The notes under the pieces are model-generated. The model had not been told where the DNA came from, did not search any database, and saw only the letters and a list, made by a program, of their open reading frames with translations. Made by a program: the position numbers and the translations under genes. 64,000 nucleotides of DNA from positions 208,574 to 272,573 of the forward strand of contig CANTFK010000208.1 of assembly GCA_947646735.1 (NCBI GenBank), written 5' to 3'. Shown here piece after piece: positions 1-64,000 of the stretch (positions within the stretch are counted from its first letter, which is position 1; the number at the start of each line of letters is the position of its first letter). This DNA is from Peronospora farinosa. Taxonomy: Eukaryota > Oomycota > Peronosporomycetes > Peronosporales > Peronosporaceae.

Positions 1-3000
1 GCCGCTGAGCCACCACGATGCACACCGTATATGCCTGCACGCGAAGGTGGCGCCATCATAGCAGCCAACGGGTCTTTTTTCATTAGCAAATGAGAAGGAG
101 GCGGGGCCATAAGTGCTGCCAGCGGGTCGTTGCTAAGCGCAGGGCCACTGTGAATTGAACCCGGGGCTGAGTTCGTGCCTGCTGGTGGCACGCCCGTGGC
201 GCTAGATCCAGGGGCACTACCAGACAGCGGACCAGTGGGCGGCGCGCTAGGCCTCGCAGCTTCCTCAGGAGCAGACTCCCCAGGAAACACCCAGCGCTTC
301 GCATCCTCGTCGAAATAGGCCTCCATCTGCTCGCCGAGTTTGGCCACCTTCACTTCTGGGTTCATCTTAGTGACGATGAAAGATGACAGACCTGACAGCC
401 ATCCAGAGCCCTTTGCGCTACCGCTGGGTGGCGGCGTCTTAACGCTCATAGGCTTCTTCATACCGCTAGTCTTGCCCTTATCACTCGCAGGACCACTCTT
501 CGAGGCATCTGTAGGTGGAAGCGATGCAGCAATCTCAGCGGTCGGGCCAGCGGCTGATGTTTTGGGTTGACTTGAAGAGCTTGTGTTACCCAACATGCCC
601 AGCGAGGATGACTTCTGAAACGATGGACGTGCAGGAGGTGTGCCCTGCGAATGCTGTGACGTTTGCGATGAAGGAGGCTGCTGCTGATAGCGGTGCTGCT
701 GCTGTGAAGAGTACAGCTGAGCACTTTGTGGAGTCATACCGCTGAAGCTGCTGTCGCTGTGCGTGCTATGGTTGCTACCTGGGGGCTCAATCGAATGCTG
801 CGAGCGCACGAGTGATGCCGTACCATTCTTTTGGGATCCTGGTCCGCTGTTTGAGAACGGTACTGTGGCACCAGACCTTCCGTTTCCAGAGAACGGGCCA
901 GACGATGTCTGCTGTTGTTGTTGTTGAGGAGTAAAGTGCCCCTGGCCGGCAAACGGACCAGGCTGCAGCTGCTGAGCACGACGCCCGTTGCCCGAGAATG
1001 GTCCTGACGGGGCAACACCTGGCTCTGAGTTGGGTCTCGCTGGCGGTGTTGCAGAAGCGCTATTGCGTCCATTTGGAGAGCACACGGGTGGAGTTGCGTG
1101 GTCATTAATGCCGGTGGGTACAGGTAAGGGTCCCTGCGAACTGGGCGGAGGGGTTTGCTGATACTGCTGCGGGTGTAACGACGCAGGTGACAAGGTTGGT
1201 GCAGCCATAGATGGGGTACTCGGGTAGCTTTCTGCGCGCGCAGTCACCTCGTTTGCGTACAAACCACCCGATGTTAGCGCACTAGGATCTACGCGAGGAG
1301 CAGCATCTGATTCGTTGCCCTCCACCACACGGTTCACGATCTTGCCCATCATACTCAACGCACTGCCAAGACCCCACTTGCCACCTTGCTTGCGACCACT
1401 ACCACGGCTGGTCGCTGCTGCCACAGAGGCTACACGGTCGTGACCAAGGTGTTGACGCAGCCGGTCATCCAGGACCGTGAGCTGGTTCTTCAATCCGTCC
1501 AGATACATAGATGTCCCAGGCTTCATCATTGCCGTCACTGCCTTGATCACCGCAAGCATCGACGTCACGTACTTAAACGCCGTGTCAAGCTTTCCGTGAT
1601 CAGCCAGAAGCATCGCGTAAATAAGCTTGTAACCCTGGAAAGGAATCATGAGGTTGGCCGATGCCCCCTTCGCATGCTTTCGGGCCCACTCGTAAATTTC
1701 CGTTCGCTGCACGGCACCAGGTGACACATAGAATCGTGCTTCCGCAGGTGTCCGATGATCTCCTCCCAATAGCGCCATTTTTGAACTCAGCGTAGGTGCG
1801 TCAACTTGAATACCTGCAAGTAAGTAGCAGGTATGGGCTGCCGCTACCGCGTTGGCTTCACCCCACAACCGATCGCCCAGCTCCGTCAGAATCTTGTTGG
1901 TATCCGCAGTCCTGTTGGAGAGAAGAACTTGAGCGTGGGACACCCAATTCGAGAGGATGAGAGATCCTGTAGGCTGCTGAATATTGGTTTGTAAAAGGCG
2001 CTTTGGCTCCTGCACGCTCTTTTCTTGTTGGTCCGCAAATGACATGAAAAGAGTACGACACGGATCACCAGTTGCATAGTGCTCATCCAAATATGTGCGC
2101 AAGACTCGCTAGATTTTGACAAGACAAATAAGAAGTCAGAATAGACCGTCACCGCAATATAGTGAAGCTACACGTACCCTGTACTCCTCCTTGTCGGTGA
2201 ACGATGCGATCAGCATGGCTTCCGGCCACATCTGCGCAGTCATAGCAGAAGAAACTGCACCTTGCCTATCGCCAACTAAGAGCAGCTCGCGGATATCATT
2301 TGCACGTTTCAGCAAAAGATCCGAAGGCTGCCAAAAACAACAATATTAGCGCCACTGCTATAGAATCGTAACCCATGCAGAAGAAAAAAAACCTACCGCC
2401 CCAGGCTGAACTTTTCGCAGAGGGAAAATCGGAAACTCGTTCCTATTACGCCGTCTACTGCTCTCACTAAGCAGCGCAATGAGTTGAGCCTCGGGAGAAT
2501 CAGGATCACTAGGATTAAACATTCCTGGATCAGAACGCAACTTTCCGTTGCATTTGACCAAGACACGCAGCACACCTAGCAACAAGCGGTCGTTTTCTTC
2601 TTCGACAGTTGCCTCGCTCCGTTTCAGATGATCATCAATACATTCCAAAATCACCTCGCCAGAGACGTCTTCGGTCAGCGGTCCCGGGAATATGTCCATT
2701 TGTTCGAACTCACTGTTCTTCGGATGCAGCTGGTCCATGCGATACACATTCACTGGTCCCTTACAAAGCACAGCGTCACCACCGTTGTCAAACTCAGATA
2801 GACTAGTAGGTTACAGGACATTAGACAGCACAAAAGAGTCAGAACAAGCCACAAGCGTTAATACTGCAATGCTCTGTCATACGTACACCGGAGCACCTCG
2901 AGAGCTTTTGCGGAAGCTGCTCCCAGCAATGTTTGTCCGCAATTTTTTCTTGGGAATCATAACCACCACGTTACCACCAAAGCCGAACGACGCTAGGCAT

Positions 3001-6000
3001 GATGGAGGAGCAACGCATGGATCCTTGTATTTGTTGCTGGTCTTTACAACTGAAGTCGGGGCAGCGTCGGATATGTGTTGTGTAATCGTTTGCTCATAAC
3101 CCCCGTATTTCGTAGTAGTTCCGTATTCGTATTCACTCGCAGCATTGTAGTCTGTACCTTGCGGTTGCCTTTGAACAGCGTCGCCACTATAACCAAATGC
3201 TGTGACGGCATGATGCAGCTCAGGTTGTTGCTGCTGTTGAAACGATCGGTACTGTTGTTGCTGTTGCTGTATCTGCTGCTGTTCGTGGCTAGCGCTACTT
3301 ACATCATCCGCTCCTGGTACACGTGAGTAATAATAGTTGCCTGAATGTCTTCCAGATGCATGCATACCACCCTCATCATGATGAAGTGTCGAGTGTGCAA
3401 ACTGCACAGAGGTAGCTGCGTCATCGCGAACTTGATGCTGTGGCTGCTCCGGCTTTTGACCATATTCCTTGTGCTCAAATTGATACGACAGCGAAGCGGT
3501 AGTCTGTGGTGCTGATGACGACGAAAAGAAATCGGATGATGTCTCACCACCAAAAGCGTTAGAGCCTGAATCGGAAAGCCCGTTAAACGCCTGAGGGTGA
3601 TTCACACCATTTTCAGTCGCAATTGTTGAAATCGAGTTCTCAACAGCGTCTGCGTCTGCCTTTTTGACAACTAACGGTGATCCAACAGTACTGTTAGCTT
3701 CATGCTGCTGCAAACTATCACCACATCTTGCAGACGGCATCCCGGTTGACGATTGAATGTCAATCCTTGGAACCACTTCAGCCGCCGACGCTGGAAACGC
3801 TGTTGTAGTCGCTCCGAAGTACTCACCACAGGTTTCACGTGGACTTTGCTCTTGCGGGAGATCGTGCTCTTGATGGTGCAGGGACGCGAGTTGGGGCGCT
3901 GTATGCACACTGGAATCATTAGACGTAGACACTTGAGAATGCGATGTCAGTATTTCTGACGAATCTTGAAACACCGTCCTACCGAAGACCGACGACGCTT
4001 CGTCACTATTAAGGGAAGGTGTCATGCCAAAAAAAGAACTCGCATCAGCCGATGGATGACCTGAGGTGCTATTCACCTGTTGCTGCACATTTCGCTGAGG
4101 CTGGAAAGACGCATAACTCCCATATCGACTCATGGAAGAGTTGGATCCACGGCGCGACAAACTCGCATCCTCAACCAATCCATATGACGAATTTGAGTCA
4201 TGTGATTGCATCGGAGGTCGTATCGCAGTCAGATGTACCGTCGAATGGATACCTTGTCGCTCCGCAAAAGACGATGCATCGCTTCCACTCCCTAAAAGTG
4301 ACGGCTGGGAACCAGTTCGCACTGGCGGCTGCTGTTTAACTGGCCCTGATGATGGAGTCGTCACACGCTCACCGCCAATGTCGGACGCCGATGATAACGG
4401 ATCAGCCGCAGATGATCGGCCAAAGAATGCATCAGTTAATGCGCTTGACGATGATTGTAAATGGTCGCCAAAACCCTCGGCTGTGCTATGGGAAGCAGTT
4501 TGACCATAGTGCGGATAGCTGTTATCCTGAAGTTCCGAGTACGACGACTGGGCCGGACTGGCCCTTCCAAACACTTCTGCTGTGGCGTGGTGGCTGTAGT
4601 CGTTTCTCGTTTCCAGTGCCGGACTTTGCCCGATCTGCTGGCTACCATAGGATTGTTGAGCTCGGCTAGCGTTAGAAAATGCTGTTGCCGCAGAATACTG
4701 GGTGTGGTTGTTTGGCGTTCCTGGAGCTGACCTGCCAAAGTGGTTCTGTCCACCAAATCCACTGGCTTTACGTGGGGTCGCGTTGCTAGTAAACGAGTTC
4801 GTTAATGATTGACGGCTAGAAGGCCCAGAAACTCCGGAAGTAGTTGAATATTCTACCGCTACAACGCCACCGCTCTGTCCGTGAGATTGTGCACGAAACG
4901 TGTTGGTTTCTGCATTAGCACCTGACTGATGCTTGTGGTTCGAAGCTTGTTCTGAATACGCTGCTGTGACACTATGACCATATTTTTCACCCCCGCCATG
5001 CAAAGCACTATGTATGCTTGATTGCTGTCCGAAATGATTCGCTGCAGTTGCAGCATCTGCTGAAGCTTGTGCATCTCCATCAAAGTATGAGGATACACCA
5101 CGATCGACACTTGGCTTGTCGCTGTCACCACCACTACCGAACACACTATCGGGAGACGGTGCCGAGTTATCGAATCGAAGCTGCGCATCTCGCGAGGCAA
5201 ATGGATCAGCATGCTTATAATTGCTAACACGTTGAGATTGGAAAGGACTTGAGATGAATCTGTCTCCTGCTGGTCGATCATTGGAGTTTGAAAACGACAC
5301 TTCGCTCTGCGCTGAGTTCAGTGATGATGTCTGGGTGGTAGATTCGGATCCGCTCGCAGCTTGTTTGTAATTCTGGTACAAAAACGCAAAACCCCAAATC
5401 AGTAATTTTATGGGTACTTTTCAATGTCTGAGGGTAATAAGTCGTACCTGGCCGTGTGTCTGATACCCTGAGCTATATGGTTGAGCAAACGAGCTCTCGA
5501 AGCCACTTGAGGAAGCACCTGAGCCAAAAAGGTCTCCAGTATCTAAAGTTGGAAGTTCGTGCCCTTCAATAATTTTCGCCTCAGTTGCCGCGGGCGATAC
5601 CCCGAACGAGCCGAATGGGTTTGGGACATCAGAACCTGCAGTGGCGTCAAACAGAAAAGCAGCACTCGGAACGTTGTCTTCCTGGGAAGTGCCTTCGGGT
5701 CGGTGATCACAACTAGAGTCAGCTAGCACTGTTGCATGCGGAGCGTTAGACGCAAGTTGCGAGGAGGAAACATCACTTGGCGAGCTCGCAAATGGGTTTG
5801 CGTCAGAGAAGGCACCATCGCCTCCGAAGATCGGCGCTGCAGCTACTGTTGCGGATTCTCCTATCGTTGCAACTGATCCAGACACTGATCCAGACTCTGG
5901 CGCAGATAATGCAAATGGCTCCGGTGTGCCACGGTGCTGTACCGTCTCCGTCACGCAGTGGCCGCTCGGGGAACGAAATTCCGACAAAAAACGCGGATTT

Positions 6001-8690
6001 GTGTGTACAGATCCACACATACTTGTTGTTTCGGATGCATTGTCATCTGAAAATCCTCCATCACTGGCATTGTCAGAAGTACCAATTGTCGTTCCAGGAG
6101 CCGAGAACTGTCCTTCGCTTACCGATGGAAAATCCGTACCGAAAGCTGTGCTAGCATTGGATGAATCCACCATGCTCGGCGTTTCTGACATGGTACCGTC
6201 CGAAAAAGCACCACCTTCACTGACACGTTCCGAACCGCCGAACGTTGCACCCGCGGACGATACTCCAAATGATGCTATTGAACTGCCTTCGTGATCCGTG
6301 CTGGCTATAGATGACTGATACATGCGATGACTCGCAAACGAGGACTGAGATCCGCCATACAACGAAGATGGCCGGCCTGATGACGGAAAAAATGAGTTTT
6401 CACCTGAAAATGATACAACAGAATCCCGTTCTTCTTCGTCTCTCGGTCCGTGATGAGTGTTGCGACGAGTCTCGTCGCCATCTTCGTTGACCTGCTCGTC
6501 TGAGGACATCCGAGCATGCCTATCATCACGTAATAGACGGGGGTCCCATCTTACATTTGATTCCGTGTATGAGTCACAAGTTTCGCCCTTCGCTCCGCTT
6601 GCAAATGTCATCGAGTTATGACCAGTCTCGTTTACACCAGCCCCAGAAATTTCTTCCGGAAAGGTTAGATTGTTATTTCCCTGCGGCGAACGGACACGTC
6701 CAAATGGCCCGCCAGTTCCAGTCGGGGTGTGAAGAAAACGAGCACTTGGCGGTGCTTCCAAAAATACGTTGAGATCACTTTCTTGGCTTGCTGACTGAGC
6801 AATAGCACTCGAAAACGGTGAGCATTCGGTCATATGGGTGTTCTCAACCGAGAGCAAGGGCACCGCTGAATCTTGCGTCGTCAGAGGTCTCGCTGGATCT
6901 GGCTCAATCGAAGAAACTGTAGTGGACACCTTGGTAACCTCGGACAGTTTGTCACTCATTTCGTCCCGGCGGGAATTCTTGGCCTCTTCCGAGTGCCCGG
7001 AAATAAAATAGTTCGACGCACTTACAGCTTCTTGTGTGATAGAATATGATTGCTCCAGATTGGTTGCAATAGCGAGAGGTGGCGGTTGATACGGAAGCGA
7101 GAATGAGGTATCTTGTTGACTGAAAGAAGAGGACGTAGTTGATTCTACATGTCTCTTTTTGTCACTCAAGCTCAAATCCAAGTTTTTCAGTTCCTTTGTC
7201 TGATCCTCTATAGACTCATCCCATTCCTCGTCGCCACGTTCGTCGTGATCGAACAGCTTATCTTCCTCACCGTCTCCCCAAAATTCACCAGCATCGCCGC
7301 CGGGGCTAATGAGCTCCACAGGAGGAGTCATAGAAGTAACTTTTCGAGTTGTTGTCACACTTGTGACAGCTGCCGTGTGGACGGACATTAAATCCCTTGT
7401 CACCATCGTCTCGGATCCAGTGTCCGCGGGCACCTGCTGGTCCGATTCATCATCCCATTGCTCATCTTGCCGATACGACTCGCGAGAAACGAAGGTCTGA
7501 ACAGACGGGGCAGTCTGGGAAGGTGCTTCGTAACTCGTCGTTCCAAATGCAGTACGGGCTGACTTGTCCGGAAAGAAAGTTGACGATATGGTTGTAGAAG
7601 GCGGTAGTGGTCGCGTAGATTGAATCTGAGTCCTTTCGAGCGCTGGTGCTGGTTCATGAATTGACATCTGTGTAGCACTTTGACCCGTTGGCTCTAACGT
7701 GTTATTTGTCACTGTGGTGGAGAACGCAGTCGACGGCATAGTAGCTGGAGGCCGCAGAGCTGCCGAAACAGTTTGTGCTTGTTCAAAGCGCGACTTTGCT
7801 TTGTGAGATGGCACTTCAGTAGTAGTGGATCTCTTAATCGCAACCTTACTATCCACAGCTGCAGGTGCAGCTTGATGCATCGTAGACTTCGTCTTCGTCT
7901 CAGAAGCACCACCAGCAGACACTTCATTCGGACGTGGCGGCACCACTGTCGCCTTCGCAACAGGCGACGCAAATACGTCGTCGTCATCACCCCACGCAAA
8001 TTCATCACCCGGTACTTTCACCGCTGCACGTACCGGGACTGTCGTTGACGTCGTTTCCGTCTCATCCGTTGGATTCGAGAGCACGGTCGAGGGTGAATCA
8101 CAGTCCCATCCGTCATCACTGTACAATTCCTCCGCATCTTCCATCGAGAACAGCTGCGTCGGTCTTGCACTCGTCTTGGCAGCGTCAACAGAAGTTGCAG
8201 CAGTAGCAGTCTTTACAGTACGACCAGTCCCACTTGATCCCTCGCATTTGGCGTTCGTTGTTATAGAACTAGTACTGGTAGTACTGGTCATTACGTTTCT
8301 GTTGCTACTTGCGACGTTCAGAGAACCGAATGCAGAGATAGACGGTGAAGATGGTGTCATTCTCAGGCCACCAATAGTAGGAGGTCTCCATAGCGATGAC
8401 GAAGATGTTGACGTAACAGATCCTACACCTGAAGCAGGAGCTCGTCGAGCGGCCATGCTATTATAGCTGCGATTACTGCTGCTACTCGTACTGCTGCCTG
8501 CTCGATCTCCTGACGTGGCGTCTATACCCAACGACGCGAAGAAATCTTGAGACGTAGCGGCCCCAGCGGCGAGTTTCTGGCGCAATCGCGTGCTGACGTT
8601 CACGGGTCTAGCGCGTGTAGTGCCACCTTTTAGTGGATCCTCATCAGAAGGAGAGCCATCAGCGGAGAAGAAGCTGCGGGCCCCGTTCAT
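1..8690 (-). CDS. SEC16: SEC16-like COPII coat scaffold, 3-prime end off the window
   Basis: Peripheral ER exit-site protein that organises COPII vesicle budding by binding Sec23 and Sec13. I see five exons: 8690-5448, 5372-2883, 2792-2397, 2327-2178 and 2108 to the left edge. All introns are GT-AG, 69-90 bp and phase 0, giving at least 2,795 residues. The first about 1,880 residues are low-complexity, rich in Ser, Gly, Asn and Gln, with a polyQ tract near 3,225-3,290. The central conserved domain starts at SFGFGGNVVVMIP (exon 2 end) and includes FPGPL in exon 3. The Sec23-binding C-terminal domain begins in exon 4 (ELLLVGDRQGAV, then WPEAMLIAS) and continues with AGDPCRTLF-like text in exon 5. 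A proline-rich tail has the KRWVFPGE motif near 255-300. The start codon at 8690 is the first ATG of the open frame. The family assignment rests on the two conserved domains; the disordered N-terminus cannot be aligned by eye. Confidence 0.85.
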
Positions 8691-9225
8691 TGTCTCGCTC
8701 TAGTCGTTCACTCACTTGACACTTTTGGATGCGGTTTTTACCTTTGGAAGGGGAATGCGCGGTTTCCCTGACCATCACTCTGACTAGCTTGAAGTGACTA
8801 GTGTCACTAAAAATACCGCAAAAGAGTGACATAACATCAGGTGACGTGGACCTGGGATCAAGAAGAAGCAAGTATTGAAAAGTGGGTTCCATTCCACCTG
8901 CTGACATGTAAACTACTTGTTGCAATAGTATCAACATATTGCTATAGTCATGATGCCTGTTTTACTGCTTAGCAGTCGCACGTCGCAAATAACATATTTC
9001 ATTTTTGACTGCTACCACTAAACGTAGTAACACATGAGAAACGTTATGTGGTAGTAGTCTATTTATGCTCTAAATTCGGTGTCGTACATTGTGACAACCG
9101 CCACTAGCAAAGCAAATCCACGGCAAAAGAGACCAGTCGGCACCGCTGGGACTTCCCGTCGCTTGCTGTATTGGCTTGGACAGTGTAGAAGAAACCAATA
9201 AAAGGCCAGCATAGACAAAAGAAGC
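8691..9225. other. Divergent intergenic region SEC16 / RHEB
   Basis: This 535-bp gap separates two genes transcribed away from each other and must hold both promoters. I see no convincing ORF or repeat. The ORF-like stretch on the minus strand is in a different frame from SEC16 and has no recognisable motifs. Confidence 0.6.
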
Positions 9226-10011
9226 ATGCCAGTGGAGGTACAGCGTAAACTAACGGTGTTGGGGTACCCAGGCGTGGGCAAGTCGTCGCTCACCACGTGC
9301 TTCGTGGAGAACCGCTTTGTGGAGAATTATGACCCGACAATTGAAAACACGTTCCACAAGACCATCCGAGTGCGTAATGCGCACTTTGTTACCGATATTG
9401 TAGATACGGCAGGCATGGTACGACTCCCTCATAGAAGACACTTGCCGTCTCTCCGTTGAATGACTAGATTTGGTTGTGTTGGCGGCAGGATGAGTACGCT
9501 AATTTCTCGCAGGCAGCGTCGGTGGGTGTGCACGGCTATGTGCTTGTCTACTCGATCGGCTTGCGCACGTCGTTTGAGAAGTTGAAACTGATTAATGAGA
9601 AGCTCGTTAACATGTTGGGCTCCAAGCCGCCGCGTGTATTGGTTGGTAGCATGTCGGATCTAGAAAAGGCCAGGCAAGTGGTGTAATGGAGTTGATGCTG
9701 GATGAGGTGAATGATTTTTGGTGCTGACAGTTGAGACGGATGTCTATGTATGTGTTGTTGTAGAGAGGTGAGCGTAGAAGAAGGTCAGATGCTGGCGAGC
9801 AATTGGGAATGTCCCTTTGTCGAGTGCTCGGCAAAAGACAATGAGAACATAAGTACGTGGAGTCTACGTACGTGTTGCATTGTCAATTTGAATGGATTGT
9901 GTAACGGTATGTCGATGTGTAGACGAGGTATTTACTTATCTAATCAAGGAGATTGAGCGAGATTCCGGTCTGCTGGAGGAGAGCGACGATTCTCAGTGCA
10001 TAATTCTGTAA
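9226..10011 (+). CDS. RHEB: Rheb-family small GTPase
   Basis: Ras-like GTPase that in other eukaryotes activates TORC1 on endomembranes. Exons: 9226-9417, 9489 to about 9673-9677, about 9764-9768 to 9852, and 9923-10011. The product is 184 residues, the same length as human Rheb. The P-loop GYPGVGKSSL, the switch I text YDPTIENTF and the G5 SAK motif are clear, and the protein ends in CIIL, a prenylation box whose final Leu favours geranylgeranylation. The exon 2/3 junction is ambiguous: either a GC-AG intron (AG|GCAAGT) or a GT-AG intron four bases further on; both keep the length. Two motifs are unusual. The G3 motif reads DTAGM then DEY, with Met where Ras and Rheb have the catalytic-loop Gln. 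The G4 motif reads GSMSD instead of NKxD. Gene start is the first ATG of the frame and lies divergent to SEC16. Confidence 0.85.
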
Positions 10012-10618
10012 ATTGGAAAGCAAGTGACACTTGAGTGTAGCGGTAGACTTGTAGCAATCTCAAAGACCTTGCTACAGCATAGGTCCGGATCAAATGAGGA
10101 ACGTTGCAGGCGAAGAGAAACATGAAAAGAGAATATGGGGACACAAGTCAAAAGAGGAAGGAATAATGCATCAACTGGGCAACTCAATGCTTTACAAATT
10201 ACTGCAGAAGTCTTGCTTTAAATGATGTGTGTACCAATGCCAAAGTGTAACTGCATCACTAGCAGCTTAGTGTCTGCATCTTTTCGTCTACAGGTCCGTC
10301 TTGATACAACTTAACGTCGATTATGTTGCTGTTAACTCACATGAATATCGATTGAAAGAACAGGAGCGATATTAATAGTAATTGTGGGAGTTACCTTAGA
10401 AATAGTAGCAGTACTACTACTTATACGATAAGAGCATCATTATATTATATATTCACACGGTTACAACTATGTAAACCACATACTGAACCGGCATCCAAGA
10501 CCGTCCGGATAAAACAGATCTATGACTACCCCTACGTATCCGGATTATTTATGTGGACCCTCTCGGAGCCGCTCGTTAATCTCCTGACCCTCACCCTCCT
10601 CCTCCTTCTGTAGCAATT
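10012..10618. other. Intergenic region, no gene seen
   Basis: About 600 bp between two plus-strand genes. It is AT-rich with no ORF that resembles a protein and no RNA gene I can recognise. It should contain the RHEB 3-prime UTR and the promoter of the carbonic-anhydrase-like gene. The last 50 bases before the next start are pyrimidine-rich. Confidence 0.5.
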
Positions 10619-11418
10619 ATGATGCGCAAGGTAACATTTGAACTTGGCCGTTGTGTCCGTGAGACTGGCCAGGCATTGGACCGTCTTGGCTTGCGCGTGT
10701 TAAATGACAATTCGTTCAAGGAAAAGTGTAAGCTCACTCTTCTTTCTCTCTTTCTTTTACTACGGAGCTCTTCGGAATCTCAATGATTTTTATCGATTGC
10801 TGTGCTCTTTATTCAGTCTCTCGCCACCGTCAGGTTATGGCATTGTACGACAAGCGACCAAAGATTGCACATGATGTGTGGGTAGCACCCAATGCCACTG
10901 TTGTGGGTGACGTAGAGATTTGCAACGACGCCTCGGTTTTTTACAATGTGGTGATCCGAGGCGACCTCAATCAGGTGCGTATTGGTAATCGCACCAATGT
11001 ACAGGACCGCACAGTCATCCACACGGCCAGTTCCACTAGCCCCGGATTGGCTCCAGGTGCTAATATTGGTAACGACGTCACTATTGGCCACGGATGCACG
11101 CTCTACTCGTGCACGATTGAAAACAATGCCCTCATTGGCATGGGGTCCATTATCCTAGACGGTGCTTTGGTTGAATCCAACACCATTATCGCTGCTGGTA
11201 GCGTTGTACCTCCTGGACGTCGTGTCCCAGCTGGACAGCTTTGGGCTGGCAACCCGGCCAAGTACGTGCGTGACCTCTCGGACGACGAAGTGGCCGATAT
11301 CACCAAGCAGGCCAGCGAGTACAAGAACATTGCTAGTACCCACAGTGACGAGTTCCTGCCCTATGGAACGGCTTACCTGGACGCTGAGAAGATCAAGGCA
11401 GCTGGTGGCAGCCTTTAG
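10619..11418 (+). CDS. Gamma-carbonic-anhydrase-like protein, mitochondrial complex I type
   Basis: Left-handed beta-helix protein of the family that forms the carbonic-anhydrase module of mitochondrial complex I in plants and many protists. Two exons, 10619-10727 and 10817-11418, are joined in phase 1 across an 89-bp GT-AG intron and give 236 residues. The N-terminus with RETGQALDRLG and the junction text SRHRQVMALYDK match plant gamma-CA subunits. Hexapeptide repeats run from about residue 60 to 190 and the family ending WAGNPAKYVR is present. Of the three zinc histidines, VIHTA and TIGHG are present, but the third position reads TLYS, so it is Tyr. That makes true carbonic anhydrase activity doubtful and a structural role in complex I more likely. 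A mitochondrial presequence is plausible but not distinctive. Confidence 0.85.
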
Positions 11419-11621
11419 AGTGTCGTGCCGTGCAAGGCTTCATTCTTCTCGTCTTCCTATTGAGAGGAAGAGATCGTGTGGTGCTTGTGTAGCATCGAAT
11501 GATCATGCGTGTGAGCTCAATTGTTACTTAAATAAAGCAAAACAACGCTTCCTTTACAATCGAAACACTGACAGAGGAGCACGTTTGACCATGTTGCAGC
11601 TTGGATTTTTACTGCCACAGT

Positions 11622-12911
11622 TTACTCGTCATCGGTGTGTATCCTGCGACGTTTCTGCTTTTTCTGGCCGCGTTTCTTGAAGCTTACGTTCCCATTCGTA
11701 GTGATATTAATCTCCTCTTCACGACGAGACGATGATAAACCATTCGCCGTCGCATCTGCAGCGTCTTCCACGTTCACACCCTTATAGTTGCCTCCCCATG
11801 GGTTAAACGCACCCAAAGCGTTGTCTCCTTGCGTAGAAGAATGATCCAGGGCATCAAGACGCTTCCGCTCCTCAGCAAGACGTATTGCCTCCGCTTCAGC
11901 TTCTTCCGCACGTTTCGCCACCGCTTCTTCACTTTCGTCAATGTGTCGTACTTCTACTGTACTCCACTCACCCATACCAGTAGTCTCATCGATCACAACA
12001 GGTGCCCAAGTTGCTACTTCTGCTGTTTCACCAGTACGCCACTGATTCACCATTTTCTCTGCAGTTTCAAGTGTCACATTCGTTGGCAATGGGATCCGCA
12101 AGCGATCTGCTAGCACATCACGTTCAGTAAATTGGCTTGGCTTTATCTCCATTCGTAAGACCCTCTTCCGATGGTGGCAGCATGTACATGACCGTAAAGC
12201 GTCTGAAAGCCAGGTCAGTATTTGGAACTGTGTGCACTGTCGCCTGTTCCACCAATGCATCCAGCCACTGCTCGACCTCTTCCACCCAAATCTGACATGC
12301 ACTTCCACTCTCCAGCTGCGTCTCATGTTTTTTACCTTCCAGATAGACAACACCTCGTACAGAGTACACTCCATTGTCCTCTTTCCTCTTTTCCTCCTCT
12401 TCTTTCTCGTGATCAATAACTGGACAATACGAAGCGTCAGTGAAAGATTTTCTTGTAGTTGAATGTACAAGTGAAGCTTTTCCACTGATTTGTCCAATAT
12501 AATGAGGTGTTGCATGGATCTGTCCTGGTTTTCGGGGTGGTGGAGGGGGTGCATTGTTTTGTCCAGGACGAGGTGGCGGTGGCGGTGGTCTCCTGCTACG
12601 ATTGGCCATATCTTGCTCATGTTTAGCACGTGCTTCTTCTTCAATCTGCTGCAATTGGTCACAAAGCTCCTTTTGTGATCTCTCAGCATCCAATTTAGTC
12701 TGTCGCTTGAGCTTGAGCGTTTCCTCGACCTTTTCCTTGTGTCTTCGACCGTGTTCATGGTGTTTAATACTCTATTACAGTAATACAAAAGCGTTTAATA
12801 GGTAGATAAAAAGAGATAGAGATAGTATAGACATACTAGCTTGTCATTCTGCATCCAGACATTGCAATACTTGCAATAATGCCGCTCCCGAGACACCCAA
12901 TAGTCTACCAT
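11622..12911 (-). pseudogene. WBP4: WBP4/FBP21-like spliceosomal protein with an apparent frameshift
   Basis: WBP4-type proteins are U1-type zinc-finger proteins of the pre-mRNA splicing machinery. Exon 1 is 12911-12837 and exon 2 starts at 12771, joined in phase 0 across a 65-bp GTATGT-AG intron. The N-terminus MVDYWVSRERHYCKYC followed by HHEHGRRHK is the U1-C-like zinc finger. A basic coiled segment and a proline-rich tract (PPPPPPRPGQ) follow. The frame stays open to about 12,124, where TNGDKAKPIY meets a TGA. The protein-like sequence continues one frame over from about 12,160 (QFTERDVLADRLRIP) to a Lys/Arg-rich C-terminus at 11622. No acceptable intron bridges the switch, so a 1-nt indel is inferred. 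It may be an assembly error in a working gene or a real lesion. Canonical WW domains are not visible. Confidence 0.65.
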
Positions 12912-12947
12912 GATGTTAAGAAGACAATTGCAGGAATTCGTAACGTT

Positions 12948-13025
12948 TTAGCCAATCAGAACATGCACAATCAAATCATCACAATTTTCAAATATGACAT
13001 TAATATCCATGCTGTGATTGGCTAA
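12948..13025. promoter_or_regulatory. Mirror-image CCAAT elements in a bidirectional promoter
   Basis: The 255-bp gap between WBP4 (minus) and RPL23 (plus) contains an exact 11-bp inverted pair: TTAGCCAATCA at 12948-12958 and TGATTGGCTAA at 13015-13025. Each arm contains a CCAAT box, one facing each gene. This is what a shared divergent promoter bound by NF-Y would look like; binding is inference. Confidence 0.5.
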
Positions 13026-13166
13026 TGTTTACAAAACTTCAATTAATCGCGTGTCAGACGTGATGAATTGCAAAATGAACTGCAGTCCACACGAACCAAC
13101 CATTTTGACTGACAACTCGCTAACTCTTCGCATTACAGTCGTCATTCTCAACCAGAAGTAGCAACA

Positions 13167-13674
13167 ATGGCAACTAAACGTGGTACGTTCATCTTTACTC
13201 TACTCTTTTTCTCTTTTCTCACCATGTACAAGTCTCTAATTGTCATCACGCTTGATTGCTGCAGGACGTGGTGGTGCCTCTGGCAACAAGTTTCGTATGA
13301 CTTTGGGTCTTCCAGTTGGTGCTGTGATGAATTGCGCTGATAATTCGGGTGCTAAGAACCTGTACATTATTGCGGTGTGCGGTATCAAGGGTCGTCTGAA
13401 TCGTCTACCTGCTGCTGGTGTCGGTGACATGGTACTGGCTACTGTGAAGAAGGGTAAGCCGGATCTTCGTAAGAAGGTCATGCCTGCTGTGGTCATTCGT
13501 CAACGCAAGGCCTGGCGCCGTAAAGACGGTGTGTTCCTTTACTTTGAGGATAATGCTGGTGTAATTGTCAATCCGAAGGGTGAGATGAAGGGTTCGGCTA
13601 TCACGGGTCCCGTGGGCAAGGAATGCGCTGACCTGTGGCCACGTATTGCCTCGAACGCTGGTTCCATTGTCTAA
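13167..13674 (+). CDS. RPL23: 60S ribosomal protein L23 (uL14)
   Basis: Large-subunit ribosomal protein at the subunit interface near the sarcin-ricin region. Exon 1 is only 16 nt (13167-13182, MATKR plus one base) and exon 2 runs 13265-13674 after an 82-bp intron with donor GTACGT and a CAG acceptor. The 141-residue product carries the family signatures [20 protein letters not shown] and [10 protein letters not shown] and aligns over its whole length with eukaryotic uL14. A tiny first exon holding only the start is common for ribosomal protein genes. It is divergent to the WBP4-like gene and convergent with the Myb gene. Confidence 0.97.
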
Positions 13675-14145
13675 GTTTCAAGAGAAAAGAGGAACTATAG
13701 TGTCATCATTGGTACAGCAACTTGCCAATGTGGTTGTTAGCTACTTAATGATGACTTTCCAGTGTCTTTTTTTTCTTTTATGACGGAGAGAACCGACACG
13801 AAATGACATGGAAAATTGTTGCTGCCATTTTGGATGTGGTCGATTGTTAAATTTTATCTTGCCAGCAGCTCTTGAGTGTAGTTTTTTCACAAGCTTTCTG
13901 TGAACCTTCTTCTTCTGGTTGGATATCTTCACATGCTCAAAATTTGGCAGCGACAATGTCGTGTTATGTCTGAGCTCGAGGTTAAACGCATCTTCCGTCA
14001 ATTGGTGGGGTGGGGGTATATCATTATTACAAACATAAACGTTAGCAGGTTCGTAAAGTGTGTCAGTGCAAGTACACGAGCCAACGGTACTAAACAAAAC
14101 ATCATTAACATTAGTTCTACACATACGGACATTGTAAATACCAGA
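13675..14145. other. Convergent 3-prime region RPL23 / Myb
   Basis: About 470 bp between two gene ends. It should hold both 3-prime UTRs. ORFs of 90-127 codons on either strand here have biased, motif-free translations and no supporting context, so I do not call them. Confidence 0.5.
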
Positions 14146-15988
14146 TTACATTTCCACGTCGAGCAGGGATGAAAATGTAGCACCACCAGGAATTCCCTCC
14201 GAGAAGTTGAACTCCACACTTGGTACCATACACGTCATGGAATCACTTAGTACTTCTTCCTTGGGCAGGAACAACGTCTCGTCGACATTAACTGTCGGTT
14301 CATCCTTGATCAGAAATAACGTGTCGTCTATCTGATCGATTGTCTCATCGATAGGCGACAAATTCGGCGTCATGTACGTAGGAGTGGATGCAAACGTCGA
14401 GCCTGCCGTATCAACAGTAGGAGATGACGACGTATTACACGTTCCCCACTCTGTCGCGTTCATCGAACGCTGATTTGCTTGGGCAACTACACCTGAAGGT
14501 GCGTTTGAAATCGAATCCGTTTTAGCCTGCAACTCGCCACCACATACATCATGCAGTGAGTCCAATATCAGCTCATCCAGACCAAAAGAAGGTTGCGCCG
14601 CCGACGTGGGGTCTGACAACAAATCACTGCTTGCAGAGCGACAAAAGTTATCGTCATTTGCGTGCCACGTTGCCAGCGAATGCTGAAAAGACTGGCTCAA
14701 TATCTTCTCATCACCGCATGGATCTGGACCACACTGTTGAGTCGAACTGTTGCCACTATATCCACCCATTCCCATTGGATCCAAGATGTTGTCGATCACA
14801 GCTTGTGCTTTTATCACATCTTCCTTAATCGTTTGGGCACACGAGTACATGTACAGGTCAAAATTATTCACATCTGATACGGATTCAGGAGAGAGAAGCC
14901 CATAGTCATCACCAGGAGCAACCATAGCACCAGCACAACCAACAACTGGACTCGCGAAAGAATCAGCAGGCAAGATCGTAGGCGAAGTATCAGAAGGAGT
15001 CACATGAGCTTCAATCGTAGCCGCCACATCGTCCGTAGCACAAGCCGGAGCTGCATCACGCGCAACATGATCACAAGCAGCAAGACCATCGCTTCGCAAC
15101 TTTTCCTGCTCCTTTTTCGTTGTCTTCGCCTTGCGGGGTTTCTTCTTCGACTTGCAACGCTTGGGGTTTGCTAAATGTCTTTGCGAAGATGCGTCACTGC
15201 CACCCGCGGACTTCCCTAACGTCCTTAGCGAAGAGTGCCAATGGTTCTTCACGCTGTTATCCGTTCTGCCTGGCAACGCAGCAGTAATCTTCGCCCAGCA
15301 ATTGCCAAGTTGCGCCTGCAAACGCAGGATAATCGCATCCTCCTCCTCGGTCCAAGGCGTTTTCTTGATAGCTGGATTCAACTGATTGTGCCATCTACCC
15401 CAACAATCAACCGTGTTAGCCAACACAATCAAACTATCCATCTCTACTTCTAGCTGCATTGATCGCTCACCTTTCGCGGCATTGTTTTCCATTTCGGTCT
15501 TTCAGGTATGAAGCAATTACAGACCATTTGCTTGCTCCATATTTTCCCACCAGGTGCAGCATTTTCATGTCCTCTTCTTCACTCCAAGGTCGCTTCACGA
15601 CAGTGTCAAGACCTTGTAGGGTGGCCCATCGCTTACTACACTCCTCTGACGACCGACGCTCAATGCGACCCGAGATTGCTTTCCAGTTTTTGCCCCCAAA
15701 CTGACAAACGCCATCACGAAGCAAGGAATCCTTCATACCATCATGTGAAAGATTAGACCAAGAAGTCGATTAAATGTAGAAGATTCATCAACTTTATACT
15801 TCGTCTGGAGTCCAATGAAGCACTTCATGACGGGATCGTACACCAGTTTCAGTTGTTGCTTTCGCCCTGCAAGAAAACAATCAGCTAACTGAATAACTGT
15901 GTATTAGTTTTAGCTCATGCATGCTAGACATCACTCACTTTCTCGAGCTTTTCTTCCGCTGGTACGGAGAGTAGCGCAATTCCATCAT
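14146..15988 (-). CDS. R1R2R3-type Myb transcription factor
   Basis: DNA-binding regulator with three Myb repeats. Exons 15988-15939, 15866-15800, 15730-15471 and 15394-14146 sum to 1,626 nt, an exact 542 codons, with phase-consistent GT-AG introns of 69-76 bp. Repeat 1 starts at HWTPDEDSLL and includes KNWKAISGRI. Repeat 2 starts at KRPWSEEEDM and ends ASYLKDRNGKQC. Repeat 3 is TPWTEEEDAIILRLQAQLG with the recognition helix GRTDNSVKNHWHSSLR. A basic stretch rich in Lys follows, then an acidic, Ser/Thr-rich C-terminus of about 280 residues that may activate transcription. The 15988 ATG is chosen because a TAA lies just upstream in frame; an extra 5-prime exon is possible. Target genes cannot be told from sequence. 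Confidence 0.85.
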
Positions 15989-16296
15989 GACCTTCCAGTT
16001 GGACCGTTAACAAGTGAGCGCAAATTGCTTTGTGAATCTCGAGAACCTTGCATGAATTTCAACTGCTTTTGCAAGGACATGACGAGCTGTAAATCTGAGA
16101 CCTTGCATTCTTCACATACATGCGCTAAGTGTCTTGTCCCTTGGAATCACAACAACGAAATCTGGGAAAAGTCAATGTCTTCAGCCACCATTTCTGTTTC
16201 AGACATTCCTAATGTTGCAAAACAGCGAAAGCTATTGCAACGATGGATAAAATTAATACATAGACACGTATTAATTTTGATGGTTTCTCGCCTACT
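15989..16296. other. Gap between RAD7-like and Myb genes, both minus strand
   Basis: About 310 bp that should hold the Myb 5-prime UTR and promoter. On the minus strand a 53-codon stretch with text CEECKVSDLQLVMSLQKQL is open, but I could not join it to the Myb gene with a good donor site. It could be an upstream exon or 5-prime UTR. Confidence 0.4.
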
Positions 16297-18066
16297 TTAG
16301 TATCGGATCGAGAGTCCTGTGAGTAAAGGATGACCAGTGACAATTAACTCGTCTTGAGAATGACGTGTCAGAAAGCGGGCCGTGACCTTCAAGTATACGT
16401 CGCAAAAATAGAGCATCTTGTCAGACATGAAGCATAATATTTATAAAAAAGAAATGCTTTTGACGAAAAAAACCTGAGTGCAACCCCAAAGCACCAGCGA
16501 GCGGAGGTTTTGAGTCCCATCTGCCAAAACACCGAGCGCATCATCGGTAATGTTCCTGCAGAATGAAATATCGAGCGTCGTCAAACTCATTGCACAGTGC
16601 TCCAGCAAAGCCATCATAGATGCGTCCGTAGCTTGCTATATGCCAAAATTTACGTGAGCAAACATCAAACATAGTCCTGCCCTCTACTATCAGTAGCTTA
16701 CCGACACACTGGACATTTCAAGCACTTCAAGATACGAGTTGGCGCCATAAGCAAGGTGCTGGAATGCGACATCTGTCAGCCTCAAGCAGCACCGCATTGA
16801 AACTTGGCGAAGAGCGTGACTGTGTTCTCGAACGGGTTCAAGGCACGCATCCGTGATCTGATGCAAATCTGACACATCAAGTACCTTCAACCCGCGACAA
16901 GACTCTAGCATCCCTCTTACAGCAATGTTGGTCAGTTGCGAACATCGTGCGATAGAGAATTCTTCCAGATCCGGTAAATTTTGTGCCAACGAGATGATAA
17001 ACCCATCAGACAGTCGTTCCATTTGATTCAGCTTCAATTTTCTAAGCTTTTTCATGCTCTTAAGTGACTCTAAACTTGCATCATCAATCTGTGGACACTC
17101 GGATAAAGTCAACGAATGCAAATTCTGTAGCTCACAAAAAGAATCAATCGACTTTTTCGTAATTCGTTGATTACATGAGATCTCGAACGACTCAAGCGAT
17201 GGAGCACAGCGTCGCACGAGAATTTTGCATCCAGTATCTGAAAGTCGATAACATCCCTGCATTTGCAGCTGTTCCACTGTCCTCAATGCGTCACCAAGTT
17301 CGTCAATAACATTGTCCGAGACACAGCGTCCACAAAGTCCCAGTCTTAATACTGTTAGAACCAGTCCATGAGCTGCACACTCTGTCAACGCTTTTAACAT
17401 CGTATCCTCGTCAATAGTTGAGCAATCGGGAATGTCAATCTCCGTCACACCAGGGAAAATAAACAGTGGCAACACCTCCGGCTGAAGTCTCCGAAGCTTT
17501 ACAACTGCTCGAGCCACTTGATGTCGTGCAGCAGCATCAATGTACTTGAGAGTTGGCAACTGTTCGACATGTTCGGCTAAACTCTGTAGTGCTAAATACT
17601 TTAGTTTTTGTACCACGTCGTCTGCAGTCAAGACGGACGAGCGTGCAGGACGTTGAGGGGTCCATACAACATTTAGTGTCTCATTATCGGGTTGTTCTAC
17701 CTCTTGTTGTTGCTTACGTGCTGCCTGCGCTGCTTCTCGATTGTCATGGAGCTGCTGTGCCGTTGCGAAATAGCCAGGCCACGATTCATTCTCCTCCTCT
17801 ACGTCTTGTGTGACGCTGGGGACGACGTGTTCTCCCGTGGCAAAGTAGAGCGCGCGTTCTCTCGAGACGACCGCTCTACCAGGACCACTAACAGCGTCTT
17901 GAACAGAGACAGACGTGTCTTCGGGAGGAGAGGTGCTGTGATGGCGACGAGACGAGCGCGGAAGCGCGGCACTAGAATGAGACTTGCGTTTCATAGTGCG
18001 GAATCGAGAATGACGGTTGAAGTGTGCGCTGATTGGACTATTTCCCGCCACCCCAACGACACTCAA
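16297..18066 (-). CDS. RAD7: RAD7-like leucine-rich-repeat protein
   Basis: Rad7-type LRR proteins act with Rad16 in global-genome nucleotide excision repair and as part of a ubiquitin ligase in yeast. Exons 18066-16702, 16635-16474 and 16416-16297 are all phase 0 and give 548 residues. An N-terminal basic, Ser-rich segment is followed by the family text WPGYFATAQQLHDNRE (about residue 95). About a dozen cysteine-containing LRRs follow from residue 200, with VPDC-like IPDCSTID and LCGRC signatures. The last exons give DISFCRNITDDALG, LWGCTQ and the terminal VTGHPLLTGLSIRY, which resembles the conserved C-terminus of plant RAD7-like proteins. An AMN1 or F-box-LRR protein is the alternative, but I see no F-box. 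Confidence 0.7.
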
Positions 18067-18437
18067 TATGTAATGGCGCCAGATCTCTCAACAAATTATA
18101 CAGTAGACTTTTGTACCGTTTGTAATCGAACTCTGTTACGTCTTATTATTGACCACGTTCCGGTGGATGTCAACATGTTAGACGGCCAGCTCAAAGCGCC
18201 TATGCTTTATCTTGCTAGTTAAACATACAACGTTGTGCAAAAAAAGTATGTAATACACTTGAAACAATACAAAGCAATCGTCAAACTTGCGACTTTGTTT
18301 TCAGTAGATCGTAAGCATACGCGGGGCACAACTTCCTGCAGACAGCTACTTATTGCAGCAACGAATAGTGAGCATTTACTGTCCAACGAACCAAATGGCT
18401 TGCTTCATCACGTCAAGACTATCCAAGGCACGGTTTC
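18067..18437. other. Gap between GAPDH copy 1 end and RAD7-like start
   Basis: 370 bp holding the 3-prime UTR of the minus-strand GAPDH gene and the promoter of the RAD7-like gene. No additional coding sequence is convincing. Confidence 0.5.
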
Positions 18438-21719
<3,282 letters not shown>

Positions 21720-22531
21720 AGATTGAGCGTCGATTGTTTTTCCCGAAATGATGTGGTAGTTGTACTCGTTGATAGTAGGATCTTGTCACGGAAGATATGC
21801 CAGCGTGGGTGGATTAATTTGGAAAGACTGCTATCATTACTAATTCTTGGTAGCCTCCAATGAAGATCAATAAGTATTACATTTCAGAAATGTTAATGTA
21901 GACTTATGACATGGGCAGCCGAACGTCAAGCTGCATGCAATTACAAAGGAAGACCATAATCATATTTGAGAATGTCTACCAATAAAATTATCTACATATG
22001 TTCCGGATGATCCGTTCAAGAAAATGGACGAGCGAATTGGCCAACGTTTGCACCTCGTCAATAAGACGCGTCTGTTTTAAGTGCTAGTACCTCATTAACA
22101 CCTTTTAATTTGACGTTTATCGGTGAAAGTACATTGATAAGTCACATTTAGGTGTTCAAAACCCTTCTTTAGTGGATTGGAATACCTCGTAGCGGCAGCA
22201 GCACTAATACAAACAGGATCTCAATTTTGTCGACTTGTGTAACTTTTATGATGATGTAAGGTTGTTTTAATCCAGTAACGAACAAATATTAGTCACAATG
22301 TGGTCTCAATTTACAGTCACTGCTAATAAAAAGGCATAATCTTTTAGTAAAAGGTCATGACATAACGACAAAAATTAGGTCATTTTCCTTCATGTATCCG
22401 ATTTCAGCTGATAAAAATAAATATAAAATCATATATTCAATAATACAAAATAACTATTGTAACAAATACAGAGAAAGTCAGAACATTTTTTAATCTTCTT
22501 CTACGTTGCGATCATTCCTGAAAATTCAATC
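21720..22531. other. AT-rich intergenic region
   Basis: About 810 bp, strongly AT-rich toward its right end. It holds the GAPDH copy 2 3-prime UTR and the STK36 promoter. I see no ORF, tRNA or repeat family. Confidence 0.5.
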
Positions 22532-25500
22532 ATGGAAAATTACCACATTTTGGAACGTATTGGAGAAGGTTCGTTTGGAAAAGTATATCGAGGACGTCGC
22601 AAGTACTCGGGGCATATCGTTGCGCTTAAATTCGTAACAAAACAGGGCAAAAGTGTTCGAGATTTGAAAAATTTACGTCAAGAAGTAGGTTTTAAATTAA
22701 AAAAATATCAATATATATATAATAAATTTAATTCTAACTTTTTCATGTAACTATAAAATATAATTTTAGATTACTATTCTTCGACAATTGAATCATTGCA
22801 ATATTATTGCAATGATGGACTCGTTTGAAACGGACAAAGAATTTTGTATCGTGACGGAATACGCTCAAGGAGAATTATTCCAAGTGTTAGAAGATGAACA
22901 GAGTTTACCGGAACAAGAAATTCGAAAAATTGCAATTCAATTGATTCAAGCATTGCACGTATTGCATTCGAATCGTATCATTCATCGAGATATGAAACCT
23001 CAAAATATCCTCATTGGCTCGAGACAGCAGATCAAGTTGTGTGACTTTGGTTTTGCTCGTGCTATTGGACATGATACGAGTTTATTAAAGTCTATCAAGG
23101 GCACACCATTATATATGGCTCCGGAATTAGTCCAAGAGAAGACATACAATTACACGGTGGATTTGTGGTCGCTAGGTGTCATTTTGTACGAACTTGCAGT
23201 GGGAAAACCTCCATTCTACACCGATAGGATTGTATCGCTGATCCAGATGATCGTACGCGACGATGTCAAGTATCCGTCGACAATGTCAGCAGATTTCCAG
23301 AGCTTTTTAAAAGGACTTTTGAACAAGGACCCTGCTTACCGACTAAAGTGGCCAGAGATTTTTGAGCATCCGTTCGTCCAAGAAACACCGGAGCAATTGA
23401 AGACACGACTTCAACTTGAGCGCCAAGTACGCACTTTGCCACGCTTCTTCAAGGAGAATGAGGTGCATGATCGGTTGGGAAAAGAGGCGGACGGAGGAAA
23501 AGTCAAGCCAAGCATCGAACGTCTGCGATCATGTGATGAATGGAAAATATGCGACCCAAAAACGGGGAGACAGTTGTGTAAACCCGAGCTGCCTGATCAA
23601 GATTATACCAAGATGAGTGGTCACGTTTTATCGGCCAACAGAAATAACGGTCCTTCTCTAAGTTTTAAGACTGTAAAGTCGACAAACGTAATAGCTCTCG
23701 AGAGCTTTCTGGGTGTGTGGGACCGGATCCGTGGTGAAATGGATGTGAAGCCCGTGGATGCAGGCCTCATGACGACACCATTGTTCACCAATGCTGTCAG
23801 TCTGCTACCTTCGATCCCTATTCAGGAGCTTTCCAGCGATACTATGGCGAAGATCGGATCACTATTATATCTTTTGTACCGCTCTTTGGTGCTTGTGCTA
23901 AAGAATATTGACGGCATGGTCGGTTTTGGTAGTCTGCTTCAAACTATCGACAGCCTGCATCATTTTCTGAATCACCTGGTAGAGTCCAGTGAAGCGATAC
24001 ATGCCGATAAGGAGCAAGCGAGTGAAGTGATCTACAAGAGTGTGCGCTGCTGCATGATATGCACAACTATCGCCAACGCAGCCGACAATATTCTGGAGGA
24101 GCACCGAGACTATCGTGAATTTTGCAACGGTGATATTGCAGTCATCTTACTGATGTTAAGCAAGAAGAATGATGTCGTCGCCACTTCTCACTCAAAAGCA
24201 CTCAAGTGGCTAGGATCGATGATTGATCGATCACAAAATCTGACGGTACTGCTGGAGGTTGTCTACGCGTCAGGAGCAATTCAAACCCTGTGTGAGATCC
24301 TGCATGCATCAGGAACTTCACGTTCTCCTGGGGGTAGAATCTCGAAAGACAGTCGGGTTCTTGGTCTGTTTGCGATTTTTGCACTCGCAGCTTTCGTTCA
24401 ACCCGACGCAAAATGTTGGAGCCCCTTGCAGCCTTTTCCTGTAATGAGTTTGATTAGCGATGATGCTGTGCCACTGACGAGCTCTAGTTTGCGAGATGTA
24501 AAACATCTCTGCAAACTTCGCGTTAAAATTCACTCAGAAGTTGGCTCCCAGGTTCTCAACAGTGGCGCGGCAAGCGAGCTAATTTCTTTGCTTGGAGATG
24601 AAATCACCGAGCGTGTGCAACAGAAGCGGAGTTTTGGCGGCGATATGGACAGAGAAGACGCTGATCAGTCCACTATCTGTTGCATCCTGAAGATCCTCGT
24701 GCACGCATGTCGAGCCTCTTCCCCTCTATCCGAAAAGCTGACGGTAACGAATGTAGTTTTCCAGAAACACTGCGACACAGATATTGTAACAATTTTGCTA
24801 TGGGGAATGACTTCAGTAGGCCTGCACCAGATCGAGCAATACTTTGTGACGGAGCTATTGTCAGCCGTCTTGCGGCGTGGAATTCTTTCAAAACCACAGA
24901 TTTGGCGCTGTGCTCGAATCTTGTTTCCACTGTTTCTAAACGCGAGTGATACTGCATTGTTGAGCGCGTTAAGCACTTTTTTCGCTGAGGTGATTGAAAC
25001 GGGCAATATTGACAAGTCCGCACTTGGCAGTGATGGAATTCCTGGCGAATTGGAATCCCAGTACATGGAGCTATGGAATCTCGTCGTTCATGGTGCTCTT
25101 ACACAGCGCTGCTCCGATGCGATATTTCGTTTACTCAGCACTAGCGCAACAGATGAAGTTGAAAGAAAAGGTAAGGCCCAGATGCTCACCAGCTACAATT
25201 TGCGAGCACAGGGGTTGCTAGACTCAGGCATTGTTTTTCTGCTACGAGTTGCGTCGAGAGCTTCATCGCAAGCGCTTCCCAAACGCCACAATGAACAAGA
25301 AGAAGGCGCTACGAGGTCCGTGGAGATAAACATGTTCTTGAATATTTTTAAGCACGATCATGTTTGGGACATTTTCGATGGTATGATGGCAAGTGGCGGA
25401 GGAGATCTATTATCACCTTGGGGGTTGTTTTGTTTTCTTAAACTATTGCGAATTGTGCAAGAGATACAAAGCAACGCAGCGCAGACTGAGTTCGCAGTCA

Positions 25501-26636
25501 ATGACCATCTCTTACTGCATTTGGTGAAACTGCTTGAGCTCAAGCATATTGAACATCTTCTCTACTGGCCAGAGGTAGTCGGAGGTGGAAGTAATGCTGT
25601 GAAAGCACTTGTGCACGCTACAGTAAAAGTTCTTGGCATTCCGTTTGTCCACAACGTGTCGGAAGAGCTGCTCGTTCATATTCAAGAAATTTTGTACGAC
25701 ACGAAATGCGTACCGAAACTTCTTAATGTCCTTCGCTTTGTCTTTTCGACCAAACAGCTTCAGTTGGAGGCGTCCGTGCTGGAATTACCGATAAGTTTTC
25801 TGTCGCGTTTGATGATGAGCTCCACACACTTTGGCTCGCAGTTTGTGGAAGCTGATGGCATGCTGGTCATTGTAGAGTGTGGAATGTTGCGCAGTAGCTG
25901 CTCACCTTCACTTATCATCGACTTGTTGTTGATTGTGAGTCAAGTAGCCAGTAGTTCCGAGATCCACTGCAAGTGTATTCTGACGGCAAATCTTCTCCCA
26001 CAAATCTACGAGCTACTACAGCACCCGGAGGCAATGGTCAGGGCAAAAACATTGAAGTGCATTGGGAACTTATGCCGTCACTCAGCACTCTTCTACCATC
26101 ACTTTCTCACACCACTTGATGAAAATTCAGCGAAGAATACTGTTCTGAATGGGATGATACGTGGCTTGTCGGACCCCGATAATTACGTTCGTCGATTCGC
26201 ATGTTCAGCCATTGGCAATGCAGCTTTTCATAATGGTGACTTATATGATGCACTTCGTCCTGCCATTCCTGTTTTGGTTCAAAATCTCTACGATGATGAT
26301 GATAAGACACGATCAAATGCTGGAAGAGCTTTGGGCAATTTCGTTCGTAACTCTGATGAGCTTTGCAAAGACCTTTGCAGTAGTCGAACACCTTGGGAGC
26401 TTTTTAGACTGGCAATGATGGAAACCAGCATAGCTACACGTCGGATTGTGCTCTTTTCTTTGGGTAACTTTTGCGCTTATTCCGAGTGCTTTAACATGCT
26501 CGTTAGAGCAGAAGTGAACTTTGTTAAAGAGCTGGAATACTTGTATGACGATCTAGTAGCCGATGAGGTATCGAGACAAAACATCCATCGCATTTTCTCA
26601 AAGATTGAGGCACTCGATACCGAAGAAATGAACTAA
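22532..26636 (+). CDS. STK36: Fused / STK36-type serine-threonine kinase
   Basis: Kinase of the Fused family, needed for central-pair assembly of motile cilia in animals. Exon 1 (22532-22684, 51 codons) and exon 2 (22770-26636) are joined in phase 0 across an 85-bp AT-rich intron, giving 1,339 residues. The N-terminal 260 residues are a complete kinase domain: glycine loop [17 protein letters not shown], catalytic [15 protein letters not shown] and activation segment [13 protein letters not shown]. The wording is very close to animal STK36 ([26 protein letters not shown]). The remaining about 1,080 residues are alpha-helical with armadillo-like repeats, clearest near the C-terminus ([18 protein letters not shown] and [13 protein letters not shown]). 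The gene implies flagellar biology in the organism or its recent ancestors. Confidence 0.92.
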
Positions 26637-26868
26637 ATGATCGGCATATGTAAACCACAAGTGGAAAATGGTGAATGTTTCTTGATGGTGTGGTCTTATG
26701 ACATGCACTACCTCGTGCATAAAGAGAGAGATAGGATAAAACGTACCGGAACTTGCATCTACCATTCGTCTGGAAGAGTTGCTTGGTCAAGGTCAAATGT
26801 CTGCCTTGTAAAGAACCATAATGAGATTACCGAGGTTAGACACGGACGCCAGTGAGGACCACTTCAGG

Positions 26869-28170
26869 TTATGTCGTCGTACTCTGTGCTCGATACCCGT
26901 ACAGCACATCACTTGAGGGCTTCAATTCTCCCTCCTTGCAGATCTCGTAGCACATTTTACAAACTCGAGTGTTGGCCGACCCCTTCTCGGTCTTGTTCTT
27001 CTCGCCACGGCGACGTGCCGGGAACGGCAGTATCTTGGCTCGCACGTGACTCGATGAGCAAGCTGAGCATAGCACGCGACCGCACATGCGGCAATGGTGT
27101 CTGCGCGATCCCAAGCAGCCAAACTTCTTGTTGCATTCCATGCACTTGGACCGTTCGCTGTCAGGGACCCACACCGGTGAGTGCATCACCTTGACCATGA
27201 GCTTTGTAAGTTGTTGCTTGTCCACTTTGTCAAAGACCGTCTTTCCCGACTCGTCTTTCAAGTCAAGTCTTGCTCCATGACGTACGAGTCTTGTCGCAAT
27301 CTCGATCAAGCCTTTGTCCAATGCGACATGCAAGATCGTCGACTTGTCCACTGGTGCATTGACATTGGTGCGATATTGCAGCAAAATCTCCGTCATTGTC
27401 GGGTCGTCTCTCGTGGCTGTCAAGATGTGAACCCCCAGTGGCGTCTGATTGCGCATGTTGGGAAAATTCACATCAGCACCACATTCCAGCAGCAACTTGG
27501 TCATCTGACGAGATTTTGCTGCAGCCAAGTGCAATGCCGTGTTCCGTCGATTGTCTGCCACATTAACGATTGATCCTCGTAAATGTGGCATCAGCAACGC
27601 TTGTACGACATTCAAATGGCCACCTCTAATAGCAAAGTGCAGTGCCGTCTGGCCGTATACGGGATCACGTCGGAGGACATCGGTACCGGGTTGAATGACG
27701 AGAGCATTCACTAGGACGATATTTCCTGCTCTTGCTGCTTGTAGCAATGGCGGAAGACCGTCCGATATAAGACCTGCTGATGTCGGTCGTACGTTGTCTT
27801 TGTAAGCGTGCCCATAACTCTCGTCCATACGCATGAGTGCATTACCCATTTCTGTTGCACGACCTGCAAGATTGTGCTCTCCGTAGCCATTTGGAGGCAT
27901 CAAACTGTCTCGGAAACTGTTGCTTGCACGCATATTGGTGAGATCAAAGCTGCTAGTTGGTTGGACGTGTTGACTGGCAAACGAAGGTAGAAATTCCACG
28001 TCTTCTTCGTCTCCTACGGAATAGGCTTTAAAGCTGGTCTCACTGTTGTTACTGTAGCTATGACTACTGCTATGAACGGGTACTGTAGCTACTACATACT
28101 TGGAGTATTGTGACTTGTCGTAGGAAAAAGTAGCAATGGGTTCATCAATATCAACTTCTAGAGCTGGCAT
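26869..28170 (-). CDS. Ankyrin-repeat FYVE zinc-finger protein
   Basis: A 433-residue single-exon protein. Residues 1-135 are low-complexity and Ser-rich. Ankyrin repeats occupy about 140-320, including GQTALHFAIRGGHLNVVQAL and NTALHLAAAKSRQMTKLLLE. A FYVE-type finger occupies about 340-415: it starts CMECNKKFGCLGSRRHHCRMC with the phosphoinositide-binding RRHHCR core and ends RVCKMCYEIC. FYVE domains bind phosphatidylinositol-3-phosphate on endosomes, so a membrane-trafficking adaptor role is likely. Ankyrin-FYVE and other FYVE fusions are plentiful in oomycetes. It converges with STK36, leaving 230 bp between stops. Confidence 0.88.
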   Translation of the reverse strand: MPALEVDIDEPIATFSYDKSQYSKYVVATVPVHSSSHSYSNNSETSFKAYSVGDEEDVEFLPSFASQHVQPTSSFDLTNMRASNSFRDSLMPPNGYGEHNLAGRATEMGNALMRMDESYGHAYKDNVRPTSAGLISDGLPPLLQAARAGNIVLVNALVIQPGTDVLRRDPVYGQTALHFAIRGGHLNVVQALLMPHLRGSIVNVADNRRNTALHLAAAKSRQMTKLLLECGADVNFPNMRNQTPLGVHILTATRDDPTMTEILLQYRTNVNAPVDKSTILHVALDKGLIEIATRLVRHGARLDLKDESGKTVFDKVDKQQLTKLMVKVMHSPVWVPDSERSKCMECNKKFGCLGSRRHHCRMCGRVLCSACSSSHVRAKILPFPARRRGEKNKTEKGSANTRVCKMCYEICKEGELKPSSDVLYGYRAQSTTT

Positions 28171-30280
28171 GATAATGAGAGAAGAAGAGAAAGTGACGAG
28201 AAGTGACTTGAAAGGGACGAGAAGTGACTGGAAAGGGCTTTTCGATGGACTTCGGAAGTAGCGACTATAGGTCCTGACTGACTATAGAGTTATTCGAGTA
28301 TGGAGCGACAGACTTAGAGAGTCTGTATAGACAAGACATAGTTACTTAACAAATCTGTATGTAATGCAAGCTACGTAACAACTGGAGTTGACGTACAGTC
28401 GCCTAGTTATTTTAAGTGAAAGACTAAACAAGTGTTTCAAATCATTTGAGAGCATAATGGCTCCATATATTATATTTCTTGGTTAAGGTCAGGCGTGTGA
28501 CTAAACCACACAAAAATATCCAGTAAAAAGCTGGAATAAATGACGCAATCTGATACTTTGGGAAAAAGTCTCTAAGCGCTACTTAAGTTACTTAATCACT
28601 TGTATGGAGCAAAAACCCAACTTTTATCGTTTGACTCTCCATACTGTAGTCACGTATTACGGCGAGTAGAGGGCGAATTAATTAATACATTTACATGATG
28701 AAACGGACAGTATCTGCTCTGCATGAAAGAGGTTTCAATAATGTAGCAGTCTCAATGGCTGGCACATATTGAGAACGGCTGTCTCAATTCTGTAGTTTGG
28801 CATGGGAAATTCGTTCCTTTTTAGTGCGATCGCTCGTCATATTCTAGTGATCAAATGTATATAGAATATGCTTGCAAAGCTTACCGTTTCCAGTGTCAAC
28901 TGCTATATGATCACCTCATTTCTCTCTCCGAATACGTATATTTCATAGGACTTTTTCCCTCTTCAACTCGGGCAACAAAATAAACATTGTACATGTAGAT
29001 GACGACCGTTTTTTGTTTGTTTTGTTTCAACAGCCAGGCGATTGTCATCATGCGCTCTATCAGATAAAACTTCTCATTTTGGGTCAGTAAGCGGTTATCG
29101 CACCACTAATTTATAGTGGTCACCGTTTGTAACTTTGTCATGAATCTAAGAATAGAGCTTCGAAGCGATTTAATGAAAGCTTGTTCATTAACAAAAAGAC
29201 GCATGTCACGATGGTACGATCAACGAGGAGCTAGTGATCGTTTGTGGGTGTTTTAAAGAGCTCGGAATCGATGCAGGTGACTAGTGGGAGTCTTATGGTT
29301 GACATGTCGGAATGAAGGTAGTAAGTAACACGCTAGTCGTGTCACACAAACATACGATGGGATGATTCGTGTTTGCTCAAGAACAGAATTCCACGAGTCT
29401 GTAGTTATAGTGCTGCTCTAGCAAACAGTGGTCGTCATTCTCGTACAAACTCTAAAGCAGTTGACAGACAACTTACGTCTTTCTTCGCCATCAGTATCCG
29501 CCAATGTCATCATCACCTCATGAAGTCTCTCAGGAAGATCCAGGTAAATACTTCATTTAACTTGCGTGTAAAACGGCTGAGTCGACGTCAAAGCATTTCA
29601 CTTCGAATCCTTCGGCACAAAACTTCCTAGTGCTGCTCTTGTAACAAACCTCTAGCTATCTAAGAACTACCCATTCATAAAAGCATCTAAAAGCATCTCC
29701 ATCTAAAATAGCCCATGTATATTAGTAATAAAACTCACAACAAGATTTCTTACAAGGTTTAGCTTTTCTTCTTGCAAGATGTCTTTACCCACATAGCTCT
29801 CCTCTACTCGCAGTTGTAAAGCCTGCCAGGCGGTTCAATTGACAATCACTGTAGCGTTAAGATTGGTTAGACAGCAATGTGAATGACAATACGCCAAAGA
29901 CTGAACTATTAAGAAACATTCCTTGATAGAAGAATGCAGGGTATCTAATGTTAGACAGAAAGTATGTATCCGAAAATCAACAATGTACTACGCTCGCTTC
30001 TAGAAATTGTCCAGGGATCGTAAAGCCTGCACGTCATTACTAATTAGCTGTTGAATTAAACGAGTCACTGCAAGTAGACGGAAGCGACAGTAAGAACGAG
30101 ATGGTACTTTTGTTTTATAAATATTAGGGTGATTATAATTCCAATTCGATTCAGAAAAGAATCGCTTCCTACTCTACATCAATTACAAACCTCTCTAACT
30201 TTATTACGTATGTTTTATTAAATAACTTCTTAAAAAGAGGCTCATTTCTCTAAAGTTGAAGAAAACGTTCTTATTTTCTC
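28171..30280. other. 2.1-kb intergenic region
   Basis: Divergent gap between the ankyrin-FYVE gene and the lipase gene. It is AT-rich with many stops in all frames. The longest ORF (85 codons near 29,373) has no signal peptide or known motif. No RXLR or Crinkler effector motif, tRNA or repeat was seen. Extra 5-prime exons of the lipase gene could hide here. Confidence 0.5.
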
Positions 30281-33200
30281 ATGCTTGAGGTGGTTGAGAA
30301 TCAACGATGGTATCCGATTATGGTGCGTCTGCGTCTCTATTATTATTAGTCACTGATCTGTCTCTTACAAAACTCACGCTTACGTGCTATTTTTTATCTC
30401 TTTTTAATGTTATTATAGGGCTGGACAACGCATTTACAAGCAGAAGATCCTCCTGCCTGGTGTACTGTACATCAAGTAGCGTGTCCTAGTAAAGATGAAC
30501 AGAAAAGTGTCATGTGGCAAGTTTACAAGGGTCAAGATTATGACGAGGAAGGCTGGCTCTATGGAGAGAAGTTTCAAGATACTTTAGGTCCCATGACACG
30601 TTCCAGTGTCGTCCGTACACGAGTTTGGATGGGATTTGAGACAGAAGAGCAGAAAGAAGCTGTGCTTGTTGCTACTGGAGCTGCAGGATCGACTTTTGGG
30701 GGTGAAGAAGCGTTGGAGACGAGTGAGAAGAATGACAAAGAGAAAGATGAGGAGGAAAGAAATGAAAAAGAAGATGCTGTGGCGGGGTGTGTGATAGAAG
30801 GAGTGGAGAGTGATCAGTCCGCACGGAATGCTGAGAATACAAGAGATGACGACTTATCTTCATTGACTGAGAGTGATGCAACGACCAATGTCGATGGCTC
30901 ATCGAGTTCATCGGGTTTTTTCGAAAGAATTTCGTCGGCTGCATTATTTTTGCCATCGTCAGCATTTAATTTGGCTGGGTCATCATCGAAGCAAGCAGTG
31001 TATGGAACGGTGCAATCGATAAAGGAAGCGTCACTTTTTGGGTTTGAGATGGCACAGGCGGCTACTACAGCTGCAATTTCGTCGGAACCACAAATTTCGT
31101 TGATTCACAAAGGACAAAAGCACGTTGATGTGGAAAATGACGCGAAGGTTCTGTCCATGTTATCAAAGCGATTCCCAGATCTGTCACCGTATCAGCGATC
31201 AATGGTGACGTGCTGCGAAGGCGATATTGTGAATTATGTGTCTCCTCCAGAACTAACTGTGTCAAAACGCTGCAAGGAATGCAATATCGAGTTTGGTATG
31301 ACTAAGTTTCGTTATCAATGTGGCTACTGCTCTGAATCGTTCTGCAGAACTCATTTGCCAGAGTCCGCTATCATTCGCGCGTATGGTTGCACAGCTCCAT
31401 CGAAAGTGTGCATGAATTGTTATTCCGTTTTGATGGAGAAGATAGACCAGCAGCTTGTCCAATGGCGCATTGAGCGTGTAAAAGACTACCTCAGTGACAA
31501 GCTTATTCTGTACTACAACACAGCCACCGACACAGCTGTTGACAAGATTATGCGTGCTGCTGAAGGCACACTTGTCGCGGCCAGGTCTGCTCCAATTGGT
31601 GCAGCGGCGAAAATGGCTGTCGTGAGTGCCGATTTCTTGCGTAAATACGGCAGGGCTGGATTGCTTGGTTTTATTCTGCGCAATGAGTTTATGCAGTCAT
31701 TTTCGACATTGAAAGGTTTGCTGGGCGACCTGGGTGATCTTGGCTTTCAAGATGCGGCCATTGGCGCATATTACTTCATGGCGATGAATCGTGGAGAACG
31801 TGGCGCACAACCTGAAAAGGAGAAGGTAAGCCATAACGGATGTGAGCCAGTCTCGGACGAGCTTTTGTCAAAGGTGCTTAAGTACGCACCGTTAGCATTG
31901 CACGGCATCTACGAGTCAGACGTCTTGGATGTCCAGCGCATTAGCAGGTTGCAAGGATTCTCTTTGATTTATGCACATGTTCAAGACCAAGACATTCGGC
32001 ACCCTTCCTTTGCGCTGCTGGGTAACAAGGAAACGAAGACGGCACTTGTCTTGATTCGAGGCTCCAAATCTGTTCAAGATGCACTGACGGATATTCAGGC
32101 TTACCCTGAGGAGATCGGTTTGTCTGCGGCAGGTGCGCCTCAGAGCGAAGCAACCGGTGGTTTTGTTGATGCGTTCGCACATAATGGCATGCTCAAAGCT
32201 GTCATGTGGATCAAGGATCGTATTGTCAAATCGTTACGTGTGCTACACATTGAAGGCTATCATATTGTGTTTGCAGGTCATTCCTTGGGAGCTGGCTGTG
32301 CGGCGCTGCTGTCAGTCATGTTGCAGAAAGAGTTCGCGGATCTTGAATGTTTTGCGTACGCTGTCCCTGCTTGTGTAAATTTGAGTGTCGCCGAGTCTTG
32401 CAACGATTTCGTCCATTCAATTGTGCTTCGAGACGATATTGTGCCTCGTGCCAAGGCTTCTAATGTTCTCAAACTTGTTGATGAGCTGAAGAACTTCAAA
32501 GGATATTGGCGTGACACGGCATCTGAAGATTTGGAGGCGTTTAAGGAGCGGGCAAAGACGATTTGGGCACCAAGAAATCGTGAGTGGGCCAAGGAGGCGG
32601 CTAATCAACGAAAGGGGAAGCTTGCTATGAGGGATGAACCAGCTGATCAAAGGAAGACAAATTCTCCAAAAGAAAGACCCACCTTAGCTGAGAAAAAAGC
32701 AGAAGCGGTCAGTAGAGAAGAAAGCGTCTCGTCCTGGACACTTACACGAACAAACCTGATCGACCAACTTGACAAAGCCGGTGAAAAAAGCAGTGAAGAA
32801 GAAGCTTTAGAGCCATCAATCGAGACGCGCCAAGAGGAAGAAATTATGATTGCGGAGTTGGCAACGGTCTTGGTTGAGAATCCGAGAGAGCTTTATATCC
32901 CTGGCAAAGTGACGCACATTTTTTTTCACAAAGGAATTTTCGAAGCTGTACACGTTGACCGCAAGTGTGAAGAGCTGTCACACATTCCGGTGCAACAGAA
33001 CATGCTGAGCGACCACCTAGGTCGCAATTATTTAAGCGCACTACGTATTGTCCGTGATGCACGTCGTGTCAAGCCTACACTACCAGAGTGGGTGCCTTTC
33101 AGCACGAAGACCCGCTGCATGTGCTGTGATTCGCCTTTTACATGGAACTCAACGTCTTCTAGTGAGGCACAGCAGAACCGTGACCAGCACAATTGCCGAC

Positions 33201-33310
33201 GTTGCGGTGCTCTTGTCTGCGAAGGTTGTTCCGAGAAATTCAAGTCAATCCCAGAGTTTGGAATCAATGTGCCAGTTCGCGTATGCGATCGTTGCAATTA
33301 CGAGGCTTGA
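30281..33310 (+). CDS. DysF-FYVE-lipase(class 3)-FYVE multidomain protein
   Basis: 977 residues from two exons, 30281-30322 (14 codons) and 30419-33310, joined in phase 0. The short first exon supplies MLEVVENQRWYPIM, which completes a DysF/peroxin domain (residues 1-75; GWTTHL, DEEGWLYGEKF, RTRVWMGFE). A first zinc finger follows (about 270-325): CKECNIEFGMTKFRYQCGYC. The class 3 lipase domain (about 430-690) has the nucleophile elbow GHSLGAGCAAL, the Asp in RDDIVPRA and a candidate His in LSDHLGRNYLSAL near residue 850. The C-terminus is a second FYVE-like finger (CMCCDSPF, HNCRRCGALVCEGC, RVCDRCNYEA). A membrane-associated lipid hydrolase, perhaps on endosomes, is inferred. Upstream exons are possible, but the ATG fits the DysF start. 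Confidence 0.85.
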
Positions 33311-33432
33311 ATTCAATCTGAGCATTCTAACGGTGAATCTAGTGGCAAAACAATATTCTTGAGGCTTAAGGCTTCGCTTTATCAACCGTTTTTTTCATAG
33401 TGTAAACACTTCGTTCTTCTTCTGACACGATC

Positions 33433-33660
33433 ATGGGCTCTAGCGCTGTGTACATTGCAGTGTACTGCTTTGTAGTATCGGTGATGCTACTATTGGCTGG
33501 CTACGGCTACTGGGCTTGGCGAGAATATCGATGCGCCATGCACGACGCTTTGTCGAGACAACATGAACGGGACGTCGAGTTGGGAGAACGCATGGAGCAA
33601 AACAATTACTGGGGTCGGACCAAACCTCAAGCTGCAACCAGTATGCACAATCATCTTTGA
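33433..33660 (+). CDS. Small single-pass membrane protein
   Basis: 75-codon ORF starting MGSSAVYIAVYCFVV. Residues 6-30 are a clear hydrophobic segment ending in aromatic residues (GYGYWAW), followed by a charged cytosolic-type tail. It lies 122 bp after the lipase gene on the same strand. I do not recognise a family. The composition suggests a real small membrane protein, but there is no homology evidence. Confidence 0.45.
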   Translation: MGSSAVYIAVYCFVVSVMLLLAGYGYWAWREYRCAMHDALSRQHERDVELGERMEQNNYWGRTKPQAATSMHNHL

Positions 33661-33716
33661 ATCTCTCAATGACCGATGGCGTTATCCTTGTCCGTTGAGA
33701 TGGTTTCATTTGGTTC

Positions 33717-34001
33717 TCAGTCAGGATTTGCATCAATAATTGAGTTCTTGGATGTCATGGATTCCTGAAGTAAAACTTCTGCTTCACTACGAGAAAGCGA
33801 TCGCAGGAGCGCCTGTGTGCCGGCTTGTCGAAACAAGAAAATAACACTTTGGATGCGAGCGCATGACGTTTTTTGGGAGTCCATGAGCCATGGCAAATTG
33901 CTATAGAACACCAAGGTTCGCAGCTGGTTTTTGCGCCCTTCGTCCATGTTAAATGGCAAAGTAAACCGATAGCTCCGCAAACATTGATCGATTTTTGTCA
34001 A
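33717..34001 (-). CDS. Hypothetical ORF downstream of SPC24
   Basis: Open frame of about 94 codons with text NQLRTLVFYSNLPWLMD and a Ser/Glu-rich end. An in-frame stop separates it from an upstream stretch (34,000-34,110) that is also open. It may be the last exon of an unrecognised gene or chance. No domain was seen. Confidence 0.25.
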   Translation of the reverse strand: MTKIDQCLRSYRFTLPFNMDEGRKNQLRTLVFYSNLPWLMDSQKTSCARIQSVIFLFRQAGTQALLRSLSRSEAEVLLQESMTSKNSIIDANPD

Positions 34002-34192
34002 TCAGCTGAAGAAACTCATTTGGCTTGTATCAAGATACGCGTTAAACTCATTCATTTCATGTAGTATCAGTTCTACAGTTGAAACAGTTGACATATACGT
34101 TGGCATGGGCAAGTAGTACGCCAACACAAAAGCAGCATTCAGAAATCAATGGTCCGGCTTTCAAACAATACAAAAAGCATTTGAGAGCTCAC

Positions 34193-35194
34193 CTAAAGAT
34201 TACTGTCCGTCTCATCAAAAGCCTCATCAATCTTGTCCCATAGTGAATTTGCGGCAGTAAACTGATCCGTGGATGGATCGATCTCAAATCGGATAATACG
34301 TTGCTTTGAAGGTACGTGAATATCTACTTTCATAGACACAACTTGTCACTATTGTCAACACGTGAAGCTTCGTATTATATATTACTTACCTCCAGCAACC
34401 TTCGAGTCACTAAAGTCCCATCGAATTCCTGTCACCGAAGCATAAAGACTCATTTGGTTTCTAAATAGCACAAACCCCACATGTTAAAAGACAGCAACAT
34501 TTTCTACGTCCACTAATGTCACGTACTTTGCCACTGGAATATCGTTCTGATGAGCAGCATTAAACTGTAACAACTCCTGTCTCGCCTCTTCATATTTCTC
34601 CAGCAATACATCCAGCGACCCTTTAGACGTCGTAAAATTCAAAAAAAGAGGCAAAGAAAATCATCCATGAAGCAGGTTAAGGAGAACCACGACGGTCTAT
34701 AATGTCAACTACTGTAAATTTCACAAAACATGAAAAATAGTCCAAAAATCCAAGTAAAAAAATGACAATGACAAGGATATTGTTCGTTCAATCGAAAACG
34801 GTCGAGCTGCAAAGTCATGTCTCTTTTAATGGCGTCTAACTCCTGCAGACGCTTGTGCAGCTGCTCATTCCGTTCCTTGGCTGCTTGTTCCTTCTCCTCC
34901 CATTCGTTCAAGTTTGCGCGCAGGTCTAATCAGATTATTTAATAATAAGAATCAGAAGAAAAAAAAAACCGTTTTGCAAAATATTATATATTACTTACGA
35001 GCGAGCAATTTCTGAGTCGAGCTCTGGCGGGTGTAAAAGGTGTTGGCAATGTCTTTGCGTTTCTGTATCAGCACACGCAGACGGTGTGCATCTTTGGGTG
35101 CATCATTATGGAACATTCCTTCCAGCTGGCCACATATCTCTTGCACTTCCTGCCACGACAGACCATTGCCATTATCAGCCACCACTTTGTCCAT
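34193..35194 (-). CDS. SPC24: Kinetochore protein SPC24 (NDC80 complex)
   Basis: SPC24 pairs with SPC25 to anchor the NDC80 microtubule-binding complex to the inner kinetochore. Five exons (35194-34999, 34925-34781, 34631-34527, 34460-34390, 34326-34193) sum to 651 nt, 216 residues, close to the size of animal SPC24. A long coiled coil runs through about residues 50-150. The globular RWD-like end contains YASVTGIRWDFSDSK, then VDIHVPSKQRIIRFEI and SLWDKIDEAF, as in SPC24 homologues. Intron 2 (34632-34780) starts ATATCCTT and ends AC with matching phase, an apparent U12-type AT-AC intron. It is divergent to GTF3C3 with only 134 bp between starts. Confidence 0.75.
34632..34780 (-). other. Candidate U12-type AT-AC intron in SPC24
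   Basis: The donor matches the minor-spliceosome consensus ATATCCTT at all eight positions. A full branch-site match TCCTTAAC occurs inside (minus strand, near 34,675-34,682). Joining at AC (34633-34632) is in frame: CA plus G restores a Gln codon. The branch lies about 45 nt from the acceptor, further than usual. A GT-AG alternative ending at 34622 is also in frame but has a poor donor. Confidence 0.6.
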
Positions 35195-35328
35195 TTTTTT
35201 ATCTTTATATATTTCAAACTTGTTTTAAACCATAACTGATACCTGATCTGATATAGTCTGTCCAATTCTGAGTCAACGATACAAATATACCAAATTCTAG
35301 TCCACATTGTTAGTGCCAATCAGTAAAA

Positions 35329-38300
35329 ATGTCGTTCCGATCGCTGTTGGAAGCGGCGATGGGGGACGCGCAAGAGCTCCCACAGGACGAAGTGGGACGA
35401 ATTGATGCACGAATGAACATGATGGACGATGTATTTGAACGTTCCGATGGTAAAAACGTTTTAAAATCAATACAAAATAGAGATTTTTAGCTGATTTGTG
35501 GGAATAATTTTCGTCATTAGGTCCTGCTGAAGAGAGTGACGATGCATACGTTCCTCATTCCAGTGGAGAAGGAGGGGGGAGAGGAGGAGAAGGAGGAGAA
35601 GAAGGAGGAGAAGGAGGAGAAGGAGGAGAGGAAGAAGTTGATTCGGACATTGAACGGCAATTGTGGGGAAAATCTCGTAAGCGCCGAAGACGAGGACAAG
35701 GGCGACAACGACGACGTGGTGGCCACATTGGTAAACGAAGTGTTACAGCCACTAAAATGCCACTGGAGCTGGCTAATGTACTAGGTGAAGCTAATATGCT
35801 CTACGCATCCCATCAGTATGATGAGGCTATTATGCTGCTAAAGGATTTTATCAAGAAAGCACCGACAATTCCAGACCCATATCATACGCTGGGTATGATT
35901 TATGAAGACCGACAGGATCGTACGAAGGCTCTGCAGTTCTTTTTGATTGCTTGCACACTGACGCCACAGGATGCTGAGCTTTGGAAGCGGGTGGGGCGCA
36001 TTGCAAAGGACGAGAAGAACTTTGATCAGGCACTGTTTTGTTTCAAGAAAGCTAGCAGCGCTGACTCGAAAGATAAAGAGGCACTATTTAGTTATGCGGA
36101 ATTGTGTCGTGAACAAGGCGATAATCGACGAGCAGCTGAGGTTTTTAAGAAACTGACTGTGCTTATACCGAATGACCTGTCACTGTGGATTCAAATCGCG
36201 GAGGCGTACCATTGCAACGACCAAGAAGATGAAGCAGTTGACGCGCTCAAAATGTGTATCGAAAAGGCTGCAACGCTGGACCCTACGCGGAATTTGCACT
36301 CTTCGAAGTACGAGCTCAATGCTGTGAATATGCTTGCAGACTTATACATTACACTCAAAAAGTATCGCGAAGCCATTGGCGTGATTCACCACCTCCACGC
36401 TCGATATGCCTCAGCTCAGGACGCTGACCAGGTTGAGGGCGACCCGGGTGGCTTGCCACTGGACATTGCTGTGAAGTACGGTATCTGTCACCTTTTCGAG
36501 CGAGACTTTGCCACGGCTGAGTCCATGTTCACGCATTTATACGCCCAGGATGTGGAAGTGTTTGGTGACTTGTATCTTGACGTGGCTGACGCTTACATTG
36601 CGCTTGGAGATCAGGACCGCGAGGCTGCAGCAATTCTTCAGCAGCTACTAGGCCGAGAAGAATTTCCCATAGAGCAGATCTGGATTAAGTTTGCCGCCTG
36701 CCATGACCGTCTGGGTATCTACGAGACTGCTGTGGAGTATTACGAAAAAGCTTTGGCGCACCAACGCACATCGCCAGACTTGTCTGTATGTCCAGAGCTA
36801 ATGTTGCAGGCAATGCAAGCCACGCGGAAGAAAAATTGCCCGTTAGATGGGATCAAATTATTGGAAACATATTTGCCAGAGACAATGCAACCTCCCATTC
36901 GACCTTATTGGATCAACACTTTACGAAAACGTAAGGACCAAGATGCAGCTTCTGCACAAGGAGACGACAATGGAAAATACTTGAAGAATGATGGTGATAG
37001 TGACGCTGATGAAGTGGAAGCGGACGATGATGAAGACGATGCTGACGACCAAAGTAGAATGGAAATGGCCCATGATCCATCGTTGTCAGTAGATGCTATG
37101 GAAAATGGCATTCGCCTGAAGCTGCTGATTGAGTTGGGCCACCTAAAAAAGCTATCGGGTGAGGCCGAAGTGCTTTGCCAAGTCGGTATTCCCATAATCC
37201 TCACATCTCTCAGCCAAACATCATTTCGCTTATCTGGTCGTGTAAAAAACCCACTGGTAGAACCTCACGATGTAATTTCGGAGAGCGATGCGCAGTCCAT
37301 GGGTTTCCAGGTGTTGAAATCTGAGTATCTTGTGGACATCACGGACTCGCGACAGCGTGAATCATTCATGGGGATTGTCATGCGCGTGGCACAGCAAATT
37401 GTGATTTCTCGTGCTCTTGGCGAGCAGCAATACTACAACTTGGTGATCGACATTGCGCAAACGCTCACCGAGCTAGGCAAGTATGTGGCAGCGATCGAGC
37501 TGCTGACGGACGTGAATACATCTGACAAAATTTCCAAGCCTACTCTGCGCTTCGAGCTGCGCTTCTTAGCGCTTGTGGTTGCTCTTGAGTTTAAGGAAAA
37601 CCGCATGGCGTACGAGTGTGCACGGTTGAACATTATGGAGGACCCGCATAACCTGGGCTACTGGAATTTGTTTTCGCGCGTGATCGCTATCACAGGTGTA
37701 TTTTCGTGGCACCAGAAATTTCTGGCAAAGTTGTTGCGTGATGCCCCTGAGAGCTACCCAGCCATTTTGCTTGCTGGCCACCAGTCATCAGCTTGGGATA
37801 TCGCATCACTGACGGTGGGTGAGCTGACACTTGCTCACCAAAAGCACCCGAACGATCCTCTCACTATTTTCTGCATCGGACTAGCCTTCCTATCTGCGTC
37901 TATGCAGCGAACTATCAACGACAGGCAGCACACTGTGGCAAAGGCTTTTGCGTTCTTGCAACAGTATGAACGCGTCCGTATCACCGCCCCGAGTGACATT
38001 TCGCCGAATATTCGTCAAGTTGAGGCCTGGTACAACATTGGCCGCGCTCACCAGCAACTGGTACGTCTCGTGATGTGTTCATGGTTCGTATCGTACCCAT
38101 CAGGTGTTCCGTTTTCTGACTTTAGTGGCTGCATGTGATGATGGTTTTATTCCAGGGGTTGTTTCACCTAGCTATCGCAATGTATGAGCGAGTGCTACGA
38201 TTTTTTGAGACGTGCAAGAAGCAGAAGCACGACGTGCCCCCACAATATTTGCTCTGTAGAGAAACAGCTTACAATCTGTCGCTCATTTACAAGCAAAGGT

Positions 38301-38449
38301 GCGTTTTCTGGTCACAAAGTTATCGGTCGTCATGACACAATTCTAACTTTTTGCCTGAGTTGAAATTGATATTTTTTTCGATTCCGACATGTAGTGGAGC
38401 CAACGACCTGGCGAGGTACCTCATTGCAAAATATTTAACAATTGGTTGA
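35329..38449 (+). CDS. GTF3C3: TFIIIC TPR subunit (GTF3C3 / Tfc4)
   Basis: TFIIIC recognises the A and B boxes of tRNA genes and recruits TFIIIB for RNA polymerase III. Four exons (35329-35449, 35521-38060, 38156-38298, 38395-38449) sum to 2,859 nt, 952 residues, with correct phases throughout. An acidic N-terminus includes a Gly/Glu tract (35,560-35,640, GGAGAA-type repeats) and a basic KSRKRRRRGQGRQRRRG stretch. TPRs begin at LANVLGEANMLY and PDPYHTLGMIYED (about residues 145-190) and continue in two arrays separated by an acidic insert near 37,000 (DSDADEVEADDDEDD). The final YNLSLIYKQ and short terminal exon match the family end. It shares a compact divergent promoter with SPC24; a CCAAT box lies near 35,315. 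Confidence 0.92.
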
Positions 38450-38766
38450 ACATTTTACAAATGTTCGAGTTCGAGGAGAAGGACCAATAGTTGTTTCTCT
38501 TGTCTAGTTCAGCGAATTAGTTTCGTGTAAATATCACTAATTTTGGGACGCCACCTCTAATGAATTAAACAGTAAATGACAATAGGATTTGGCATCCACA
38601 TTACCACGATTTTCGAAAAAAAGTTGCTTTTTATAATTACAACCTTTTTAGCAAAAAACATTTTTTTTCGTTAAACCGATAAAAAACTGCTTTTTGCTAA
38701 TAAGCGTGTTAAAACAAATGCTTTTTCCGAAGGGATTACGTTTTATCATTAAAACTTATACGTAAA
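38450..38766. other. AT-rich gap between GTF3C3 and the dynein gene
   Basis: 317 bp with homopolymeric A and T runs; no ORF. It presumably holds a 3-prime UTR, terminator and the promoter of the next plus-strand gene. Confidence 0.5.
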
Positions 38767-40596
38767 ATGATGGACGAGGAGAATCTATGGCAGCAGATGC
38801 TACGCGATTGCTCTGTGCGCTCCAAGCTGCCGGTAGTTAATCTACTACTCGTAGGTGACGCTGAATGCGGTAAATCTGCGCTACTCTCTCGTCTGGATGA
38901 GGCCAAACGTGGCCCCTCACAGACTACGAATGAGACGCACACAGTCGACACTATACTGGCCTTTAAGACGTTGGACGTACTGGACCCACACGCTAAGGAG
39001 AGCGGAGACGATGCGTCAGGTGAGAAGATGTTATTGCTATTATATGTCTCTAAGGATTTTGACTGTGTTTTTACGGTTTTAGAGGATGTGATGGCACATA
39101 TTTGTACGTGGAGTTTAAACGATTTAACTCTTGAGGACCTCATTAAGATTGCGATAAAACCCCAGACACTACAAAAGGTACAAGGGTATTATTTCTAATG
39201 AGGTAGAGAAATAGAAGGGGCTAATAGTTTATGGTGCACTTGATAAGACGGTAGTGGCCATAGTGTTGGATCTGTCACGTCCGTGGACGATCAAGAGCTC
39301 GCTGGAACAGTGGCTATCGGCTCTAGAAGGTCAGCTTTTGGAACAAATCAATCAGCTGACATCTGAGGAAAGAAATGAGCTGTATGCGTCTCTTAAGCAG
39401 CACATTTTGACCTATGAAGATCCGGTACGGAGTGAGGAATTGAAAAAACGAGGTAACGGGGTGCTAAGTGTGTTTTTTTGATTGTTTGTTGGTTTGGAAA
39501 TGTACTTTTTGATGTTTAGAGTGTCGATCACTCTGCACCGGTGCCTATGGACACGTCTACGAATGAGTTTGTATGTGTGTTCTACTTGTACTAACATTGT
39601 TTCGGGGAGATGGAAAAATGACGCGTTTTTTACGTTTTTTATCGGTAAAAGTTGGCAGAAGGCGTGCTTTCCAAAAATATAGGCGTACCACTTGTGATCA
39701 TTGTGGCTAAGGCAGATGTACGTGTAAACTACTGATGCGTTCCTTGGACGGCTGAATAACATGCTGTGTTTGCCGTTGTAATTCTGCAGCTACGTCCGGA
39801 AAACTCAGTGAAGATGGACTATATCGAGTATACGCTTCGACAGTTTGCACTTCGATGTAAGACTGCAATCTTTTGTTTTTATCTAGTGTGTTTCTTATTT
39901 TCCGTTGTGTTTTTGATACTAGACGGCGCGCCGGTAGTGTTTACATCTGCAAAGACTGGCTCGAATGTGGACACACTCCGCAAGTATATCCTGCACCGTG
40001 CTTATTCGTGCCAGTTCAAATTCACGGAGCCACCGCAACTGGTGGACCGCAACAGCATCTTCATCCCGTCTGGCTACGACTCGTTCGAGTTGATTAACCA
40101 GAGTCTTGTGGGCTCACAGGCTCGTTGGCCAATTGACAAACCTTTCGAAAAAATCGTCACAGCTCCGGCAGAAGACACTGACGATGCTGCTTTACTGCTC
40201 GCTGCTGATGTCCGAGTCGACAACCACGAGCAGTGGCTTGAGAAACTGGAAAAGGCCGCAGGCGCGGGTCTGGAAGAGTTGCAAAAGCAAAGTATTGAAG
40301 CGAGCAAAAAGGCAGAACAGGCAGCTGTCGCTCGCCGCGCGGCTGCTGATCGCCGAAAGCGTGAAGAGAAGGATGTCAGCTCTAAACATCTCCAGAACTT
40401 TTTTAATAACCTACTGAGTCGACCAGAGAAGACAAGATCATCTCGGTCGATGAGTGATAAAAAGGTAAATTTGCTGATGCCAGGTACATTTGCTATGGAT
40501 TGGCACTATGCTGAAACTTTTCTCCTGTGAATGTACTTGTAGAAGGAAAAGAGTGACATGCCGTCGGGTGAAGAGGAGGTGAAGCCCACGGTTTAG
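38767..40596 (+). CDS. DYNC1LI: Cytoplasmic dynein 1 light intermediate chain
   Basis: Subunit of the cytoplasmic dynein motor linking heavy chains to cargo adaptors. Seven exons (38767-39019, 39083-39177, 39218-39452, 39659-39717, 39790-39856, 39923-40464, 40543-40596) sum to 1,305 nt, 434 residues, with every splice phase consistent. The Ras-like fold starts with P-loop GDAECGKSALL, then ICTWSLND, YGALDKTVVAIVLDLSRPW, GVPLVIIVAKAD and GAPVVFTSAKTGSNVDTLRKYI. The text IFIPSGYDS follows, as in animal LIC1/LIC2. The C-terminal about 130 residues are charged and helical and would carry adaptor-binding helices. A cilium-specific DYNC2LI1 is less likely given this C-terminal text. Confidence 0.9.
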
Positions 40597-41099
40597 ATTG
40601 ACTGTTTCCCCCTTCTCGTGTCTGCTGCTGAAAGTTTGAAGAAGTAAAGAGGAACTTTAAATCCTTTCTGGTGTCCTGACAGACGTAAGCAGCTTGTTTA
40701 GCGGCCGTTGGCTGTACCAGTAAACTTTGCTGGCCGTTAACCATGAAGCGTCAGTGTTTATGGATTCACGAAAACCATCAGCCAAATGGTAGTGTATGTA
40801 GACGAATTAAAAAGTTTTCACCTTAAGATCAAAGCGAGCGAGCGAGCGAGCGCGTTTCCGACTTACTTGATGAAAGCTCAATAATTCATCGACTATGACC
40901 TGCAATACCTCACCGCATCGTAGTCATTGTTCCTAGTTTTTGGGAGCTTCCTGTTTATCACTCAATGGTAGTGGGTGTGCTGCGAATATTAAGGTGAAGG
41001 TTCCAGAGGACTCTATAAGCAGACTGGTGATTTTCTTGGGATACATTGACCAGGAAGCAGGCATCGCGTAGGATATGAATCTTTTGGTTCTGTAAACTT
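40597..41099. other. Intergenic region with GCGA microsatellite
   Basis: About 500 bp after the dynein gene. It contains a short GCGA tandem (40834-40853). No coding sequence was seen. Sequence resembling the repeat block begins near its right end. Confidence 0.5.
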
Positions 41100-41215
41100 G
41101 CGGCACTACTATTACAGTAAGTGTGGTGGAAATACTAATAAGAATACTATTAGTATTTGTCTGCGGCACTACTATTAAGTGTGGTATAAATACTAATAAG
41201 AATACTATTAGTACG
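41100..41215 (+). repeat. Tandem duplication, about 63-bp unit
   Basis: Two consecutive copies begin GCGGCACTACTATTA (at 41100 and about 41163). Each contains AATACTAATAAGAATACTAT, itself an imperfect hairpin. The second copy lacks 5 bp and has small substitutions. It marks the left edge of the hairpin-rich repeat block. Confidence 0.75.
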
Positions 41216-41371
41216 CTTTGTGCTATTTCTACCACACCCTATTGTGGCGCTTTTGTTACTATTTCCACCTCACCATAATTCTTGTTTCAATAATACACAA
41301 CACAGCACCACACCACCTGACCAACACGACATCATGGCCATTCTCAACACACAGACCGTCTTTGCGTCAAA

Positions 41372-41579
41372 AAGTATGGACGGGAGGCAAGTTTCGCATC
41401 TACAATCAAACTGTAGCAGAGCTCCTTGATCAGGGAAGACTTAAAGGCTAAAAGTCTTTTAGTTCTAAAGGACTAAATAAACCTACGGCTAAGATCCACT
41501 TAGTTCTACTGCACTAATTGAACGATTACGAAGCTTCCCGTTCTACGGAACTGGGAGAGACTTCTTCTGTCTACGAGCT
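41372..41579 (+). repeat. Left copy of a 208-bp direct repeat flanking Copia
   Basis: This 208-bp sequence ends at the 5-prime LTR. It recurs with one substitution (GGACTAAAT versus GAACTAAAT) as 47330-47537, directly after the 3-prime LTR. It is not part of the LTR, because the primer-binding site and polypurine tract bound the LTRs exactly. The segment belongs to the older hairpin-rich repeat. Confidence 0.9.
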
Positions 41580-41955
41580 TGTTGTGATATGTTCCTCCCA
41601 AGTTGAAGTCGTTGGAACATTTCACGTCCGTTTACACATTTCACGTCCGTTTACCGATTCCGATGGTGAAACGTGGAAACAATGGAGAAGGGAAACGGCG
41701 GAGATCAGAATGGGACGAGTCGACAACTGGACGAGTTGACAAACGTTGGTGACAAGGTGGCGGCTCGCAGGTTAGCTGCAGCCGCATACATGAAAGCTCG
41801 AAAGCTCAGTCAGAAAAGTGCAAAGTGCAAGGCAAGTCGTCAGTAGCCAGAAAGAGCTAAACGAAGTAATAGATATCTTTGAGTGTCAAGAGATATATCT
41901 CTATATCTAGCATAGCTGGACGCTAGAGAGACTGCAATAAAGCGAGATTGCAACA
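41580..41955 (+). repeat. Copia 5-prime LTR
   Basis: 376 bp, starts TGTTGTGATATG and ends GATTGCAACA. Identical by eye to the right LTR except that it has one copy, not two, of the 16-bp unit GACAACTGGACGAGTT. Confidence 0.95.
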
Positions 41956-42103
41956 GGGTTATGAGCCCAAGCCTGAGCAAGGCTTAAGCATAACCAAGAA
42001 ACGGCGACGCATTTACAGGCTAAGGCTGTAAGTGTTTGAGTGCAAAGAAAGACTCCGTTTGTCAGGAAGGACAAACGTAAACTTACCTAAAAGCTGGCAC
42101 AAC

Positions 42104-42682
42104 ATGTCAAACAAGGTAGAGCTGAACAAATATGGACGACCCGTAGGGTGGCATGGGCAATCCTGGGCGTACTACAAAGGGATGATGAAACTGACCTTTG
42201 AGGAAAAGGATGTGCTGGATTATGCTACGGGAAACAAGATTCTCGTAGGTAACGCAAGTGCAAACGAAGTGAAAGCGTTTCGAGAGGCACAAGTAACAAT
42301 CAAGCAGCTTATTCTTGCTTCCCTATCAATGGAGTTGGGGCAGCGTGTGATGACGAAAGCAACTGGCACCGAGATGTGGAAATACTTGGAAGACTTTTAC
42401 GAGGGAAAGACAAATGCTGCAACGAGAACAAACCAAGAAATTATTCTTTACAACAAGTTAAACGCGATGAAGTGCAAACCTAATTGGGACGTTGCGCAAC
42501 ACGTGGAAAACATGTTCATGATTAAAGATCAATTGGTCGCTGTGAACGCAGGTATTCGGGACCCGATCTTTACGCAGATGTTAATTCGATCGTTGCCGGC
42601 GAATGCGCGCTTTGATCGTTTGAGAGGCATGGTTGAAAGCGGGGACGACAAGGTGGACACTTCGGAAAAATTGAAAGATTAG
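42104..42682 (+). CDS. Copia gag
   Basis: Gag capsid-type region of the Copia polyprotein. The first ATG is at 42104 (MSNKVELNKYGRPVGW). The text includes WAYYKGMM, GTEMWKYLEDFYEG, and the conserved LNAMKCKPNWDVAQHV and LIRSLPANARFD, typical of UBN2-type gag. The frame ends at TAG 42680-42682 after EKLKD. Pol resumes in the same frame at the next codon, so the stop is either a nonsense mutation or a read-through stop. Confidence 0.9.
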   Translation: MSNKVELNKYGRPVGWHGQSWAYYKGMMKLTFEEKDVLDYATGNKILVGNASANEVKAFREAQVTIKQLILASLSMELGQRVMTKATGTEMWKYLEDFYEGKTNAATRTNQEIILYNKLNAMKCKPNWDVAQHVENMFMIKDQLVAVNAGIRDPIFTQMLIRSLPANARFDRLRGMVESGDDKVDTSEKLKD

Positions 42683-45600
42683 ATTTTGCGAATGGATAGT
42701 TTTAACAAGTGTGATCGGGAGCTTGGTGCCCATGGTGTCATTGGAAATGTGCAGGACAATGGAGGCAGTCAAACATCCAAGAACCGGCAAAACGCTAGCT
42801 GTGCAAGATCACATATCGGAACCAGAAAGTTAATAGCTGCCGACAAAGTACTCCAAAGCACGACTTCACAGGCGGATAAGCAGCATGGAAACTGCTTTAA
42901 TTGTCATAAGCCTGGACACCGCATGAGAGACTGTCCTATAATGAAGAAACCAAAAACGAGTGATTATCAGGTGGCATTTGCACAGCATCCGAAGAATGAG
43001 CTTGCGGATGGATGTCAAGAAAAGCCGGATGAACTGATGGTGATGGCACAGAACAAGCTGTCAACGAGGGAAAATACTCCAGACAGAAACTGCACACAAC
43101 GACAATGGTGTCTTGACAATGCGTCGAATGTACATGTGGCTTCTGATTTACGATACTTTATTGATTATAGCGCATTTGATAACAATGCACAAGCTCAATG
43201 TATCCGAGGATTTCAGAAGCACTTTAAAACAAAGCCGATTGGCCAGGGAACCGTTCAGATACTTGTTCAAAACGGATCAAGCAGCAACATGATAACACTT
43301 TATGACGTATTATACGTTCCTGACTGTATGAATTTAATTTCTCACACACAAGTCGAGGACCAAGGACATACTGTGAAGTATTGCATCCGAGAGGGAGAAA
43401 GATTCTACGAGCTTTGGCAGCATAATCGGAAGCTGCTGAACATCAAAAGAGATGACTGTGGTCTTTTCACATTTAATGCCATCAATGATTTTCTATCACA
43501 AACGAGTGACAGGGGTGAACTGCTGATCACAGATAAGTGCTTCCGTCCTCAGGTAAATCATACGCGCGCACAAGGGCACGCTGATATCCAACGGTGGCAC
43601 GAAAGGCTGGGCCATCTTAATCCACAGTACGTGAAGCTCATGGCAGATCGCAAGCTAGTAGACGGAATGTCACTAAGCCCAAAACAATTTATTGATTGCG
43701 AAGCATGCCACATTGGTAAAGACCGACAACGTACACGTCATAAGCATTTGAAGCGTGATATAACGACGAAGAATCAAGTGATATTTGTCGATTTACTTTT
43801 TCCGAAGTACAGCTCAAGCCCAAGAGCGTATAAGGCGGTACTTGTTGTAGTAGATGGATACTCCCGGTATACTACGGTGTACCCACTTTACTCAAAGAAC
43901 GCATCGGAAGTAAATACAGCCATCAAACGATACATTTCCTGGGCAGAGCGTCAATTTCCCGCAAATAAGGTCAAGCAAGTGATATCTGACGGCGGAGGGG
44001 AATTTGTAAATGGGGAGATTATCCTTTGGTACAGAAATGTTGGCATTGAGTTCTTACCAAACCCACCTCATGGATCACACTTGAACCTGTGTGAGAGAGC
44101 ACACCAAACCCTAATTCACATGATGAAGGCAATGATGGCGTCCGCAAAGCTACCAAAGTCGTTTTGGATGCACGCGCTTGAGATGGCGACGTACCTGAGA
44201 AATAGGGCATACTGTCGGTCAATCAAAGAGACTCCATACAGAATGATGATGAACAAGAAGCCAAACCTACATGGTATAAAGAAGTTTGGATCTCTCGCTT
44301 ATGTCCATCAAGCGAACAACCCATCTCGGAAGAAACTAGATGATAACTGCAGAATTGGTTTTCTTTTGGGGTACCTGGAAGGACAAGCAGGATTTAAAGC
44401 TTATTTTCCAGCAGATCAAGTGGTTCAACACGTTTTGGATGCTTCGATCAATGAGGATATAGTATACGGTGACCGATATCATGAAGGATATGCTGTCGCC
44501 GTATCAGATTGGTTGTCACGTACAAGCACGGATGATGAAAATGGAGCGAGTATGGAAGTCGACAGCAATGACGAAAGTATTGCGTCAGATGAAGACAGCA
44601 TGGAAGTCGACAGCAATGGCGACAGTATTGAGTCGGATGATGACAGTATTGCGTCGGATTGTGAATCGATCCCGATTGACTATGAGAGCAAGTCATCAGC
44701 AATCGAGTCATCACCAAAGTTTGAATTAGTTGATGTGGATTCAGTGGAGACCAACATTGATATTCCTGTAATTCGGGATACACTCGATCTGAGTAATCAG
44801 AGCCCTATGTGTGCCAATGCCAGTGATGATGCAATTCAAAAACATCATACAAGCAAGCCCTCTAGCTTGGAAAGTGAAACGACCCACGATACCGAAACAG
44901 ATGTTGACAGTCAATCAGCTGCCGAAAATTGCGACAAGGTGAGTTGTGACTATCGGTCAGAGACATCCGACACTAGTAATAGCGAGGATGAGGATGAAAA
45001 TGTACATGCAGATACGGAACTACCTACCACATCCAAGGATACAGTACGTTCACGCGAGGGTGCGACGACGAGTGAGTCCAGCAATGACCTGATGGATACG
45101 TGTATGATTCCTGAAATAATTACTGGAGAACGTAGGAAAGTTTTGGATGCGGAGCTAGAGGATGTCCAAGAGATAAAACGACGGCGCGATAACAAAGGAA
45201 GGCCACAGAAAATGGTCTTACGCCAGTCAACAGAGCGCCGATACCCGTCGTGGCTTGAGAGGTACCTTGTGAATGCTGCACTCCGTGAAAATAGCGAAAG
45301 TCTTACAGCGAGCCGTAGATGGCGAGCAAATGAGACCAAGATTCCCAAAAGCTTTACTGAAGCGATGAAGACGCCGCAAAAAGACGAATGGTATAATGGT
45401 ATGAAAAACGAAGTGAACGCCATGTTTTCTAAGGGAGTATTGGTTCCGATTGATGAAACAGAAGCCCCGGCGAAGGCAAACAAATTAGGATTAATGTGGA
45501 GATTCCAAGTGAAGACTGATGACCAAGAATTCATTACTCGTTTTCGTCCTAGACTTGTAGGATACGGAAACCATCAGCAGCCAGGAATTGACTACGTGGA

Positions 45601-46906
45601 ATCATTTTCGCCTGTCGCACGGATTGTTACCTTTCGAGTGTTGGTGGCACTAGCCACAAAATTCGGACTGGTTTTATATCAAGGAGATGTACAAACAGCA
45701 TACTTGAATGCGAATTTACAGATCAGGCAATATGTCCGAAATATACCAGGATTCCCTCAACCACCAGGAATCATCTATCGAGTGGACAGAGCGCTCTATG
45801 GCTTGCATCAGTCAGGAGCCGAATGGAATGAAGAGATTGATAACTGGTTGGTCACTCAAGAGTTCAAACGTAGTGAGACTGAGCCTTGTCTTTACTTCTA
45901 CTGCAAACATGCAGTACTGGCTCTTCTCATGTTATACGTCGACGATGTGGTATTAGCGACTGATTCTAAGGCATATAAGGCATCGTTTTTTGAAGCCATC
46001 GACGCGAAATATGGTTTTAAAGATGGAGGAAAACTGCACTATTTTTTAGGCATCAATGTCGAGCAAGATGAGACGGACACGTATATTCACCAAACGAAAT
46101 ATTGCAAGGAAGTTCTCGAGAAAGTTGGCTTTGGCGAAGCACACGGTAGTGCAACTCCTATGGAGACCAACACTAGATACAGGAAGTGCATTGAACCAGC
46201 TGAAGACACTGATTTTGATTATCGAGGAACTATTGGATCGTTGATGTACTTGGCGACTACTACAAGGCCAGATATTGCGTATGCTGTGGGCTACTTGAGC
46301 CGTTTTGTGAGCAACCCATCACGAAAACACTGCGGAGCCGTCAAGCGAGTATTGCGATACCTATCTGGTACACTACAAACCGGCATAAGATACACACGAG
46401 ACATGGGAGCAAACGAAGATGTTGTCATTACTGGATATTGTGATGCTGATTGGGGCAACGATCCCGACTCAAGAAAAAGTGTCACCGGATTTGTGCTTAT
46501 GATGGAATCTGGAGCTGTCGCATGGGCTGCCAGACGTCAAACAATAGTCGCACAATCAACCGCAGAAGCCGAATATGTGGCAGCATGCGAAGCGTCCATG
46601 GAGGGTCGCGGAATTGCAAATATGCTCAATGAGATTTTACACTGTATACAGGCACATGCTGTACTAACGATGGGCATTGACAATGCGGCAGCTATTTCGT
46701 TGGCATGCAAACCCACACATAGCAGCAAAACAAGACACATTGAGCTAAGATGGCATTATGTGCGCGAACAAATTAAGGCTGGGCATATTTTGGTAAAGAA
46801 AGTGTCCGGAACAGAGAATCCTGCTGATATGTTCACAAAGGCTCTACCGAAGCGCAGCCTAGCGAAGTATCGAGCCGACATTGGCATGAGGATTTCACAA
46901 GAGTAA
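42683..46906 (+). CDS. Copia pol (zinc knuckle, protease, integrase, RT, RNase H)
   Basis: About 1,407 codons open after the TAG. A CCHC knuckle CFNCHKPGHRMRDC lies near 42,890. The protease active site reads LDNAS rather than the usual DSGA/DSAS (about 43,114). The GAG-pre-integrase motif is WHERLGHL (about 43,600) with CEACHIGK. Integrase has the acidic residues in FVDLLFP, SDGGGEFV and NLCERAHQT. A long acidic Ser/Asp linker spans 44,500-45,110. RT carries YVDDVVLATD (about 45,934) and RNase H ends in TKTRHIELRWHY-like text. The frame is intact to its natural stop at 46906. Confidence 0.93.
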   Translation: MLRMDSFNKCDRELGAHGVIGNVQDNGGSQTSKNRQNASCARSHIGTRKLIAADKVLQSTTSQADKQHGNCFNCHKPGHRMRDCPIMKKPKTSDYQVAFAQHPKNELADGCQEKPDELMVMAQNKLSTRENTPDRNCTQRQWCLDNASNVHVASDLRYFIDYSAFDNNAQAQCIRGFQKHFKTKPIGQGTVQILVQNGSSSNMITLYDVLYVPDCMNLISHTQVEDQGHTVKYCIREGERFYELWQHNRKLLNIKRDDCGLFTFNAINDFLSQTSDRGELLITDKCFRPQVNHTRAQGHADIQRWHERLGHLNPQYVKLMADRKLVDGMSLSPKQFIDCEACHIGKDRQRTRHKHLKRDITTKNQVIFVDLLFPKYSSSPRAYKAVLVVVDGYSRYTTVYPLYSKNASEVNTAIKRYISWAERQFPANKVKQVISDGGGEFVNGEIILWYRNVGIEFLPNPPHGSHLNLCERAHQTLIHMMKAMMASAKLPKSFWMHALEMATYLRNRAYCRSIKETPYRMMMNKKPNLHGIKKFGSLAYVHQANNPSRKKLDDNCRIGFLLGYLEGQAGFKAYFPADQVVQHVLDASINEDIVYGDRYHEGYAVAVSDWLSRTSTDDENGASMEVDSNDESIASDEDSMEVDSNGDSIESDDDSIASDCESIPIDYESKSSAIESSPKFELVDVDSVETNIDIPVIRDTLDLSNQSPMCANASDDAIQKHHTSKPSSLESETTHDTETDVDSQSAAENCDKVSCDYRSETSDTSNSEDEDENVHADTELPTTSKDTVRSREGATTSESSNDLMDTCMIPEIITGERRKVLDAELEDVQEIKRRRDNKGRPQKMVLRQSTERRYPSWLERYLVNAALRENSESLTASRRWRANETKIPKSFTEAMKTPQKDEWYNGMKNEVNAMFSKGVLVPIDETEAPAKANKLGLMWRFQVKTDDQEFITRFRPRLVGYGNHQQPGIDYVESFSPVARIVTFRVLVALATKFGLVLYQGDVQTAYLNANLQIRQYVRNIPGFPQPPGIIYRVDRALYGLHQSGAEWNEEIDNWLVTQEFKRSETEPCLYFYCKHAVLALLMLYVDDVVLATDSKAYKASFFEAIDAKYGFKDGGKLHYFLGINVEQDETDTYIHQTKYCKEVLEKVGFGEAHGSATPMETNTRYRKCIEPAEDTDFDYRGTIGSLMYLATTTRPDIAYAVGYLSRFVSNPSRKHCGAVKRVLRYLSGTLQTGIRYTRDMGANEDVVITGYCDADWGNDPDSRKSVTGFVLMMESGAVAWAARRQTIVAQSTAEAEYVAACEASMEGRGIANMLNEILHCIQAHAVLTMGIDNAAAISLACKPTHSSKTRHIELRWHYVREQIKAGHILVKKVSGTENPADMFTKALPKRSLAKYRADIGMRISQE

Positions 46907-46937
46907 AGATGTTCCGACACAAGCGTCGGAGGGGGCG

Positions 46938-47329
46938 TGTTGTGATATGTTCCTCCCAAGTTGAAGTCGTTGGAACATTTCACGTCCGTTTACACATTTC
47001 ACGTCCGTTTACCGATTCCGATGGTGAAACGTGGAAACAATGGAGAAGGGAAACGGCGGAGATCAGAATGGGACGAGTCGACAACTGGACGAGTTGACAA
47101 CTGGACGAGTTGACAAACGTTGGTGACAAGGTGGCGGCTCGCAGGTTAGCTGCAGCCGCATACATGAAAGCTCGAAAGCTCAGTCAGAAAAGTGCAAAGT
47201 GCAAGGCAAGTCGTCAGTAGCCAGAAAGAGCTAAACGAAGTAATAGATATCTTTGAGTGTCAAGAGATATATCTCTATATCTAGCATAGCTGGACGCTAG
47301 AGAGACTGCAATAAAGCGAGATTGCAACA
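46938..47329 (+). repeat. Copia 3-prime LTR
   Basis: 392 bp, same termini as the left LTR. It differs only by an extra tandem copy of a 16-bp unit at about 47,085-47,116. Confidence 0.95.
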
Positions 47330-47537
47330 AAGTATGGACGGGAGGCAAGTTTCGCATCTACAATCAAACTGTAGCAGAGCTCCTTGATCAGGGAAGACTT
47401 AAAGGCTAAAAGTCTTTTAGTTCTAAAGAACTAAATAAACCTACGGCTAAGATCCACTTAGTTCTACTGCACTAATTGAACGATTACGAAGCTTCCCGTT
47501 CTACGGAACTGGGAGAGACTTCTTCTGTCTACGAGCT
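47330..47537 (+). repeat. Right copy of the 208-bp direct repeat
   Basis: Matches 41372-41579 at 207 of 208 positions by eye. It continues without interruption into older repeat sequence to 47,740, so this copy represents the original locus on the right of the Copia insertion. Confidence 0.9.
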
Positions 47538-47740
47538 TACGCTCACAAGCTTAGTAAACTTACGGTTTAAAGAACCAAGCGCACGAGGTGCACTAGAAAC
47601 AGAGAGGCTTTGTTTTTACAACTCAAAATGAAGACTGATGTTTATATATGCATTAAGATACCAAACGCAACCTACTCAAGTACCTACACTAGATTAACTA
47701 CTGTAACAGGGCATCTAGTTACACGTAAACATTAAGTAAT

Positions 47741-48190
47741 TGTAATGGGGCACCCTCCGACTATACTGATTACAGTATAGTCTACTTTCACTGATTATAG
47801 TGAAAGCAGGTGCCTCAATTACAAGAGGCAGAGGAAGCTTTACTTCTAAACAAACGCTTAGAAGTAGAGGAAAAGAAAACTGTATTTAATATAGTTAACT
47901 ATCTTAATAAAACTAATCTGTTATAACCTATGTTAACTATATTAAACTACAACTATGTATGTTGACGACTTGCCCTCCACTCATTGCGCGCGTCCATCGG
48001 TCATTGGTCAGCGCGTTGGTTGATATGATGGCCCATATCAACCAATGAGAGGGCATCTCCAACTTCAAGGAGATCTAGGAACACTATTATTAGAAAAGGT
48101 AATATTGTCAAAATATTATTAGTTATAATAATATTTTTATTGACACTTCATATAAGTGTCAATATTATGTAACGGGCTCACCCCGTTACA
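47741..48190 (-). repeat. Gypsy LTR (3-prime in sense orientation)
   Basis: 450 bp with TG...CA ends. It is built largely of hairpins: ACTATACTG/CAGTATAGT, CTTTCACT/AGTGAAAG, TTGGTTGATATG with its mirror, ATTGACACTT/AAGTGTCAAT and GTAACGGG/CCCCGTTAC. It differs from the other LTR at several positions, mainly in its first 120 bp. Confidence 0.93.
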
Positions 48191-48205
48191 TCACCCCCCT
48201 CAACC
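48191..48205 (-). other. Gypsy polypurine tract
   Basis: Minus-strand sequence TTGAGGGGGGTGA directly abuts the LTR start TGTAACGGGG, the expected plus-strand priming site. Confidence 0.75.
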
Positions 48206-48235
48206 AATTGTCACATTAGTGACTGTTTAGTGACT

Positions 48236-50005
48236 ATGGGAAAGGAGAACTTGTTGAATTTTCTTTTAATCCAACATTTTCTCGCTATGAAAAAGTCAAT
48301 GCGCGTCGCTGCTAAGGCAGCTAAGAGCTCGGCTGCACGCCTGTGTGCAGCCGCTACTGAGGCTTCACAGCCTCAGCCAGCAGACATTAATGTGTCTGCT
48401 GGAAGTCAACATCAGCCTGCAACGCCTGTTACAGGTTCACGTAGCGCTTCGCCACGTGAAGATGTTGACCCAGAGTTAGTCGTTGACTACTCAGGTGAGT
48501 CGGATGACGCATCCGGCTCAAAGTCACCTATTCCACTCCCGGGCTCTCCCGGGGGTGATACCTCGTCGTCTAATGTTACGAAGAGGGATCGTGGTACATT
48601 GAGTGAATCAATGTACCGTGAAATGTTCGGGTCGTCTGATGAATCAGAAGACTCGCCAAACGAGTCGAAGGATAGTGACTCGGGTGGAGACCGTAAGGAT
48701 GATGTCAGTGCTTCTACTGACATCAATGCTCATAGTGTCGGTACTTCTGTTGACACTAATGCTCGTGGTGTCGGTATTTCTGTTGACACCACGCAGGAGG
48801 CTTTAGACCGCAACGTATTGCGTCTTGCTCCTGACCGCAAGCCATGGATGCTACCTAAGCATCTGCTTGATCGTTGGTCTGGAAAGACCAACGAACGGTT
48901 CCCCATACCGTTTTTTGATGCGTCAAAGCTTCATGGCCTTGACGCCAGTGCGAAGAACTTTCGCACTGAGAACGATTATTACATCGATGTATTACTTGAA
49001 CATCGATGGTATGGCCCACACAAGAAGCGTGAGGCCGACGCGTTCCTCCAATTTTGGAACGCGTTTATCACCAACGTTTTAAACGTTGGGAAAGAGGCTT
49101 GGTTTCAAAGACTTTTTGCTAGCCGCAATAAGTTTGAGAAACGAAGTACGTCCGGTGCATGCTATCGTTTGCACCGGTTATCTAGAGAGGCAGGCCTGTT
49201 ATGCCTATCTTGGGGCGACCCATGCCCGGGGTGCCTGAGCACCTCGTCAAGAGCGCCTAAGAAGGCGTACCTCCTTACTGAGCCCTGGTGGAGGGCTCGC
49301 ATCTCTTCTGAAATGCGTGAAGGGATTGCTACTTTGCAATCCCTTTACGAGCGCGCTGGGCGCTCGTTTTCCGATGGTCCTTCACCATCGGGTGCCCCTT
49401 GTCGTACTGTTCGACAAGGCCGGGAACGTCGGCCATCAGTTGAGCCCGAGGTTCCCAGCTATCCGCCGAAGGAGGATAGCCACGCCACCGGACGAGATAA
49501 CTCGTCCGACGTCCCTTCACCTCGCGGTGCTTTAGTAAGCGTTCCACGAGGAAGCGCTTCCCACCATGGGAGTCCACCAGCGGATGCGGTGGTTGAGGAA
49601 AAACCCTGTCCGATTCTTTCATCGGACTTGGCTGCTGAGTTAGACGGGTTTGCCCGTGTAACTCGTGAGCTCCGTTGTGATGTTAATCACGAACGGGATA
49701 AGCGTCGCCGCTTAGAGGACATTGTGCGACAGCTTGGGTTTGACCATGAGAAGTCTCGGGCAAACATTGCTGTCGCACTATTGGAGAATGAACAGCGGCT
49801 TCATTCTCTAAGTAACGAGCTGGCGACAGCTCGTCAGGAGATCGTCCAATATCATGGGAAGATATCATCTCTACACGACCAGGTATCGAATCTGGTTCGT
49901 GAAAACAAGAATCTGAAGGGTATTCATGAGAGTAATGGCTATCTTCGTCGTTCGAAGAAGCCGCGTACTGAACGTACGGACGAAGACGTCCCACGTAAAA
50001 CGTAG
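48236..50005 (+). CDS. Intact antisense ORF of the Gypsy element
   Basis: 589 codons from the first ATG, 46 bp inside the LTR and reading opposite to pol. The N-terminal half is Ser/Asp-rich (GSSDESEDSPNESKDSDSGG). The middle is globular-looking and Trp-rich (PWMLPKHLLDRW, ADAFLQFWNAFITNVL, WFQRLF). Residues about 460-560 form a predicted coiled coil (DKRRRLEDIVRQLGF, RLHSLSNELATARQE), and the end is basic (RRSKKPRTER). It overlaps the chromodomain and integrase tail on the other strand, where the sense frame has stops. I recognise no family. It could be a real antisense-encoded element protein or an open frame maintained by the local palindromic composition. Confidence 0.5.
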   Translation: MGKENLLNFLLIQHFLAMKKSMRVAAKAAKSSAARLCAAATEASQPQPADINVSAGSQHQPATPVTGSRSASPREDVDPELVVDYSGESDDASGSKSPIPLPGSPGGDTSSSNVTKRDRGTLSESMYREMFGSSDESEDSPNESKDSDSGGDRKDDVSASTDINAHSVGTSVDTNARGVGISVDTTQEALDRNVLRLAPDRKPWMLPKHLLDRWSGKTNERFPIPFFDASKLHGLDASAKNFRTENDYYIDVLLEHRWYGPHKKREADAFLQFWNAFITNVLNVGKEAWFQRLFASRNKFEKRSTSGACYRLHRLSREAGLLCLSWGDPCPGCLSTSSRAPKKAYLLTEPWWRARISSEMREGIATLQSLYERAGRSFSDGPSPSGAPCRTVRQGRERRPSVEPEVPSYPPKEDSHATGRDNSSDVPSPRGALVSVPRGSASHHGSPPADAVVEEKPCPILSSDLAAELDGFARVTRELRCDVNHERDKRRRLEDIVRQLGFDHEKSRANIAVALLENEQRLHSLSNELATARQEIVQYHGKISSLHDQVSNLVRENKNLKGIHESNGYLRRSKKPRTERTDEDVPRKT

Positions 50006-50504
50006 GATGCGTACGCATCCTGCGTGGCAACTCGATCGTGTATGCGTTGCCTAGGCGGCGCAATACACGAAACGGGCCGATGTACTTGGGAAACAATTTA
50101 TTGCTGCCCACGTTAGTCACTACATGTTTAGGTAGGTTTACTGTTGACAGTAAAACTAAATCACCTTCAATAAATGTCTGAGCATTTGCCCTTCCATTAT
50201 TGTCTGCGTTTCATTTTTGCTTATCCACCGCTTCCGCTATGGAATCTTGCACGAAACGGACTACCGCTTCACGAGTCAGCAGGAAATCCTCAGCTGACTC
50301 GTTGCTTTTGGCTGCAGTGCATTGTGAGTGCACTGCAGAGATATCGGTTACTAATTCAGCGAGAACAATACTGTTCTCACTTGTGATACCTCGAACGATG
50401 CTGACATCTTCAGCATCGTTATCAGTAAGAGCGTCATCGCTCTTACTTTCTTCCTCTTCACCGAAGTCGAATGGTACGACTTCGGTTACTTTCTTGTCGA
50501 CCAT
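49329..50504 (-). pseudogene. Gypsy integrase C-terminus and chromodomain, interrupted
   Basis: Continuation of pol. In one frame: an acidic linker (50,500-50,220), a TGA at 50211-50213, the GPY/F-like module (KLFPKYIGPFRVL, PTFYVGRLRPYV), a TAA at 49683-49685, then a chromodomain (FLVERLLKHRE, YLVRWRGYPPSADSWEP) ending near 49,329. The chromodomain would steer integration to marked chromatin. The two stops interrupt an otherwise continuous frame. Confidence 0.85.
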
Positions 50505-53500
50505 AACGTCGTCGCGTGATGAGCAAGAGCCAGATTGGTTCTCGCTCGAGCGAGTCTCTCCCCCCCCTTAAATTAGAGTCACTCTCTACTAAGGTGGGGA
50601 CACGTGGATGGCGAAGGCCATTCACGTAGAACGGTGTATGCGTCGTGGAGGCATGCACGGAGTTGTTGATAGCGAATTCGACCATCGACAAGAACTCATT
50701 CCAACTCGTAAACGAGTGGACGTACCCTCGAAGAATCTCTTCGAGGACGCGATTGGCGCGTTCAGTCTGACCATCAGTTTCTGGATGGTCAGAAGTAGAC
50801 ATTGTGAGCCGTGTTCCAAGTGTTTGGAACACGGAACGCCAAAACTCAGCCGTGAACCGGGGGTCCCTATCGGACACAAGTTCACGGGGTAAACCGTGCA
50901 ATCGAAAGATTGTATCGATAAACACTCGAGCACAGCCCTCTGCTGTGATCGACTCAGGTACAGCAACAAGATGTACCATCTTGCTGAACCTGTCCACAAA
51001 CACGAGAATACCATTATTCCCGTGAGCGTCTTTGGGAAACCCAAAGACGAAGTCCATTGATACGGACTCCCAGCACTCTGCCGGAACAGGTAGAGGCTGC
51101 AATGGTGCACGGAGTGAAGGACTAGGCTTCACTCGTTGACACACCTCGCAAGCACGCACGTACTTGCGCACAAACTTATACTGGCGTGGCCAGTAAAAGT
51201 CGCGACTGACCGTGAGGTAGGTCTTCTCACGGCCGCGATGCCCACTTATTGGTGCATCGTGACATTCAAACATGATCCGTAACCTGAGATCATGTTGTGG
51301 CGGTACAACGACACGAGGCGTGTCGTTGTTGACGGCTGTATAGTACAGTAAGCCGTTCCGCTGGGTGTATCGATCGAGATAAGATCGATACATGGCAGGC
51401 AAGCGCTTCTTAGCTTGCGTGGATGGGTCCTTGAGATACTCCATCAGGCGTACAAGATCATTATCTTGTGCGCATGCCCTTCTAATGTCGTCGAGTAAGC
51501 TCGACGACAAGACGCTGGTACTCAGCGTGGCGACAGTGGTGTTTACATCACTGTCGGATTGCACAGTCGGCTCTAGGTCAGGCCGACGTGAAAGAGCATC
51601 AGCGACGACGTTAAGTCGTCCCGGCTTATACTCCACGGAGAAGTTGTACTCCGCGAAGAACGACAACCATCTCGCCATTCGTTGCGAGAGGTGTGGACTA
51701 TTTACAGCCGTGCGTAGTGACGCATGGTCTGTATATACAATGAACGGTCTATCTCCTAAGAGATAGACGCGAAACTTAGCCAGTGCATACTTCATGGCAA
51801 GGAGTTTTTTGTCATGCACCGTATAATTGTGCTCGGCCGGTTGCAGCTGACGCGATTGATAACAGACGACACGCTCTGCGCCGTCTGTATCATATTGCAT
51901 CAGTGCGCAGCCGATTGCAAAATCACTGGCGTCACAGACCACATGAAATGGTCTGTCTTGATCGGCAATCGCCAATACTGGCGATTGCATCAAGCTTTGC
52001 TTGATACGTTCAAAGGAACGCTGACAATCAGCGTTCCAGTTCCACTTTACATTTTTCTTGAGTAAACAAGAAAGATGTACTGTCATTTCGGCGTAATTGC
52101 GCGAGTACTTGTGCAAATACGCAGCTAGCCAAAGGAACTTCCTTAGTCCCTTGACATCGACTGGCACTTTCCAGTCGGTGATCGCCTTGATCTTCTCTGG
52201 ATCAGGGCGTACGCCGTCCTTTCCGACGATGCACCCAAGAAGTGGTATTTCACTAGCTGCGAATATACACTTCTTGAGGTTGGCGTACAACTTATGCTCG
52301 CGCATAAGTGTAAGAACCTTACGGACGTGGAGTCTATGGACTTCCACGTCTGTTTTCCCGTCCATAGCTCGACTATGGACGAACACATCATCGAAGTAAA
52401 TCGGTGCGAATTCGCGCACCGGTCTCAATAGATGTGAAACACATCTATTGAATGTGGCTGGTGCATTACTGAGCCCTTGCGGCATCACCAACCATTCCCA
52501 GAGCATACCACTGGGAGTGCTCACTGCTGTGTACAGGATGTCCCGTTCACGCATTAGGATCTGATAGAAACCATCCATCAAATCCATGGACGAAAAGATG
52601 GTACTCTGAGACATACCATCTATGATTACGTCCTTTCTCGGTATCGGCGTTTGCGCCGGTATCGCTATCCGCCACCCTCCTGTGGCCTTGCGCACACAGA
52701 AGGTCGGAGATCTGTGAGGTGAAGTTGACTCCCTCACATGGCCCGCTGCTAGGCGATCGGCAAAGAACTTGTCGATCGCCTCGACCTGTTCCCGAGGCAG
52801 TGGCCACTGCTTCATGACACAATATTTTGTGCCAGGAACAAGGTCGATCTCGTGTCGAGTCCCTTTATCCTTAGGCAACTCACACGGAACGGATTCAGGG
52901 AATACATCTTTGAATTCGACCAAATCCTTGTACAAAGGATTTGACTTCAGCGACTCCCAGGATTGCGATGTATATCGTTCAATCCGAGTCTTCTCATCAT
53001 GGACACTTTCGTCCATTGATGAGCTGCTGAGAACCCGTTCGCTCTCGGCAAAAACTGTTGCTGACCGAATGTCAGTCATGTACTCGTCTTCTGCGACGAG
53101 CACACAGATCTGCTTGACTTTGCCACTACGCAGATCACGCAAGAACCTTTTAGGTTCTAGCGTAGGCAACTGAGGTATCTCCGAAGTTAACTTCGGAGGC
53201 GCGATCAGATCAAGCGTATAAGCGCCTACGTTTGATCCGTCATTAACCAAGACGTTCAACGTCTCGGTTACTTCCTGGGGACTTATTCCCTCAGAGCACT
53301 GGGGACTTATTCCCTCAGTGATTATTTCCTGGGGACTTATTCCCGCAGGCTCGATGGAACCTGTTCCATCGACTTCCTCAAGCTGTGGTGGCGCAACCAC
53401 AGCGAGATCCTCTACGATCAACTCTCCAGTTGATCTTGGATTACCGTGATGCCGCTTCTGGGCAACCGGTTTACTCTTCGGTGAATGCTGCTCTCTAGGC

Positions 53501-53751
53501 GAGCATTCATGTCCCGGTCCACTCGACTTATTCGAGTGGTGGACCTTCGGCACTGCCTGTGCTTGTGCACAGCCGCCGGCAGCTTGCTCCACAGCGTGAA
53601 TGTCTGTCACGCTGAGTTCTTGTGCAGTCGTACTAACGACTGAACCACAAGTGAGGCCATCACACTCACTCGTAATACATTCATACGCTTGTGAACGCTC
53701 CAAGACGTTCATCAGATGGTCATCTGATGAACAAGCGGCAGGCATCTTCAC
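50458..53751 (-). pseudogene. Gypsy RT, RNase H and integrase
   Basis: About 1,097 codons open. An N-terminal linker contains tandem EGISPQ-type repeats (53,270-53,345). RT has FCVRKATGGWRI, LVMPQGLSNAPATFNR and the active site IYFDDVFVH (about 52,385-52,405). RNase H starts VVCDASDFAIGCAL. Integrase has CEVCQRVKPSP, then MDFVFGFP, SDRDPRF and DHPETDGQTERANRVLEEIL, so the DDE triad is present. The frame runs into unrelated text after ESDSNLRGG, because an 8-base C run (50560-50567 on plus) shifts it; the proper continuation lies in the next frame. Confidence 0.9.
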
Positions 53752-53763
53752 GGTTCGATGCTG

Positions 53764-54215
53764 CTAGCTGACCCATGGCTCGTACCTTCTGAGCCATGGT
53801 AATCCTAGGATGACATCAAATTTGTCATCCAGATCAAGTACGATGAAATCATCATCGTACTTTTTGTCTTCAAGCGTGTAGTGAATTCCCACTACACGTT
53901 TCTTTACTGTTACGGATGCGCCAGTTGCAAGGCGCACCGTCATCCTCGTGGGAGGGGTCTCGCGCTCAACATATTTGAGCCTACGATCATCTAGCGATTG
54001 GCGTCGAACAAAGTTGTTCGAAGCCCCACAATCAACTAGGGCGCGAAGTGACATGTTCTTTGTCACTTCGATCTTCAATGTGATGAGGGATACCTCATCA
54101 CTGGGAGCGGCAACACACAGTGACTGTGTGTTGGGAGCAACCTTCGTCAAGAGTCCCGCGAACTCTCTTGACGTTGCTGGATCAGTAGGGCGCTCCGCCC
54201 CTACTGACCCCGAAC
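53764..54215 (-). pseudogene. Gypsy protease region
   Basis: Retropepsin-like domain with active-site text ALVDCGASNNFV and the flap-end ILGLPWLRRYEPW. It is read in the -1 frame relative to gag. A TAG at 53764-53766 falls where an aromatic residue is usual (WVS-stop-QHRT) and separates it from RT in the same frame, so a nonsense mutation is likely. Confidence 0.8.
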
Positions 54216-54222
54216 GTTTTTT
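54181..54222 (-). promoter_or_regulatory. Candidate -1 ribosomal frameshift signal at gag-pol
   Basis: Minus strand: slippery heptamer A-AAA-AAC at 54222-54216 in the gag reading frame. A 6-8 nt spacer and a stem-loop follow, with arms TCAGTAGGGGCG and CGCCCTACTGA (54181-54208). The gag stop (54201-54203) lies inside the stem. A -1 slip enters exactly the protease frame. Confidence 0.65.
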
Positions 54223-55384
54223 GATGGTCCACCACGTTGTTGCGATTTCGCAGCAACGTGGGACCCACGTCTCTGGCCCTTCTTGGCAGACGGTCGATCG
54301 TCACTCCCAGTGTTACGAGACACTGGGCGTGGGGCACTACACTCATAAGCGTAGTGGCCCAACTTCTGACAGCGATTGCACTTTTGCAATCGCTTGTACC
54401 CTAGATAGCGAGGTCGCTCACTCTCTACATAGGAAAGGTCCATTGGTTCTGGTCCTCCGCCCTCCTGTCGTCTCGGTGGACGATAGGATCCCGAGTGGAC
54501 GTGAGCCTGTTGTAGGCTAAAGTCCTCCTGTTCCGCTGCAGAGATCGCTTGATCCAGCGATTCTAGTTCCAAGCGGAACAGGTGGGTCTTGACAGGACCA
54601 TCTGTCAGACCCTTGATGAACACAGTAACCTGCGTGTGTTCATCGATTGGGTCTAGCACGATACAACTAACGAGGTATCGTACGTGTTGGACGTAAGCGT
54701 GTATATCACGCTTACCCTGTTTCAAATCCAGGAGCTCAGCCCGAGCCCTGAATTCAGCGCGAGGCGGTTCAAACGTGTGTTTGAGCCGCACCTTGAAGAC
54801 TTCATACGTTGGGAAAACGTATGGGTCGTGCAGTTTAAGCCCTAAGGCCCAAGCTTTGGCACGTCCTGCCAAGTTCGACATGGCGAACTTGACCTTCATC
54901 GCATCGTCATCGATGCGACGAGCCTCAATGGCATCGTCGAGCTCGACGAACCATCTCAACAAGGAGTCGCTTTAGACTGCCTTGTACTTGGAGACATCAA
55001 TCTTCAAGGACTCGGGTCGACGTGCATACGCCGACCCGGCAGCAACAGCACTAGCCTGCTGTTGTCTCAACAGTTCAGACTGTTGAGCACCCTGCTGCAT
55101 CAACAAGTCAGCTTGTTGAGCGCCTTGTTCTCTCAACAGTTCAACCTGTTGAGAACTTGCTCCTCTAGCAAGGTGAGTTTCTTTACAACTTCGTCAAGTT
55201 CATGTTGTATGAACTTGGCGATGGTTGCATGTTGGTCGTCTCCGCTAAGAGAGAGCAACATGGCACCAACGGCAGGGTTGCCGATTGTTTCAGCCATACG
55301 CTGAACCGCATTCCATTCGAGATCACTCAAATGGCGGAAATCATCACGCGTTGCGTGATGACGTTCATCACCCGCTGATTCCAT
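54201..55384 (-). pseudogene. Gypsy gag, interrupted
   Basis: Retrotrans_gag-type capsid and a CCHC knuckle (CNRCQKLGHYAYEC near 54,340). The first in-frame ATG is at 55384 (MESAGDERHHATRDDF). A 1-nt shift near 55,150 moves the frame into repeats of the type QQxxLLxQQGA, and a TAA at 54972-54974 cuts KYKAV from SDSLLRWFVELDD. Downstream the frame is open to 54201 and ends at the frameshift signal. Confidence 0.82.
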
Positions 55385-55411
55385 AGCGGGTGGTGCGGTG
55401 GTCGCTGAACG

Positions 55412-55429
55412 GACCACGAAGTGCTACCA
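55412..55429 (-). other. Gypsy primer-binding-site candidate
   Basis: TGGTAGCACTTCGTGG starts two bases after the LTR on the sense strand. It would pair with the 3-prime CCA end of a tRNA; the tRNA was not identified. Confidence 0.5.
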
Positions 55430-55431
55430 GG

Positions 55432-55881
55432 TGTAGTGGGTCACCCTCCAACTATACTGATTACAGTATAGTCTACTTTCACTGATTACAGTGAAAGCAG
55501 GTGCCTCAATTACACGAGGCAGAGGAAGCTTTACTTCTAAACAAACGCTTAAAAGTAGAGGAAAAGAAAACTGTATTTAATATAGTTAACTATCTTAATA
55601 AAACTAATCTGTTATAACCTATGTTAACTATATTAAACTACAACTATGTATGTTGACGACTTGCCCTCCACTCATTGCGCGCGTCCATCGGTCATTGGTC
55701 AGCGCGTTGGTTGATATGATGGCCCATATCAACCAATGAGAGGGCATCTCCAACTTCAAGGAGATCTAGGAACACTATTATTAGAAAAGGTAATATTGTC
55801 AAAATATTATTAGTTATAATAATATTTTTATTGACACTTCATATAAGTGTCAATATTATGTAACGGGCTCACCCCGTTACA
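55432..55881 (-). repeat. Gypsy LTR (5-prime in sense orientation)
   Basis: 450 bp, same length and termini as the other LTR, followed by the GTAAT target duplication at 55882-55886. Contains the same hairpin series. Confidence 0.93.
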
Positions 55882-57480
55882 GTAATATACTTAATGTTTG
55901 GTCTAAACGTATCCGTGATTACTTTTGACCTGTCACTTGGGTGCGATACACAAATGTGATCCACCCTCGTGAATGTGATCTCCATTGATGGATTCACATG
56001 AGAAGTGATAACGCTAGTTAAAGCTAGGCATCGCGACGTCTCAGAAGGACGTCAGTTGCGATCTTAAATCTAGATTTAAGATCATGCGACAGGATACGCT
56101 TCTAAAGAGCCGCGTATCCGATCTATATGTATATATATATATATATATATAGCCAATCAGTAGTTAAGTATATATTAAGTTATAATTAATTAAATATAGC
56201 TCAGTCTTGAATTTGCTAAATCAAAAGCACCACGCACGAGAAGCCGAAAAGCTTCTACGTGACGTCGGTGACTTCTTGTCTTAAAAGTTCGTTGCACTCT
56301 CGCTTAAGCGAGAGGCAACTGGTGGTACGACTGCTTAAGCAGTCGACCAACCTCCTAAACACCCTCTCACGCGAAGGTAAGACGGTCTAACCGCTTTCTC
56401 GCTTGTGCATAAGTTATGTGCTCGTAGTACGAGGCAACTTCGTAGAAGTGCCCGTCTACAACTACTATAACAGTAACAAAAATATGCAGACTTCTTTATT
56501 GCACGACGTGTCGTCCGAACATCTGTGTATGATGTACTTGGTACAGCGATACCGATCATCGAATCCTAACCGATATGACACGGCTGGATCGAATACCGTA
56601 TCTTAATGCTCATACTTAATACTTCCTCCAAGAAAAGCGTCAAGAATACGTATATGTTCATAGAATTACAAACATGACATAATTTTGGGAATAACCTTCC
56701 AACCGTCGTGTAACTTCGTTGTACTCTCCCCACCAGACTGGCGTTACCACCTAGCGTCATTCGATACATTACTCAAAGAGGTTGAGTAGCATGAAAATTT
56801 AAAACTAACGGTTGTTGTAACGGGGTTACACGACGGTTGTAGCGTCTTTCTGAGAGTTTACGGTTGAACTCCCCTTTGTATTGCATATAATGCATTTTGA
56901 TACTTCTCTTTAGAGAGTTATTAAGTATGAGCGTTAAGATACGGTATTCGGTGATACCGTATCTTATCGATCAGGATTCGATAATCGATAACGCTGTATT
57001 AAGTACATCATACACAGATGTTTAGACGATACGTCGTCCAATAGCAAAGTCTGCATATAATAATTACTATTATAGTAATTAATCTAGTGTAGTGTACTTA
57101 GAGTAGGACTATTCATAAAATCTTAAAGCATAAATAAAATAAGTTCTCCTTTTGAGTTTAAGATCGCAAGTCGTTCTGACTTGCTCTCTTGTGCACTTCG
57201 TGCGTTGGTTCTCTGAACCCCTAAGCTGCTAGCTTGTTCTTGCACTCTGTGCGTTGGTTCTCTGAACCTTAAGCTTATTGCTTGCTGACTAAAAGTCTCT
57301 TTCCTATTTCCTTAGAACAGGGTGACTTTCAGTCGTTTAATTAGTTCCTTAGAACTAAGTGGCTTTTAGCCTTAACTCTATTTAGTTCTCTAGAACTAAG
57401 AGGCTTCCGGCCTAAAGTCTTCCTCTGGCTAAAGAGCTGTGCAGCTCCGCTACAGTCGTTCACAGTGCACACTCATATGA
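55882..57480. repeat. Older hairpin-rich repeat into which the Gypsy inserted
   Basis: Non-coding sequence full of palindromes, for example ATCTTAAATCTAGATTTAAG with its mirror, CTCTCGCTTAAGCGAGAG and CGACTGCTTAAGCAGTCG. It includes a TA run near 56,120-56,150 and a large imperfect inverted repeat (arms about 56,480-56,625 and 56,915-57,060). Its right part (57,080-57,465) is a diverged inverted copy of 47,330-47,697. No ORF of note. Confidence 0.7.
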
Positions 57481-58560
57481 CGCCCCCTGGTCATGTTTTT
57501 GAGACTCTTCGTGATCTCGTTGAGGGAGATCTAGAGGAAGCGAATGGATTACGGAAGTGACACCATCTTTCGCGAAGACTTTGAGTCTAAATCTTGTCCT
57601 TAGGATGAAGACGAGTCTTAGCCCCGCCCTAAGGGTCAAGTCAATCCCTTAAAATGCGCCTACTCCGTTCCCTGATCGTAGTGTTGCGAATGCTCTCACA
57701 GCGTTGCGTTAAGCGCCTGACGCAACGTTCAGCCAAAATAGTGACAAACCCGCTCGATCATCAGCAACAACAAAATGTTGATCAAGACGAGGATTCTAAG
57801 CGCCGGTCGAGGAATATGGCCGCACTCCGAACCCGCAGCGAATATTCCTTTACACCAATTCCGTAGAAAAACGCCATAAAGAGGCAGGTGGTCAAACGCT
57901 AGCACTATAGACCCTGAGACAACTACACCCAAGAATATCGCTGCACACGCGGCGCTAAACAAACAACATTTGAAGCCCGAGTATATGTCGCTAAGCCAGT
58001 ATGGCGAAATAAGCACGAGATGTCTCTGTTCCGGCCATGAGGGGTGTGCCCATCCTTCTCGTTAAAGGGGAGGTGGAATGCGAAGAAGACAACGCCTTTA
58101 TTTTTAGAGTGCATCGCACACGATGACTCAGTAACATGTATGCTCTACTATCCAATGCTTGCGTGGTAGATGCTCGCCTTGCGCGGGAGATGCACTACGC
58201 TTAATGCCAGATACCATTTAAAATCTGTGGAAGAGCGGATAAACAAATTTTGTGGAGTGGAGATCGCGATCCAAGTTATGTGGAACACACACCCAGGAAC
58301 GATCGCGATCCAAGGCTGAGCGCGATCCAAGGTAAAGCGCTATCCGACTCAGAACCGCGATCCATTTCACAAGGATTACGCATTATGGATCGACCGCGAC
58401 CCTGAACTGATACGCGATCTGATTCAGATCGCGATCCAAGGATAAGGCAAGATCGCCGATGGATCGGGATGACAAAGGCATTTGGGGTGGACCACATATC
58501 GAGATCTGATTATTTTCTGAAAGGGTGACACGTGGTGATAGATGCTGGACTGCAGATAGG
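57481..58560. other. Repeat-derived region without recognisable genes
   Basis: About 1.1 kb with no convincing coding sequence. Between 58,262 and 58,450 the motif GCGATCCA recurs at least five times, mostly as GATCGCGATCCAAG. Probably degraded transposon or satellite-like sequence. Confidence 0.45.
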
Positions 58561-59130
58561 CAGAGTCGTAGGTTTCGAGTTTTGATTGGTTAACACTAAA
58601 CAGAGTTCAATTTTACTTCTAATACACGTGTCGATTTCTCTTCCGGGCTGGATTCTTTGGCCACCCGACGTCTCGAGGAAGCCTACACCCTACGCAAGTC
58701 ATACCCCTGGATTGTTTGGCCAGGGATTGCAAGAACTCTCAGCACAACTCAACTGCGATCGGACGCAGATAAAACACGTAGGGCAAGGCGAAGCAAGTGC
58801 AAGACGGATCAAGTGGTCAGAGGGTTCTGCTCAAGTGGGCAGAAGATTCAAGCTTCGTTTTATTGGATAACCGTAATCGATTGGGAAGATCACACCAAGT
58901 ACTCGGTCTATCTTGTGAGGATTTCCACAAGATAACCAAACCCCCTCCCTAACCCAATTTGGATCAACATCGACTCAAGTCCACCGAGAAGAGAGCAACC
59001 CGCCCTACCGACGGGTACACAAGGTGAGGAAGGCTATACACACGGAATCGGGGTACCCCCTCCGTTAGTCGGTTGTCCGGGCGCCAGTGGAGAGTTGGAA
59101 TCGCATCGGCAATTTTGCGAATCCCACTCC
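58561..59130 (+). repeat. LTR-like copy A
   Basis: Resembles 60841-61440 in the same orientation. Shared landmarks are CTCTTCCGG followed by CCCGACGTC, then GGGTACACAAGGTGAG and the 19-base ATCGGGGTACCCCCTCCGT (59047-59065), followed by a related GTCCGGGCGCC end. Diverged, probably the LTR or leader of an old element. Confidence 0.45.
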
Positions 59131-59636
59131 ACCACAAATCCGCTCGGGCACGCTATGTCCCTGTGGTCACACAACCTGTTATTTTGGCTACTACGGTGGC
59201 CGCGAACTCACGGAAGACTAATGCAGAGATCTCGCCGGCCCTCACAACTATTGTTAAGAAGCGTCGCCGGTCACAGATTGACCCTGCCCGCGACGTTCAA
59301 AATCGTCATAGGTAATCTTGCCGAAAGGGTACCTTAAACTCCCATTAATTCCATGACTCAAAGTACCCGCGCCACTTCACCAGATTAAATTTTGGCACGT
59401 TTCCGATAGAGTCTCTCCATATAAAACTGAATGTTCCCTTGCTCGTCGAGCAACGCCGTATCGGTGTCAGCTCACGCTAATTTGGCTCGCAAAGTGATGA
59501 GACGCAGGGCGCGATGTAGACTCGGCTGTAGAAAACTAAGGAGAAGCTTTCTCAGTGGAAGGCACAGCTAATATTCCTACTAAGGATGCTACAGCCGGCG
59601 GCACTTTTGACTTCATTGGCATAAGTGCCTCCGCGT

Positions 59637-60550
59637 TCACGTGTGACGGATTCCGATACGATTAATCAAGCCAACGTAAAACACTGGATGCGTACGCAAT
59701 TTGTGAGGCAAACTTAGCATATACGCTAAGCTCTTCTTGTTCAATACCGTGAAGGATCCAATAAATCGTGTACGCAGCTTTGTCTTAAAGACAGTCAACA
59801 ACACTTTATTAGAAAGGTTCCTAGCACTAAGTAAGACTTGGTCTACGACATCACAATAATTAATACAAGCTATGCCTTTAGAACTCGCACATTCTTTTTT
59901 ATCTTGGCTATCAGCCATTGCGTCACGCACATGCCGTAAGACATTCAACCGCGTCGTTAGAAACGCGCTTACCTGTTTTTTAACAGCAAGAGGGCTGACA
60001 CCAGCAAGCCGATCGGCAACCTCTCCCTCACCAAGCCCTGAACCACGGAGTGGTAGCGTTAATGGAACGCATGAGTGCGTGAGGCTGTTCAAATAGAACG
60101 TATAGCCGGTAGAGGCGTGTACAGAATTATTGAGTGCGAACTCAATAACAGAAAGCATAGAGCTCCAACACTTAGGCGTTCAGCACAAACGCTGCGGAGG
60201 ATATCCTCATCGACGCGACTAATACGTTCAGTTTGACCATCGGTCTGCGGATGATCCGCTGTGGACATGTCCAATCGGGTGCCTAGCACCTGGAAGACGA
60301 ACTTCCAAAACTTAACCGTGAAACGAGAATCACGGTCGGAGACAATTGCCACTGGCAAGCCATGTTGGCGAAACACTCGATTTATAAACAGCTGTGATGT
60401 ACCTTCACCATCTATCGAGTCTAAAACGGCCGCTAAGGAAGCCATATTGCTCAAAACATTCACTAAAGACCATAATACCTGTGGTGAAGTGCCAAGGAAA
60501 TCAGAGCTTAAAGGAAACAGAAAGAGGCGGCAGGAGAATTTTCGGTCACT
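59637..60550 (-). pseudogene. Degenerate Gypsy integrase fragment
   Basis: The core includes INRVFRQHGLPVAIVSDRDS and MSTADHPQTDGQTE (about 60,460-60,230), then shifts frame near 60,160 into FALNNSVHASTGYTFYLNSL. It ends in a GPY/F-like module (RFIGSFTVLNKKSLAYML, HPVFYVGLINRI). It is homologous to the integrase of the 47.7-55.9 kb element but clearly a different, older lineage. RT and gag are absent. Confidence 0.8.
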
Positions 60551-60658
60551 TCCCTGAGGGAGTGACCACAACACGGCCTCGCAGATCCACAATCTCACAC
60601 CAGGTCCCAGCCTTATAAGAATATAAGGACCCAGACGTGCAGAGCCAGCACAGGCCCC

Positions 60659-60709
60659 AGGGCCCAGGGTACAGGGCCCAGGGTACCAGGGCCCAGGGTA
60701 GTAGGGCCT
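60659..60709 (+). repeat. Short tandem repeat, unit about AGGGCCCAGGGTA
   Basis: Three imperfect tandem copies, within a wider CCAGG-rich stretch (60,600-60,720). Confidence 0.8.
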
Positions 60710-60840
60710 AATGCCCGAGGATGTAGGAATGGTACACGGAACCCCGAAGGTTACAGAAAGTACAGGTACTAAGGAGCCAGTTCTTCCTCCAAGAGTCGAC
60801 ACGTGGCACTATCCAGAGCGAAGGGTTAGGGTTAGGCAAG

Positions 60841-61440
60841 AAGAAAGCATACAAAGTATAAGATAAATAAACACACTCGAATTTGCTTTACACGTGGCAG
60901 CTCTAAGCGCCTCCTCTTACTTTCTACGTCGCTCCATCTCTTCCGGTCGGGATACCCTTTGGACCCCCGACGTCAGCAGGTGTTAGACGGCTCAAGCTAC
61001 GCAAGTTGAACCTCAGGATAGTTGGCCTGAGGTGTCAAGTAAGTGTCAAGACACCCAACACCCGCTACAGGATGCGGTTTCCCTACGGGGAACAAGAGAA
61101 AGGGGTCCAAGGACCAAGAAACAGTTAGACACCGAAAGGGGTACATAGTATCAGGTGCATTGCTCTCGACACAGTCGATTGAGACCAAGAAACCCTGGGC
61201 CCGAGTGAAGAATATCCACTCGGGGGCGTAAAGTCCCTCCATACAAGGATCAAGTCTATAAGTCTTCTGCGTCTAGCGAGGAGCAAGACCAGCCAAGACG
61301 AGGGGTACACAAGGTGAGAACCAAGGTTGACGCGACACGGTATCGGGGTACCCCCTCCGTAAGTCGGCAGTCCGGCGCTGTGTGTGTTTGTGGTTCTCTC
61401 ACGTCGTTTGAGAATCCACCGCACCACATTTGTGGCAGCA
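60841..61440 (+). repeat. LTR-like copy B
   Basis: Direct-oriented relative of copy A with the same landmarks, including ATCGGGGTACCCCCTCCGT at 61342-61360 and a GTCCGGCGC end. Both copies flank the integrase fragment, so they may be remnant LTRs of one element, although the fragment is on the minus strand. Confidence 0.45.
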
Positions 61441-62100
61441 GCCATAGTTACGCCTGTTTGGCTCAGTTAGAAGGTTGTCTATATTTTATGGTATTGACAG
61501 GGGACTTATCAACCTACCTGGCTAATTTATGCTATACTACTCAAATGTACCATTTTTATACCTTTTTTTAAAAAATTGACATATTTTTAAAATATTTGAA
61601 AATAAAATTTTAAAATATTCAGGAATCGGAAGTTTTCTCACGCCGAAGAATTCGTCAGCTAATTGTGGATGTACCCAATAACGCATACACCGGACGCTTG
61701 CGCGTCAGCGACACTCGCAGAACCCACGCCTATCGATGGTACGCCGGAAAGACCGTGCGCGTATCTCGCAAAGCCGAAAAACAAGCGCCCGGACCTAGGC
61801 CCCCGGTGTCTGCCACGCGTACGTGGCATATAAATTTCATTTAGAAAATTTCTTATGTGTTTCTAACGTGGTGCCGATTCTTGTTTTCTTGTTTCTTGCT
61901 TTTTTCTCGTCTCCTTTTTTATTGTTCAGTAGCTCCTCCACCAGTCGTATCGGATACCAGAACCGGTGTAGAATCCATTGTGGCTGCTACCTCCCCTGAC
62001 GTTGCGACTCAAGCTGGGGCTGTAATATCACCGCATGCGTCTGCAAAGGTGTCTGAGGGCATGAGACCAGCGAGAGTTGCATCGAAAGAGGGGCGGGAGT
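61441..62100. other. Region without recognisable genes
   Basis: About 660 bp, AT-rich at 61,550-61,620 and GC-richer after. A short ORF (61857-62105) starts with a hydrophobic stretch but reads like translated pyrimidine runs, so I do not call it. Confidence 0.4.
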
Positions 62101-62104
62101 CGTG

Positions 62105-62908
62105 ATGGTTGCTGCCGGGTTGGGTGAGTCGTCCGCGGAGGAGGAGGGTGAGCTCCGTCCAGAAATCATGACGGTACCCGGTCGTTCTGGTGTTTACGTA
62201 TTGGGCCGTGTGGAGACGGTGGAAATACCTGGGTATTCCGTTCGGGCGGTCATCGATTTGATCACGTTCTCGTGGATTCGCTCGAACAAAGCTTCTACGA
62301 TGGCTTTAAGCCTGGTATCGACGGGCACGGACGCTTCGGGGTCGCCTCTTGGTCGCTCAAACAATGATACTCTCTCGTCTGTGGCATTACACCCAGAACG
62401 TCTCCATTCCAGGGACTATTGTGAAGCGATGGCAGTCCCGCTGCTGAACAAGTTTGTGCTCTGTCGAAAGAACGATCGTCATGAATGGCTGAATTTCAGT
62501 TGGTCCCAACCGATTCCTGTACCAGCGCCGTGGCGATGGTGGGCTAGGTGTACCAAGCCTGGCGGCCCATCTCAAGCGCCAGCGTCTTCAATTCCTTCTT
62601 CAGGTTATCAGCGCCGCGACAACGACACATATTCGGAACTGGACGACAGCGAGTTCCGGACTGCTGAGGCTTCCGCTGCTTCCTTTCACGGATCGGTCCA
62701 GTGCCTTGTTCGTCCTCTCTATCTCTCCGCTGCGTCGCGGGAAGCTAATCCGATGGTGGCTGGCTTCTGCATGGTGGAAAGCGACGCGGACATCATGGTA
62801 CAAGATCCGGTGGACATTTCATGGCATGACCTTCCTCCTTGTGAGCGCGCATTGTATGGTCTTCACCAACCAATATGGTTGCACTCGGACGCCATGTTTA
62901 CACTATAA
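62105..62908 (+). other. Unrecognised 267-codon ORF in transposon-derived DNA
   Basis: Open frame starting MVAAGLGESSAEEEGE. The translation shows no domain I recognise, and the ORF sits next to LINE-like sequence, so it is probably part of a degraded non-LTR element read in or out of frame. Confidence 0.25.
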
Positions 62909-63930
62909 GAAATCTCCGCGAACAACTGCAGGCACAGCGCATCGTCGCTGCATTGGCTTGGTAGTCGAGCCACCGAGAACTTCCCGCTACATGTGTCCAG
63001 AGTCTTTTTGAGTGCGGTCGCTTGCTGACTTTATGCGCGATGGGGGTATTTGACCGTCGCGGCAAGACTATGTGCAACGTCACATCGACTTCACACTTGG
63101 TTCGGTGCTGCCTGGACGACGAGAGGCTGTGGATGCGCGTGCTATACATAGAGGCAACCCATATCGTCGCGAGACTTGGAGCGACGCATATGGTTGTACA
63201 AAAACAAAGTAGTCGGCGCCACCTCTCCATATCTCCGGTTGCAGCAGTGGTGGTAAGGTGTGCTTCATGGCATCGATCCAGAAGTCTGCGCTGCTTCGCA
63301 TCGTGTGTAGTCACCAAAGCCACCGACAAAGCAGCATCCGATGACGATCCACTCCCAGCGTTTTGATGTGGGTGTTATCCGGACTTACGTGAAGTACAGC
63401 AAACACCTGCAGAAGATCTTGCTCCCCGTGTTTACAGATCTCAATTTCGCACTGGCGTTCCGTCTTCTGCCGGTCCGCTCGGCCTTCTGGTTCCTGGAGG
63501 CGTCAACCCGAGCATTCGTCTTTGCGTTCGTGTTAGGTGCGGCGCCATCGAGACCGAGCAGCATTTCTTCTTCAGGTGCACACTCGCAGTCCAGCTCAAG
63601 GAGCATGCTCATGACTGATGTCCCTTTCTTCCGGCTACGCGCGACGTGAGTTGGGTATCATGCTATCAACAAAAACACACGTCCGTGACGAGTGGATGGC
63701 CAGCGCGGAGGTGGTCTACGACGTCTGGCACACGCTTCGCGCGGTGAAGCTCCACTTCCTCTGGACCGACCGCAACAGATGCCTCTTCGATGGAAGGCAA
63801 CCCACGCCTACGCTTCCAGCCATGCAAGTCATCTTGACAACTGCTAGCGCCCATTTCCGACGCGACTTCGTCGTTGTTACGATCCTGACCAACGGAGCAG
63901 GAGCGGCAAGCTGCTAACGCCGGATGTCAG
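62909..63930 (+). pseudogene. 3-prime end of a LINE-type (non-LTR) retrotransposon, degraded
   Basis: Around 63,515-63,610 one frame reads SIRLCVRVRCGAIETEQHFF followed by FRCTLA. This is the zinc-binding zf-RVT motif found after the reverse transcriptase of many LINEs. After a stop, a second frame (about 63,690-63,880) gives VYDVWHTLRAVKLHFLWTDR and NRCLFDG, typical of the C-terminal tail of oomycete LINE proteins. Frame changes and stops upstream show decay. No RT core motif could be read with confidence. Confidence 0.55.
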
Positions 63931-64000
63931 AAAATCAACTCTTCCGACTTTCTCAGTCAGAATTCAACGGCACTGCAAGTCCGCCAGCGTGAGCTGCTCC

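What the first reader, a model, noticed from the sequence alone, without database searches (positions are those of the whole stretch)
47741..55881. A retrotransposon whose coding sequence is saturated with perfect hairpins
Perfect inverted repeats with short loops follow one another through LTRs, gag, pol and the antisense ORF. Checked examples: 48377-48386/48393-48402 (10 bp), 48593-48602/48608-48617 (10 bp), 48946-48954/48960-48968 (9), 49320-49329/49336-49345 (10), 50726-50734/50738-50746 (9), 50809-50819/50824-50834 (11), 51027-51036/51040-51049 (10), 51306-51315/51319-51328 (10), 51487-51495/51500-51508 (9), 51966-51974/51979-51987 (9), 52015-52024/52028-52037 (10). Chance alone predicts roughly 0.1 perfect 8-bp stems with 3-10 nt loops per kb (8 loop sizes x 1000 / 4^8); here stems of this size occur about every 30-50 bp. 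The host genes and the adjacent Copia element do not look like this on spot checks. Because the stems run through conserved pol motifs, codon choice has been bent to make them. Possible causes are quasi-palindrome correction by template switching during reverse transcription, or selection for a structured RNA genome. I know of no described element with this property.
Basis: seen in the sequence. Interest (0 to 1): 0.92.

Follow-up and report, generated by a model that had tools for sequence, protein, structure and literature searches.

The report
Retrotransposon genes packed with hairpins
A jumping gene in what looks like a downy mildew genome has its whole sequence, genes included, arranged so that it can fold back on itself into about ninety small perfect hairpins, and comparison of its copies suggests that selection kept those hairpins intact.

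Summary
The Ty3/Gypsy element at 47741-55881 holds 88 perfect stems of 8 bp or more (loops 3-12) in 8.1 kb, against 12 in the 47.7 kb to its left and 7-13 in shuffles of the whole window. In pol, 29 stems stand against 0.82 in synonymous shuffles; the neighbouring Copia has 0. Spacing is about one per 92 bp, not 30-50. The trait differs between families of the same genome: the focal family and a non-sister Gypsy family (C) have a folding-energy excess of 43% and 31%, host DNA about 0; the highest vertebrate RNA virus value quoted in one paper is 23.4%. Among 36 other copies, variants shared by several copies avoid stems while private ones do not, and stem variants in three or more copies are 10 GU-preserving on the sense strand, 0 AC, 1 other. 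Best reading: selection for pervasive self-pairing, probably in genomic RNA, like genome-scale ordered RNA structure but stronger. Against a purely sense-RNA cause: predicted pairing is poor in GU and equal on both strands. Template-switch correction is disfavoured, not excluded.

The parts
47741..55881 (-). Complete LTR retrotransposon insertion of family F (sense on the minus strand); hairpins along its whole length
   Evidence: 88 perfect stems of 8 bp or more; LTR repeats
47736..47740 (.). Left copy of the 5-bp target-site duplication GTAAT
   Evidence: read directly
55882..55886 (.). Right copy of the 5-bp target-site duplication GTAAT
   Evidence: read directly
55432..55881 (-). 5' LTR, 450 bp, six differences from the 3' LTR
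47741..48190 (-). 3' LTR, 450 bp
54201..54962 (-). gag (capsid and zinc knuckle), listed ORF
   Evidence: PF03732, PF19259, PF00098; 7 stems against 0.32
53764..54150 (-). aspartic protease, listed ORF
   Evidence: PF08284; 7 stems against 0.22
50458..53751 (-). RT-RNase H-integrase (1097 aa, listed ORF); lacks a short conserved stretch of RT that relatives have, so this copy is probably defective
   Evidence: PF00078, PF17917, PF17919, PF17921, PF00665; alignment A1; 29 stems against 0.82
49683..50120 (-). SH3-like tail of the polyprotein in a separate listed ORF
   Evidence: PF24626
48230..50005 (+). Antisense ORF of 591 aa, no Pfam family; the checked part (334 codons) has no stop in 9 of 15 copies and one stop in 6 of 15
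   Evidence: 19 stems against 0.78
55890..56460 (+). LTR-like sequence of a second structured Gypsy family (C), beside the insertion
   Evidence: 59 listed matches in the genome, 40 of 1,725 candidates scored; L061 carries two copies around gag-pol

Best explanation
The element is a Ty3/Gypsy LTR retrotransposon whose nucleic acid has been shaped by selection, mostly through synonymous codon choice in its genes and more freely in its non-coding parts, to fold into a chain of short local hairpins along its whole length. Shown: the hairpins, their excess over codon-preserving shuffles, their presence throughout the copies read, and the scarcity of shared stem-breaking variants while private ones are spread evenly. 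Inferred: that the folding molecule is the sense genomic RNA, and that the benefit is a compact RNA that is shielded from small or antisense RNAs and nucleases, or packs well into virus-like particles. [quoted passage not shown]
For: Synonymous shuffles remove the stems; folding excess over dinucleotide shuffles 43.5% in gag-pol and 46.7% in the 3' part, two further copies 44.7% and 45.4%, host DNA -0.6%. Shared variants per site: stems 39/1147, flanks 299/4685, loops 32/373 (stem against flank p 5e-5), while singletons per cell are 0.0069, 0.0076 and 0.0101. Stem variants in 3 or more copies: 10 GU-type, 0 AC-type, 1 transversion, against 45, 53 and 24 outside stems (p 0.0006 and 0.0013); GU:AC 12:0, 8:0, 7:2, 6:2, 6:1 when other copies define the stems. 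Stem codons are about as conserved in protein as flanks (0.654 against 0.680, p 0.16). The wobble-to-wobble codon phase is under-used (13 of 78; sum over; p 0.0016). In family C LTRs one pair is C-G in 14, U-A in 8 and C-A in 1 copies with the rest U-G, and another goes from G-C through G-U (5) to A-U (3).
Against: Predicted pairs are poorer in GU than shuffles on both strands in all five families, and with GU forbidden the excess is the same on both strands (F 57.1 and 57.9%): sense-RNA selection alone should leave GU pairs and a strand difference. Stems of the focal copy with one internal mismatch are AC 13, GT 4 of 34, most of them the same in the other copies read. In C LTRs shared variants in paired sites lean to AC (9:1, 10:5, 6:0, 13:3, 9:2, 8:1 over six structure donors). 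Shared stem variants in only 2 copies are 11 GU, 8 AC, 9 transversions. The depletion is not significant in the 3' part (p 0.52), and in gag-PR loops are not enriched (1/125). B1 copies show no depletion (4/376 paired, 6/996 unpaired). Compensated changes are almost absent in F (1 cell against 299 one-sided breaks), and few F stems persist in other families. No function was measured.
Confidence: 0.55

Rival explanations
1. Mutational origin: during reverse transcription the nascent strand folds back and uses its own earlier arm as template, so quasi-palindromes are repeatedly made perfect (template-switch or quasi-palindrome correction); purifying selection on the proteins removes harmful cases.
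For: Strict Watson-Crick pairing equal on both strands; stems in coding and non-coding parts alike; confined to certain element families rather than host DNA; stems gained in single copies arise by one (54) or two (4) substitutions, which correction of a near-perfect stem would also give.
Against: 0 of 438 clusters of differences are exact inverted copies of sequence within 60 nt (weak for one-base corrections). 0 of 39 shared stem variants are doubled on the partner arm, although two-way correction strong enough to remove about 34 variants (my estimate) should double about half of them. GU-type bias of shared stem variants. The wobble-to-wobble phase is below a third (13 of 78), where one-arm overwriting predicts about 29%; strict two-arm synonymous change predicts about 7.5%, so this test lies between the two.
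Confidence: 0.2
2. Selection on hairpins in the antisense strand or in DNA: antisense transcripts, single-stranded minus-strand cDNA in the particle, or extruded cruciforms.
For: Strand symmetry and GU scarcity; one-mismatch stems AC 13, GT 4, an AC on the sense strand being a GT wobble on the other; C-LTR shared variants lean to AC; antisense folding excess is above sense in families A (16.6 against 8.8%), C (36.8 against 31.0%) and B1 (13.5 against 11.1%); an antisense ORF exists.
Against: In F the shared stem variants are GU-type on the sense strand, 10 to 0, robust to the copy used; F has no strand difference (43.5 and 43.0%). Cruciform selection in the chromosome would not explain why host DNA and the window's Copia lack the pattern.
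Confidence: 0.17
3. Chance, base composition, codon usage or an assembly artefact.
For: None found.
Against: Dinucleotide and synonymous shuffles; all 20 loci brought in by the pol search are rich in stems, 7.4-12.5 per kb, while six family A loci in the same assembly have 0-0.6 per kb.
Confidence: 0.01

Closest known systems
[quoted passage not shown] passages read)
   Same: Many consecutive energetically favoured stem-loops through coding sequence; pairings poorly conserved between relatives; paired runs kept short (here 12 bp at most).
   Different: An LTR retrotransposon, not an RNA virus; excess 43% against 23.4% for the highest vertebrate RNA virus quoted; isolated perfect hairpins; strand-symmetric and GU-poor.
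Ordinary oomycete Ty3/Gypsy elements (family A here; Peronospora, Phytophthora and Globisporangium pol proteins)
   Same: Gag, protease, RT-RNase H-integrase and SH3-like tail; about 55-60% amino-acid identity in pol to A, B and C, 96% to a Peronospora effusa protein.
   Different: Family A has 0-0.6 perfect stems of 8 bp per kb but an excess of exactly 5-bp stems. DNA of the other species could not be read here, so their structure is unknown.
Quasi-palindrome correction or template-switch mutation (general knowledge; a search naming it returned no paper)
   Same: Perfect short stems with short loops, strand-symmetric.
   Different: No inverted-copy clusters and no doubled changes among shared stem variants.

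Membership tests
Ty3/Gypsy LTR retrotransposon | Two LTRs, TG...CA ends, short target-site duplication | tested here: met
   450-bp LTRs with 6 differences; TGTAA...TTACA; GTAAT on both sides
Ty3/Gypsy LTR retrotransposon | Gag, protease, then RT-RNase H before integrase | tested here: met
   Pfam order along the minus strand
Ty3/Gypsy LTR retrotransposon | tRNA primer-binding site | not tested
   No tRNA gene in the window; the site next to the 5' LTR was not matched to a tRNA
[quoted passage not shown]
   F gag-pol mean 43.5%, minimum 31.0% over 12 windows; threshold from a passage of PMC3950689
[quoted passage not shown]
   0 of 36 F stems fully paired in B1, B2, A or C (C only partly covered); 3 of 22 B1 stems fully paired in B2
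[quoted passage not shown]
   Shared variants favour sense GU; GU scarcity and strand symmetry do not
[quoted passage not shown]
   LTR retrotransposon; hence 'works like', not 'is a member'
Quasi-palindrome correction / template-switch mutation | Clustered changes copied from the opposite arm | tested here: not met
   0 of 438 clusters; low power for single-base corrections
Quasi-palindrome correction / template-switch mutation | Stem changes spread to the partner arm | tested here: not met
   0 of 39 shared stem variants doubled

The most novel reading that the evidence does not exclude
Several Gypsy families of one oomycete have rebuilt whole coding sequences into strictly Watson-Crick self-paired chains, more than once, each with its own preferred geometry (7-12 bp stems in F, 7-9 bp in B1 and B2, exactly 5 bp in A, long bulged helices in C), at levels above the RNA viruses quoted here. 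The strictness on both strands would then mark a nucleic-acid-level arms race or copying mechanism not yet described for retroelements.
Probability: 0.35. Interest if true: 0.9.

Novelty: new variant of a known kind. Interest (0 to 1): 0.78.

Why it matters
Pervasive structure in coding sequence is known from RNA viruses, where its purpose is debated. Finding it about twice as strong in LTR retrotransposons, with strengths that differ between families of one genome and with many decayed copies as a neutral control, gives a natural experiment on why genomes fold themselves. It could make shielding from RNAi, particle packing and reverse-transcriptase-driven mutation separable hypotheses. It would also mean that synonymous sites of such elements are not neutral, which bears on codon-based dating and annotation.

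Tried and rejected
Tried without result: a viral-contig scan for relatives with DNA (one pattern match, none confirmed); Rfam on 40-64 kb (none at gathering score); ARAGORN (none); literature searches for hairpin-rich or structured LTR elements (searches returned nothing, the rest were seen as listings only). A first projection of copies used contig orientation and gave empty rows for minus-strand loci; it was redone with both orientations. There 14 loci were dropped (13 overlapping other loci, and L001, the focal copy itself) together with the 10 loci of other families, leaving 36 copies; L017 and L018 lie close on one contig and often share variants. The consensus-structure count on C-family LTRs is biased towards conserved columns, so it was repeated with single-copy structures; one divergent LTR (L092) was dropped in both. 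The recount corrected my first tally of stems by place (88, 12 and 15).

Rejected: chance or composition; a recurring loop motif (no loop sequence occurs more than 3 times among 101 hairpins). Not resolved: sense RNA against antisense or DNA; why shared stem variants sit more often in the 3' arm (28) than the 5' arm (11), while singletons are even (107 and 103; my sums).
Full report
OBSERVATION. Perfect stems of 8 bp or more with 3-12-nt loops number 115 in the window against 7-13 in five shuffles; 88 lie inside 47741-55881, 12 to the left and 15 to the right. Synonymous shuffles of each reading frame remove them (pol 29 to 0.82), so codon order, not protein or codon usage, makes them. The window's Copia has none. 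Two statements need correction: spacing is about 92 bp, and catalytic motifs are mostly outside stems.

ANATOMY. The element lies on the minus strand: 5' LTR 55432-55881, gag, protease, RT-RNase H-integrase, SH3-like tail, an antisense ORF, 3' LTR 47741-48190, with GTAAT on both sides. This copy is probably defective: its reading frames are split and RT lacks a short stretch that relatives keep. The nearest protein is annotated in Peronospora effusa (96%), so the genome (46.85 Mb, 274 contigs) is probably that species or a close relative (inference). The pol search listed 53 matches with 42 of 6,212 first-look candidates scored, so copy numbers are lower bounds.

FAMILY COMPARISON. Loci of the same genome gave five Gypsy families (F the focal one, A, B1, B2, C) and three Copia elements. 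Perfect stems of 8 bp or more per kb in pol: F 8.8, B1 4.2, B2 3.1, A 0.3, C 0.6; Copia 0, 0.5, 1.0. Folding-energy excess (MFED) in 350-nt windows against dinucleotide shuffles, sense strand: F gag-pol 43.5%, C 31.0%, B1 11.1%, A 8.8%, B2 7.5%, Copia 2.2, -2.3 and 8.2%, host -0.6% over 29 windows. Family C has few perfect stems, but its fold shows long helices broken by bulges, and the excess runs along the 8.2-kb locus at 22-65%. Family A has an excess of exactly 5-bp stems (65 against 23.1), mostly with 3-5-nt loops. In a 16-row tree C groups with A (89/93, not strongly supported) and F with metagenomic and Peronospora matthiolae relatives, so the two strongly self-paired families are not sisters there. 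None of 36 F stems is fully paired in the other four families (C partly covered). B1 and B2 (72% DNA identity) share 3 of 22 B1 stems perfectly, one with a compensating change.

EVOLUTION WITHIN THE FAMILY. Thirty-six further copies were projected on the focal element; depth is up to 37 with the focal copy around RT-RNase H, about 14-20 in gag and the 3' part, and too low in the 5' LTR. Variants found in one copy, mostly mutations after insertion (inference), fall evenly: 0.0069 per cell in stems, 0.0076 in flanks, 0.0101 in loops. Variants shared by two or more copies, which passed through active elements, are halved in stems (39/1147 against 299/4685, p 5e-5); loops have 32/373. By region: UTR-gag-PR 5/376 against 42/1008 (p 0.007; loops there only 1/125), pol 24/528 against 199/2593 (p 0.009; loops 25/168), 3' part 10/243 against 58/1084 (p 0.52). 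At third codon positions of pol the shared rates are 0.044 in stems, 0.114 in flanks, 0.255 in loops. Selection on pairing predicts this, with private mutations as the control. Family A points the same way (4/1076 paired against 18/1779 unpaired; singletons 70 and 121; no test computed), B1 does not (4/376 against 6/996). In C LTRs the depletion has p from 0.0003 to 0.097 over six structure donors.

WHICH MOLECULE. Shared stem variants in three or more copies are 10 GU-type, 0 AC-type and 1 transversion, against 45, 53 and 24 outside stems; in two copies they are 11, 8 and 9. The bias holds when other copies define the stems. That points to sense RNA. Against it, predicted pairing is GU-poor on both strands, and with GU forbidden the excess is nearly equal on both strands in all five families; one-mismatch stems are AC 13, GT 4 of 34; C-LTR shared variants lean to AC, although two C-LTR pairs show GU intermediates on the sense strand. 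Strong selection for stability could replace GU by Watson-Crick pairs, but does not explain AC exceeding GT. I keep sense RNA as the most likely carrier and antisense or DNA as a live rival.

MUTATION OR SELECTION. Hairpin-templated copying would give strict pairing and strand symmetry. It should also leave clusters copied from the other arm (0 of 438) and doubled changes (0 of 39). Both tests are limited: correction of a near-perfect stem changes a single base, and 54 of 58 stems gained in single copies arose by one substitution. Stems favour the codon phases in which a wobble base faces a fixed base: 35, 13 and 30 for phases 0, 1 and 2 (my sum over F, B1 and B2). A calculation on artificial random codons gives 0.0239, 0.0031, 0.0145 if both arms adjust synonymously, and 0.00125, 0.00116, 0.00154 if one arm overwrites the other. 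The data lie between the strict models, so this test supports selection only weakly. Protein conservation in arms is close to that in flanks (0.654, 0.680; loops 0.548), so the hairpins cost little protein change.

COMPARISON WITH THE KNOWN. The phenomenon resembles GORS: many consecutive stem-loops through coding RNA, with pairings not conserved between relatives. In the passages read of PMC7642675, HCV lies at 7.5-10.7%, human pegivirus 12.5%, sarbecoviruses about 15%, and the highest vertebrate RNA virus at 23.4%, with 350-base fragments; a local peak above 50% is reported there for one coronavirus gene. In PMC3950689 the threshold is 3% and the transcripts range from -3.6 to 16.0%. My shuffles and steps are similar, not identical. 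Searches joining retrotransposons with GORS, folding energy, hairpins or palindromes listed no paper whose title or abstract start describes this in an LTR element; most subscription papers are outside the library.

VERDICT. Real, strong, family-specific and apparently under constraint: a retrotransposon analogue of GORS of unusual strength. The function (shielding from RNAi or nucleases, packing) is inferred, and the mutational and antisense/DNA readings stay open.

Noticed in passing
55890-57060 and L061: LTR of another Gypsy family (C) next to the insertion, partly made of perfect palindromes; behind it 56460-57060 holds a larger imperfect inverted repeat (about 83%, from matches of the query to its own opposite strand). 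The C element is self-paired along its whole locus with long bulged helices.
   Followed up: partly
L051, L047, L056-L059: Family A pol has 65 stems of exactly 5 bp with short loops where 23 are expected, with little excess at 6-8 bp: another geometry of the same kind of bias.
   Followed up: partly
L101: One of three Copia elements read has a modest folding excess (8-10%), so weak structure may reach beyond Gypsy.
   Followed up: no
48230-50005: A 591-aa antisense ORF without Pfam family; its checked half has no stop in 9 of 15 copies and one in 6 of 15, so it may be a real antisense gene.
   Followed up: partly
focal family copies: Shared stem variants lie more often in the 3' arm (28) than in the 5' arm (11), singletons evenly (107 and 103) (sums); unexplained.
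   Followed up: no
59637-60158: Fragment on the minus strand whose translation resembles the integrase end of Gypsy pol.
   Followed up: no
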